Shown here one piece after another: positions 1-64,000 of a stretch of DNA of 64,000 nt. The translations under genes were made by a program, and so were the position numbers. Location of the stretch: positions 1,746,001 through 1,810,000 of the forward strand of contig JAIGNY010001587.1 in NCBI GenBank assembly GCA_020152595.1, in the 5' to 3' direction. Every line of letters begins with the position of its first letter. Position 1 is the stretch's first letter. A model generated the notes under the pieces. It ran no database searches. It had not been told where the DNA came from and saw only the letters and a program-made list of their open reading frames with translations. The stretch comes from Chiridota heheva. Taxonomy: Eukaryota; Echinodermata; Holothuroidea; Apodida; Chiridotidae.

Positions 1-193
1 ATCTTCCACGTAATTCTTTCAATTTTGTCCTACATTTCAATCAATTAAAATCGTCAATGTTTTCTTAACAAATTTTTTGAGGGGATTCAAAACATTGTGG
101 CCATGAAAACCAATAAGTTAACATTTAAGGAAACAATCTTAAGCTACTGTTGTTGCTGTCCATACGATCGTTAAATCAGTTCACTCTTCTTAA

Positions 194-800
194 ATGAAAT
201 ACCAAATTAACCCCAACATAACCTACCCTGAGGCCAGGAAACAATTCCTCGCTTCCCTTAACTCCAAGCCTTCCTACTCAAACGTAGTCTCCTCTAACTC
301 TAATTCCGCCCCCCCAAACACAACTAACACAACAAAAACTAACTCCCATGCCCAAACCGACCTCACCTGGCTCTTCTTACCTAGTCCTAAGCCCATCACC
401 ATTTCCAACAACCCAATCACACCCAATACCCACACCACCTCCACCTCCACTTCTCTCCTCAACCCCCCTTCCTACTCTAAAGCCCCTACGCCCCTACACC
501 AACTCCACTAATACCTTCATACATCAAGCTAAAACCAGCCAAGCAAACAACCAACAAACCAACAAATCAACCAGCAAACAACCAACCAAAAAACAACCAA
601 TCAACAAACAACCTATCAACAAACAACCAATCAACAAACAACCCACCTCCCAAACCCACACTGAAGAGAGTATGGATTGTTCGATTACCGAACACACCGA
701 TCATACTTCTCGTCCAATTTTCAAAAACAATCGCTCCCAAAGAAACAAATCCAAAGAAAAAACAAGCGAACTCAGACCCAGCAGATCTTCCTCCAGATAA
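194..800 (+). pseudogene. LINE ORF1 (gag-like) C-terminal remnant
   Basis: The first readable frame (194-511) carries the phrase ITYPEARKQFL, which resembles the segment just after the zinc knuckles in I-type ORF1 proteins. The knuckles themselves are absent, so the copy starts downstream of them. Translation then has to shift frame near 490, and the second frame (to about 800) is low in complexity: Asn/Thr/Pro/Ser-rich, followed by a KQPIN-type repeat. The fragment ends just before the ORF2 start at 814. The ORF1 assignment is inferred from position and this short similarity; the frameshift is visible directly. Confidence 0.65.
540..655 (+). repeat. Short tandem repeat inside LINE ORF1 (KQPIN codons)
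   Basis: About eight degenerate copies of a 12-16 bp CAACAAACAACC-like unit. In the ORF1 frame they give repeated Lys-Gln-Pro-Ile-Asn. It is probably slippage expansion within the element, because it keeps the reading frame over its length. Confidence 0.7.
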
Positions 801-813
801 CCCCGCCTCCTTT

Positions 814-3800
814 ATGGCATACACCACAATCAATTACAATAACACCCACAACATCATACAATGGAACATTAGGAGCCTTAAGGCCAATTCTGAAGAAATC
901 GACCTTCTGGCCTCCACCTTCAACCCGGTCGTCTTCTGCCTACAAGAAACTTTCTTGAAAACCACCGACCATTACTCCCTTAACAACTTTGCTTGCTATC
1001 ACAAACATCAAGTGGATGCTGACAGGGCCTGTGGTGGCGTCTCCATTCTCGTTAGACACGATATCCCACACAGCCCTGTTCGTGTGCACACCGACCTTCA
1101 GGCCATCTGTATTTCTATCTCCCTCCACAAAACTTTCACTCTCTGCAATATCTATCTCCCTCCCAACACCAACATTCAACCAACCAGCCTTAACAACCTC
1201 ATCTCTCAGCTTCCCACCCCCTTCATCCTTCTTGGTGACTTCAACGCTCACAACCCTCTGTGGGGCTCTAATACCACCACCCCTAGAGGCAAGTTCATCA
1301 AAACGCTCTCCGTCAGCACAGCCTGTCCTTACTGAACACTAACTCCCCGACCTACCTTCATCCTGCCACAGGCTCTCTCACCTGTATTGACCTGTCTATC
1401 TGTTCCCTAACCTCCTCCTTGACTTTAGTTGGAGAGTCACTGCTGACCTCTGTGGTAGTGATCATTACCCTCTTCTTATACACTCCAATCTTCAAATCCC
1501 CACTGAGCACACCCCCAACTGGAACCTCGACAAGGCTGACTGGTCCCTTTTTGAAACCCTCTGTGACTCACACCTCTCCCCCATCTTCTCGAGGATGAGG
1601 ATCCCATGTCTAACTTCAGTAATATCCTTATCAACATCGCCACCTGCTCAATTCCCAAAACCTCCAAACCCCAAATCATCCCCCCCAACCCCTGGTTCTC
1701 AGATGACTGCAAAACCGCCATCAAGAACAGGAAAAGAGCCCTCAGGAACTTTAAAACTAACCCGACCACCCATAACCTTAACCTCTTTCGCATCAGCCGT
1801 GCAAGGCCAGACGCACTATCAAGGACAGTAAAACCAACACTTGGAACAACTTTATCTCTTCTCTCACCACCAACACCCCCACTAAGAAGATTTGGAGAAT
1901 GGTTAACAGCTTCCACGGCAGAGTAGGCAAATCTTCCATCTCCCATCTCTCTTGGAATGGAGACCTTCTCACCATAAAAAAAGACATCGTTGACCACCTC
2001 GCCGCCTCTTTCAGCAACATCTCGGCCTCGACCAACTACTCCAATGCTTTCAAAATCAAAAAAGCTTGCGATGAAGCCCGGAGAATCACTTTTCCCTCTG
2101 ACAACTCCAAAGCTACAACACCCCTCTCACCCTTTCTGAATTAAACCAAGCCATCAGCGACGCTGGCTGCACCTCCAAGGGCCCAGATAACATCCCCTAT
2201 CAGTTTCTGAAACACCTCCCCATCAAAGCCACCACTACCCTACTCACCATCTTCAACCACATTTAGTCCTCACACTCCTTTCCCCTATCTGGAGGACAGC
2301 TATTGTCATCCCGTCCTTAAACCGGGAAGGATAGCACCGACCCACCAGCTACCGACCCATCGCCCTTACTTGCTGTCTCTGTAAAATTATGGAAAAGATC
2401 ATTAATCAGAGACTAAACTGGTTCCTCGAGACCAACAGAATCTCTCTCCTCACCAAAGCGGCTTCAAAAACGTTGCAATACCTAGACCAGTTAATTACGC
2501 TCGACACCGCTATCCGGGAATCCTTTGCAAAAAGGAACACCTCATTGCCATATTTTTTGACCTCGAGAAAGCTTTCGACACTACTTGGAAATACGGCATT
2601 ACCCGAAACTTCACACCATTGGCCTCAGAGGCCACCTCCCCATCTTTATTCAAAACTTCCTCTCACCCAGGCAGTTCCAAGTTCAGTATTGGCCACACCC
2701 TCTCCAAGCCGTGCCCCCAAGAAGAGGGCGTCCCCCAAGGCAGCATCCTCTCCCCACTCTCTTCAACCTGAGCATTAATGACATCGGGAATGACCTTGGC
2801 CCCAGCATCAAACGTACCCTCTCGTGGATGACTTCACCATCTTCTACTCCTCCCCTAGCTTTCCTATTGTTGAAAATAGGCTTCAAACCAGCCTCAATCA
2901 GCTGCAAGTCTGGAGCAACAATAACGGTTTTAGATTCTCCAAAGACAAGACAGTCTGCATGCACTTTTGTCATTTCAACAACCTCCACCCCAACCCGAAC
3001 TTTGTGCTCAATGGGAATCGCATCCCTAAAGTTGAAAACACAAAGTTCCTTGGTCTAACTCTAGACCCCAAGCTCACCTACAAGCCACACATCACCAACC
3101 TGAAACTAAAATGCAATAGCTCCCTCAACCTCCTCCGACTGCTCTCCAACACTACTTGGGGAGCGAACCGCTATGCTCTCCTCAAAATTTTCAGGCTCAC
3201 CATTCGTGCCAAGCTTGACTATGGCAATATTGTTTACTGTGTCGCTCACAACTCATACCTCAACCACATTAACACCATCCAAAATGAAGCCCTCAGGCTT
3301 TGTCTAGAGCCTACAGGACCTCCCCAATCACTAGCCTTCATGTTGAAGCCAACGAACCCCCTTTTTACTTAGATGTAAAAAGCTTAGCCTCTCCTATGCT
3401 TTTAGGGTCCTCACCAACACCCAGAACCCTGTTTACAACCTCATTAGGTACCCCAATTTCTCCTCCCTCTTTGATAGGACTAAAACCCTATCGCCCCCCC
3501 TTCAGCTTACGCATTAAATCAGACCTCTTTCAACTTGGCATCAACCCCGCCACTCTCGGCACCTATTCCTGGCCCACTTTTCCGCCTTGGGCCACCCCCT
3601 TCCTTCTGTCCACCTAGACCTCTCCACTTATAACAAAACTCAAACTCACCCTAATCTCTTCATCAATCTCACAACCAAATCAAAGACCAACTCTCAAATT
3701 ACACCTCCATCTATACTGATGGCTCCAAGGAAGGCAACAAGACAGCTGCTGCTGCCATCATCCAAGACATCACCCTCAGTAGCAGACTTCCTGACCACTC

Positions 3801-4453
3801 ATCCATCTTTTCAGCCGAGGCTAAGGCCATTCTCCTCGCCCTCAACTTTATTGAGTACTCTCCTCTTAGTCACTTTGCCATTTTCTCTGACTCCAAGGCT
3901 GTTCTTACTTCATTACTCAATCTTAAATGGGATAACCTCACCTGCCACCTCCTCCTCCGGAAACTCTTTTCTCCCACCCTCTGCAGGAAAAGTGTTCTTT
4001 TCTTCTGGATACCCAGCCATGTTGGCATCCTGGCAATGACAGGGCTGATACAGCCGCTAAGCTTGCCCTTAACCTCCTCCCTTCCCCTTTTCCCAAAACC
4101 CTCTCTGACATCAAACCGCTTATCGCTTCTCTTGTTCGTGACCGCTGGCAAACCTTATGGAACTTCCAAATTGATAACAAACTCCATGTTATCCAGCCCA
4201 CAATCCCGATCAAATCCACCATCAACAACCTTTCTCGTATCGACAACGCGTTCATATTACCCGTCTTAGAATTGGTCACACCCACCTCACTCACTCCCAC
4301 CTCCTTATTGGTTCCCCCAACCCTCTGTAACAATTGCCACTGCAGCCTTACAATCCAACACGTTCTCCTTGCTTGCCCCTGTACAACCTTCCCAGAGCTT
4401 CTCTCGCTCCCCACAACTCAATTGCTGAGTTCTTCCAAAAAATCCTCCAGATA
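814..4453 (+). pseudogene. LINE ORF2 remnant: endonuclease, reverse transcriptase, RNase H
   Basis: ORF2 would encode the enzyme that nicks the target and copies the element RNA. The endonuclease block starts at the ATG at 814 and shows QWNIRS, QET, GDFNAH and, in another frame near 1459, SDHY, which are the conserved residues of the APE-like fold. The linker (1600-2100) keeps an NPWFSDDC motif. The RT block starts near 2130 with a GPDNIPYQFLK motif. It continues with SYRPIAL-like text near 2350, DLEKAFD near 2560, GVPQGSILSPLLFNL near 2730 and VDDF at 2824, where the first residue of the usual Y/F-x-DD box is Leu. RNase H begins with YTDGSK near 3714 and keeps the later Asp and a WIPSHVG motif. 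A C-terminal CNNC...H...C knuckle lies near 4330. At least six frameshifts or stops separate these blocks, so no functional protein is possible. Confidence 0.9.
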
Positions 4454-4692
4454 AAATAGTCTCCTTCCTTCAGCATGCATCCCTCTACAACCATATTTAA
4501 TCCTCCTCTTCCACCCCCTCTCTACTCTGTTTTTAGTTTTACCCATGCACCTCCTCTCTCGATCACAGCTTTCTGGCTTTTGTTCTTGAATTTCTCTCAT
4601 TCTTCCCCTGGTCTCTTTCCTTACTACCTCTAAAATGATCTGACCTCTCAGGCACAATTTGACCTTCGTTGTCGTGGTGCCGTTAAGACCTC

Positions 4693-4717
4693 ATCAAACA
4701 AACAAACAAACAAACTA
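4693..4717 (+). repeat. (CAAA)n 3' tail of the LINE
   Basis: Six CAAA units directly follow the element's 3' untranslated region and mark its 3' boundary. Short tandem tails rather than poly(A) are known in several LINE clades. Confidence 0.8.
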
Positions 4718-5542
4718 ATTATCAGAAAATGTTGATGGATATTATTGTGGAAATGAGTAAATTGCAGTAACTGGGTGAAATTACAATATTTCAGAGGTTT
4801 TACTTCCTATAGGCCTATATGTGTGAAAGATTTTTGATCTATATTCAGATATTTAGAAAATCAGACTGCTGTTTCACAGTAAATTTGAGCAGCATGCAGA
4901 CATTGCCGTCAAAAGTTACATAGAATTAAGAGGGCGTAGTAAAATCAAGAGATAAGTATCACTGCTTGTATTCCTTGGCATGCTAGTATACCACCCACCC
5001 TGCATAACCACCTTTGCAGTACTACTGGCAGCACACTATGTTTCCGGAAAGGTCATCTAAATCTGGGAAGAACAGTTCATAAAAAGTTTTTTCTTATCTT
5101 GGTAATGGCTGATCAAAGTTCCAAGTCTTTTTTTTTGTAATATATGCAAAATTCATGGCATAGTAAATTGATGCCATAACTGAAATGTTATGTAATTCTA
5201 CATGTCACTTAGGGATACCATGCTGCTTGCTGCTCACTGATATTTTCAAGTTTCCAAACATTTAATGTACAGTCCATGGCATGTAATGCATTTGGAAAAG
5301 TGTGTGTTTATTTGGCTAGAAACACAGAAATTTAGCTTTAGACACTTTTTTAACCATTAGATGCAGTGATGGATCTATGCTGTTAAGTTTAAGTTTATGA
5401 TGTTGTTATAGAATATACATATCCTATTCAGAGGCGTATCTAGCTTTTACTTTTTGAGGGGTTTTAAGCACCTAAATGTTTCATTTGTCCAAAATTGAAA
5501 GTTTTTGGTCTTAGCCAGAGGCGTAGGAAGCTGGGGAGGGGG
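4718..5542. other. AT-rich spacer without recognisable genes
   Basis: I see no credible coding region here. Two short pieces (near 5430 and 5517) read AGAGGCGTAG or similar, the kind of terminus often seen on degenerate DNA transposons. The second lies immediately outside foldback structure A. Confidence 0.5.
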
Positions 5543-6194
5543 ATCCTAAGATGATTGTGTCTTCCCGGTTAAATGCTTTTTGCAAGATTGCGATTTTGTT
5601 TCTTCAAAATTGGAAAAATTGAAGACAAATTCTGGGTCAAACTTGGCAATATTTTCCGAAAATTGAAGAAAATTTCTTCCGATAATTGAATAATATTTCT
5701 CGAAAATTGATGGACATTTTCCAAAAATAAAGATAATTTTCCTACAATTTAAGAAATTTCCCTAAATTAAACTAAACAAAATTTCCTGAAAATTTAAGGA
5801 GATTTCTGATTAGCATTGATGTTTGATCGAGACTTAATTTACCAGTGCAATTTTTCCGCCCATAACTGGGAAGTCGAGTCACAACTGTGACCCTACCTAT
5901 TGCTTCTGGTCCTGAATTGGAGATTTTGGCACCTGAATTGTAAAGTTTGTTCCAAAAATATTGATTTTCTGTCAAAAGTGAAGTTTTCTGATCCACAATT
6001 TTGGTGTAAACTGGAAAAGTTGCAGTCCAAAATAATCCAGTCAATTAGAATGAAAAATGCTTGCATCTCTGGTTCATTTGATATTTCAGTTAATTATATA
6101 AAACTTGCCTTTTTTTGGGAGGGGGTCTACAGCATTTGGGAGGGGGCTATGCCTCCAGTACCCCCTCTTTAGACACAGCACTGATCCTATAATT
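5543..6194 (+). repeat. Left inverted arm of foldback A
   Basis: This is the reverse complement of 7646-8298. Parts of it (the segment around AGCATTGATGTTTGATC and the GAAAATTGAAGAAAATT runs) recur in diverged form near 27.2, 47.0 and 50.4 kb, so the arm belongs to a dispersed family. Confidence 0.85.
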
Positions 6195-6744
6195 GAAGGT
6201 TTTAGTTCTGTAGGATGATAAAGGAATACTTTGACAACAAATTTAAAATGTATGGTATAGATAGTAATTAGCTGCCACAATTTTTTCTGCAGTCATGCAG
6301 TTTAACAAAAGTTGAAAAAATACTACTGATCATACACCTGGAAAGATACTCTTCATTATTACCTGGGCCATCAGCCCTTGCCACACATATAGTACAAAAT
6401 GCCATGTTGAAAAATTAGCTGATATTACAAAATAAGGATATGAAAAATCCTATATTTTTCCCCTCATAACCTTAAAAACTAATTTTTTCTCAACTATTTT
6501 TATAAAATTCCTATATATTTTCTTAACCTTGGTGGGAGGCCTGATTTTTGCATATTTGTATATTCATGTCTGCATATATTTGCATTTTCATATTCATATT
6601 TTATATTATGTATCAGCTTATAGAATTATGTTCACTTTCTATATACGTCTTCTTATTGCTGATTTTATTGAAAATTAGCCAATTTTTTACACATTAGAGA
6701 TATCGTTTCTCCGCTTCATATAAAACTTGTGACAAAATATGTCA

Positions 6745-7156
6745 ACAATGGGATGACAAGGTATACTATACATGGTAAAGTAGATTAGGCCCGTTAAAAA
6801 AAATAGAAGTTATATAAACCTAACGCAGTTCTAAAGTGATGCTTGCAGGCATTTTTTTATATATTTTTTTCCAAGCCAATTCATTTGGCAGTTTGCAACA
6901 TTCGGAATCAGGTCAACCACATCAATCGTAATAAATATTGAAAGCTATCAGAAGGAATCATTCGTATTTTGGTAGAATAAGACTAAAGTACGGACGCTGA
7001 ATAACTGCTCCAGTAGAAAAATATGGTACTTTTCCTTTAAAGATATTGGAATCTTTCAAACGTGATGCGCACGAGGGTGATAAACTAATAAAGAAATTGT
7101 ATTGGGCCTTATGTTGCTTTGTGTGTTTTGTTGATTATTGTGGTGCATGCATTGGT
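6745..7156 (+). repeat. Core module, copy 1 (inside foldback A)
   Basis: About 410 bp starting ACAATGGGATGACAAGG. It recurs almost identically in the same orientation at 9894-10307, and in both places is followed directly by the 35-bp array. No ORF of note. Confidence 0.85.
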
Positions 7157-7645
7157 TAGTTGTAGAACGTTTGACTTAGTTATGGTTAGAAAAGTTATAG
7201 AACGTTTGACTTAGTTATGGTTAGAAAAGTTATAGAACGTTTGACTTAGTTATGGTTAGAAAAGTTATAGAACGTTTGACTTAGTTATGGTTAGAAAAGT
7301 TATAGAACGTTTGACTTAGTTATGGTAAGAAAAGTTGTAGAACGTTTGACTTAGTTATGGTTAGAAAAGTTATAGAACGTTTGACTTAGTTATGGTTAGA
7401 AAAGTTATAGAACGTTTGACTTAGTTATGGTTAGAAAAGTTATAGAACGTTTGACTTAGTTATGGTAAGAAAAGTTGTAGAACGTTTGACTTAGTTATGG
7501 TTAGAAAAGTTATAGAACGTTTGACTTAGTTATGGTTAGAAAAGTTGTAGAACGTTTGACTTAGTTATGGTTAGAAAAGTTATAGAACGTTTGACTTAGT
7601 TATGGTTAGAAAAGTTATAGAACGTTTGACTTAGTTATGGTTAGA
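7157..7645 (+). repeat. 35-bp minisatellite, 14 copies
   Basis: Head-to-tail units contain AACGTTTGACTTAGTT followed by ATGGTTAGAAAAG. Units differ mainly at two sites (GTTATAG/GTTGTAG and GGTTAG/GGTAAG). The pattern of variants repeats along the array, which suggests block duplication. There are no unique spacers, so this is not a CRISPR array. Confidence 0.95.
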
Positions 7646-8298
7646 AATTATAGGATCAGTGCTGTGTCTAAAGAGGGGGGGGTACTGGAGGCATAGCCCC
7701 CTCCCAAATGCTGTAGACCCCCTCCCAAAAAAAGGCAAGTTTTATATAATTAACTGAAATATCAAATGAACCAGAGATGCAAGCATTTTTTATTCTAATT
7801 GACTGGATTATTTTGGACTGCAACTTTTCCAGTTTACACCAAAATTGTGGATCAGAAAACTTCACTTTTGACAGAAAATCAATATTTTGGAACAAACTTT
7901 ACAATTCAGGTGCCAAAATCTCAATTCAGGACCAGAAGCAATAGGTAGGGTCACAGTTGTGACTCGACTTCCCAGTTATGGGCGGAAAAATTGCACTGGT
8001 AAATTAAGTCTCGATCAAACATCAATGCTAATCAGAAATCTCCTTAAATTTTCAGGAAATTTTGTTTAGTTTAATTTAGGGAAATTTCTTAAATTGTAGG
8101 AAAATTATCTTTATTTTTGGAAAATGTCCATCAATTTTCGAGAAATATTATTCAATTATCGGAAGAAATTTTCTTCAATTTTCGGAAAATATTGCCAAGT
8201 TTGACCCAGAATTTGTCTTCAATTTTCCCAATTTTGAAGAAACAAAATCGCAATCTTGCAAAAAGCATTTAACCGGGAAGACACAATCATCTTAGGAT
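7646..8298 (-). repeat. Right inverted arm of foldback A
   Basis: Reverse complement of 5543-6194 with only scattered substitutions, such as a longer G run near 7675. It follows the last 35-bp repeat unit directly and abuts foldback B with no spacer. Confidence 0.85.
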
Positions 8299-9701
8299 GA
8301 TTAATTTGCAAGTTTCTTATTAACTGTCATATCATTGCATATCATGGAATATTTGTTCCAGGATATTTATTCATAAGCCACGACCAACATGCATGATGCA
8401 GAGCAATAAAATAGACAACACTAGCATGTGCACAAATAATTAACAACATTATCATAGCAAGTATGATGTAAAACGGACATACGGTTGCTCATGTATCATA
8501 TTTGAAGAATTCTAGGTTAAGCCCGCCCACTCATTAATATGCATGTATCACCACCAAAACTAATAAGGCACATCCACAGACCATGGGCTATCTGTGTATC
8601 ACATATGACTTGAATCCAGTCTATCATTCTTTAGATACCATGGTTACAAGCTTTTTTCACTAAAATCATATTAAGCCTCACCCACTAAGCATACTAATGA
8701 AATTCAAAGTTTTTTTTATACCATGAACATGTACACACTAGCAAACATTTATAACTGTGCCAAATATGAAACAAAAATATATATGTGGTTCTTATAATAT
8801 GAGCTTTTCAATTTTTTTACATTCAGCTCCGCCTACTCATTAATATGCATGACATCACCACGAAAAACAAGAGGGCACATCAAACAGACCATGAGCTATC
8901 TGCGTACCACATAACTTGAATTCAGTTTATCCTTCTTTAGATATCATGTTTACAAAATCTTTTCAGAAAATCATATTAGGCCCCACCCACTATGCATATT
9001 AATGAAATTCAACGTTTTTAAACCCTGGACATGTACACACTAGCTAACATCATAACTACCAAATATGAAACAAAACAGATATGCGGTTGTTAAAATATGA
9101 ACATTTCAAGATTTTTACATTAATCCCTGCCTACTCATTAATATGCATGACATCACCACCAAACACAATAAGGCACATCTACGGACCATGTGCTATCTGT
9201 GTGCCACATATGACATGAATCTACTGTACCGTTTTTGAGATATCGTGTTCATGAGCTGGCCGTCACACACACACACACCCACCCACATACATACACACAC
9301 ACGCCATCATGACCGCATAGTTTTCTGATGCTATCGCATTGGAACCAGAAATGGCGGCTCCCATAGAAGTAGCATTTTTTTTTAAATTTTAATAATTACA
9401 AAAATTGTAATAGATTATTTTGGGAGGTACAAAACTTGGTTGGAAGATTTGTTATTTTTATTTCTATCATATCAAATAAGAATTGTGTCAGATTTTATGT
9501 CTCGCTATAAATCCTTTTGAGCCATGAAAAGAGCTAGGAGTTCTGACATGAAGTCAAGAAATGGCTCAGTTTGTGCTTATATGTCTTTCTTAAAATAAGA
9601 GTGAATGCAATGTTTTGTTAAACTTGTTAAAAAGAAAACAAATATTATCACCGGGCATAATTATTTGAAAAGCTTAAAGGATGCCAGCTATTATCTTAAC
9701 T
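8298..9701 (-). repeat. Left inverted arm of foldback B (family C repeat, reverse orientation)
   Basis: Reverse complement of 11037-12445. It shows CTCATTAATATGCATG-type motifs near 8530, 8829 and 9130, a spacing of about 300 bp, and a CA-rich tract at 9263-9302. Confidence 0.85.
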
Positions 9702-9893
9702 AAGTCAAACGTTCTACAACTTTTCTAACCATAACTAAGTCAAACGTTCTACAACTTTTCTAACCATAACTAAGTCAAACGTTCTACAACTTTTCTAACT
9801 ATAACTGAGTCAAACGTTCTATAACTTTTCTAACCATAACTAAGTCAAACGTTCTATAACTTTTCTAACCATAACTAAGTCAAACGTTCTATG
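9702..9893 (-). repeat. 35-bp minisatellite, about 5 inverted copies
   Basis: The same 35-bp unit as at 7157 and 10308, on the opposite strand, leading directly into the core module. Confidence 0.9.
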
Positions 9894-10307
9894 ACAATGG
9901 GATGACAAGGTATACTATACATGGTAAAGTAGATTAGGCCCCGTTAAAAAAAAATAGAAGTTATATAAACCTAACGCAGTTCGAAAGTGATGCTTGCAGG
10001 CATTTTTTTATATATTTTTTTCCAAGCCAATTCATTTGGCAGTTTGCAACATTCGGAATCAGGTCAACCACATCAATCGTAATAAATATTGAAAGCTATC
10101 AGAAGGAATCATTCGTATTTTGGTAGAATAAGACTAAAGTCACGGACGCTGAATAACTGCTCCAGTAGAAAAATATGGTACTTTTCCTTTAAAGATATTG
10201 GAATCTTTCAAGCGTGATGCATACGAGGGTGATAAACTAATAAAGAAATTGTATTGGGCCTTATGTTGCTTTGTGTGTTTTGTTGATTATTGTGGTGCAT
10301 GCATTGG
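9894..10307 (+). repeat. Core module, copy 2 (spacer of foldback B)
   Basis: Nearly identical direct copy of 6745-7156, differing by a few substitutions and small indels. It lies between inverted and direct 35-bp arrays. Confidence 0.85.
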
Positions 10308-11036
10308 TTAGTTGTAGAGCGTTTGACTTAGTTATGGTTAGAAAAGTTATAGAACGTTTGACTTAGTTATGGTTAGAAAAGTTATAGAACGTTTGACTTA
10401 GTTATGGTTAGAAAAGTTATAGAACGTTTGACTTAGTTATGGTAAGAAAAGTTGTAGAACGTTTGACTTAGTTATGGTTAGAAAAGTTATAGAACGTTTG
10501 ACTTAGTTATGGTTAGAAAAGTTATAGAACGTTTGACTTAGTTATGGTTAGAAAAGTTATAGAACGTTTGACTTAGTTATGGTTAGAAAAGTTGTAGAAC
10601 GTTTGACTTAGTTATGGTAAGAAAAGTTGTAGAACGTTTGACTTAGTTATGGTTAGAAAAGTTATAGAACGTTTGACTTAGTTATGGTTAGAAAAGTTAT
10701 AGAACGTTTGACTTAGTTATGGTTAGAAAAGTTATAGAACGTTTGACTTAGTTATGGTTAGAAAAGTTATAGAACGTTTGACTTAGTTATGGTTAGAAAA
10801 GTTGTAGAACGTTTGACTTAGTTATGGTTAGAAAAGTTATAGAACGTTTGACTTAGTTATGGTTAGAAAAGTTATAGAACGTTTGACTTAGTTATGGTTA
10901 GAAAAGTTATAGAACGTTTGACTCAGTTATAGTTAGAAAAGTTGTAGAACGTTTGACTTAGTTATGGTTAGAAAAGTTGTAGAACGTTTGACTTAGTTAT
11001 GGTTAGAAAAGTTGTAGAACGTTTGACTTAGTTAAG
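10308..11036 (+). repeat. 35-bp minisatellite, about 21 copies
   Basis: Longest array of the 35-bp unit in the window. Only its distal five or so copies are mirrored in the left arm, so the two arms differ in array length. Confidence 0.95.
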
Positions 11037-12445
11037 ATAATAGCTGGCATCCTTTTAGCTTTTCAAATAATTATGCCCTTTCATTATTGACATGTCAGGA
11101 GTGACAATATTTGTTTTTAACAAGTTTAACAAACATTGCATTCACTCTTATTTTATGAAAGACAAGCACAAACTGAGCCATTTCTTGACTTCATGTCAGA
11201 ACTCCTAGCTCTTTTCATGGCTCAAAAAGATTTATAGCGAGACATAAAATCTGACATAATCCTTATTTGATATGATAGAAATAGAAATCACAAATCTTCC
11301 GACCAAGTTTTGTACCTCCCAAAATAATCTATTACAATTTTTGTAATTATTAAAATTTAAAAAAAAATGCTACTTCTATGGGAGCCGCCATTTCTGGTTC
11401 CAATGCGATAGCATCAGAAAACTATGCGGTCATGATGGCGTGTGTGTGTATGTATGTATGTGGGTGTGTGTGTGTGTGACGGCCAGCTCATGAACACGAT
11501 ATCTCAAAAACGGTACAGTAGATTCATGTCATATGTGGCACACAGATAGCACATGGTCCGTAGATGTGCCTTATTGTGTTTGGTGGTGATGTCATGCATA
11601 TTAATGAGTAGGCAGGGATTAATGTAAAAATCTTGAAATGTTCATATTTTAACAACCGCATATCTGTTTTGTTTCATATTTGGTAGTTATGATGTTAGCT
11701 AGTGTGTACATGTCCAGGGTTTAAAAACGTTGAATTTCATTAATATGCATAGTGGGCGGGGCTTAATATGATTTTGCTGAAAAGATTTTGTAAACATGAT
11801 ATCTAAAGAAGGATAAACTGGATTCAAGTCGTGTGGTACACAGATAGCTTATGGTCTGTAGATGTGCCCTATTGTTTTTTGTGGTGATGTCTTGCATATT
11901 AATGAGTAGGCGGAGCTGAATGTAAAAAAATTGAAAAGCTCATATTATAAGAACCACATATATATTTTGTTTCATATTTGGTACAGTTATGATGTTTGCT
12001 AATGTGTACATGTTCATGGTATAAAACAAGTTTGGATTTCATTAGTATGCTTTGTGGGTGAGGAGGCTTAATATGAATTTAGTGAAAAAGGCTTGTAATC
12101 ACGGTATTTAAAGAATGATAGGCTGGTTTCAAGTCATATGTGATACACAGACAGCCCATAGTCTATGGATGTGCCTTATTAGTTTTGGTGGTGATACCAT
12201 GCATATTAATGAGTAGGCGGGGCTTAACCTAGAATTCTTCAAATATGATACATGAGCAACCATATGTCTGTTTTGCATCATACTTGCTATGATAATGTTG
12301 TTAATTATTTGTGCACATGCTAGTGTTGTCTATTTTATTGCTCTGCATCATGCATGTTGGTCGTGGCTTATGAATAAATATCCTGGAACAAATATTCCAT
12401 GATATGCAATGATATGACAGTTAATAAAAACTTGCAAATTAATCA
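11037..12445 (+). repeat. Right inverted arm of foldback B (family C repeat)
   Basis: Contains GCATATTAATGAGTAGG motifs at about 11595, 11895 and 12198, and the alternate motif CATTAATATGCATAGTGGG at about 11738, giving ~150-bp alternation within a 300-bp period. Several copies carry GGGCGGGGC, a consensus Sp/KLF GC box. Family C seems to continue past the arm to about 12500. Confidence 0.8.
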
Positions 12446-13790
12446 GCATATGAAAAAAAGCATTGGAACCACGAAACCTTTTGATTCTGGTTATTTTAAA
12501 GCATGCTGAAAATCCAGTTATCAATTTAAATGGAATGCTTTTGTTTTTCTTTATAATATATCTCAAGTTTTCTAGCTTATGAAAAATCTGTTTCCCTTTT
12601 GTAAGAGTCCATGACATTTTTGTATATACATGAAATTCCCAAAACATGCTATTTAAACTTTGTCACATCATTTTTCAATAAAAACTTTTATTTTGGGAAA
12701 TTGAACAAAATGGCAGCCTCCATGCATCAACTTCAAACATGACAAACTTAGATAAGATAAATGTTGGAATAAGATTTTGACTTGCTGTTTTTATTAGTTG
12801 GTCTACATTTTAATCCTCCCTCTATCCTGTGAAACAAGGATTGTATCAGACTGTCTCCTTTATAAGTAGGCTTGGAGAGTAGAAGCTGCAACGTTCCTAA
12901 CATGGGTTCACATCATGATCATTTTGATGCTTTGCAGTCGAAGATTAAGACTTCATTCAAGTAAAATAAGGCTTTCTGGCCTCTTCATAAACAGGAACAT
13001 ATTTCTTAATTTTACCTCAAAGTGGGACACATGGTGTGTGTCCATTTCATGGATATTCTGTACTTCCTTCCATCCATTGCATTAGGTTACATATATTTTG
13101 AAACATCTTAAATGTTGATGACATCTAGAGGCAACTTGAGCTTACATATCCTGCAACTAACATATTCTGCAATTAACTGTATTTCAAATCATTAGCTGTT
13201 GTTCATTGCATCTCCCTCATTCTTGCATGCACCCATATTATTCATCTGTACCACACCCGCTGTAATCATCAGGAGTGCCAAACAGAGCAGCCATCATTCC
13301 AAAGACCTGTCCTCCCAGACTAACCCGAGCACTGACAATATCCCTGTACCATCCTCCGCTTCTCTCTCCAATCATCAAATAGAACTGCAGAAATCTTATT
13401 CTGAGCTGTGTAGGTAAGTCATACCAGTATCATCCTCACAAGTGCTTACAGGATTAGTTCAGTGGATAAGCAAGTTCATCTTATATGAAAGAAAAGTTTA
13501 GAAGACACACGATAGTGGAGAAAGCATTCAAAAATACTGTTCCATTAAGGAGATGTGAAGAGCTGGCGGCCGAAAAATGAGGACATATTTTTCTGGAGTC
13601 TCATAATAAATTGAATAACTTTATTACACCCATTGGTACAGAATATCATAAACGCTATTAAATCCCGACCCGATTACTCAAAATTGGTATATGTTTTCAA
13701 CATTTACTTGTGAATTTGTTTGCATGGGAGCACATTTCTGTATCCCACAATAGTTAGAAACAGACTGTGTAATGTGACTTCTATTGGTTT
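12446..13790. other. Spacer with one MITE fragment, no gene seen
   Basis: AT-rich sequence without coding signals. The only recognisable piece is a family A fragment at 13440-13575 (GGATTAGTTCAGTGG, then CTTATATGAAAG). Confidence 0.5.
13440..13575 (+). mobile_element. Family A MITE fragment (left end)
   Basis: Matches the left terminus of the fuller copies at 40.2 and 42.6 kb: GGATTAGTTCAGTGG, ATCTTATATGAAAG, then GAAAGCATTCAAAA and a TTAAGGAGAT segment. Confidence 0.65.
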
Positions 13791-13794
13791 TTTG

Positions 13795-13905
13795 TAATAT
13801 TCCCATGAGGTTTTTTTTAAATTCCCATGGTTTTTTGTAATATTCCCATGGTTTTTTGTAATATTCCCATGGTTTTTTGTAATATTCCCATGGTTTTTTG
13901 TAAAA
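13795..13905 (+). repeat. 21-bp minisatellite (about 5 copies)
   Basis: Units of GGTTTTTTGTAATATTCCCA plus T. The AATATTCCCAT part is the reverse complement of the ATGGGAATATT part of the larger array at 14.4 kb, so the two arrays face each other. Confidence 0.85.
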
Positions 13906-13954
13906 TTGTATTTGAAAGAGCCTACTTTAGAGCCAATTTGATATGAAAATCAGG

Positions 13955-14105
13955 TTGATATAATATTCCATTCAGGCGATATGTATTCTTAAATATTTTC
14001 CAATTGCATTCTAAAGTTTTTGTACAGTATGATGAATTCGTGTTTGATGATGTCATAGAGACAATTGCATTGCAAACGTTTATGTATTTCTTTGAACGTT
14101 AATTG
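13955..14105 (+). mobile_element. Family D MITE fragment
   Basis: Diverged match to the family D interior seen at 18.9 and 23.5 kb (AAAATCAGGTTGATAT..., ATGATGTCATAG, TGTATTTCTTTGAA). It lies between the two mirrored minisatellites. Confidence 0.45.
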
Positions 14106-14404
14106 GCTGTTTCTGCATGATTGGAAACAATTTTCCAACAGTTATTGAAGTAGGGTATATTTAGCAATGTATATAAATACCTAACTTTCATCAATTTATT
14201 TTTCTAGCAGGTTTTACTAATAAAAAAAAGGATGATAGATTTTAATGAAATACATCCACTTTGTGGGAGAATGTGTTGCTGTGATGTTATACTGAGCCTT
14301 TTCCTGTTTGTTTATTGACATTTTTTGTGAAGCTTAAAATTTGAATATTTCCTGGTATATCAACATGATTTTTCTACTAAATTGTTTCTAAAAAGATTCT
14401 CTTA

Positions 14405-14975
14405 TGAAAGGTAACAAAAAACATGAGAATATTCCTTTGAAAACATGGGAATATTTCTTTAAGAACATGGAAATATTTCTTTAAAAACATGGGAATATTC
14501 CTTTAAAAACATGGGAATATTCCTTTAAAAACATGAGAATATTCCTTTAAAAACAAGGTAATATATTCTTTTAAAAACAAGGGAATAATTCTTTTAAAAA
14601 CAAGTGAATAATTCTTTAAAACATGGGAATTTTTTTTTTTAAAACATGGGAATATTCTTTTAAAAAGATGGAAATATTCCTTTAAAAACATGAGAATATT
14701 CCTTTAAAAACAAGCATATTCCTTTAGAAACATGGGAATTTTCCTTAAAAAAGATAGGAATATTCTATTGAAAGCATGGGAATATTCCATTAAAAGCATG
14801 GGAATATTCCTTTAAAAGCATGGGAATATTCCTTTAAAAGCATGGGAATATTCCTCTGAAACATGGAAATGTTCCTTTAAAAACATGGGAATGTTCCTTT
14901 AAAAACATGGGAATATTCCTTAAAAAAACATGGGAATATTGCTCTAAAAACATGGGAATATTCCTTTAAAATCTA
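14405..14975 (+). repeat. 22-bp minisatellite built on the palindrome GGAATATTCC
   Basis: About 25 degenerate units of ATGGGAATATTCCTTTAAAA plus AC. The stretch GGAATATTCCTTTAA is the reverse complement of the family D terminus TTAAAGGAATATTCC, so the array may be an amplified MITE end. Minus-strand translation gives a Phe/Lys-rich repeat, which I regard as non-coding. Confidence 0.9.
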
Positions 14976-15139
14976 CATAAAATGGCAAAAACTGATAGCC
15001 TCACTTTACGGTCGCCAGCTCCTTTCAAGTTCTGTCTCATTTGTGTAGCAAAAACTGATATCAGACAAGCTTTGACATCACATCCTCACCAGTCATTTCA
15101 CACAAAATATTTGACAACTTTAAGAAATAATTTCTCTTA

Positions 15140-15325
15140 AAAGGAACAGAGACCTCCGTGGCAGTGCAGTAAAGCTTCAGCTTTTTGGGTTCGATTTCTG
15201 GTGGGTCTACAACCAGTGCTCCACGACTGGTTAATAAATCAGCCGTGGGTGTCTTGACGTAAATACTCCAATGGAGGTCTGTTGGGACATCAACCTTGGT
15301 GAACCAACCAACATTTCTGTCTTGT
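15140..15325 (+). mobile_element. tRNA-derived SINE-like element
   Basis: A GTGGCAGTGCAGTAAAGC segment stands where a Pol III A box would be. It is followed about 35 bases later by GGTTCGATTTC, a one-mismatch B box. A non-tRNA body follows. The A box is degenerate and I could not define the 3' end or flanking duplications. Confidence 0.5.
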
Positions 15326-15467
15326 CTTTTACACCTTGCTCATATAACGTGTATCTTTTATGATAAAGGACAAGCAGAGAAACTTCTTTGAATTCTTTTT
15401 TCTAGTTATTAAGCTCATAGATCTAAGTTCAGGTAGCAACAATTTGAGTTTAATTGGAAGAAAATAA

Positions 15468-15672
15468 GTTGCAGTGAGCCATGGATATAGCACAAGTTAA
15501 ATATGTTGCAGTAAGCCATGGATATAGCACAAGTTAAATATGTTGTAGTAAGCCATGGATATAGCACAAGTTAAATATGTTGTAGTAAGCCATGGATATA
15601 GCACAAGTTAAATATGCTGTAGTAAGCCATGGATATAGCACAAGTTAAATATGTTGCAATAAGTCATGAAAA
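15468..15672 (+). repeat. 37-bp minisatellite (about 5.5 copies)
   Basis: Tandem units containing AGCCATGGATATAGCACAAG and TTAAATATGTTGYAGTA. Copies are nearly identical, which suggests recent expansion. Confidence 0.9.
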
Positions 15673-16716
15673 TAGCAACAAGTTTCCTCGAAATCGGTTC
15701 AAAATGAACCATTTTACAGCATATTGAAAGTTATGCAAAAGTTATTGAAATTGTATGACATCAAAAGAAGAAAACCTACAATTTTCTTAAAGTCATTGTT
15801 TTTCAATCTTCCACCAGCATTATTTGAATGAATGCAGTTGAATTCGACAGAAAATAATTGAATCCCTAGTATACCCCAATCAAAAAAAATTGGCCGCGGA
15901 ATTGTGCAGTAATTTGTGACATAGGCAGATAAACACGTTTCAATTGTTTACAGTATGTAAATCCTTTGTTTTTCAATCCTCTAAAACATATTCTGAAGGA
16001 CAATATCTGATTCCAACCGGATATTTTAAAACTTGATTATACACCTATAGGAAAAGAGGTAATCAGCAAAGATGAAATCAAACTCATAACTGGTTCAAAC
16101 TGGAGAACACATTGTAAAGAATTACATAAGGATATTAAGCTGTGTTCATCTGATGACATCACAAGATTCGCCTGAATTCTAAAATCTTGAAACTTTGATT
16201 GACTGGAAAACTATACAATCCTTTTTCAAAAATTTGAATAGCATTGTACTCATTTAATTTTCTTTCACATATGTAAAAACTGCTACATGTCACTAGACCT
16301 TGAAATGATTTGGGTGTGTTTGCCATTGTAGTTTTAGATCAAATCATACTCCATTCTTGCAAAAACTTTGAAACTTTTTTGATCTGACTGATTTATCTGA
16401 AAGAGGAAACACTACCCACAAAGATATCAATTTCAAGTATCTCACACCATTATTGTACAACTACAGTTCCTGTTTTGTGGTCAAATCAAGAAAAGTTATG
16501 TGGTCAAACAATGTTCACCCTATATGATGAAAGAAAATATGGTGAAGAAAGTACTCGAATAAATCAAGGGTTGAATCAAGTTCATATACAGACTTACATT
16601 TTGTTAAGAGTGTGTGTTTTGCTCTCAATTTTTGCGATTTATAACCACAAGGTGTACAAGGGAGAATCCGGTGACATAGTTGTTATTTGTCATCAGTCAC
16701 GGTCTAAAGAATTTTT
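15673..16716. other. AT-rich spacer, no feature seen
   Basis: I see no repeat family, RNA gene or coding signal. The short open frame near 16475-16729 runs into family C sequence and has no recognisable similarity. Confidence 0.4.
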
Positions 16717-17430
16717 GGTTCCAATGTGATAGCATCAGAAACCTATGTGGTCATGATTGCATATGTATGTATGTGTGTGAATGCATGTCTGGGTGAGGGT
16801 GTGTATGTATTTGTGTGTATGTATTTGTGTGTATGTATGTGATGCTGAGCTCGTAAGCATGATATCTTAAAAACGATACATTGGATTCATATCATTTGTG
16901 GTACACAGCCCATGATCCGTAGATGTGCCCTATAGTTTTTGGTGGTGATGTCATGTATATTATTGAGTAGGCAGGGCTTAATGTAAAAATCTTACAATGC
17001 TCATATTGTAACAATTGCACGACTGATATGTTTTAAATTTAAAATACTTGTATTGTTAGCTAGTGTGTACATGTTCATGGTACAAGAATGTTGAATTTCA
17101 TTCATATGCATAGTGGACAGAACTTAACATGATTTTGTTGAAAAGAGCTTTTAAACACAGTATCTCAAGAACGATACATGGGATGCAGTTCATATGTGGT
17201 ACACAGATAGCCCACGGTTTGCAGATGTGCCCTATTGTTTTTGGTGGCAAGATCATGCATATTAATGAGTAGGCGGTGCTTATTGTAAACTTGAATTGCT
17301 TATATTTTAAAAATCGCATTTGTTTTATTTCATATTTGGTAAAATTGTCATGTTAACTAGTGTGATGATATGCAATGACATGACAGTTAATACAAAACTT
17401 GCAAATCAATCAGCATATGAAAAAAGATAT
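16717..17430 (+). repeat. Dispersed GC-box repeat, family C copy
   Basis: Begins GGTTCCAATGTGATAGCATC, then a TGTATG-rich tract and alternating TATTGAGTAGGC and CATATGCATAGTGG motifs. It ends in ACTTGCAAATCAATCAGC, the same terminal segment as foldback B's right arm. It is degenerate compared with B. Confidence 0.8.
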
Positions 17431-17489
17431 TGGAACCACAAAACCTTTTGGTTCTGGTTTGTCATTGTACTCTTTCATTTTTGTTGTAT

Positions 17490-17915
17490 TTTTATATGAC
17501 AGAGGACTTCAAAAGAAACAAAATGGTAAAGAAAACATTCAAAACTTGTATTCCATTAAGGAGATATTCAAGTTTAAAGGTTGGTGTCATTTGTGTAGAA
17601 ACAACTGAAATCAGACTAGTTGTGATGTCACAGCCTCAGATTCCTCAAAGTCCTTAAGCATTTTAACATATTTTTTTCTGCTGTTTTGTGGCTTAAAAGC
17701 CATTGCATTTGCCAGGAAAGTAGTAAATCTAGTGAGGTTAATTGTAATTGACCCCCTGAAGAAAGTTTGAGAAAAAATAATTCAAAAGAGAAAAAAATTA
17801 AATACATTTTCTTTCAAATACATTACAAATTGTTTAGAATAATAGACTGACTAGACCAGTCATTTCATATAAGATAAACTTGCTTCACCACTAAACTAAT
17901 CCTTTAAGGAGGGCA
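17490..17915 (+). mobile_element. Family A MITE copy
   Basis: Contains GACTTCAAAAGAAACAAAAT, ATTAAGGAGATATTCAAG, CAGACTAGTTGTGATGTCAC and the right end ACTAAACTAATCCTTTAAGG. The left terminus appears replaced by family C sequence. Confidence 0.75.
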
Positions 17916-17984
17916 ATATCTGTGGTTAGTCTCACTTAGAATTGCTCTAATTCATTTCACATTTTCTACCCTTTAGCTTTTTGA

Positions 17985-18345
17985 TGTCATGTGGGACATG
18001 GGGTGGGATGCCATGTGAGACATGGGGTGGGATGCCATGTGAGACATGGGATGCCATGTGGGACATGGGGTGGGATGCCATGTGAGACATGGGGTGGGAT
18101 GCCATGTGAGACATGGGATGCCATGTGGGACATGGGGTGGGATGCCATGTGGGACATGGGGTGGGATGCCATGTGGGATATGGGATGCCATGTGGGACTT
18201 GGGATGCCATGTGGGATGCCATGTGGGACATGGGGTGGGATGCCATGTGGGACATGGGGTGGGGGGACATGTGGGACATGGGGTGGGATGTCATGTGGGA
18301 CATGGGGTGGGGTGCCATGTGGGACTTGGTGTGAGATGCCATTGT
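17985..18345 (+). repeat. 24-bp minisatellite (about 15 copies)
   Basis: Units of GGGATGCCATGTGGGACATG plus GGGT. Because 24 is a multiple of 3, both strands stay open over the array (Cys-His/Gly-rich on plus, Pro-His-Met-rich on minus). These frames are shadows of the repeat, not genes. Confidence 0.95.
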
Positions 18346-18815
18346 TATAATTGGCTGGGTCATATGATATGGGTGTCAATTTGCATGGGCATGTGAACCA
18401 TGATGGTATTACTGTTCTAGTTCTAACTTTTATCAAATCTAAGTTTTTCTTTGTAATGAATTGTTGCAGTACAACTAGGATCTCTGGAGCTTGGGGGAAA
18501 AATTTGTTTGTGGGGGCTGATTTTGCTCCAGGTTTGTGGGACATACCCACCTTTCCTACCCTTCTTTTGTATCCTTGTTGCAACAATATTATTCTAGGAA
18601 GAGAAAGGAAGGAAGGAAAGAAAATGCAAATAAGTGTTCCATATTGCTCATTTTCACATCTTAATTACACAGATTGGCAAAGCAAAGGAAATTGCAATTC
18701 CGTCAAGGTTTGGTGAAAAGGATGAATTATTTATCGGATTCTAAGACTCAAAGTGGAAATATTGGGATTCTGAGAACCCCAAGGTACAGTATGTGGTGTA
18801 ATTTGTAAAGCTCTT

Positions 18816-19085
18816 AAAGGAATATTCCTGTGAATTTCCATTTTCATATATACTAGAGAACTTTGTGCTAGGGGACTATATGCTATGAGACTTTAGGCTA
18901 GAGGACCTTCAAAGAAACATACTGGTGAAAAGAAAAAAAACATGTTGATATCTTATTCCGTTTAGGAGGTAATGCATTTAAGAGATTTCACCAGTGTGTT
19001 GAAAAGTGACCTTGCAGTGTACAGTGTAATGTTATACTTGCATACCAAAGACATTATATGTATTTCTTTGATGAAAATTGCTTAT
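18816..19085 (+). mobile_element. Family D MITE, left part
   Basis: Starts TTAAAGGAATATTCCTGTGA and continues through GATTTCACCAGTGTG and CTTGCAGTGTACAGTG, matching the 23.1 kb copy. Confidence 0.7.
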
Positions 19086-19106
19086 TTCTAAATTATTGGA
19101 CACTTT

Positions 19107-20250
19107 TTTTGGTTCTAATGTGATAGCATCAGGAACCTATGCGGTCATGATGGGGTGTGTATGCATGTGGGTGTGTGTATGTATGTGACAGGCAGCTCAT
19201 AAATGAGATATCTCAAGAACTATAGACTGGATTCATGTCATATGTGGTAAGATAGCCCCATGGTCTGTAGATGTGCCCTATTTTTTTTGATGATGATGTC
19301 ATGCATATAAATGAGTAGGTGGGGCCTAATGTATAAGTCTTGAAATGTTCATTTTAACAACCGTTTGTCTGTTTTGTTTAATATTTGGTGTAATTATGAT
19401 GTTTGCTGGTGTGTACATGTTCATGATGTAAACACGTTGAATTTCATTAATATCCATAGTGGGCGGGGCTTTATATGATTTTGCTGAAAAGACCTTGTAA
19501 CATGGTATCTCAAGAATGGTAATCTGGATTCCTATCACATTTGGTACACAGATAGCTCATGGTCTGTAGGTATGCCCAATTGTTTTTGATGGTGATGTCA
19601 TGCATATTAATGAGTAGGTGGGGCTTGAAATGGGGCTAAATATGATTTTGCTGAAAAGCAAGAACGGTAAATTGGGTTTATGTCATGTGTGGTACACAGA
19701 TATCCCATGGTCTGTAGATGTGCCCTAATGTTTTTGCCGATGATTCATGCATATTAATAAGTGGGCCTGGCTTAAGTGAAAAGTTTGAAAAAGTGATAAA
19801 CGAGCAAGTGCACGTCCATTTTGCATTATGTTGGGCATGATAATGTTGGTTATTATGTACATGATAATATTATCAACAGATGTCATTAATATGCATGATG
19901 GGCATGGCTTAATGTAAAAGTGCTAAAGAATGTAAACACCTGATTGTATCTCATAAACAGTGTATCAGATGTATGCCATACTTACACAGATGGGTCATGG
20001 TCTGTTCTGATGTTGTGGTAATGATGCCATAAATTGTATTAAATGGGGAGGGCTTACTGACAAATTCTAGAAATAGGATAAATGAGCAACTGTTTGTGCA
20101 TCATACTTGCTATGATAATGTTGGTAATAATGGTGCAAATGCTAATGTTGTCAACACATTTATTGATCTGCATGGTGGGTGTGGCTCATAAATAAATATC
20201 CTGGAACTAATATTTTATGATATACAATGACATGACAGTTAATACAAATC
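19107..20250 (+). repeat. Dispersed GC-box repeat, family C copy (long)
   Basis: Starts GGTTCTAATGTGATAGCATC. It shows at least four of the alternating motifs (near 19303, 19443, 19600, 19745), including GTGGGCGGGGC at about 19460. It ends near the GACATGACAGTTAATAC segment shared with the other copies. Confidence 0.8.
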
Positions 20251-20259
20251 AATCAGCTG

Positions 20260-21630
20260 ATTATTAATTATTTTATTCAAACTTGTTGTAAAACAGCCAA
20301 TGTATTTATCATTTCAATAATTTTATTGGTAATCAGAGACCTAATAGAAAAATATTAATCCCAAAGATTTCTGTATCCAATATATGTACCTATGTTGAAG
20401 TAGTTTAAATGAGGTTGTTTTCTTTGAAAAAGATCCCTTTAAATTTTATCATTATGTTGATCATGTCAATACTTTGAATGATGTCCACAGGATGGAGAAT
20501 TTGTATAGACAGTGTATTCACCAGTGTTCACACTAAGGTTCAAAATGTGGGTGGGATTTTTCCCCTTGTGTATTTTTTTTTTTTTTTTTTGGGGGATTAA
20601 TTTTGGAGAAATAACATAATATCAAAAGAGACATAACAAATGCCACCAGAAATTGTCAATCTATCACGGGAAATGGCAAAAAAATTTGGGAATTTGGCTT
20701 TTGATTTGGTATTTTTGTGCGTTTTATTGGAAAAAATTGTTACGGAAATTTCCCCCTTTCATTATTTTTTAGCAGGAATTTCATACTATGTGCGGGAATC
20801 CCGCATTCCTACACCTTATAGTCAACACTGGTATCCACTGTAGACAGGAATGTACCCATCATTTATACGATTGAAGAAAGAAAATCAGGCTGATAGCTTG
20901 TTCCGCTTAGGAGTTATTTCAATTCAAATATTCCACCATTATGTTGAAAAGTGATTGGTGCAGTTTGATGACATACTTGCAGATCAAGACAATTTTTCAT
21001 GTGTTTCTAAAAAAAATTGATTTAGAGGGTAAAGTACGATCAGATGGGCAAAGCATGTTATTGTGCAATGCATGTATAAGCTTAAGCAATTAAGTGATCT
21101 CAGTGATCTAGTGATAACTGGATGATAGCATCAGCTTGGCAATCCAGCGTCCCTGGTGGGTCTCCAAAATTCATAACATCTTCGAACTCAAAATTGTTTC
21201 AATAAAATATGCTGCTTTTCTTTTAAATATAGACTATTACATTTTCATTATTAGATAAGTTAATGATTCAATCTTTTTGTTTATAGATGTACCCCCTCAC
21301 CTACACCCACACATGCAGCCCCTTCCCTGTACCCATACATATAATCCCTCCCCTGCACCCACACACGCAGCTTAAGGTGATATTTTAAAAGTTCAAAATA
21401 CTCTTTGATCCATCTCAATGATTAAAAAAAAAAGGTTTCCAGTAATTTAATCAGAAGCAATGAATTTTTAAAGATATACATACAAAATTGTCTTCGATGT
21501 GATTAAATGAAATAAGATAGTTTTCTATCATATGTATGAAAATTCACGGGAATATTCCTTTCATAAGGACAGTCATCTAATGACAAATAGACAAATGAAT
21601 ATCAATTTTTTTGATCAAAATTTGTAATGA
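20260..21630. other. Spacer with small repeat fragments
   Basis: Contains a family D fragment at 20855-21010 (AAAATCAGGCTGATAG, ACATACTTGCAGATCAA) and a C-rich ACCCACACA stretch near 21300. No gene was recognised. Confidence 0.45.
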
Positions 21631-21631
21631 A

Positions 21632-21829
21632 GGCTGCTTTCTCTTCATTATTCAATTGTGTTGCCTCTAAGTAAAAAGTCATTTTACCCCAAGTGTAAAT
21701 GAAATATTCAAAGACGATTTTAGAAAAAAAGGCTGCCTTCTTTTAATTATGCAATTGTGTTGCCTCTTAAGTGTAAAGTCATTTTACCCCAAGTGTAAAT
21801 GAAATATTCAAAGACGATTTTAGAAGTAT
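21632..21829 (+). repeat. About 100-bp tandem duplication
   Basis: Two adjacent copies share GTGTTGCCTCTAAGT, then CATTTTACCCCAAGTGTAAA and AAGACGATTTTAGAA, with few differences. Confidence 0.85.
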
Positions 21830-22087
21830 TATGCAGCATTGAGATTTCTGTTTTGATTCAATTTGGTTTAGACAATTAATGTTGAACATGAATTTCAAAT
21901 CTGGAAAAATATTGTGTGATAATTTGTTTTTTTGTTATTTCTTTTGGCAGGGGTAAAGTTGGTCAGAAGTGAGAAATTGCAACAGAGGTTCAATGAAATA
22001 TTTGGAGAGAAGAAATACATGAGATACATAGGAAAAGAGTCGCCATGGTAACCATTGGGAATGGACTTGCTGTCCTTTGGTGATCCG

Positions 22088-22210
22088 TTATAGGATTAGT
22101 TCAGAGGTCAGGCATGACTATATCATGTGAAAAATGGCAAGAAGGAAAATGGCAAACAGAACCATGGTAAAAATATTTTAAAGGAGATCTGTCGAAAATT
22201 GAGGGCATCT
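22088..22210 (+). mobile_element. Family A MITE terminal fragment
   Basis: GGATTAGTTCAGAGGTCAGG followed by a degenerate family A left end. Confidence 0.5.
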
Positions 22211-22416
22211 TTGTTTGCGAATTTAAAGGGAATTTGAAATATCACAGGTCTAATTTTCAATATTCAAGTTGAAAAATTACTGCGTATTCATAGGAAATAA
22301 TTGTGAGTAGTTTGAACATTCATATGAAAGGTTTTCCATATGATCATATGCACAAAAAGTGTGTTCAAATATTTTAGAGACAAGAAAAATATGCTCTTTT
22401 TTCGGCCGCCAGTCCC

Positions 22417-22525
22417 TTAACCCTTACTCTACCACACAACGATATTATTCCCATTTTGGGTGCCCCGTCTTTGACTCCGCCTCCCAGGTGCATTTTCAAA
22501 AAAGTGCTGGTAGAGTAAGCGTTAA
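22417..22525. mobile_element. Tiny piggyBac-like MITE, copy 1
   Basis: TTAACCCTTACTCTACCA at one end and TGGTAGAGTAAGCGTTAA at the other are inverted copies. TTAA flanks with CCC...GGG ends are the target site and terminus type of piggyBac transposons. The copy is 109 bp and has no coding capacity. Confidence 0.65.
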
Positions 22526-22666
22526 TCAACCCGCGACAACTGTGCCAACCTGAAAATATATGCAGCATGGTCCCGGTGGCCGGCCCATCAGGTCACTGAA
22601 GCGAACGAGCCCGACTTTGCTGCTCGGAAGATAGAGAACCCTTCAATAATCAGCCTGTGCCTGTGC

Positions 22667-22775
22667 TTAAACCTTACTATACCACACAGTGATATTATTG
22701 CCGTTTTGGGTGCCCTGCCTTTAACTCCGCCTCCCAGGTGCTTTTTCAAAAAAGTGCTGGTAGAGTACGGGTTAA
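22667..22775. mobile_element. Tiny piggyBac-like MITE, copy 2
   Basis: Same structure 250 bp downstream of copy 1, with the same interior (TTTTGGGTGCCC, CTCCGCCTCCCAGG). The ~140-bp spacer between copies is also repeated, so the unit of duplication is ~247 bp. Confidence 0.65.
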
Positions 22776-22911
22776 TCAACCCGCGACAAGTGTGCCAACT
22801 CAAAAATATATGCAGCATGGTCCCGGTGGGGGGCCCACTGGGTCACTGAAGCAGAATGAGCCCGACTTTGCCTCTCAGAAGACAGAGGACCCTTCAAATA
22901 TCAGCCTGTGC

Positions 22912-23024
22912 TTAACCCTTACTCTATCTACCACGTGGTGATATTATCGCCGTTTTGGGTGCCCCGTCTTTGACTCTGCCTCCCAGGCGCATTTTTCTTT
23001 AAATGCTGGTAGAGTAATGGGTAA
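22912..23024. mobile_element. Tiny piggyBac-like MITE, copy 3
   Basis: Third copy, ending TGGTAGAGTAATGGGTAA, so its right TTAA is altered. The spacer after it is missing, which ends the tandem block. Confidence 0.6.
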
Positions 23025-23139
23025 ATGTTTTGCTCATTTCAGATTTTTCACAATTAGAAGAGAAACATCTCATAAGTTTGTCTGAAAACTACTGGTGTGT
23101 ACTCTCTGATGTGATTGGTGACATCAGACCCTCACTTTA

Positions 23140-24055
23140 TTAAAGAAATATTCCTGTGAATTTTTATTTTCATTATATATGATGGAGCCAAAGAATTATA
23201 GGCAGAGAATGCTGATCTCCCATTGACTGCTGTGATAGGGAATGAAGCCAACATGTGTTCACAGAGTTACCAAGACAGTGATTTCCCATTGACTGTAAGG
23301 ATTACAAAATTTGAAAGTCGCTTTATTTTAAAATCTGTCACTTTAGGAATTTTTTTTCTTTTTTCTAGTATGTTATGTAACTTTTGGTTTTCTATGTATG
23401 CCATCGGGAAAAACCCATGTCATCCTAACAACGGAAAGTGATATTTGGACCTATTTTATAACCTTTGTTGACTCATCCATACATGTTGGCTTAGCTTGGT
23501 GATCGAGCTCGGCATTCTTTATCTACTTTGAATTCTATGGATGGAGCACAATTAAAGAAACACATTAGAGAAAAATCCAAGTCGATATCTTATACTGTTG
23601 AGCACTTATTGCATTTCAAAGATTTCACCAGTGTGATGAAAAGTGACCTTGCAATGTACAGTGTGATGTTATACTTGCATATCAAAGACAATCGTTTATT
23701 GTATTTCTTTGAAAATTAGATGCCTTTCTTTGTAAGCATCTTTTGTTTAAGAATTGAGAGTGGGTATGACATGCAAGAACAGGCTTTGTCCACCTGTTCA
23801 TATACCTTACACAATTAAAGCAAATTAAAGCAAATTTTTATTTAATAGAAATACATAGAGAATTGATCTTTTATCTGCAATTATAACATCACAATTTACA
23901 CTGCAAAGGAAATTCAACACACTGGTGAAATCTCTAAAATGCAATTATTCCCTAAACAGAATAAGATATAAACATAGTTTTTGAACCAATTTGTTTATTT
24001 AATAGTCCTCGAACATATAATTAAAACCTAAAATTACTCCGGAATATTCCTTCAA
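23140..24055. mobile_element. Family D MITE-like element, fullest copy
   Basis: Left end TAAAGAAATATTCCTGTGAA, right end GGAATATTCCTTCAA. The subterminal left segment (23528-23712) and right segment (23830-24000) are inverted copies. The 63-aa open frame at 23528 lies within the repeat and is not a gene. Confidence 0.65.
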
Positions 24056-24270
24056 AAATGTATCTGTTGGTATGACCAAGGCTGTAATGGTTGTAACTTT
24101 GCTACCACTTCGCGTTTGGTTAGAAGTTAGCATCTTGGAAGACATTAAGATACTGACAATGCTCTTTGTAACTGTATAAAGCAGACCATGAAACCTAACA
24201 CCTTTTCAATCAATCAATGAATCAGTGGCATTTATAGAACTCCTAAGTAAAAAGATGGTTTACTCTAGGG

Positions 24271-24769
24271 CAGGGTTGCCAGGTCTCTCTGATATCTTCT
24301 GGCCAAATATGCTTTGGAAATTTGCCAGATTGGTATCAAAAGGCCAACACTGGTTTGATAAAGAAAATTGAGCTAAAAGTAGCATTTTAGGTCCAAAAGA
24401 AACACAATGTTGGAGGTTCTGGACCTTCATTTTGTTGAATCTCATCTTGCATGCAAAATTTGACATTTGATTGATCTGCACCAAAGTATGTGCACCTAGT
24501 TCCACACCTCATCTTACCCATCTGCTTCATGCCAGGTTGCGCATTAGGCCATACTCAGTGCTGATATAAATATAGACCAGAGCATAAGTCCATTGAGTAT
24601 GAGATGGGCCCTGTTTTTGGCAAAAATTGTGAAAAACATTTGTATTTTTATGTATGCTTTGCTAAAGATAATACTATAACTATAATTAGCAGACAAAAAA
24701 GTATAAAATGGCCAAATACTGTTGGTCTGTAGCTGAAAAAGGCCAAATTTGGGTAATCTGGCAACCTTG
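24271..24769. mobile_element. hAT-like MITE (499 bp)
   Basis: CAGGGTTGCCAG at the left and CTGGCAACCTTG at the right form a 12-bp terminal inverted repeat with one mismatch; inner GGCCAAAT motifs are also inverted. hAT ends commonly begin CAG. The 8-bp flanks CTCTAGGG and CTCAGGCA are not a convincing duplication, so the superfamily is tentative. Confidence 0.6.
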
Positions 24770-25730
24770 CTCAGGCAGGCTTAAACAGATATTCATTTGT
24801 GTTATGCTTGTTGGAATAGGGAACTTTCATTTGTTTCTTGAAATGGGTAATTTAAGGGAAAATTTATTTTTAGTCATTAAAGCACACCGTATGCACATAA
24901 TATGATTGAAAACTTATTATCTTTTGCATGCATTTAAAGGCCATCTCTCGTTATTAAATGTGTATTATATTCCAAAACAATTACTGATTGGCCTATCAGT
25001 ACAAGTGCACATTGGACCAATATATTTCGACCAATCAACCAACACACATGAATTGAAATCAGTGTTGCAGCAACCAGCAGTCCTATGAAATTTTTCAAAT
25101 GTTTGTTAGAGTAATATTTTGTTGTAATATTTTGTCAATGTGATCTAAATTTTTGTTTCCTGAAATGACAGGCAACAACGTGTTATTCCTGTCTGTTATA
25201 AAGACTGTTACTTGTTCATTTGGCAAGATTTGATCCCAAATGTTCAATAAATCTGCGTTATCTCTGTCATGTAAGATCACTGAGACTTATGAGGCTGCCT
25301 GGAGAACTGATCTCTTCATGGGTCCATTTAGGAACCAGCATGTTTACAAAATATTAAAAGAGAGCTATGACAGGTTTTTAATTGTATACAAAGAAATTAT
25401 TTTTAGAAAGGAACCTGTTCACAGATTGCAATTTTTTTACACACATGGATGATATAAATTTTAATGTAGAACTTTATTGTTTTAGCATATCTTGAATTTC
25501 CTTGGAAAGATGTAAGAGTTTTATTACGCAGACTTGTGCAACATTCACGGTAGGGTAGATGAAATTGTGACGGATATGTGGGCTTTCTCTTTGGAAATAA
25601 TCTTTGAAATATTTAAAATTGTATTAGTAGCTTTTGAAAAGCTTTTTTATGTTGCTCACTTATATCTTTGTTTACTTCTTATGTTTGTAATAAATGTTTT
25701 GTAAACAAACATCAGTGAGATTGTTCCTCC
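24770..25730. other. AT-rich spacer, no feature seen
   Basis: Several short open frames but none with recognisable domains. No RNA gene or repeat was identified. Confidence 0.4.
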
Positions 25731-25734
25731 TCTT

Positions 25735-26130
25735 TACCTCACCTCACCTAATCTCTTCAGACCTCCTGACCCATATGGCTGCAGTGCACTCTCTCCAATG
25801 GACTCTGTTATTTGCAACTTGTCTGGCTTCTGTCCACGAGCTGCATCCCATCACATTCCTCTCCTTCTCGACTGTCCTTCTCCAGGTTGTTCTAGGACGC
25901 CCATCTTTCCTTCTTCCCTCTGGTTTCCACGTCATAGCTGTCACACAGTGCTTAATAGAGCCCATGCGCATCACATGACCAATCCACCTTCTTTTTACTT
26001 CAGTGCTGATTTTGTCATCTTTGGAGATTCTCAGTATTTCATAATTCAGTAGGTATTACATATGGCCATCTGATCTTCAAAATTCTCCTGTAACATTTGG
26101 ACATTCCTACTCTTTCTAATGTGATTAAAT
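25735..26130 (-). pseudogene. LINE reverse transcriptase C-terminal fragment
   Basis: Minus-strand translation reads ISTEVKRRWIGHVMRMGS, then GRRKDGRPRTTWRRTVEKE and a Trp-containing tail. This is the standard C-terminal end of a widespread endonuclease-RT LINE family. The fragment is cut on its 5' side by the minisatellite at 26130. The plus-strand frame over the same bases is a shadow. The RT fragment at 36.2 kb looks like the same family. Confidence 0.8.
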
Positions 26131-27185
26131 TCAGAGGTGTATGTGGCAGGGTGGGGAGGGACGGTGGGAGTGATTCAGAGGTGTATGTGAGAGGGTAGGG
26201 AGGGAAGGTGGAGGTGTATGTGGGAGGGTGGGGAGGGAAGGTGGGGGTGATTCAGAGGTGTATATGGCAGGGTGGGGTGGGGGAAGGTGGTAGTGATTCA
26301 GAGGTGTATGTGGCAGGGTAGGGAGGGACGGTGGGAGTGATTCAGAGGTGTATGTGGCAGGGTGGGTAGGAAAGGTGGGAGTGATTTAGAGGTGTATGTG
26401 GGAGGGTGGGGAGGGAAGGTGGTAGTGATTTAGAGGTGTATGTGGCAGGGTAGGGAGGAAAGGTGGGAGTGATTCAGAGGTGTATGTGGCAGGGTGGGGA
26501 GGGAAGGTGGTAGTGATTCAGAGGTGTATGTGGCAGGGTAGGGAGGGACTGGAAGTGATTCAGAGGTGTATGTGGCAGGTTGGGGAGGAAAGGTGGGAGT
26601 GATTCAGAGGTGTATATGGCAGGGTGGGGAGGGAAGGTGGTAGTGATTCAGAGGTGTATGTGGCAGGGTAGGGAGGGACTGGAAGTGATTCAGAGGTGTA
26701 TGTGGCAGGTTGGGGAGGAAAGGTGGGAGTGATTCAGAGGTGTATTTGGCAGGGTGGGGAGGGAAGGTGGTAGTGATTCAGAGGTGTATGTGGCAGGGTA
26801 GGGAGGAAAGGTGGGAGTGATTCAGAGGTGTATATGGCAGGGTGGGGAGGGAAGGTGGTAGTGATTCAGAGGTGTATGTGGCAGGGTAGGGAGGGACTGG
26901 AAGTGATTCAGAGGTGTATGTGGCAGGTTGGGGAGGAAAGGTGGGAGTGATTCAGAGGTGTATTTGGCAGGGTGGGGAGGGAAGGTGGTAGTGATTCAGA
27001 GGTGTATGTGGCAGGGTAGGGAGGGACTGGAAGTGATTCAGAGGTGTATGTGGCAGGTTGGGGAGGAAAGGTGGGAGTGATTCAGAGGTGTATTTGGCTG
27101 AGTGGGAGTGATTCAGAGGTGTATGGGGTGGGAGTAATTCAGAGGTGTATGTGGCAGGGTGGGGAGGGAAGGTGGGAGTGGAAGT
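26130..27185 (+). repeat. G-rich ~44-bp minisatellite (about 25 copies)
   Basis: Units contain GATTCAGAGGTGTATGTGGC and AGGGTGGGGAGGGAAGGTGG. The central part is organised as a higher-order repeat of three variant units (~128 bp). The GGG-T-GGGG-A-GGG run plus the following GGG meets the usual G-quadruplex pattern in many units. Confidence 0.95.
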
Positions 27186-27229
27186 AGCATTTCACCTTCC
27201 CTGTTGCATGCTTTCTTTCTGGTTGGGAG

Positions 27230-27480
27230 GTAAGTTATTCAAGTGAAATTTAAGAAACATTCAGTCAAATTGATGGAAAGTTTTGTGCAAATCAAGGGAA
27301 TTTAAGGACATTCCAGAATATTGAAAGTAATTATCCTGAAAAAAGAAATGAAGGAGAATCCCCAAAATTAAAGCTAGATTTCCCTGATTAGCAGCAGCGT
27401 TTGATGGAAGCTTGATTTATCAGTGCAATTTGTCTGCTTGTGACTGGGATATTTTGGTTCTTGGCCCCCCTGAGAAGTGA
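27230..27480 (+). repeat. Diverged copy of the foldback A arm family
   Basis: Shares the GATTAGCAGCAGCGTTTGAT and TTTATCAGTGCAATTTGTC segments with 5810-5860, preceded by the GAAAATT-type run. Partial only. Confidence 0.55.
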
Positions 27481-27904
27481 CTTTCCTATTAATGCTTTCA
27501 CGACATGACTATTATGTATCGATTATCATGAAGAAATATATCGCGATATATTGGTATATCGCGATACTTTTCAAGAAAACTTAACTTGAGACACAAATTG
27601 CTAATATCACTAACGTTACTTCTTTTATGATGAACGCAAGAAAAAATGATTTGCAGATGTTGCAGACGACATGATCCATCAAAATGATAGCCTGAGAGGC
27701 ATATTCTGGGCCACCTTTTTGTTCTTTTTGCCAACTTACTTCGGAACGTGTCAGTGTGGGATGACAGAGCACGATTTTTAATGTTTCACTATATTTGTGC
27801 ACATTTTTAATGTGGTATGGACCGGTTTAATTATGATTTTCGGTGTCACAAAAGTGGGTGTTCCAAGAGACTTTGATAATGTTATTTCTGATAATGTAAG
27901 GAGG
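27481..27904. other. Spacer between minisatellites
   Basis: Contains a small inverted ATATATCGCGATATAT-like cluster near 27540. No coding signal. Confidence 0.4.
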
Positions 27905-30012
27905 ATCTAAACCCCATGTCTATATCCAGAAGGCCTATCCAGGGTTTGTGGACCCCATGTCTATATCCAGAAGGCCTATCTAGAGTTTGTGGACCCCATG
28001 TCTAGTTTCAGAAGGCCTATCCAAAGTTTGTGGACCCCATTGCTATATCCAGAAGGCCCACTCAGGGTTTGTGGACCCCATGGTTATATCCAGAAGGGCC
28101 ATGCAGGATTTGTGGACCCCATGGCTATAATAATCCAGAAGGCCTATCCAAAGTTTGTGGACCCCGTGGCTATATCTAGAAGGCCCATCCAGGGATTGTG
28201 GACCCCATGGCTATATCCAGAGGGTCCATCCAGGGTTTGTGGACCCCATGGATATATCCAGAAGGCCCATCAAGGGTTTGTGGACCCCATGGCTATATCC
28301 AGAAGGACCATCCAGGGTTTGAGGACCCATGGCTATATCCAGAAGGCTCATCCAGGGTTTGTGGATCCCATGGCTATATCCAGAAGGCCCATCCAGGTTC
28401 TTTAGGATTTGTGGACCCCATATCTACATCCAGAAAGCCATCCAGGGTTTGTGGACCCCATGGTTATATCCAGAAGAACCATCCAAAGTTTGAGGACCCC
28501 ATGCTTATATCCAGAATGCCCATCCAGGGTTTGTGGACCCCATGGCTATATCCAGAAGGCTCATCCATGGTTTGTGGATCTCATGGCTATATCCAGAAGG
28601 CCCATCCAGGGTTTGTGGACCCCATATCTACATCCAGAAAGCCATCCAGGGTTTGTGGACCCCATGGCAATATCAAGAAGGTTCATTCTCCAGGGTTTGT
28701 GGATCCCATGGCTATATCCAGAAGGCACATCCAGGTTATGCAGTGCTTGTGGACCCCATATCTATATCCAGAAGGCCCATCCAGGGTTTGTGGACCCCAT
28801 GGCTATATCCAGAAGGCCCATCCATGGTTTGTGGAACCCATGTCTATATCCAGAAGGCCCATCCACATTCTCAAGGATTCGTGGACCCATGGCTATATCC
28901 AGAAGGCCAATCCAGGGTTTGTGGACCCATGGTTATATCCAGAAGGCCCATCCAGGGTTTGTGGACCCCATGTCTATATCCAAAAGGCCCATCCACGTTC
29001 TCAAGGGTTCGTGGACCTCATGTCTATGTCCAGAAGGCTCATCCACGTTCTCAAAGATTTGTGGGCTCCATGCCTATATCCAAGAGGCCCATCGACGTTC
29101 TCAAGGCTTTGTGGACCCCATGCTTATATTCAAAAGGCCCATCCACGTTCTCAAGAATTCGTGGACCGCATGCTTATATTCAGAAGGCCCATCCACGTTC
29201 TCAAGGCTTTGTGGACCCCATGACTATATCCAGAAGGCCCATCCATGTTCTCAAGAGTTCGTGGACCCATGCCTATATCCAGAAGGCCCATCCACGTTTT
29301 CAAGGGTTAGTGGACCCCAGGTCTATATCCAGAAGGCTCATCCACGTTCTCAAGGGCTCGTGGACCCCCGTGTTTATATCCAGAAGGCCCATCCACGTTC
29401 TCAAGGGTTCGTGAACTCCCGTGTCTATAACCAGAATGCCCATCCGCGTTATCAAGGGTTCGTGGACCCCATGTTTACATCCAGAGGGCCCATTCGCATT
29501 CTCAAGGGCTCGTGAACCCCATGTCTACATCCAGAAGGCCCATCCACGTTCTCAAGGGTTCGTCGAAGACATGGCTATATCCAGAAGGCCCATCCAGGGT
29601 TTGTGAACCCCATGTCTGTATCCAGAAGGCCCATCCTGGGTTTTGGACCCCATGGCTGAATCCAAAAGGCCCATCCAGGATTTTGGGCCCCATGACTATT
29701 TCCAGAAGGCCCATCCAGGGCTTATGGACCTCATGGCTATATCCAGAAGACCCATCCAGGGTGTGTGGACCTCGTGGCTATATCCAGAAGACCCATCTAG
29801 GGTGTGTGGACCTCATGGCTATATCCAAAAGACCCATCCAGGGTGTGTGGACCTCATGGCTATATCCAGAAGACCCATCCAGGGTGTGTGGACCCCGTGG
29901 TTATATCCGGAAGACCCATCCAGGGTGTGTGGACCTCATGGATATATCCAAAAGGCCCATCCAGGTTCTCCAGGGCTTGTGGATAACCTTTGCCATATCC
30001 AGAAGGCAACTA
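27905..30012 (+). repeat. 2.1 kb minisatellite of 41-bp and ~50-bp units, open in all three forward frames
   Basis: The base unit is TATATCCAGAAGGCCCATCC followed by AGGGTTTGTGGACCCCATGGC (41 bp). Region 27905-28860 is mainly this type. Region 28860-29570 is mainly a ~50-bp variant with CACGTTCTCAAGGGTTCGTG. Region 29580-30000 returns to 41 bp with GTGTGTGGACCTC. Neither 41 nor 50 is a multiple of 3 and the unit has no stop in any forward frame, so overlapping frames of 341, 368 and 293 codons exist with peptides such as GYIQKAHPGFVDPMAISRR. No splice, start context or domain supports a real gene. Confidence 0.95.
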
Positions 30013-30547
30013 AAGAGTGTTTGCCATATCTTAAAGTTGTTTCTCATCAGCATTGAAGTCGTTTATAATTAGAAATGCGATAATTTTGCTTGATTGACTA
30101 TCCAACTGCATGGAGGGTATCCATTGGCGGGATGTGCCTACTTTTAGGAAGGCAGGGGGGATTGGAGGGGGAACATCAGATGCAAAAAATTACCATACTA
30201 AAAATACAAATTTGGAAAACAAAGTTGAGGGCAAGTGCCCTTCTATGCCCCTCCCCCTTAAATCACGCCTATGAGGGTATCCCTCACGTTATTGGTTCTT
30301 AAGATGTTCTAAAAAATTCCGAATATGGTCAATCATTACTTGTAGGCTTACTGTCCTTTTTCAGGTTTGTTTAAACCGCAAGTGGTTCGGCACAAGTGGC
30401 CTACCTGGCCAATCAAATGGATCTTGGAGTCTTAGTGACCATGTTTTTGCAACGGGGCTATATTAAAATTAAAGAGGAACATTTCTTCAAGTAAACGGCA
30501 CCCGCCATTTCTAGATAAATTTGATCAGTTGCATGTTTTTTGTTTTT

Positions 30548-30973
<426 letters not shown>

Positions 30974-31103
30974 ATGGTTCCTAAAATAATTGTATTGTTT
31001 GAAAAGATAGCGTACAAGCTTTAATATAATTGCGTGTGGGGGAAGCAATAGCATATATAGGCTTATCCGAAATATACAAGAATTACAGGTGGCTGTTAGA
31101 GAT

Positions 31104-31311
<208 letters not shown>

Positions 31312-32257
31312 AAAGATGTTTTTTTTTGTGTGTGTTTTTTTTTGTTTTTGTGAGGAGGGTATGAACAGCCTTTTAATTATACGTTTCATTCAATTCAAAC
31401 AACAATGATTAGCAAATCTTTGGGGAAACTGCACCCTCTTATCCCTATCGCATGATAGCGAGCCGCTCCAGTTATGTTTTAAGAATCGTGTCTTACAGTT
31501 GTCTCTCGAATCTCATCCCAGGTGATGGGGTTTTATAAGACTGTTCGAAATAATCATCATATAATTCATAACTAACTATGTATTGTCTCAAAGGTCTAGA
31601 TTGAAGATTAATTCAAGATTTATTTTCCACAAATGAACTTTACAAAGTGTATTATATACAGTGAAGGAAGACCAGCAAATGCTTTTACAAAGTAGTCAAC
31701 CTTTAAATAAAAATATATATAATGAGCAATACAAAAAAAGAATGAACCTTAGAATTTCTTAATGTTGAAAAATATGTTAATATAATCATGAATGATTACG
31801 AACAACACAAGCACACACTCACACTACCCACCCCCTCCCCCTCCTCCCCATCCCTCTCACCTAGAATTTTTTTAGCAATAACTGGATACATTATTAATTT
31901 GAATTATGGCTGATGAAAGTTTGGCCAGTTTATCTTATTCATGCGAAATTTGTGATGTATGACTTGGCGAACAACTCCAAATCTTTATGTAAATCATTCA
32001 ATTTCTTTCAAAAATCTTAGTCACTGAAAATCACTTGAAATTCTATTCCTGCTAGAATTGGGGTATGGTCAAGACTCAAAACCTTTTGCTAGGAATTTGC
32101 TGCACCACTGCAAAACATTATGATAGACATTTAAAGGTTTTGCAAATTAAGCATAGGCAGAGAGAGACTCTCTGTAATAATTCTACAAAATTTGCATGAA
32201 ATGTAATTGTTTAAGCACTATGATGATTTATTTTATTTATTTATTTGATATTAGCCG
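31312..32257. other. AT-rich spacer, no gene seen
   Basis: A C-rich ACCCCCTCCCCCTCC patch lies near 31830. Nothing else recognisable. Confidence 0.4.
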
Positions 32258-32796
32258 CCGGTGTGATAGTAAATTCCCCCTCTTCCGTAAATTCCCCCCC
32301 CCTCTTCCGTAAATTCCCCCCCCCCCCCCTTCCCCCTCCCTCCTACTTTCCCCCCGGACCTTATTTCCTAAGGAATGTCTAGTAAACTTTTGTTCCTCCG
32401 GAATGATTTTACTAGGTAATTTACTGGTGTGTCTGTACGGTTCCTTCAATTAATTGTGTGTACTGAAGTGATAAGCTAAAAAGTGATAAGCTTAGACACT
32501 TAAGAAAAAAGAGGCGTGCTTTATGCCAAACGGCAGTGAGATTTAGTGTGAAGGGAAAAGAAGGGCTTTTTCTTGCAATAGGGGGCCAGGTTGTTGTCTC
32601 CAAATTTCATAGAAAAGAAGGGCCGGGCCCAAATTTCCTAGCAGACCGTTTTTATTAGGAGGGCTGACCAAAGTTACTGGATGGCTACGGCTTAATTGTC
32701 TGGGGGCCCAAATTTCCTAGAAAATAAGGGCCATTTCCTAGAAAATAAGGGCCAGGGGCCAAAATTTACTGGGGGAAAAATGTACTTTAACACCGG
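32258..32796 (+). mobile_element. Non-autonomous DNA transposon, family E copy 1
   Basis: Begins CCGGTGTGATAGTAAATT and ends TGTACTTTAACACCGG, so the termini are inverted (CCGGTGT). It shares long blocks with 51942-52622: TTTCCTAAGGAATGTCTAGT, TTTTACTAGGTAATTTACTG, GGATGGCTACGGCTTAATTG. No transposase. Confidence 0.75.
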
Positions 32797-35480
32797 CCAT
32801 AATGTACAAATTCACATTGCGAAGCATATAACAAATGTTACATACATCAATTACCAACTTGTTACTTTACTTTTTATGAGCTCTTCTCGTTTTTTCATTG
32901 CATGTCAAATGTACTCTGATGAATTATCAGCAAATTACTTCTCCTGTTCTATGTTCATGTGAGATAAAACGAACGGCTGTGAGCAAGGTCAGGATGAAAA
33001 TTATGTCTTAAGTGAGTGTAACTAGAGCAAATTGCTGAAAAGTGGTATTCATTTTCAGATGAACAATAAATTCTTTCTTCTGTTGGAATTTTTTGCTTTC
33101 TACCCAACTCAATACACTGCAGTTCGAGACACGAAAAACGAAAGTTAGCACTAAGTGACCTTTTTATTTCTTCTTCTAATCGTGGGTATTCAAAATATAA
33201 GGCAAAACACATAACATGGATTTAAAGAAAACATACATTTCCAACCTCGCTTGAGAATGAACCCTACTTTGCCAATTATGTAGATCAATGTCTTTCATAC
33301 ATAGTTTGAAGGTCTTAAGAAAACTGGCTTCATTTGCAATTTCTTAATACCTGCATACCTAAATCCACTGCTTTGTAAAATAATTCTGACTTTTGTCACC
33401 CACGTATAATGGTTTTTATCATATTTTAAAGCAATTTAGCTAGTTATGTTACCTCTATACGTCCATATACCTTTAACAAAATTGATCAGTTGCCATAACA
33501 ACAAGAAAATGCATACTGGCGTCACAAAAATAGGGATATATCGCAGAAACTTTTAGAAAAGAGTGCGCATCAAGCAGATTGCAAATACTTGATATCTTCG
33601 TGCTAAGCAGGCGTAAAAAAACCTATGCCAAAATTAGAAAGCACAGTTTTACAAATATTTGTTGATATAAATAATGAAAATCCACAAACCTGTGTAACCC
33701 AAAAGAATGCTTGCATTGTTCATTATTTTTAGATCATAAATAAACAATGGCAATATTTATCCACTTCAATGAACAAATCTATTTACTTGGTTGGTGCAAT
33801 GTCACTTCCGGAAGAAAACTTTATTTACTGGAGTGAAAACTTCAGCTTTGCGCTTTAACGGCTTAGTCCGTATGTGTCTGCATGCGGAATGCAAAGTGGG
33901 ACAAAATATTTACGATTGCAAATTCTTAGCTAAACTCTATTTTCACTAATTAGATGCTTCGTTCGTTGGTTGTGCAATTAAGAATAACAATTAATTGAAG
34001 TTTTACGGACGATCGGACATTATACGTTTTACTGGTACACCTGCGGGTAGGCATCTTTAACACACCGTGGTTGAAATTCGGGTCAGTCGCAGAAAATTAA
34101 AATTTACCAAAACAGTGATATATTTTTACCGAAAACTCAACAAAGCGACGCATATCCCGAACCGATCATCAACGTTGTCTGAAAGGCGAATCTGTGCCTT
34201 TAGACAGTTAGATGCTTAAAATTCGGGCCTGCCATGCTACGTATGGCATATAAACAAACGCAGCTTATCGCTTTGTTTTCACTCAGTGGCGCGCGGTTAC
34301 TATGCGCGATCTGATGACCTCGGGTCACGAATCCAACCAAGTGAATATCAAAATTGACTTCGCGTGCTTTGTTATTGCTGCTTTTACTATAATTACTATT
34401 TGCATAGCTACAGCACGGTCAAATTTTACAACCAAAATATATTGAAGATATATATTTCGTGATGTCACATAGTATCTATTAATTATATTTTATTATTTAT
34501 TTTTACTTTTACATTTATTCATTTAAAAGTTATTAGCTTTGATAGTATATTTATTCTATATAGATTTCGTAAACTTAAAAGCTAAAGGTAGAAGTGTATT
34601 TTGTCAGTAAGAAAAAAACAATACGCTTCCGTTTAATGAGGAATGAAAAGGTGACTGAATTGTGGGAGAAATTAATCCTGTTTCTTGATTATTACACTTA
34701 TGCGAAAATCTCGCCAAATACATGTTGAGGTCCTAAATTAAAAATAAAAATAAAAGATTAAGGTAAACATTCTGCAAAGATAGCCTATCTTCCTATTAAA
34801 GAAACTGCAACAAAACACATTTCCGTTTATGAAAAAGTTCTTGAGCCCGCTTAGGACATGGCCCTATGCACAGTTCTGTGCCCTTGCGTGACATCAAGGT
34901 AAAAACAGGGCTACATGGTGATTTAAGACCTTTTATCAAAATGTCTGGACCTTTTAGCAATAATTTCTAAACCTTTCTACCTTTTGGGAGCCGGGGGGAG
35001 ATGGGCGGTCGGTTGACCTCCTGGCTACACCCATGGATATCTCTACAAAATCAAACCGACGAAAATTGATGATTGAAATCAGCCTTGAAAATATAAGTTT
35101 GAGGAACTTATTCAAATTTGGATTTATTTTCGGCTTGTCTGAACTATTGATAATCTTATAATATTTTGAGTATTGATATACTAAATGTATTGATGTATTA
35201 CAGTGTTAAAGGTCACATATATCGTGCTAACGTGAAGATGAAAATACAATAGAATGCAACGTTTCTGATTGCTCGACAAGCCAATCATTTACCGCTGCGG
35301 AAGTGACGTTACTAGTATGTATCGGATTTACTTGTGAAGACGTGTCAAGCAATTATCTTGACTGATTGAGACAAGATTCCCTCTTGAATTATTAGTATCA
35401 TATTTAGAAAGTAATAAATCTATATATAGAATCAGAATTGAAAACTTACTTATTTTAAAGTTCAGGTTATATTTATCAAT
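32797..35480. other. 2.7 kb without recognised features
   Basis: Low-copy looking, AT-rich sequence. I found no conserved exon, RNA gene or repeat family. It may hold regulatory sequence, but nothing visible supports a specific claim. Confidence 0.4.
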
Positions 35481-35588
35481 GCATTCATTGATCGATTGAT
35501 TGGTTCATCGAAATATGGTTTGGTTAATCAATTTGGTAGTTAGTCAATTAATTGATTGATTAACCGACTGATTGGTTGCTTAATCGTG

Positions 35589-36104
35589 TGTAACAACCAC
35601 TTTTGTCACAACGCCCATTTTTGTTACAACTACCATAGTTCACCGCTGTTGTCACGTCAACCACTTTTGTCGCAAACGAGTTTACCTCTTTTGTCGCAAA
35701 CGAGGTTACCATCCACTTTTACCACTTTTGTCGCAAACATCGCCCACATTTATTACAAATTTGCAGGTCACCACTTTTGTCACAACATCGCCCACTTTTG
35801 TCACAAACGAGGTTACCACTTTGTCGCAACTTTCGCCCAGTTTCGTCACAAATTTCCTGATCACCTTTTTTGTCACAACGACTTTTGTCACAAAGTTGGG
35901 TTTGAAAAACATTTCAGGTCTCCTTACAGCCTTATACAGTCATATTTTAAGTCGCCTACGGTGCGGTGCGATGCCAGGTGCGGTGCGGCGCGGTACAGGT
36001 GCGATACGATGAGCATTCGCGATAAAAGTGGTAACCTCGTTTGCAACAAAAGTGGGCGACGTTGTGACAAAAGTTGTGACCTATGGTAGTTGTGACAAAA
36101 GTGT
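35589..36104. repeat. Hairpin-like element of ACTTTTGTCACAAC modules
   Basis: About ten degenerate copies of CCACTTTTGTCACAAC and GCAAACGAGGTTACC on the left, and the inverted set (GGTAACCTCGTTTGC, GTTGTGACAAAAGT) at 36028-36104. The ends match as ACTACCATAG / CTATGGTAGT. A GC-rich GGTGCGGTGCG stretch (35956-36008) lies just before the inverted side. Open frames here are repeat shadows. Confidence 0.7.
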
Positions 36105-36204
36105 TTGCTACATTTTTTTTTTGATGATGATAATGATGATGATTTTGCGTTTCATGTTTTTCGTTTATTGTAACCAAATCTTTCTTATAAGGCGTTTTTC
36201 ATGT

Positions 36205-36930
36205 CTTTATATTGACTTCGTTTGACTCAGCACACAGGAAGAGCCTATGGGATATAATGGTAGCTTATGGTATCCCACAGAAAATCATCACAATGGTTAA
36301 AATACTTCATGAAGGTCATGAATGTGCTGTAATAGATGAAGGGGTGGCGTCAGAATGGTTTCAAGTTAAGACGGGAGCCAAACAAGTTGATGTAATGTCT
36401 GGTTTCATTTTGCTAATGACAGTGGACTGGGTGATGTGTAAGACAACTGAAGCCAATAGTAATGGAATATGATGGTGGTTTATGTCAAGGTTAGAAAGAC
36501 AAGGTTTTGCAGATGACATCGTTCTAACCCCTCTATATCAACATATGCAAATTAGACTAAAAAGGCTGAACCAATATGCTGCACAAACTGGGTTAAGAAT
36601 GAATAAGAATAAGACTGAACTTATGAAAGTAAATAGTAGATGCAGTGAAAAAGTGCAAATTAAGAATGAACATCTGAAAGAGGTACATCCAAGTACCTAG
36701 AAGCAACTGTAGACACACAAGGTGGTGGTGGAGAGGATATTGTTAACATGATTTTTTAAAGCAAGAACATCTTTTTATGAAATTACAGAAGATATGGAGC
36801 TTCAATATATAATCAGTCAAAACAAAGATCAGATTATTTAGCTCTATTGTTAAGTTAGTTCTCTTATACGGTTGTGAGACGTGGAAAACCAATGAGACTG
36901 ACTATAAGAAATTGGATACCTCAAGGACGT
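36205..36930 (+). pseudogene. LINE reverse transcriptase fragment
   Basis: The translation gives FDSAHRKSLWDIMVAYGIP, then VKTGAKQVDVMSGF (normally VKQGCVMSGF), FADDIVL near 36509 and LLYGCETWKTNE near 36870. These are RT palm motifs of a common animal endonuclease-RT LINE family. There is a frameshift at about 36220, a stop near 36471 and another at 36698, so it is dead. It is probably the same family as the fragment at 25.7 kb. Confidence 0.85.
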
Positions 36931-36957
36931 CCTTGATGGGACACATAGCCCGAAGAG

Positions 36958-36990
36958 GACAGTGAGTGAGTGAGTGAGTGAGTGAGTGAT
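36958..36990 (+). repeat. (GTGA)n microsatellite
   Basis: Seven or eight GTGA units, close to the end of the LINE fragment, possibly its tail. Confidence 0.8.
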
Positions 36991-37845
36991 ATATACTTCA
37001 AATAATGATGACTGGCAGGCTGGAAACATTGTATTTGTTGACAATGAATAAATATATAGATCGTGTGCATCTAAAGTAGTCAAATAACTTATAATGTAAA
37101 TACGTTATATCTCATTTAATTCAACCAAAGCCCTCCCACGATTTATTCATGAAACAAAAGTTGTAAAAGAAATTTGCAATCAACGTTTCTTGTATCCTTT
37201 TAATTCGTGATGTTAGTAATAGATTATAATGTATTGCTTCGGGTTATCGGCAAGTAATCTTATGTGATTTGAATATTTTATCGAAAATCTTTATTAATGA
37301 CTTGAGTAGGAGGGGTACATAAAGGAGTGGTTACAGGCGAAGAGGTAGGCCTAACATTTTCAGATGTTTGGTTGGTTTTGTAGTATAATAGATACACAAA
37401 AATCATTTTATATTATATCATTCCCAATTTTCATAATTTCGTTTTAGAGGGGAAAATGAAACAAAGATTAATTTACTATATTTAAGAAACCTAAACCAGA
37501 GAGTGTGAAAACCGTGATTCAAGAGACTAGTTATTAAGACAAGACGTTGTCCATGTCTGACTGCAACATGTTGAAAATCACTCGACTTGAGTCACGGGTG
37601 GCCCGCCATAGGGGCAAAGAATGCCACCCCTCCCATAAAAAATATAATTTAAAGGAAATATTATTATTATTTTTGTTTGTAATAAAGAATACGAATACAA
37701 AAGTTCTTGAATTATATAATAAAACGGATGTTCGTTTGTTGCCCTCCAACCATATTTTGCCCTTAACATTTCTCACCGCCGCATAAGATGGGTTGAGTAG
37801 ATATATAGGCCTTCAGAAAGATTCGGATTTCCGTAGATATCTATG
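36991..37845. other. AT-rich spacer, no gene seen
   Basis: No recognisable feature. The small overlapping frames at 37534-37786 have no similarity I can name. Confidence 0.4.
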
Positions 37846-37847
37846 AC

Positions 37848-37925
37848 ACCCCCGTCCCCGTCCCCGTAAAACGTCTCCGTCCCCGTAAAACGTCTCCGTC
37901 CCCGCCCGTACCGTCCCGTAGCCCT
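37848..37925 (+). repeat. GC-rich tandem repeat (CGTCCCCGTAAAACGTCTC)
   Basis: Two to three 19-bp units with flanking CGTCCC repeats. It lies just before an AGAGGCGTAGGAAGC transposon-terminus-like sequence at 37973. Confidence 0.75.
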
Positions 37926-38497
37926 GTCACTACCCGCTACCGATCACCGGAAAGATGAAGCCCTGGTCCCCAGAGGCGTAGGAAGCGGGGTCAGTCACTG
38001 AAAACGAAGAATTATGATGCACCGTCGATAAAAACAAGTTTTACCAGTAATATATCACACATTTGCCTGAAATTCAAGAAGCTTTCAGATGGTTGTAGCA
38101 CAATTTTATGCTTCTTACATGGTTATTAATCAAATGTAAAAAAGAAATCTCTACACGTCCCTAGACCTTTAGGGTATAGGAATCAATACACATAATATTA
38201 CTGAAAATACCAGCACTGGTTGTAACAGGGAGATGCCATCTTGCATCTCTTTCGTTGTAATCTCCATTTCTTGAATGAATTTAACACCTTTCATTTTGTC
38301 AGTGGCATAAAGTTTTGCTTCATGTTTAATATTTTATGGCAGTAATATTTTACACCCCACCCAATTCCGCATGCTGTTTAGCTACCGGCAAAAATAAGTC
38401 ACCGAATCTGCTGTTACAATCATCCTGGTGATTGTGGTCATGGTTGGTAGCTTTATACCAAGCTGAAAATGCCACATCAGTTAAAGCAAACACAAAA

Positions 38498-38745
38498 AAA
38501 AAAAGGGTCAAATTAAGGTTAAAAAAGCGGCCAAACTGTAATCAAGAGCGATTACTGGAGGCATATGCGGAGTTTGAGGGGGGGGGGAGGAAGGGGGGAG
38601 GTTCTCCTTTTCCCTCCTCCTCAAATTCCGCCTCTGCCCCCAGTACCCGCCAGAGGCCGATCCCTTCCAGCCTTTCGAAATTTGGAACTTCCTTAACTTG
38701 ATTACAGTTTGGCCGCTTTTTTAACCTTAATTTGACCCTTTTTTT
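38498..38745. mobile_element. MITE-like element with perfect 49-bp inverted repeats
   Basis: Left arm 38498-38546 and right arm 38697-38745 are exact reverse complements (inner ends CTGTAATCAAG / CTTGATTACAG). The 150-bp loop contains poly(G) and C-rich tracts. Exact pairing suggests either recency or gene conversion. Confidence 0.85.
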
Positions 38746-39036
38746 GAAGGGAGGGGAAAGGGGTACCCCCCCCCCCCCACAAACACTTATTTTTCATAAA
38801 GAATTTGTATCTTTTGTATGGTAATCTTTAGCATCTTAGTATGATTTTGTGGTTCTCCCTGCCACTTTTGACTTTCCCCCTCCCACTTTTGACTTTCCCC
38901 TCCCCCTCCACACACACACTTTCAGTAGGTAAATCCCGCCTATGACTGCAGGGACTTTTTTTAGAGAGTAAAATATATTGAAAAGCAAAAACAAAAATGT
39001 TAGTATGATTTCTGGGGAACACATGCAATTTTTAAC

Positions 39037-39195
39037 CAGTGGCGGCGCTATGGGGAGGGGGAATTTTCCACGAGATCGATTCTCCTCCCCCCCCCTCTCA
39101 CCCCTACTTCCCACAGAGATTTATAGGAATTTGCCCGCAATGAAACAAAATTTCCCCTCTCTTGCCCCATGACCAAAATCCTGTCACCGCCACTG
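39037..39195. mobile_element. Short MITE with CAGTGGCGG termini
   Basis: CAGTGGCGGCG at the left and CCGCCACTG at the right are inverted; 159 bp total, with GA- and CT-rich interior. Confidence 0.55.
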
Positions 39196-39544
39196 ATTAA
39201 ACGTCATCAGAACACTATTTTAACTGTCTTTTTATTCTCCATCTGTCTTTGAAAAGCCTCTAAAAACCTTTGAAAAAAGCCCAGAATTAAACCAAATAAT
39301 ATATTTTACTACCAACAAGTCTCCAACATGCCCCTAAAAATCAATAAAATAGCCAAATTCAATATCAAAAATATATATTAATAATATTTTTGTAGCTAAA
39401 CACAAGTGTCAAAAAAGCCACGACAAAAACCTATTTCAGAAAAAGCCAACATTTTTTGCGGCCAAATAAGTCTCGCAAAAGTCTCTTTTTCCTTTTTTTA
39501 TTATTTTATTTGGCTTCTAAAAAAGCAAATTTACCAGGCAGCTA

Positions 39545-39758
39545 CAGGGAGCTGTTACTTTGACCAGGAGTTGGAACTTTTTCAACTCCCTGCTTTGACA
39601 AAGTGACAAGCTCCCTGAATATACCAACCCGAGTTATACTCATGTTACAAACGCAAAGTGATCTATTGCCCAATATACAGGGAGGTTATAAACCTTTTTA
39701 GGGTATATTTGTACTGCAAACCAAACGATCAAAACCTCCCTGTTTGTGGGGCAATATG
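39545..39758. repeat. Two imperfect hairpins starting CAGGGAG
   Basis: 39545-39617 folds (CAGGGAGCTGTTACTTTG with CAAAGTGACAAGCTCCCTG). 39668-39758 folds (GCCCAATATACAGGGAGG with CCTCCCTGTTTGTGGGGC). The shared CAGGGAG ends suggest two related palindromic pieces. Confidence 0.5.
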
Positions 39759-40167
39759 AGCTTTTCCGTTACAAACATCCCCATGATTCTTGCCATGCTG
39801 TTTTGTCGGTATTGGTATTTACAGCTTCAAATTCCTTATAGAAAGCACAAATATTCTAGTCCAACAAAAACTCCTTTTTTTAATCTTATCTTTTTTTCTT
39901 CTTAGGAATTCATTAGTATTCAGGCCTACATCAACTTTTCGTTAATTTGTTATCTCTATTTTCTATAAATGTTATTCAATGAATGAGATTATTGTTTGGG
40001 TTCATTTTAATTTGGAACTTATTTGAATATTTTTATCTTTGAATTTATCCACATTGTCTGTGTTACTTCAACAAAAACAAAAAAACCATGCGTGGCCGGG
40101 GTAGGTGGGCGAGAAGGTATGACTTACTGATGTACACCCAATTATTAACATATTGTGCAAACAATTA

Positions 40168-40793
40168 TTAAAGAAATATTTCTTTGAATTTTAAAGAGAA
40201 ATTAGTATTAGTTCAGTGGTCAAGCATGTCGATCTTATATGAAAGAGGATTTCAAAAGAAACAAAATGGTGAAGAAAGCATTGCAAAATCTTATTCCGTT
40301 AAGGAGATATTTAAGTTTAAAGTTTGGTATCATTTCTGTAGAAATGACTGAAATCAGACTAGTTGTGATGTCACAGCCTCAGAATCCTCAAAACCTTTAC
40401 GTATTTTGGAGAAAGTTTTTTTTTTCTTTACTATTTAAATTATGTTCCCTCAAACTTTCTTCAAATGGGATATTATAAATACCCTTCCTAGATTCAGTTT
40501 TACTACTTTTTTTGACATATCCCATGGTTTCTAAGCCACAAAAACGCAGGAAAAAATATAATAGAATACATAAAGACTTTGAGGAATCTGAGGCTATGAC
40601 ACCACAACTAGTCTGATTGCAGTCATTTTGACACAAATGATACCAAACTTTAAACTTAAATATTTCCTAAACGGAATAAGATTTTTGAACGCTTTCTTCA
40701 CCATTTTGTTTCATTCGAAGTCCTCTTTCATATAAGATAGACATGCTTGACGACTAAACTAATCCTTTAATATAAATTCAGAGGAATATAATA
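40168..40793. mobile_element. Family A MITE, complete copy with ~250-bp inverted repeats
   Basis: The left half (AGTTCAGTGGTCAAGCATG, ATCTTATATGAAAGAGGA, CAGACTAGTTGTGATGTCAC) is mirrored on the right (GTCCTCTTTCATATAAGAT, ACTAAACTAATCCTTTAA). The short open frames on both strands lie wholly within the arms. This is the reference copy for the family. Confidence 0.8.
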
Positions 40794-41685
40794 CTGTAAT
40801 AGTGGAGGACTATGAAAGAAACAATTTGGTGCAAAAACCAGGTTGATATCTTATTTAGTTTAGCAGTGGCGCCGTGGGCACCGTCAGGAGTTTTGAGTTG
40901 GGGGCACAAACCTTTTCGGCATGGGGCCTTGAACTAATCCTCACTTTACTAATCCTTTAAAGTTCTTCAAGTAACTGTTCACTTGCTCAGCAAGGATAAT
41001 CATCACTATAGAACAGGTTGTGAAGGTTGCTCTATCACCCATTAGACAGACAGTAATAGAAAAGGCATTCCGAGCAGCGAGCTGGTCCCAAATAACAACT
41101 CCCTGTTTTGGGTAAACAACTGAACAAGTAGAGCAGTTTCTTACTAAGTCTTTATGTATACCAACTGGAAGGGATCCGAAATAACACCAGTCTGGTTGGA
41201 AAAGTTCTACAACCCGTGAAATAGCAACAGTTATTCAAAACTGAGCATTTTACAGTATTTCGAATATTAAGCTGTTAAAGCCTCATCAGCTTATTGCAAT
41301 CATTTATGCAATTTTGATGTAGATTTATCACAGAGAGAGAAAAAAAAAGAAAACAAAATTCAGTCTTTCTTTCGATCATTGAATGTTCTTTGAAGTGGAG
41401 CAATTGAATATGAGGAAGAGGTTTTGAATCTTAATGGATCTGCATGTATCATCCACATTAAGCAGGAAAAAACGGCTGATACCTGAAATTCAGGACAAAA
41501 GATTTTCTCTAAACAGAACCATGCACTTAAAGATTTTCAGCTATCATATCTTCATACGTCATAATTTTCGCGTACAATGAATGAGATCATTGTTTGGGTT
41601 CAATATTTCAATTTGGACCTTATCTGAATACTTGCTATCTTTCTTTATACCTTTGATTTTGTCAAAACTGTCTGTGTTACCTATC
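40794..41685. other. Spacer, no gene seen
   Basis: A CAGTGGCGCCGTGGGCACC stretch at 40865 resembles a DNA transposon end. Otherwise unremarkable. Confidence 0.4.
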
Positions 41686-42140
41686 CAGTCCGGTCCACGC
41701 TTCCGATCGGGAGATCTCCCGATCGGGGGATAAAGACATGCGCAGTGACTATATTTTAAACTGTTCCAAATTTCAGCCGTTAAAATTATTTTGGCTTTTC
41801 AAATCGTGTCATTCTAAAGTTGTATACTTTGAAAATGATACTGAAATTTATATTTCTTGAACTTTTTTCCTATAAATTGAGCTTTTGCTGGTGGCTAAAG
41901 ATTTTAAATTCACTCTTCAGAAACTATTAAAATGATTTTTTAAAGATTACTTTAAAATTCCCTGTTGAAAGTCAAATTTGCGCTGGGGAAAATGGAGGAA
42001 ATCATTTTACCCTTCTGTTGCGCTAATAAAATTATAATATTTCGCATGCACTTTTCCTACCTTTGGCTTAAACCTGTTTTACCGTAATATATTTCTTTAA
42101 AGAGATTTGAATTTGGAAAGATGCATTGTGCAGTTGTGGG
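41686..42140. mobile_element. Family F MITE, degenerate copy
   Basis: Starts CAGTCCGGTCCACGCTTCCG with GGGAGATCTCCCGATCGGGG, then ACATGCGCAGT as in the 62.4 and 63.0 kb copies. The far side has GGAAAGATGCATTGTG, as in other copies, but no clear right terminus. Confidence 0.55.
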
Positions 42141-42304
42141 TTATGATGACAAGCATCAACCGGACTGTTAAGCTTTTTATCATCCACAAGAAAACTACAA
42201 GAACATTTTCTTGCCGTAATTTAAACAAAAATCTGTTCAGAACAATAGCTCTTTCTGTAGTTCTACATTCAGGCCCGTAGCTAGCATGGGGCACGGGGTC
42301 TCCC

Positions 42305-42368
42305 CCTTTACGAAGGTATGTTCCCCTTGCGAAGGTATGTGCCCCCTGTCAAGGTATGTGCCCCCCTT
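42305..42368 (+). repeat. About 20-bp tandem repeat (GAAGGTATGTGCCCCC)
   Basis: Three to four degenerate units within a C-rich stretch. Confidence 0.7.
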
Positions 42369-42597
42369 CTTGCGAAAAATCAAGCGAAAAAAATACACAA
42401 GGGTATATCTGAATATTGAGAATTGGCACGTGGCCCCTCGCTAAGAGCTTGTTCCTTCCCCCACCCCCTTCTCACACCCCCACCCTCCCCCTTCTTTATT
42501 GCAAAAAGTTCTGCCTACGGGCCTGTCTGAATGGTGAATTAAAATATGTCGTCCTCTTTTCCTGCTTCCTCCAGCGCCCACGACAATATTCAGGATT

Positions 42598-43176
42598 TAA
42601 AAGAATAGTTAAAGGGTTAAGCAAGTCTGTCTTATATGAAAGAGGACTTTCTCTTTCTTTCTTTCTTTTTAAAGAGAAATTATTTAAGAAATATTCCTTT
42701 GAATTCTAAAATCTTATTCCGTTAAGGAGATATCTAAGTTTAAAGTTTGGCATCATTTTTGCAGAAACGATTGAAATCAGACTAGTCAGCTAGTCTTTAT
42801 GTATTCTTATTTATTTTGTGGCTTTAAAATTATGGGATATGTCAAAAAAGTAGTAAAACTGAATCTAGGAAGGGTATTTATATTATACCACCTGAAGAAA
42901 GTTCGAGGAAAATAATTTAAATAGTGGAAAGAAAAAAAACTGTCTTTAAAAGACTTTAACAATGGTTAAGAATGTGAGGATGAAGACGCCAACATTCCAT
43001 AGTAGACTTAGTATACCAGTCATTTTTACACAGATAAAACGGAGCTTTAAACTTGAATATCTTCTCAACCAATTAACGGAATAAGATTTTTGAACGCTTT
43101 CTTCACCATTTTGTTTCTTTTGAAGTCCTCCTGGATTGTGAACATGTTTGACCACTAAACTAATCCTTTAAAGCTC
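42598..43176. mobile_element. Family A MITE copy
   Basis: Left end GTTAAGCAAGTCTGTCTTAT; right end inverted, GACCACTAAACTAATCCTTT. The interior GGGATATGTCAAAAAAGTAG matches the inverse of the 40.5 kb copy, so interiors are inverted between the two. Confidence 0.75.
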
Positions 43177-43224
43177 GATTATTCTTGTGCATTTAAAATC
43201 TCTATAAATTAACATACCTATCAC

Positions 43225-43330
43225 CAGTCCGGTCAACGCCCCCGATCGAAAGATCCCCCAAACGGGAAATCCCCCGATCGGGAGATCCGATCGGGAGATT
43301 TTCCGTCCGGGAGCGTGGACCCGACCGATC
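43225..43330 (+). repeat. Cluster of CCCGATCGGGAG palindromes (family F terminus)
   Basis: CAGTCCGGTCAACGCCCCCG, then at least three GATCGGGAGAT-like palindromic units in 100 bp. No body follows, so this may be a solo or rearranged end. Confidence 0.6.
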
Positions 43331-43842
43331 ACTGCCTATGGACAAGAAAAAAATTCAATATTCTTAGCTGATCGGTTTTTTTTTTTTTTAAAGTACTTTT
43401 AGTTTTTAAGCTATGATCACTTTTGAATTGATACGAAAATTGTGATATATAGGCGGACAGTTTAAAATCTGTCTGTATTTCTTTAAATTTCTTACCCAAC
43501 TTCTAGTCAGTAATATGATGGGAAAGTCTATATTTGTACTAAAATTTGTTTGGGGACAAAACTCCAAAACTTCTGGTCAGAATTTGCGGCATCACTTCAA
43601 AGAAATATTGTATAGATATTTTAGAAACAAATGATTTATAAAAGAAAATACCTACGTCACCCTGCTGCCTTGTAACACATCACAAAACTATGCATAAAAT
43701 ATGCAAATTGTGCCTGAGATTTAAGAAAGCTGTAAAATGGTAAATATTTAACCGATGTTGTTGAATTTGTTTGCTATGACATGATTGATCGCTGATATAG
43801 ATTTGATATCAATTTAGTTTTGGTTGCCTCTCTACCTGTCTA

Positions 43843-44334
43843 CACGGTGTCCGCCCACTGGTCAATAGTCCTAAATAAAGGCCCACTAATTCAAGGGTTC
43901 AATAGTCCGAAAGAAAAGGCCCACTAGTCCGAACTGCCGAAGAAGTCTGTTAGTTCGAAGGTTCACTAGTCAGCTAGTCTGAAGGTCCAATAATCCGAAG
44001 GTTAGGGTTAGATTATACCTTCGGACTATTGAACCTTCGGACTATTGAACCTTCGGACTATTGAACCTTCGGACTATTGAACCTTCGGACTATTGAACCT
44101 TCGGACTATTGAACCTTCGGACTATTGAACCTTCGGACTATTGAACCTTCGGACTATTGAACCTTCGAACTATTATACCTTCGGACTATTGAACCTTCGG
44201 ACTATTGAACCTTCGGACTATTGAACCTTCGGACTATTGAACCTTCGAACTATTATACCTTCGGACTATTGAACCTTCAGACTATTGGGCCTTCGGACTA
44301 GTGAACCTTTGGACTAGTGGGCTGGCACCCTCGA
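43843..44334. mobile_element. Palindromic element with a 16-bp repeat and telomere-like apex
   Basis: The right side (44018-44300) has about 17 copies of CCTTCGGACTATTGAA. The left side carries scattered inverted copies (TTCAATAGTCCGAA). The outer ends GTCCGCCCACTGGTC and GGACTAGTGGGCTGGCA are inverted. The apex near 43998 reads GGTTAGGGTTAG, two telomeric TTAGGG-type units. Confidence 0.7.
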
Positions 44335-44393
44335 TCTACACGTCCATATACCTTTAAGACATTGGCACCAACATGTAACAGTGTATGCAATTT

Positions 44394-44990
44394 AGTCCGG
44401 TTCGTACCCCCGATCGGGAGAACAGTTTTGTTCTCCCGATCGAGGAATCCTTTACAGAAGTATCCCACAGTGCATCTATCCAAATCCAAAGTTTGTATAG
44501 GAATAACATAAGAATCAGACACGTTTCGAGCACGGTAAACTCAACCACTGCGAGAGTTCAAATTTTTCTTTACGATTTGAAATAATGGCGTGTGAATTAT
44601 CTTTTTACCGTGCGCTTTTAAAATTTACCGTGCGGTTTTCAAGAAATTTGAAGAAACGTGTTGACTTCGTATTATGTGTTACCGGTTAGCAGACGCGTTT
44701 TAACTAGATTTTCTGAAGAAACAAACATTTTAAAGTTTTGTTCGGGCATTATTTTTGCCTAACATGGTAATGTTGTCCCGAACAAAAGTTTTAAATGTTT
44801 TTTTCTTCTTCTAAAAACCTTGTTAAAACGCGACTGCCAAACTGCCAAACGGTAAAAAGTCACATTTTTTCATTAATTTTCTCGAAAAGCGCACGGTGAA
44901 TTTTAAAAGCGCACGATTTGAGCCCTTCGCAGTGGTTGAGTTCCTCGCACTCAAAATGTGTCTGATTTGGAGTTTTTCATGCTTATTAAA
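44394..44990. mobile_element. Family F MITE, foldback copy
   Basis: Left end AGTCCGGTTCGTACCCCCG with CGATCGGGAGAACAG, body to about 44755. The body's inner part then recurs inverted (44765-44990: AAAACCTTGTTAAAACGCG, CGCAGTGGTTGAG), so this copy is a longer inverted repeat than the 60.5 kb copy and lacks a second palindromic end. Confidence 0.7.
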
Positions 44991-46975
44991 TAATGTTGAG
45001 ATTTCGCGGCACACATACCCACCCACCCACACACCTACATACACACCCACACACACCCTCACACACACGCACACACGCACAGTAGATTGAGACTCGCTTA
45101 ATTTCGCTTGGAATATAAACCAAATAATTTCGCCCTTGATGCTTGCAGGATTATTTCTCTTTATTGCGTAGCGTAAACTCTCGTGACGATTTGACTGCGT
45201 TTTGAAAATAATAAATAACAAAGATTATGCACAACAAAAATTAATATGTAGGCCATATCACAAACATCTTCCATATCTTTTGTGACGATAAAACATCACG
45301 GTATTTCTTATAAACAAGAAAACAAGTTTATGCGAATTGTATTTAAGTTTTGAGGATAAAGAAAATGAACCTCATGTTTATGAATAATTCATGTCGTGGC
45401 TCATTGTGTATTGCGTAGGTAGCAAGTGGGAAGTTGAAAGATTTCTTTTCCAATCAACAACATTGCAGCGCAGTGTGTTAAGTACAATATGAATTCTCGA
45501 TAATGTCACAGTTGATAAACACATTCGGAAGTCATTTTCAACTGTTTAAAGCTTCCGATATTTGATGTCATTCTTAATCTATTTGTATTTTTTAGTTTTG
45601 TTATTTCTGCCACATAATTTGCACGTGTTAAATGACACGTATACCTGTCGCAAGAAAGAATGTCCATGGGGACATGGCCTCTTATCAAAAAAAAAAAGTG
45701 GGGGAACAAAAGCAAATTCCCCCCCCCAAATGTACTGATTTTTTTCAATTTTACGGAAAAGTGGGGGCATGTCCCACTGTCCCCCGGGAATTACGGCACT
45801 GACTTGTCGTCCAAGAAATTGTTGAACTTTTTATGGATAGTCTGTGGGCTGATATACATTGTGGCGGTTGAATGTGAGCGGGGATTATACGTAGAAGTAG
45901 CTCAATGGTTTAAGATTACCCCTTCAAATGTTGGCTACTAATTGAATAAATCCCATTCAGTTGCCCTCTCAATTGCTCAAAGAAAACTTCCGTGGGACAG
46001 AGGGTCCAGGAGGGGAACGGTCCCAGTTGATAAGCCTTGCCTTTCCAAATCCAACTACATATCTAAAAAGTGTTTTCACCATGAGTGGAATTTGCCTAGG
46101 GGGCAAAATTAAGAAAACGGAAGTTCCCTGCCGAAAGTGGGGACAATCACACTAAAGTACAAAACCTTACCATTCCAAAGAGAACAAGTGTAAATACAAC
46201 CCCTTTACGCACCAAATTTCGTTAGAATTTGCATAATTGTGCACTGGTCTAGCTGTTAGTCATATCCCACAATACACTTTTTGACATACTGGTGGCGTGT
46301 ACAGTCTGACAGTGGGATATTATACTTTCCATTAGGCAGTTACGCTTCTTTGAAGTTGTTTTAGTGCTCAAAAAGACAAAATTAGATGAGCCTTTATTCT
46401 TATTTTGTCGAAAAAGTTTTTCTCAGTCGGACCGTTCTCTCGTGGCGCCACGTGGTGCATGGATTGTGACACAGATCAACAACGTCAACGAAGTATATGC
46501 ATGTCCACGATAGTCTGATAGTATACGCTTCTGTATCTATTAATGCAGAATACATAGTTTAGTGACACATACCTTTTTCTGTATATATTTAGCGCACAAT
46601 GCCACCCCAATCTTTTGATGTCTTAAAGGCAACACTGCCATAAGATTCCCGTTGATTTTCATCGATTTATTCGAAATTTATTTGGAAAGTTGCAGGGCTT
46701 TGAAATAAAGAAGGCAACATATCCTTTTACACATAGAATGGCAAAATGCAACCGCACCCATGTCATAAAATGTCTTAACTTTACATTAAATGAAAGTCTT
46801 GCACGTACCAGCATTTACAAGAAAATCACACCAATTTACTCGCTAGGGTGAAATTATAACCTGGTATTTGATATTTCATATTTTTAAGTTATATAGCTTA
46901 TATGAAGTAGAAATTCTATTTTTGCATCTTATGAGGTAAAAATTGGAATTAAATTCTTGTGCTAACACAAGTTAC
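44991..46975. other. 2 kb without a recognised gene
   Basis: A CA-rich tract lies at 45008-45082 and poly(A)/poly(C) patches near 45690-45725. The remainder shows no recognisable features. Confidence 0.4.
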
Positions 46976-46979
46976 AATG

Positions 46980-47225
46980 CTTTTTAACAATCTTGAAATA
47001 AAAACATTTTTCCAAAAAATTGCCTGAAAATGAAGGAATTAAACAAAATTGTGGAAGAAAATTGTCCAAAAGTGAAGGGAATTTCCTGAATATTGAAGAA
47101 AATTGTTCGAAAATAAGGAAATTTCCAGAAAATTGAGGAAATTGTTGAAAATGAAAAAGATTTCCAGCTTAGCAGCAACTTTTGATGGAAACTTAATTCA
47201 TCAGTGCAAATTTATTGAAAAATTA
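46980..47225 (+). repeat. Diverged foldback A arm family copy
   Basis: Runs of GGAAATTTCCAGAAAATTGAGG and a TTAGCAGCAACTTTTGATGG segment, as in 5.6-5.85 kb and 27.4 kb. Confidence 0.55.
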
Positions 47226-47299
47226 TCTGAAAAAACAAATCAAATTAGTCAATTTTCCGAAAAAATTAGTTGAACTTTCCGAAGAAAAAAACAACTAAT

Positions 47300-49525
<2,226 letters not shown>

Positions 49526-49609
49526 CCATTCACAGATATCCTTGACACAATTTTCAAGTAAGTTGATGCAGGGTGTTGCACAATTTTGATTTGAATTAAA
49601 AGAAATGAA

Positions 49610-50830
<1,221 letters not shown>

Positions 50831-51144
50831 CAAATCATTTTGGGACCGTGATAAGAGACTTGTACAGTTTTGTACCAACAGTTGACGGAGGTTTGTTGAG
50901 ACAACATTGATCAAAGTCTGCATGACTAGAACAGACTGAACTTATCTCATCGACGACGACGAGTGAACACACAATTACAATGACGGGGTCGTCACCTGCG
51001 TATTCGGTTATGATAGTAACAATGCTATCACGAAGCGCTTAATACAACCCGGACAAGAACACAGGTACGACGTACGGACAGGCATAACATCGACAACCAA
51101 TTCAATGTCCACGGCCTTTGATAATCAGTTGTGGTGCACTGGCG

Positions 51145-51228
51145 TGTCTACCCAACCCAGGTTTAAACCCAGGACCTCGTGGTCTGTAGACATGTGTGAT
51201 AACCGCTACACCACAGTAGGTAGATACT
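51145..51228 (-). repeat. tRNA-like sequence (decayed tRNA or SINE head)
   Basis: On the minus strand GTGGTGTAGCGGTTATCAC is a good D-arm/A-box sequence of Val/Glu-like tRNAs, and GGGTTTAAACC stands at the B box. The anticodon stem and the T stem do not pair properly, so I do not call a functional tRNA. Confidence 0.4.
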
Positions 51229-51287
51229 TATCTCATCTTTGAACACTTTATATTTATTAATTTCCAGACATGATTCTATTCATGAAG

Positions 51288-51710
51288 ACCTATCCGAGGC
51301 AGGTAGAGACTGAGCGTGTACGACTGAGATGCTGGAGGTCCCAGGTTCGAGTCCAACAGCGATTTAACTAGCAATTGTTCCACAGATATGCAGAACGATA
51401 TACGCTGACATCAAGCGCAGAGGGTTGTCTTCTGCATCACATCTCCTCCCGACCTTTGTAAAAAGTGGCAAGTGGTTGGGTGGCGCTCTCCGTCCTTTGA
51501 AGGGGACGTAAAGCCATCGGTCCCGAAATGCCTGATAGTAGGAGTTTCACCCCTACCTGGTTCTCTGAACACTTCTCAAAAAGAGCAGGGTGTTCTTCCA
51601 CTTTCCAACCTGGCATATTCATTGGGTACACACTGAAAACAAGTCATTGTGACTTACGTGTTCTTTCCCTGGCATTTGCCTAAAAGTTAATACAATACAA
51701 TACAATCTGC
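51288..51710 (+). mobile_element. tRNA-derived SINE, full length with AATAC tail
   Basis: The tRNA-like head has GGTAGAGACTGAGCG (A box) and GGTCCCAGGTTCGAGTCC (B box). A ~300-bp unrelated body follows, and the 3' end is (AATAC)n at 51690-51708. The head matches 30548-30612. A SINE is transcribed by Pol III and moved by a partner LINE; which LINE supplies it here is unknown. Confidence 0.8.
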
Positions 51711-51941
51711 ATGGATATTAACATTGAAGTTTTATTTTGGCAGTTTGGGGGCAACCATTTGGGGAAAAAGCATATATTCTTCCGTTTTAATAAAATGACA
51801 TGCATGGTCCCAGGAGACTGGGATTGCAACGTGATTCGTATGAACAAACACTCTGTCCGATATGTTATTTAAAAACTCGGACCTACTGTAAAATGGTGAA
51901 TGACCCCTGTAGTGCATGTAAGGATTGGTTAATGACCGCGG

Positions 51942-52622
51942 CCGGTGTGATAGTAAACCCCCCCCCCTGTAATCCCCCCCCCCCCTGGTCCTTATTTCCT
52001 AAGAAATGTCTAGTGAATTTGGTCCCCTCCGGACTGATTTTACTAGGTAATTTACTGGTGTCTGTGCGGTTCCTTCAATTAATTTTGTGTACTGAAGTGA
52101 TAAGCTAAAACCTAAGTTATTTATGCACGAAATACAGCGCCGCTGTACTCGCAGAATATGTCCAAGAACGGAAAATGGTTTCCAGTAAGCCTTTCGGTGG
52201 AAAAGAAATATAATATTTTCTTCGATCTGGGCAGTACCCATCGGGATACCCTAAAGAAAAAAAGCGTGCTTTACGCAAAACGGCAGTGCATGAACTGTAA
52301 ATTGTAATGATCATTCATAATCTAACGTTAGTGTTAATCCTTTGGGCCCAGAACTATTCGAAACTCCCAACAGTTGGGTCATTAATGCTCATGGGAGAAA
52401 TAGACTTAGGGCCTATGCCTACGTTAGGCCTTAAGCATTTCCTAGGAAAGAAGGGCCGGGAGCCTAAATTTCCGAGTGGACCGTTTTTACAATGAGGGTG
52501 GGGCGTTTTTACAATAAGGGGGGGTCACATCAACTGGATGGCTACGGCTTAATTGTCTGGGGGGAGCAAATTTCCTAGGAAATAAGGGCCAGGGGAGGGG
52601 GCAAAATTTACTTTTACACCGG
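51942..52622 (+). mobile_element. Non-autonomous DNA transposon, family E copy 2
   Basis: Begins CCGGTGTGATAGTAAA and ends TTTACTTTTACACCGG, a 16-bp inverted repeat with 2 mismatches. It is longer than copy 1 because it keeps an extra internal segment (about 52110-52250). Poly(C) and poly(G) tracts occur near the two ends. Confidence 0.8.
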
Positions 52623-53540
52623 TTTAACGTTACATCTCGACATTATGGACCAAAGAGTTGTGAATTCAATAAAAGGTGTCGTTCCATATATGAATTCAGA
52701 AGTGAGCGGTGACGTAACTTCCGGTTTTTAATTTTTTTTTGTTAATTGCTAGAAATCTGGATGTCATGGGTAGCACATGTAGACCTATTTTCGGTCCGGA
52801 GAATGTGTGATCGATAAGATTGCACATCTCTCACAATCTACAGGCAAAATTGACAAGCGGAAATGACGTCACCAGCACAACGGCGCTCACTTGTGAGTGT
52901 ATTAATGGAACGATTTCTTTCCTTAAAATGAAATTTAACCGAGTAGTTTGAAGTGGATGGAACCATTACACAACAGGAGACGGGTGTCGAAAATAGAGGG
53001 GTTGGGTACCATAGTGGGGTTGGGTACCATAGTGGTGGGTGTATGGCTATGACTGTCACACGGTTGGGGTCATGCATGTGTTTTTGATACACAGTATCTC
53101 CCTGTATAATCTGAAATCCTCGTGGAACATTTGCAGTAAAAAATATGTCCAGATAGTATTAAACCTTTTTCGTGGAGGGGGTGGCATGTGGTCAGCAGAT
53201 TTAAGTGGGGGAGGAGAGGGTCGGGACAGGAAACTTGTTTTCCGTCACTTCGGAGATGTCAAGCTGCATTTAGTACAAGTGATGAATAAAACAAGTCCAT
53301 CTTTTCCGTTGACAAAATATTTTAAAAGTGTCAAAAAGATCAAATTTGCTATTTATGTCTGCAAGAAGCATATGAATGATAATACTTTGTGGCTGCACAC
53401 AATTATTTGGAGCACGTAAAACAATTGTTTATCTATATTTAAGTCATGAATATGAATGCATGTTTTGTACAAAATTGTCATATCAGTCAGATGCTTCTTT
53501 TAAATATTTAAACAAACAAAGACAAAGATTTTATCTTTTT
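52623..53540. other. Spacer downstream of the KLF gene
   Basis: A 20-bp GGTTGGGTACCATAGTGG direct repeat lies at 52998-53037. No coding signal. It may include distal 3' UTR. Confidence 0.4.
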
Positions 53541-53545
53541 TCCCT

Positions 53546-53551
53546 TTTATT
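53546..53551 (-). terminator. Candidate polyadenylation signal for the KLF gene
   Basis: AATAAA on the minus strand, about 0.9 kb after the stop codon. I checked by eye for a nearer canonical hexamer and saw none, but variant signals are possible. Confidence 0.3.
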
Positions 53552-54446
53552 CTGCATATCTTCTCCGCATTTTGAAAGATATGCTGTGCACAAGTTGTTC
53601 GTTCAATTCATATAATAATACAAGCAAGTGAGTTGTAAACATATTACTCAACATAGGCAGAGACCAGCTCGCCATTCTTGTTACAATTATCACGTTTCAA
53701 TGCTCAACGGTGAATAATCAAACTTCTTCTAATCTATGCAAAACAATAAATTAATTGACATATGTACTCGTGTTCTTCAAATAATAATTTCAGTTAAATG
53801 CCATTTAATAAAACTCCAAAGTACTGGATCATCTACGTAGATACTTTAATATATATTCCATATTTACACGTCTCTAATATCGCCTCTAGTCTCTATGTTT
53901 TCACATTTCAGATAAACAAACCAAAAATATTTCAAAAATTAGCCAACTGCATTTTTCTCAACACAAAATTTAAAACAAGTGGAGGTTCATATGAATTTTT
54001 TGTACGAAATTAGATTTTCTACAAAGCTGCAGTTGAATGGCAAGCAGTGACCCAAATTTTTCCCTTCTTGTACGCCGCCAAGAACAACAGAAATAGACCA
54101 CTTTTCCTCTCTACAATTGCCGAAGGGCATACGACTCAGAATTTGACGACTTTCAAAGTAAAATTCTTTAAAGAAAGTAAGACTCTTTTTACTGTAAACC
54201 TTTCCTTAGTTCAGTGAATGTAATTGGTGGTGTTTTTAGCTGGATTTAACGACTTTTAAAGAAGTACGAATTCGTCAGCTTCAACCTACAAGTAACACGA
54301 ACTTTCTCAAGATCAGTTCTCCGTCGTGAGCATGCGCGCGGCAAGCATAATAAACCGAGTGTGCAGTCAAGCATCAGAACCTCGGTAAAAGCATCAGATC
54401 AAAACAATCATCAAGTTAAAAGATGATCAATCAATAAGGTGCTTGT

Positions 54447-56758
54447 TCACATATGCCTTTTCATGTGCAGACTGAGATGATCTGATCTTGAGAACGCTCG
54501 TTCACAAAGATGACATTTAAAGGGGCGGTCTCCGGTGTGTTTACGGTAGTGGCGGGTCAGTTCATCGGAACGTGCAAATTTCCACCCACAACCTTTCCAG
54601 TTGCAATGGTATGGTTTCTCGCCGGTATGAGTCCTCATGTGTGCTTTCAGATGTGACGATTTGGTGTAGGTTTTCTGACAGCCTGCGTAGGTGCATGTGT
54701 GTGTTGTGGTGCGCTTTCTTCCCCATGTTCGGCGGCCGCGTTTACGCACAACTTGTGCGCCTGGAGCAAGATTTGGTGAGGTGGTATCAACTGGCGTACT
54801 CCGTAACAAACTAAGAAGTGGTGAGTTTGGCGGCGTATTTAGAGGTGAGAGCAGACCCTGCGAGTGTAACATTTGTGATTGTTGTTGAAGAGCAATAGAG
54901 TTCAGCTGTACAGAGAGTGGCTGCTGAGATCCAATAATGCTGTAAATCTCATTGTGTAGTGGTGCTATGGGCGGCGAGTGTGGTGGGGTGTGCATGTGTT
55001 GCATGGGCACAGGATGGTAGTTGAAAGGAAGATTTGCCTTGTAGCTGACTTGTGAAGAAAGATGATACGGATAAGCAGATGGTGCCTGGATTTTTTCCAA
55101 CAACAAACTCTGGATAACAGGAAAGTCTTTATCGTCTGAAATACTTCCTTCTTCCATGCTTTGACACATCGGGGGTGAAAGCGGTTCGTCTTTAATGATC
55201 ACGTGATCTTGACTTTGCTGGACCATAGAATGGTGCAGGTTATCAGGGTAGAGTGGCGGCAGAGACATTTCTTGGAATGGGAAGCTCATGCTATTATTAA
55301 GAATAAAGTCAAGATCCAGCAGTTCATCGTAATCGCAATGCATGTCGGGAGGAGGTGAAATGCAAATGTCGCCATCACTCCCATTGGAGATGACGGTTGA
55401 AGTGGGTGAACTTGGTTCCCTGTGGTTCATGGCAGCATTGGTGTCGTCATAGGTCACACCCAGGAGAGATTCGACCTCTGGCCAAAACTGAAAAATACAA
55501 TAGAGGAAAATACATTGTAAGTATATTGTTACGTAAATATAGCTTAAAACTGCAGCACATATACAATATTGCCCTCATATTATGTGGGCCTACAATAGCA
55601 TGAAGTTTATCGATCTGTTGTGGACAATATATTTGTGAAATTTGCAAAACGAGCGCCCTAACTTTTCGGTCTAGCACTCCTTTAACAAAATGTGGTCCCT
55701 AAACATATGTTTTTAACGCCACAGTTCTTATAACAATCTCCATCGAGATCCAGATTTTCATAATAAAAGTATGAATATCAAGCGATATTCTACAAAGTAG
55801 AAATTTAAATATCAAAGTTAAAATTACATATTGAACTGCCTTCTATAGTACTAGGGCTACAATAAATACAGTGATGACATCATCAAGTAAAGCATTTGAA
55901 CTTTATGAAATAATATAAAGTATAAAAAAAGTAAATCATTTGAAATTTAGGTAATCCGTCAATGCTGTGCATAATATTGTCAATATTAAAACTTCATATC
56001 TGGTTGTTCGTTACTAAAAAAATCAGATCTTATAAACATGAATTGAATTGCACAAAACCAAGCACATTTCACAATAATATTTCCTGTCAACAATATAATG
56101 AATGATAGCAAAATAATATTTACACATTAAAATATTTTATAAAATGAATGTCAAATACATTTCATGCAGCATCAAATTCAGTAAACACGACCCCCCCCCC
56201 CACCCCATTAGCGTAGCCAGAGGGGAACCTAGCCACCCCCACCCCCTCCCAATACCAAAACAATATTACATGAACCTTAAAAAGAGCAGCCAGGTCAAAA
56301 AAAAATCTCAAAAATGCACTTCGCAACGACTTATTCAACCCCCGCCCTCTTTAATTTTCGGTCATTGTATCGGCCAACTCTCCCTAATGATTTTTTTTGG
56401 ATACGCCAATGCTCCCCCCTTCCCCCTCCCTTTCCAGGGCTCTCTCCAAAAAAAACAATAGGGTTAAACTTGTCAGACGCCGAGAGGAAAACCTTCCCAT
56501 AATGTTCATTTCTTCAAAAGAGCTTTAATATTTCATCCTATCTGGGAACTATACTTTGCATTTGCTCAAGTCACGAAAGCTCACATGGATGTTTGAATGG
56601 GCCCCACACAGACACAAGCTAAAGCAATAGGCCTACATTAACAAACCGTTAATAGAACAGGGATTATCAAACACAAATTAATGGAAGAGAAATCAGCTTA
56701 CCTCGTTTGCAAGATTTGAAAATCCATCTTGATTCAATTCTGCTAATGTTACAGCCAT
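54447..56758 (-). CDS. Krueppel-like factor, KLF1/2/4 group (two coding exons)
   Basis: A nuclear DNA-binding transcription factor for GC-rich/CACCC sites. Coding exon 1 is 56758-56702 (19 codons, starts MAVTLAELN, ends at a GAG|GTAAGC donor). Coding exon 2 is 55487-54447 (acceptor TTTTTCAG|TTTTGG, phase 0). The product is about 365 residues, within the family range. Residues 71-82 ([12 protein letters not shown]) match the acidic activation segment of KLF2/4. Residues 117-124 (IKDEPLSP) fit the phosphorylation-dependent sumoylation motif. A basic [12 protein letters not shown] precedes three C-terminal C2H2 fingers: Cys284/289-His302/306, Cys314/319-His332/336 and Cys344/347-His360/364, with TGEKPYHC and TGDRPFKC linkers as in all KLFs. 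Group membership rests on the finger sequence plus the DLDFIL segment. The exact paralog cannot be fixed, and a non-coding 5' exon is possible. Confidence 0.93.
55488..56701 (-). other. KLF intron 1
   Basis: A 1.2 kb intron with GT...AG ends in phase 0. It holds a C-rich patch (56190-56260) and a TTAGCGTAGCCAGAGG piece resembling a transposon end. No other gene inside. Confidence 0.8.
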
Positions 56759-56821
56759 TATTCAATGTTTCTCGTTATCTTTCTATATAAATTCGTAGTA
56801 TTTTAGTGCAAGTATTCGCTT

Positions 56822-56854
56822 CTAGATCAGATTAGCTTCTGAGGAGATCAACAT
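56822..56854 (-). promoter_or_regulatory. Possible upstream ORF of 10 codons before KLF
   Basis: On the minus strand an ATG at 56854 reads ten codons (MLISSEANLI) and stops at 56822, 63 bases before the KLF start codon. It matters only if the transcript begins upstream of 56854, which is not shown. Confidence 0.35.
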
Positions 56855-56906
56855 GAGTTTACTACTATAATTGCACACTTCAGCGCGGCGATAACACCGG
56901 CTTCAG

Positions 56907-56958
56907 CCAATCAGAGAAGCCTGTCGCTTGTTTCTAATTATAGATTGGTATATAAAGG
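56907..56958 (+). promoter_or_regulatory. CCAAT and TATA elements upstream of KLF, oriented away from it
   Basis: CCAATCA at 56907 and TATATAAAGG at 56949 are in classic order and spacing for plus-strand transcription, divergent from KLF. An ATTGG (inverted CCAAT) sits at 56944. The minus-strand KLF core promoter itself is not obvious. The region could be bidirectional. Confidence 0.45.
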
Positions 56959-56999
56959 CAATCTCGCTAAAATTTTGCAGTTCATTTGGTATGCAGAGT

Positions 57000-57770
57000 T
57001 CGTGCAAGCTGATCGTACGAATCTCGCGGAGATCCCTGGTTACCATGACGACCTTGTGGTGTAAACATCCTATATACTGTGGTTTGTGAATGGAATGCGT
57101 ACAATTCTGGGTTTTATTCAATACAAATATTATTGTGTCGGTCTGGTTCAAGTTGACTGGCGACGGGTACAATTGTATTCTCCAAGAAAATTGAACCATT
57201 GGGAATTCTAAAAGAAATTCCGTAGTGTGGTCTTTTTGAGTTCAATATAATTAAACAACTTTCACAAACAATTATTAATGTTTTTATTATGGTGCTTAAC
57301 AATACATAAAAGACTCTCGAAAATAAAGTTTGCAAACTGACAAAATACTTTTACGAAGTAGAGTTCAAACAGTCAAAATGGTCTAAATATTGACTAGTGA
57401 CCGGAAGCAAAGCCAAATTTTTTGAAACGTTGAACAGTAAAAAGAGAATGAAAATGTAGGGTAAAACAACTTGGGATTTCTTTCCTAAATATCAAAGGTT
57501 CTCAAATTGCATTCTTCTGCTAAGTCTTGGTCATGGTTGTAATAACAATCACTGTTCTGTTCACTATAGCCGTCATCTCCCATTCAAAATGTTTTGGGGA
57601 AGAACCGATGCAATAAGTTAAGACGAATAATGTTCCTAGATATAGCACAATTACGTTAGTAAAAGGTTGCAGTTTACGTTGTAAAAATGTTAGTTTTTGG
57701 TTGGGTGCTCGTAGGGTGCGGTAGGCCCAACGCTTCTTTGCCAACTGTTTGCCAATACCGTGACCATTGG
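57000..57770. other. Region beyond the divergent promoter, no gene recognised
   Basis: Plus-strand frames after the TATA box are short (an ATG at 57047 stops after six codons). Minus-strand frames have no recognisable similarity. Confidence 0.4.
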
Positions 57771-57774
57771 TCAC

Positions 57775-58160
57775 AGACATAGGTGTAGGAACTGGGGGGC
57801 ACGTGCGCCTTCCTCCCACTTTTCCGAGAGAAAAAAAATGACAAAAGTGTCCCTTTTGAAAATGAAAAGTGCCCCTCAATTACTCAGTGTCAAAGGTGCA
57901 AAACTGATGAAATTTGCACACACTTACAAGAAAAAAAACATTACCAAAAAGCCCCTTTCAAAATGAAATTCCTCTTAGTTACTGACCTAATAGTAGGAAA
58001 CTAACAATCTTTGTCAGTCTCATGTTGGAAATTGGAAAATTGCCCCTTTCTAAAAATGAAGTGCCCCTTTTACTTAACTTTATTATCTACAGACAGGGGG
58101 CGAACATCCTTTGAAAAGTGCCCCTAAATGGTTGTGCCCCCCCCCCCCCACACACACTTT
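57775..58160 (+). repeat. Degenerate repeat with GTGCCCCTTTT motifs
   Basis: Begins ATAGGTGTAGGAACTGGGG, like other transposon-end sequences in the window. It contains four or five GCCCCTTTNNAAAATGAA units and ends in poly(C). Confidence 0.45.
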
Positions 58161-58257
58161 TCGAAAGCTTTGGTCCAGCTTTGGGCCAACGTTAGTATGC
58201 CAACCTAACATAATGCCAACATATGCCGAAACATGTCAAACGTAGTGTGCTATCATT

Positions 58258-58645
58258 GAAGCCTATGATAAAAGAGTCAAGTTCGGGGTCCTTTTTGTAC
58301 CATAATATTATAGATTTGGGATCTTTTGTGATGTTTTCCAAAAAGTACCATCTAATATCTCTCGGATGAGGGCACTTTTAAAAGAGTGTCACCAGATGTT
58401 TTGGCCTTTTTTTTTTTTTTTTTTTAACTGAAGTGAAAAGGTGTTATACACCCTCACAAAATCACTCAAATTTTGGTGTGGGTCCATGGTAAGATAGTTC
58501 CCCATAAAACGTGTATTGAAACAAATTTGGTCAAGTTTGGATATGTATTGTCAATATTTATCTTTTCTCTACCATTCCTGAAATTTTCAACTTCTCAGCT
58601 TCCTGTTCCATGACATGGAACCTCTCGAAAATATCTTTATTAGCC
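58258..58645 (+). repeat. Direct duplication, copy 1
   Basis: Starts GAAGCCTATGATAAAAGAGT and includes TCTCTCGGATGAGGG and TTCTCAGCTTCCTGTTCC. It recurs at 60005-60312. This copy has an additional poly(T) insertion near 58407. Confidence 0.85.
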
Positions 58646-60004
58646 TTTTCATGAGGGTTCTCATTTTTGGATGGCGGTGTGATACCTTATTAGTTCTGTG
58701 CTACCTATCGTAGCACAATCTTCTTCCTATCTCTTTAAGACTGATATCACTGCATCCAGTACTAAATTTCCACCAACCTAATATGACCCAAAATTCCACT
58801 GGTCCATTTGGGTCCCAGAAAAACAGCTAGCATTTGACTGTGCTATGTGTAACATGAAAAATATGCAAGTATGATATGCTCATAATGGTCTATCATTAAG
58901 AAAATGGTACTCCCTTGGGAAATAATTTTATAGGGAGTGGTTTCTACAAACATTTACGTATGTTATGAAACCTAACTGTGAAGCGTACCCTTGGGAATAT
59001 AGCTAATAACCAAGAAATTTGCATGAAAATATGATTGGATCCCATAATTGTACTCTTCTATAGCATGGAAGAACATTTTCCCATTGAAAAATAACCGTTT
59101 GCCGTTTAATTGAGGTAGATATCTTTCAAACAAACAGAAATTTATTTTAAAAAAACCATGCCCCTCTCCCCTTAAAATTCAGGAACACGTATGCTATGCC
59201 CCCCCCCCTCTAAAAAAAAAAAAAGCCTATTTAGTGAACATTAAAGTTTACTTAGACTCTCTGCTTTGCTGGACCATGAAAAATGGCTGTTATCTAACTC
59301 TTATGACAACTTTTAAGTGCAAAGTCATGACCTTTGTCAATTGAAGCAATGTAATTTAGTGACCTGTGATAACCTTTGTCAATCGGAGTGACAGAATTCA
59401 GGCCAAAAGAAGATATGAACATTTATCAGTGTAATCAAATACATTTTCATAAAAATCAATTGCTACCATTGGCCAGACCAACTGCAAAAAAAAGTTAAAA
59501 TACCATTTTTCATACAAATATTTAACAAAATTTAGTTTTTCAATGAAATTTGGGGTCAGTTTCCTACAGCAAATGCCTATTCCAAATTTCTTTAATAGCT
59601 TTACAATCAGGCCCAGATAAAAATTACTGTTTTCCACCGCTCCCCGCCCCCCTAGCTCAATTTTCTCAAGCACATTACTTTAGGTGAAATATAATGGTTC
59701 TTTGCATTAATAATTACCTATTGGCTAAATGATTTACGCCTTAATTGCCTAACATGCTTTTGAAGCTTACTTTACCTTGTATACTTGCCAACATTTGCAG
59801 AATTGATCAAGTGGATAAATAAAATGGCCAATTTTCTCCTCAATCTGGGTCATCTGAAACAGAAATGTCACTTTTTGTGCTTGTTTAATAAAATTTCTAT
59901 CAAATATTTTGAAATTGCCATACTTTCCTTCTTAGGCCCACATGTAATATACATATACCAGTCTAGTCTAGCTATAGGCAGCACGGAACTAATTATTTTC
60001 CCCA
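58646..60004. other. Spacer between direct duplications
   Basis: No gene recognised. Poly(C)/poly(A) patch near 59200. Confidence 0.4.
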
Positions 60005-60312
60005 TTGAAGCCTATAATGAAAGAGTCAAGTTCGGGGTCCTTTTTGTACCAGAATATTATAGATTTGGGATCTTTTGTGATGTTTTCCAAAAAGTACCAT
60101 CTAATATCTCTCGGATGAGGGTGCTTTAAATAGGTAATTTAATTTTGGTGTATAGGTCCATGGTAAAATAATTCCTCATGAAAATTTTACTGAAACAAAT
60201 CTCGTCAAGTTTGGATATGCATGGCCAAGTCCTATCTTTTCTCTACCATTTCTGAAATTTTCAACTTCTCAGCTTCCTGTCCCATGACATAGGACCTCTT
60301 GAAAATATATTT
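60005..60312 (+). repeat. Direct duplication, copy 2
   Basis: Same blocks as 58258-58645, about 80 bp shorter because the poly(T) segment and part of the centre are missing. The first 120 bp are nearly identical. Confidence 0.85.
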
Positions 60313-60452
60313 TTTTAGTGAATGTGCTACCATCTGGGGGTCCCATTGTGAGGTCACAAAATATTGCGTAATTAATGCTTGTTGTTATATGTACCTAAGT
60401 TTTAAAATGCAGTAAAATAGACAATTTTAATGTTTGCATGTTTGATGTTTAA

Positions 60453-61007
60453 CAGTCCGGTTTGTGCTCCCGATCGGGAGAACAGTTTGGTCTCCTAATC
60501 GGGAGACACTTTATGGAAGTATCCCACAATGCAACTATCCAAATTCAAAATTTTGTGTAGGAATCATATAAGAATCAGACCAATTTCGAGCGCGGGTAAA
60601 ACAACCACTGCCAATTTTTCTTCACGATATAGCATAATTGCATAGGAAGGATCTTTTCACCGTGTGCTTCTAAAATTGACTGTGGAATTTTTGAGAAATT
60701 TTAAGAATAGTGGTGACTTCTTTTTATGTTTTGCCGTTAGGGAGTCGCGCTTTAACAAGATTTCTGAGAAAAACATTTTTAAATTTTGTTCGGAAATTAT
60801 TTTTGACAAACATTGGAATAGATATTATAAGAGTCACAGAAAACTTGTGTATCATCATTACAGTGTTAATAAATAAGACACACATAAAGCGATTGCGCCA
60901 AAGACTATGGCGAAGCTTCGTTATTGAATAGACTCGCACTGCGCAGGTCCCGATCTCCCGAACAGGTGAACTCTGAGATCTCCCGATCGGGGGTACGAAG
61001 CGGACTG
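60453..61007 (+). mobile_element. Family F MITE, complete copy (555 bp)
   Basis: The ends CAGTCCGGTTTGTGCTCCCG and GGGGGTACGAAGCGGACTG are inverted and each carries a CTCCCGATCGGG palindrome. It is flanked on both sides by TTTAA, a possible 5-bp target duplication. The interior has AAGTATCCCACAATGCA and CATAAAGCGATTGCGCC. The open frames inside are not genes. Confidence 0.8.
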
Positions 61008-62377
61008 TTTAAGCTCGTATTGTTGCTATATACCTGTCCATATACCTAAATTGATTGAACCTTGTAGCCTATGCTTCACATGCTGATGACTCGTACACCA
61101 AAAGCACTTTATTACAAAATCGATCTCAAAATGTGAAAAATATGGCTTATTTTTAGGTCTCCAACTGTCCAAACGTATACGTAATTCTTATTTTTTGGAC
61201 AGTACAACACTAACGTTATGCAGTGTACATACAGTAATACTTACAGCCTAACGAAATAAGTGCATGGAGTTCGCCAAACGTAAAGAAATAATGGATAGGA
61301 ACTTAAGTCGATATCTTCTCTTTATCCATAAGAAAATGTTCTAAAATAGTTAGCACATCGCTAATTAAGCGATATTTTGATCTCTGATTCAATGAAACAT
61401 GATGTTTTGAAGTAGCTTAGGTCAATGTGACACAGTGACACTGTGGAATTCTTATTCTTAAGTCACACGCCTTTTTTTAAGGAAGTCCAGCCGTTTCTTG
61501 GGGCTTAATATTTCACCTTTTCGCGAATATCTTAGAAACGAGTGGACTTTTTTGATAGATGTATGTTAATGAAATGTTCAGAATATAAAAAGGAACATGT
61601 TTATGGCAAAATACCTGTCCATATACCTTTAAGCGCCCCTGCTCTAATGAGCGCCCACCTAACATTTTTTGAATGATAACATAATTCATCTGATTGATTT
61701 GTATACTTAAAATAAGCTTTGTTACTGACATTCTTTGCTTATTTTGCGTCTGACGCCTATACGATGTTTTTGTGGTGGTTATTCTTGGACTATACACGAA
61801 TTACGGAGGGTCCTGGTTGTGCCACTATAACAGAAACACCTCCATATTATGTCTATGGAATCAAATACCTTGAACTGTATGAATGAATAAATTACATGTT
61901 TTGCATTGCAATCAGCAGGTCAGGGGCGTAGCCAGTGGGGGCAAGGGAAATTTATCAAACCAATATAAGTCTTTTCCCTAAATTCAAACTGCATCATTGC
62001 TTGTAACATGCTTTCTCCCGCCGGTAGACTGTTTCCCCGTTAAGTGATGTGGCCCCTCAAAATTATGATTGTGACGTATCACTTAATGCTTGCAGGCTGC
62101 AGATTCTAGATCTGCTGAGGATTCACTCAGCAGAGATTGTGTATTTCGACTTTCTATTTGACCACTGTTGACTTAATTGTTTTCCTTCCTTCTTTCGCCG
62201 TTTATCAGTTTATTCAATCACTTATAATGATAAGCCTTTTGTTTGTATTACAATTGATTGTTTGACATGATTGATTAGCCAATATCTGAAGATAGGTCAC
62301 TCCGTTATTTTGTGTTTACCCCAAAATACTTACTCAAACAAAATTTCCACATGTGCATTATTAAAAACTTACCGTGC
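61008..62377. other. Spacer between inverted family F copies
   Basis: A transposon-end-like CAGGGGCGTAGCCAGTGGGG lies at 61921. No gene seen. Confidence 0.4.
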
Positions 62378-62945
62378 CAGTCCGGTTCGTACCCCCGATC
62401 GGAAGATCTCAGAGTTCGCCCGTTTGGGAGACCGGAACATGCGCAGTACGAGTCTATTCATTAACGAAGCTTCGCCAGTCTTTGGCGCAGTCGCTTTATG
62501 TGTGTATTAATTCTTCACACTGTAATGATCATACAAAAGTTTGATTTGACAGTTATAACATTTATTCCAATGTTAGTCAAAAATAATTCCAGAACCAACC
62601 ATAAAATGTTTTTTTTTTAGAAAACCTTGTTAAAGCGCGGCTGCCTTACGGTAACACATTATAAGAAGTCACCACTTTTCTTCAAATTTATTGAAAATTT
62701 TACCGCGACGGTAAATTTTAAAAGAGAACGATGAAAAGAGAATTATATGATTTCATATCGTGAAGAAATATTTGAATTACTCCTTCGCAGTGTTTGAGTT
62801 ATCCGCTTTTGAAATTTGTCTGATTCTTATAAGATTCCTATACAAAATCTGAATTAGGAAAGATGCATTGTGGGATACTTTCGTAAAGTATCTCCTGATT
62901 GGGAGAATACAACTGTTCTCCCGATCGGAAGTACGAGCCGGACTG
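62378..62945 (-). mobile_element. Family F MITE, complete copy (568 bp), inverted
   Basis: Reverse complement of the 60453 copy over its whole length, ends CAGTCCGGTTCGTACCCCCG and CGGAAGTACGAGCCGGACTG. The two copies could pair over about 550 bp. Confidence 0.8.
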
Positions 62946-63027
62946 CTTACACCAAAAACAAAGGACATATAGCAAACATGCCCTTCAATATAGACTCAAT
63001 GTTGTCGCTTTGACGCTCTTTGTTTTA

Positions 63028-63250
63028 CAGTCCGGTTCGTACTCCCGATCGGGAGATCTCAGAGTTCGCCCCTTCGGGAAATCAGGACATGCGCAGTACG
63101 AGTCTATTCAATAACGAAGCTTTGCCATAATCTTTGGCGCAGTGGCTTTATGTGTACATTATTTCTTAAAACTGTTTTATTAAAGTAAAATGATGATACA
63201 CAAGTTTGATTGGACTCTTATAACATTTATTACATTGTTATATACTATAT
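63028..63250 (-). mobile_element. Family F MITE, truncated copy
   Basis: One end CAGTCCGGTTCGTACTCCCG, then AGTACGAGTCTATTCAATAA as in the 62.4 kb copy. It stops near 63250 without a second terminus. Confidence 0.75.
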
Positions 63251-63584
63251 TATTTAATTATTGTGACACATAGGAATAAAACAATGGATGTACATTGATC
63301 ACTGACATTAATCAATATTCGACACGTATTCAACTGATCCTTTAAATTTATACCAAAAAAATACAATTTGAGCCTTTAGTGCCATGGCTTTTTACCATTT
63401 TGATTAGTCTCGATTGAATGCCTCTATCTGATCTGTCGATACGCGTCATTTTATCATGACTATCAATATACTACTTTTATTTTGAAAGAAATCCTAAGAA
63501 CTGAGAAAAGATCATGTCAGACTGAGGCTGTTTGAAGCTCACAATAAACACAAGTTACAACACACGTCCTAGTTTTCCTTTCAA

Positions 63585-64000
63585 GGATTACTTCAGGGGT
63601 CAAGCAAGTCTATCTTATATGAAAGAGAATTGCAAAAGAAACAAAAGGGTGAAAAAAGCTTTCAAGTTTGGTATAATTTGTCTAGAAACGACTGAAATCA
63701 GACTAGTTGTGATGTCATAGCCTCAGATTTGTCAATGTCTTTATGTATCCTATCATTCTATCCTTCGATTTTGTGCTTTAAAAATCATTTAATATGTTAG
63801 GAAATAAGTAAAGCAGAATCTTGTATGGATAATTATGATTTACCACCTGAAGAAAGTTAGAGGGAAAATAATTGAAATAAGAAAAAAGTTAAATATATTT
63901 TCCTTAAAATACATTAACAATTGTTAAGAATGTGAGGAAAACGGCGCCAATACTTCCATAGTAGACTTACTACGCCAGTCCTTTCTACCAGTCTACAAAG
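63585..64000 (+). mobile_element. Family A MITE, runs off the window
   Basis: AGGATTACTTCAGGGGTCAA, ATCTTATATGAAAGAG, CAGACTAGTTGTGATGTCAT and ACCACCTGAAGAAAGT match the 17.5 and 42.6 kb copies. The right end lies beyond 64000. Confidence 0.75.

Follow-up and report, generated by a model that had tools for sequence, protein, structure and literature searches.

The 64,000-nucleotide window of Chiridota heheva DNA that we analysed contains two structures with long inverted arms, A and B, lying side by side between positions 5543 and 12445. The arms of A are located at 5543-6194 and, as the reverse complement, at 7646-8298; 648 of their 655 aligned columns are identical, with 2 substitutions and 5 gap columns. 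Those of B, at 8298-9895 and 10836-12445, were observed to differ by 45 substitutions over 1583 aligned bases and by 13 indel events. The inverted arms of both structures are real, their length and identity making a test against chance needless. A sequence-only reading of this DNA had suggested that A and B meet at 8298 with no spacer and are built on one internal module, and our alignments bear out both points: A and B abut at 8298, and the module at 6745-7160 is identical to 9894-10312 in 412 of 419 columns and is followed in both by a 35-bp minisatellite. The same reading had assigned TGAT (8298-8301) to both pairings, of which the T at 8298 alone takes part in both. The minisatellite forms two direct arrays (7158-7647 and 10310-11034) and an inverted piece (9697-9892), the latter placing it partly inside the arms of B. 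No stop-to-stop frame of at least 130 aa was found in 5543-12445, and an Rfam scan of the 64-kb window gave 0 matches.

On the basis of local alignments, the region can be described as a series of blocks. Repeat X, a dispersed repeat, occupies 4700-6550 on the forward strand, its original copy being continuous across 5543 and 6194, and holds a non-autonomous insert at 5429-6183 (forward), flanked by an 8-bp target-site duplication, atcctatt/atcctata (5421-5428 and 6184-6191). Block a (5543-6194, forward) is the left arm of A. It is followed by block b (6195-6744, forward), which has no second local copy, local matches ending at 6194 and resuming at 6745, and by the first copy of block c (6745-7157, forward), which comprises about 40 bp of local sequence, a putative MITE-like repeat at about 6785-7115 and about 42 bp of local sequence. 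The left part of the first minisatellite copy (7158-7647, forward) has 14 35-bp units, the final one truncated. At junction J1 (7646-7647) the last two minisatellite bases, AA, are common to block a, whose inverted copy (7646-8298, reverse) forms the right arm of A. Junction J2 (8298) fuses the end of block a at 5543 to the end of block Y at 12445, with 1 bp of microhomology (T). The inverted copy of block Y (8298-9696, reverse), recognised from the local alignment and from flank scores, is the left arm of B, and is followed by the right part of the first minisatellite copy, also inverted (9697-9892, reverse), with 6 units, the last running into Y. Junction J3 (9893) connects this inverted minisatellite to the direct second copy of block c (9894-10309, forward), after which come the intact second copy of the minisatellite (10310-11034, forward; 21 units, the last running into Y) and the original block Y (11035-12445, forward), the right arm of B. 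Three kinds of sequence make up block Y: local sequence, a portion of a second dispersed repeat, and a further dispersed repeat whose tandem units are 298 bp long. The block-Y repeat continues past the boundary of B into 12446-12495 (forward). Locally, blocks a, c and Y are present in two copies each and block b in one.

The repeats in the arms allowed original and copied arms to be told apart. Three other places in the genome cross 5543, two of them as diverged copies that match in single alignments (4715-6550 in L007/L047 and 4760-6286 in L008/L048) and the third as a piece matching 5157-5641 (L050). The comparison for repeat X took in 28 loci (L047-L074), several of which are one place; among the rest, many are without the insert containing 5543 or match just part of it. 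In L047, L048, L049 and L051 the alignment extends 90 bases or more to either side of 6194. At the other end, all ten of the non-local Y-family loci examined (L011-L020) align across 12445 into 12446-12495, with flank scores of 34-77 where the best of 50 shuffles reached 27; against the same ten loci, the flank of the left B arm (8248-8297) scored only 19-24. Positions 5543 and 12445, taken by the sequence-only reading as the boundaries of the structures, are break points inside repeats and not element ends. Since the repeats continue past both, each structure has its outer arm as the original (left in A, right in B), and 7646-9895 is the inverted copy.

Genome-wide searches covered the 1.1 Gb assembly of 3744 contigs. 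A second genomic copy of A and B was sought through the junction at 8298, which was found once (1 forward and 0 reverse matches, allowing up to 2 mismatches). None of the three A-type loci (L006-L008) showed a second inverted arm. Outside the locus, the repeat part of the Y arm was matched at up to 87% identity (best 40 of 12951 candidates), and the longest non-local match to the block-a region had 78% (best 40 of 1904 candidates). For the inner B arm (9518-9700), the two local copies were the only matches among the 40 scored out of 1773 candidates. Among the matches scored in the assembly there was no second allele of the locus.

Copies of repeat X that do not carry the insert join about 5427 to about 6193, and we counted seven distinct places of this kind by eye in the alignments (L054, L058, L060, L065, L066 = L070, L069 and L073); an automatic count of 20 loci takes in insert-bearing copies, poor alignments and repeated places. 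Because these copies join the flanks directly, we regard 5429-6183 as an insert; it is labelled hAT-like from its CAG-type ends and the 8-bp duplication, no transposase having been seen. The inner boundary of A lies about 3 bp outside the target-site duplication of this insert. Repeat X itself is probably the 3' part of a decayed non-LTR retrotransposon that lies upstream.

The sequence-only reading had proposed that a core-plus-minisatellite unit was captured between inverted copies of local repeats. The core (about 6785-7115) appears, from its end motifs as judged by eye and from its copy number, to be a decayed MITE-like repeat, and 38 of its 40 scored matches lie outside the locus at 70-82% identity. 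We examined ten of these 38 loci over about 1.5 kb on either side, and at all ten the 35-bp array was absent, on which ground we rejected core and minisatellite as a mobile unit and found the proposed capture unsupported. Elsewhere in the assembly the minisatellite had no high-identity match, the one other hit being weak (66%, at C781). Since the core occurs elsewhere without the array, and since the minisatellite had no other close match and the inner B arm matched only locally among its scored candidates, the module is best read as local sequence that was duplicated along with its surroundings.

The order of variant units within the minisatellite was used as a ruler. The unit maps read AAAACAAACABAA plus a partial unit for the direct part (14 units), AADBB plus a partial unit for the inverted part (6 units) and EAACAAABCAAAABAAADBB plus a partial unit for the intact array (21 units). 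The inverted piece matches, in variant order, the six units with which the intact array ends; direct and inverted parts together make 14 + 6 = 20 units against 21, and their cut ends are about 4 bp apart within the 35-bp unit. The score of the joined map was reached by 2 of 5000 full shuffles of the units. Shuffling the direct part alone reached the observed score in 2951 of 5000 trials, so the signal in the map comes from the inverted piece, and the order of units in the direct part lends no support of its own.

Divergence between the copies is uneven. In the arms of B, 32 of the 45 substitutions fall within one 517-bp stretch, a clustering that none of 2000 permutations reached. By block, the differences amount to 2/650 in a, 4/416 in c, 32/517 in the clustered part of Y and 13/1066 in the rest of Y, the last being not clearly different from block a (Fisher p 0.06). 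Mean identity to the repeat family is 0.88 in the 517-bp stretch, 0.86 in 8991-9351 and 0.91 in 8298-8429, while identity between the arms is 0.943, 0.994 and 1.000, respectively. As the family identities are similar and the arm-to-arm identities differ, the local mutation rate fails to explain the contrast; a mutation-rate difference is not favoured by a family identity in the divergent stretch which, although below that of 8298-8429, is no lower than that of 8991-9351. Conversion of one arm by a donor from elsewhere in the family is also not favoured, the odd states being equally distributed: when 34 differing sites were compared with ten family copies, 16 favoured the left arm, 16 the right, and 2 were ties. 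Conversion between neighbouring 298-bp units found little favour either, since of the 30 oriented sites there were 29 for which the same arm offered another unit, and 5 of these showed the derived state there. It is probable that the initial divergence, about 6%, survives in the 517-bp stretch, and that the rest, blocks a and c included, has been homogenised by conversion.

We consider it fairly likely that the locus arose by a tandem duplication of about 3.75 kb (the sum of the block lengths in our forward model), followed by an inversion across the duplication junction in which about 550 bp were lost. The ancestral order would have been X-a-b-c-m-Y-Z, where m is the minisatellite, with one copy of each block. 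Duplicating in tandem the stretch between 5543 and what is now base 12445 would have produced a-b-c-m-Y|a-b-c-m-Y and with it the Y|a junction, as which we read J2. An inversion would then have taken in this junction, with one breakpoint within the first minisatellite and the other at the far end of the second block a, and the second copy would have lost its neighbouring block b, of about 550 bp. The outcome would be a-b-c-mL, inverted a, inverted Y with mR, and then c-m-Y, which is the order and orientation that we observe. We infer that the three new junctions were sealed by end joining, and parts of the arms would have been homogenised later by gene conversion. Microhomology amounts to 2 bp at J1 (AA), 1 bp at J2 (T) and 0-3 bp at J3, where there is either a 3-bp microhomology (TAT) with a loss of 3 bp, or none with one added base; such values fit end joining, as expected. 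All blocks come from one locus with the originals in place, and the junctions are blunt or microhomologous, as in a complex local rearrangement by duplication and inversion.

A forward model of these two steps, with the minisatellite cut after 15 units, aligned to 5001-13000 with 7924 matches, 58 mismatches and 91 gap bases, the largest gap being 31, a fit that is partly circular in that the original blocks were drawn from the window. Other cuts tried within 10-17 units gave 99 to 379 gap bases. Several points weigh against duplication and inversion: the unequal divergence of the blocks requires conversion, the unit order of the direct minisatellite part gives no support, the loss of block b must be added, and J3 has a reading with no microhomology. 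The closeness of the inner boundary of A to the target-site duplication of the hAT-like insert, about 3 bp, also counts against this model, which treats it as chance.

The same blocks and junctions could have been produced by a single replication-based event with three template switches and no tandem intermediate, and we hold this, the main rival, to be possible, though tentatively. Replication would proceed through c-m, change at 6194 to the opposite strand and return to 5543, switch to 12445 and run back into the minisatellite, and then switch at c to resume in the forward direction. The junction microhomology of 0-3 bp is compatible with template switching, and the unduplicated block b, which follows naturally from it, favours a replication event. 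The complementarity of the direct and inverted minisatellite parts (14 + 6 units against 21, with a phase difference of about 4 bp) is unpredicted by it, would occur by chance in a few percent of cases on a rough estimate that was not computed, and favours duplication followed by inversion. It is improbable that A and B are of different age, B having formed first and an inverted block a having been placed afterwards exactly where the minisatellite already met inverted Y. The low divergence of the arms of A beside the most diverged part of B would suit such a sequence of events, yet block c, which must then have been duplicated with B, is also little diverged, so that homogenisation is needed anyway; the rest of Y cannot be clearly separated from block a, and the insertion would have to fall exactly at an existing junction. 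An improbable proposal of another kind has the rearrangement begin with a break in the minisatellite and a cut made by a transposase where the hAT-like insert has its 3' end, close to the inner boundary of A, so that a non-autonomous element lying near a minisatellite would be able to make foldback-like structures repeatedly in the C. heheva genome.

Inverted arms are a known source of trouble in long-read work, which counts for an assembly artefact, whether from reads that are palindromic or chimeric or through the misjoining of two haplotypes. Judged from the assembled sequence this is quite improbable, as read-level palindromes would be near identical, yet the arms differ, and the even division of the 34 sites is what is expected if each arm mutated independently. 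An inverted triplication was rejected on copy number, with a, c and Y present twice and b once, and on block order. Least credible of all is a pair of foldback transposons whose long terminal inverted repeats are unrelated and enclose a common core, the undescribed transposon type suggested by the sequence-only reading. Long inverted arms with internal tandem repeats do resemble elements such as Tetris, as described in PMC4079207, a transposon for which that source gives a target-site duplication of 8-10 bp. Against this, the outer boundaries fall inside repeats, the A/B junction was found once, no target-site duplication could be seen by eye in the flanks at 5543, 8298 or 12445, and the core stood without the minisatellite at all ten loci examined. 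The other suggestion of that reading, serial palindromic duplication, was near the truth as regards inverted copying of local sequence; one compound duplication and inversion fits better than serial captures.

Abutting long inverted repeats around a common core can mimic a new transposon type, and caution is due in reading them; testing whether copies of the arm repeats cross the boundaries tells original from copied arms and reveals a local rearrangement. The foldback transposons FB, Galileo and Tetris, as presented in PMC4079207, share with this locus the long inverted arms, the tandem repeats within them and the small middle; here, in contrast, the outer boundaries are not element ends, the flanks showed no target-site duplication and no second copy was found in the assembly. 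DUP-TRP/INV-DUP structures and the inverted triplications explained by ODIRA, for which PMC10766186 proposes inverted triplication as a common start, share with this locus inverted local copies that have direct copies on both sides. No block is present three times here, the first minisatellite being divided into two parts, and inverted Y comes after inverted a, an order that a single inverted triplication would not give. Long inverted repeats with arms that have remained alike are reported from C. elegans (PMC1803023) and from a human Y palindrome (PMC3723533), the latter source describing conversion between the arms; the uneven arm identity observed here is, in the same way, best explained by arm-to-arm conversion. 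The present locus differs from these in being small, built of transposon remains and with no gene recognised. It is a modest worked example of a minisatellite serving as a ruler for an inversion breakpoint, of mosaic divergence between arms, and of duplication, inversion and probable conversion. With complex rearrangements of the type seen in tumours it has in common two duplicated stretches (a and c-m-Y) with single-copy b between them, inverted junctions and a single locus; it differs in having three junctions and not two, one of them of tandem-duplication type, in being part of an assembled genome, and in a duplicated length of about 3.75 kb. The locus is an old and complex local rearrangement whose material is largely transposon remains, and belongs to an ordinary, known class of event.

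The arms of foldback structure B carry a high-copy repeat, which was observed in two local copies at 11390-12495, extending past the B boundary at 12445, and at 8298-9351. This repeat, for which 12951 first-look candidates (preliminary matches) were obtained in the assembly, contains tandem units of 298 bp each and has mutually inverted GGTTCC(G/A)ATGC-like motifs close to its two ends. The copy at 8298-9351 is adjoined by a partial second dispersed repeat (9349-9511), and a query covering this piece (9340-9700) gave 1773 such candidates.

A decayed non-LTR retrotransposon was observed at 481-4269, immediately upstream of repeat X, the dispersed repeat containing the left arm of structure A. 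It showed Pfam matches to endonuclease, reverse transcriptase (RT) and RNase H, with two RT pieces scoring under the cut-off. Repeat X may be the 3' part of this element.

Elsewhere in the window, large minisatellites occupy 27911-29965 and 26211-27106, their units measuring 41 bp and 44 bp. Long AT dinucleotide arrays lie at 30613-31311, 48325-48662 and 49612-50408; those near 48-50 kb explain additional inverted repeats listed for the window. An open frame at 54447-55574 (- strand), containing three C2H2 zinc-finger stretches, is probably a host-gene exon. Judged by eye, its fingers are KLF-like.
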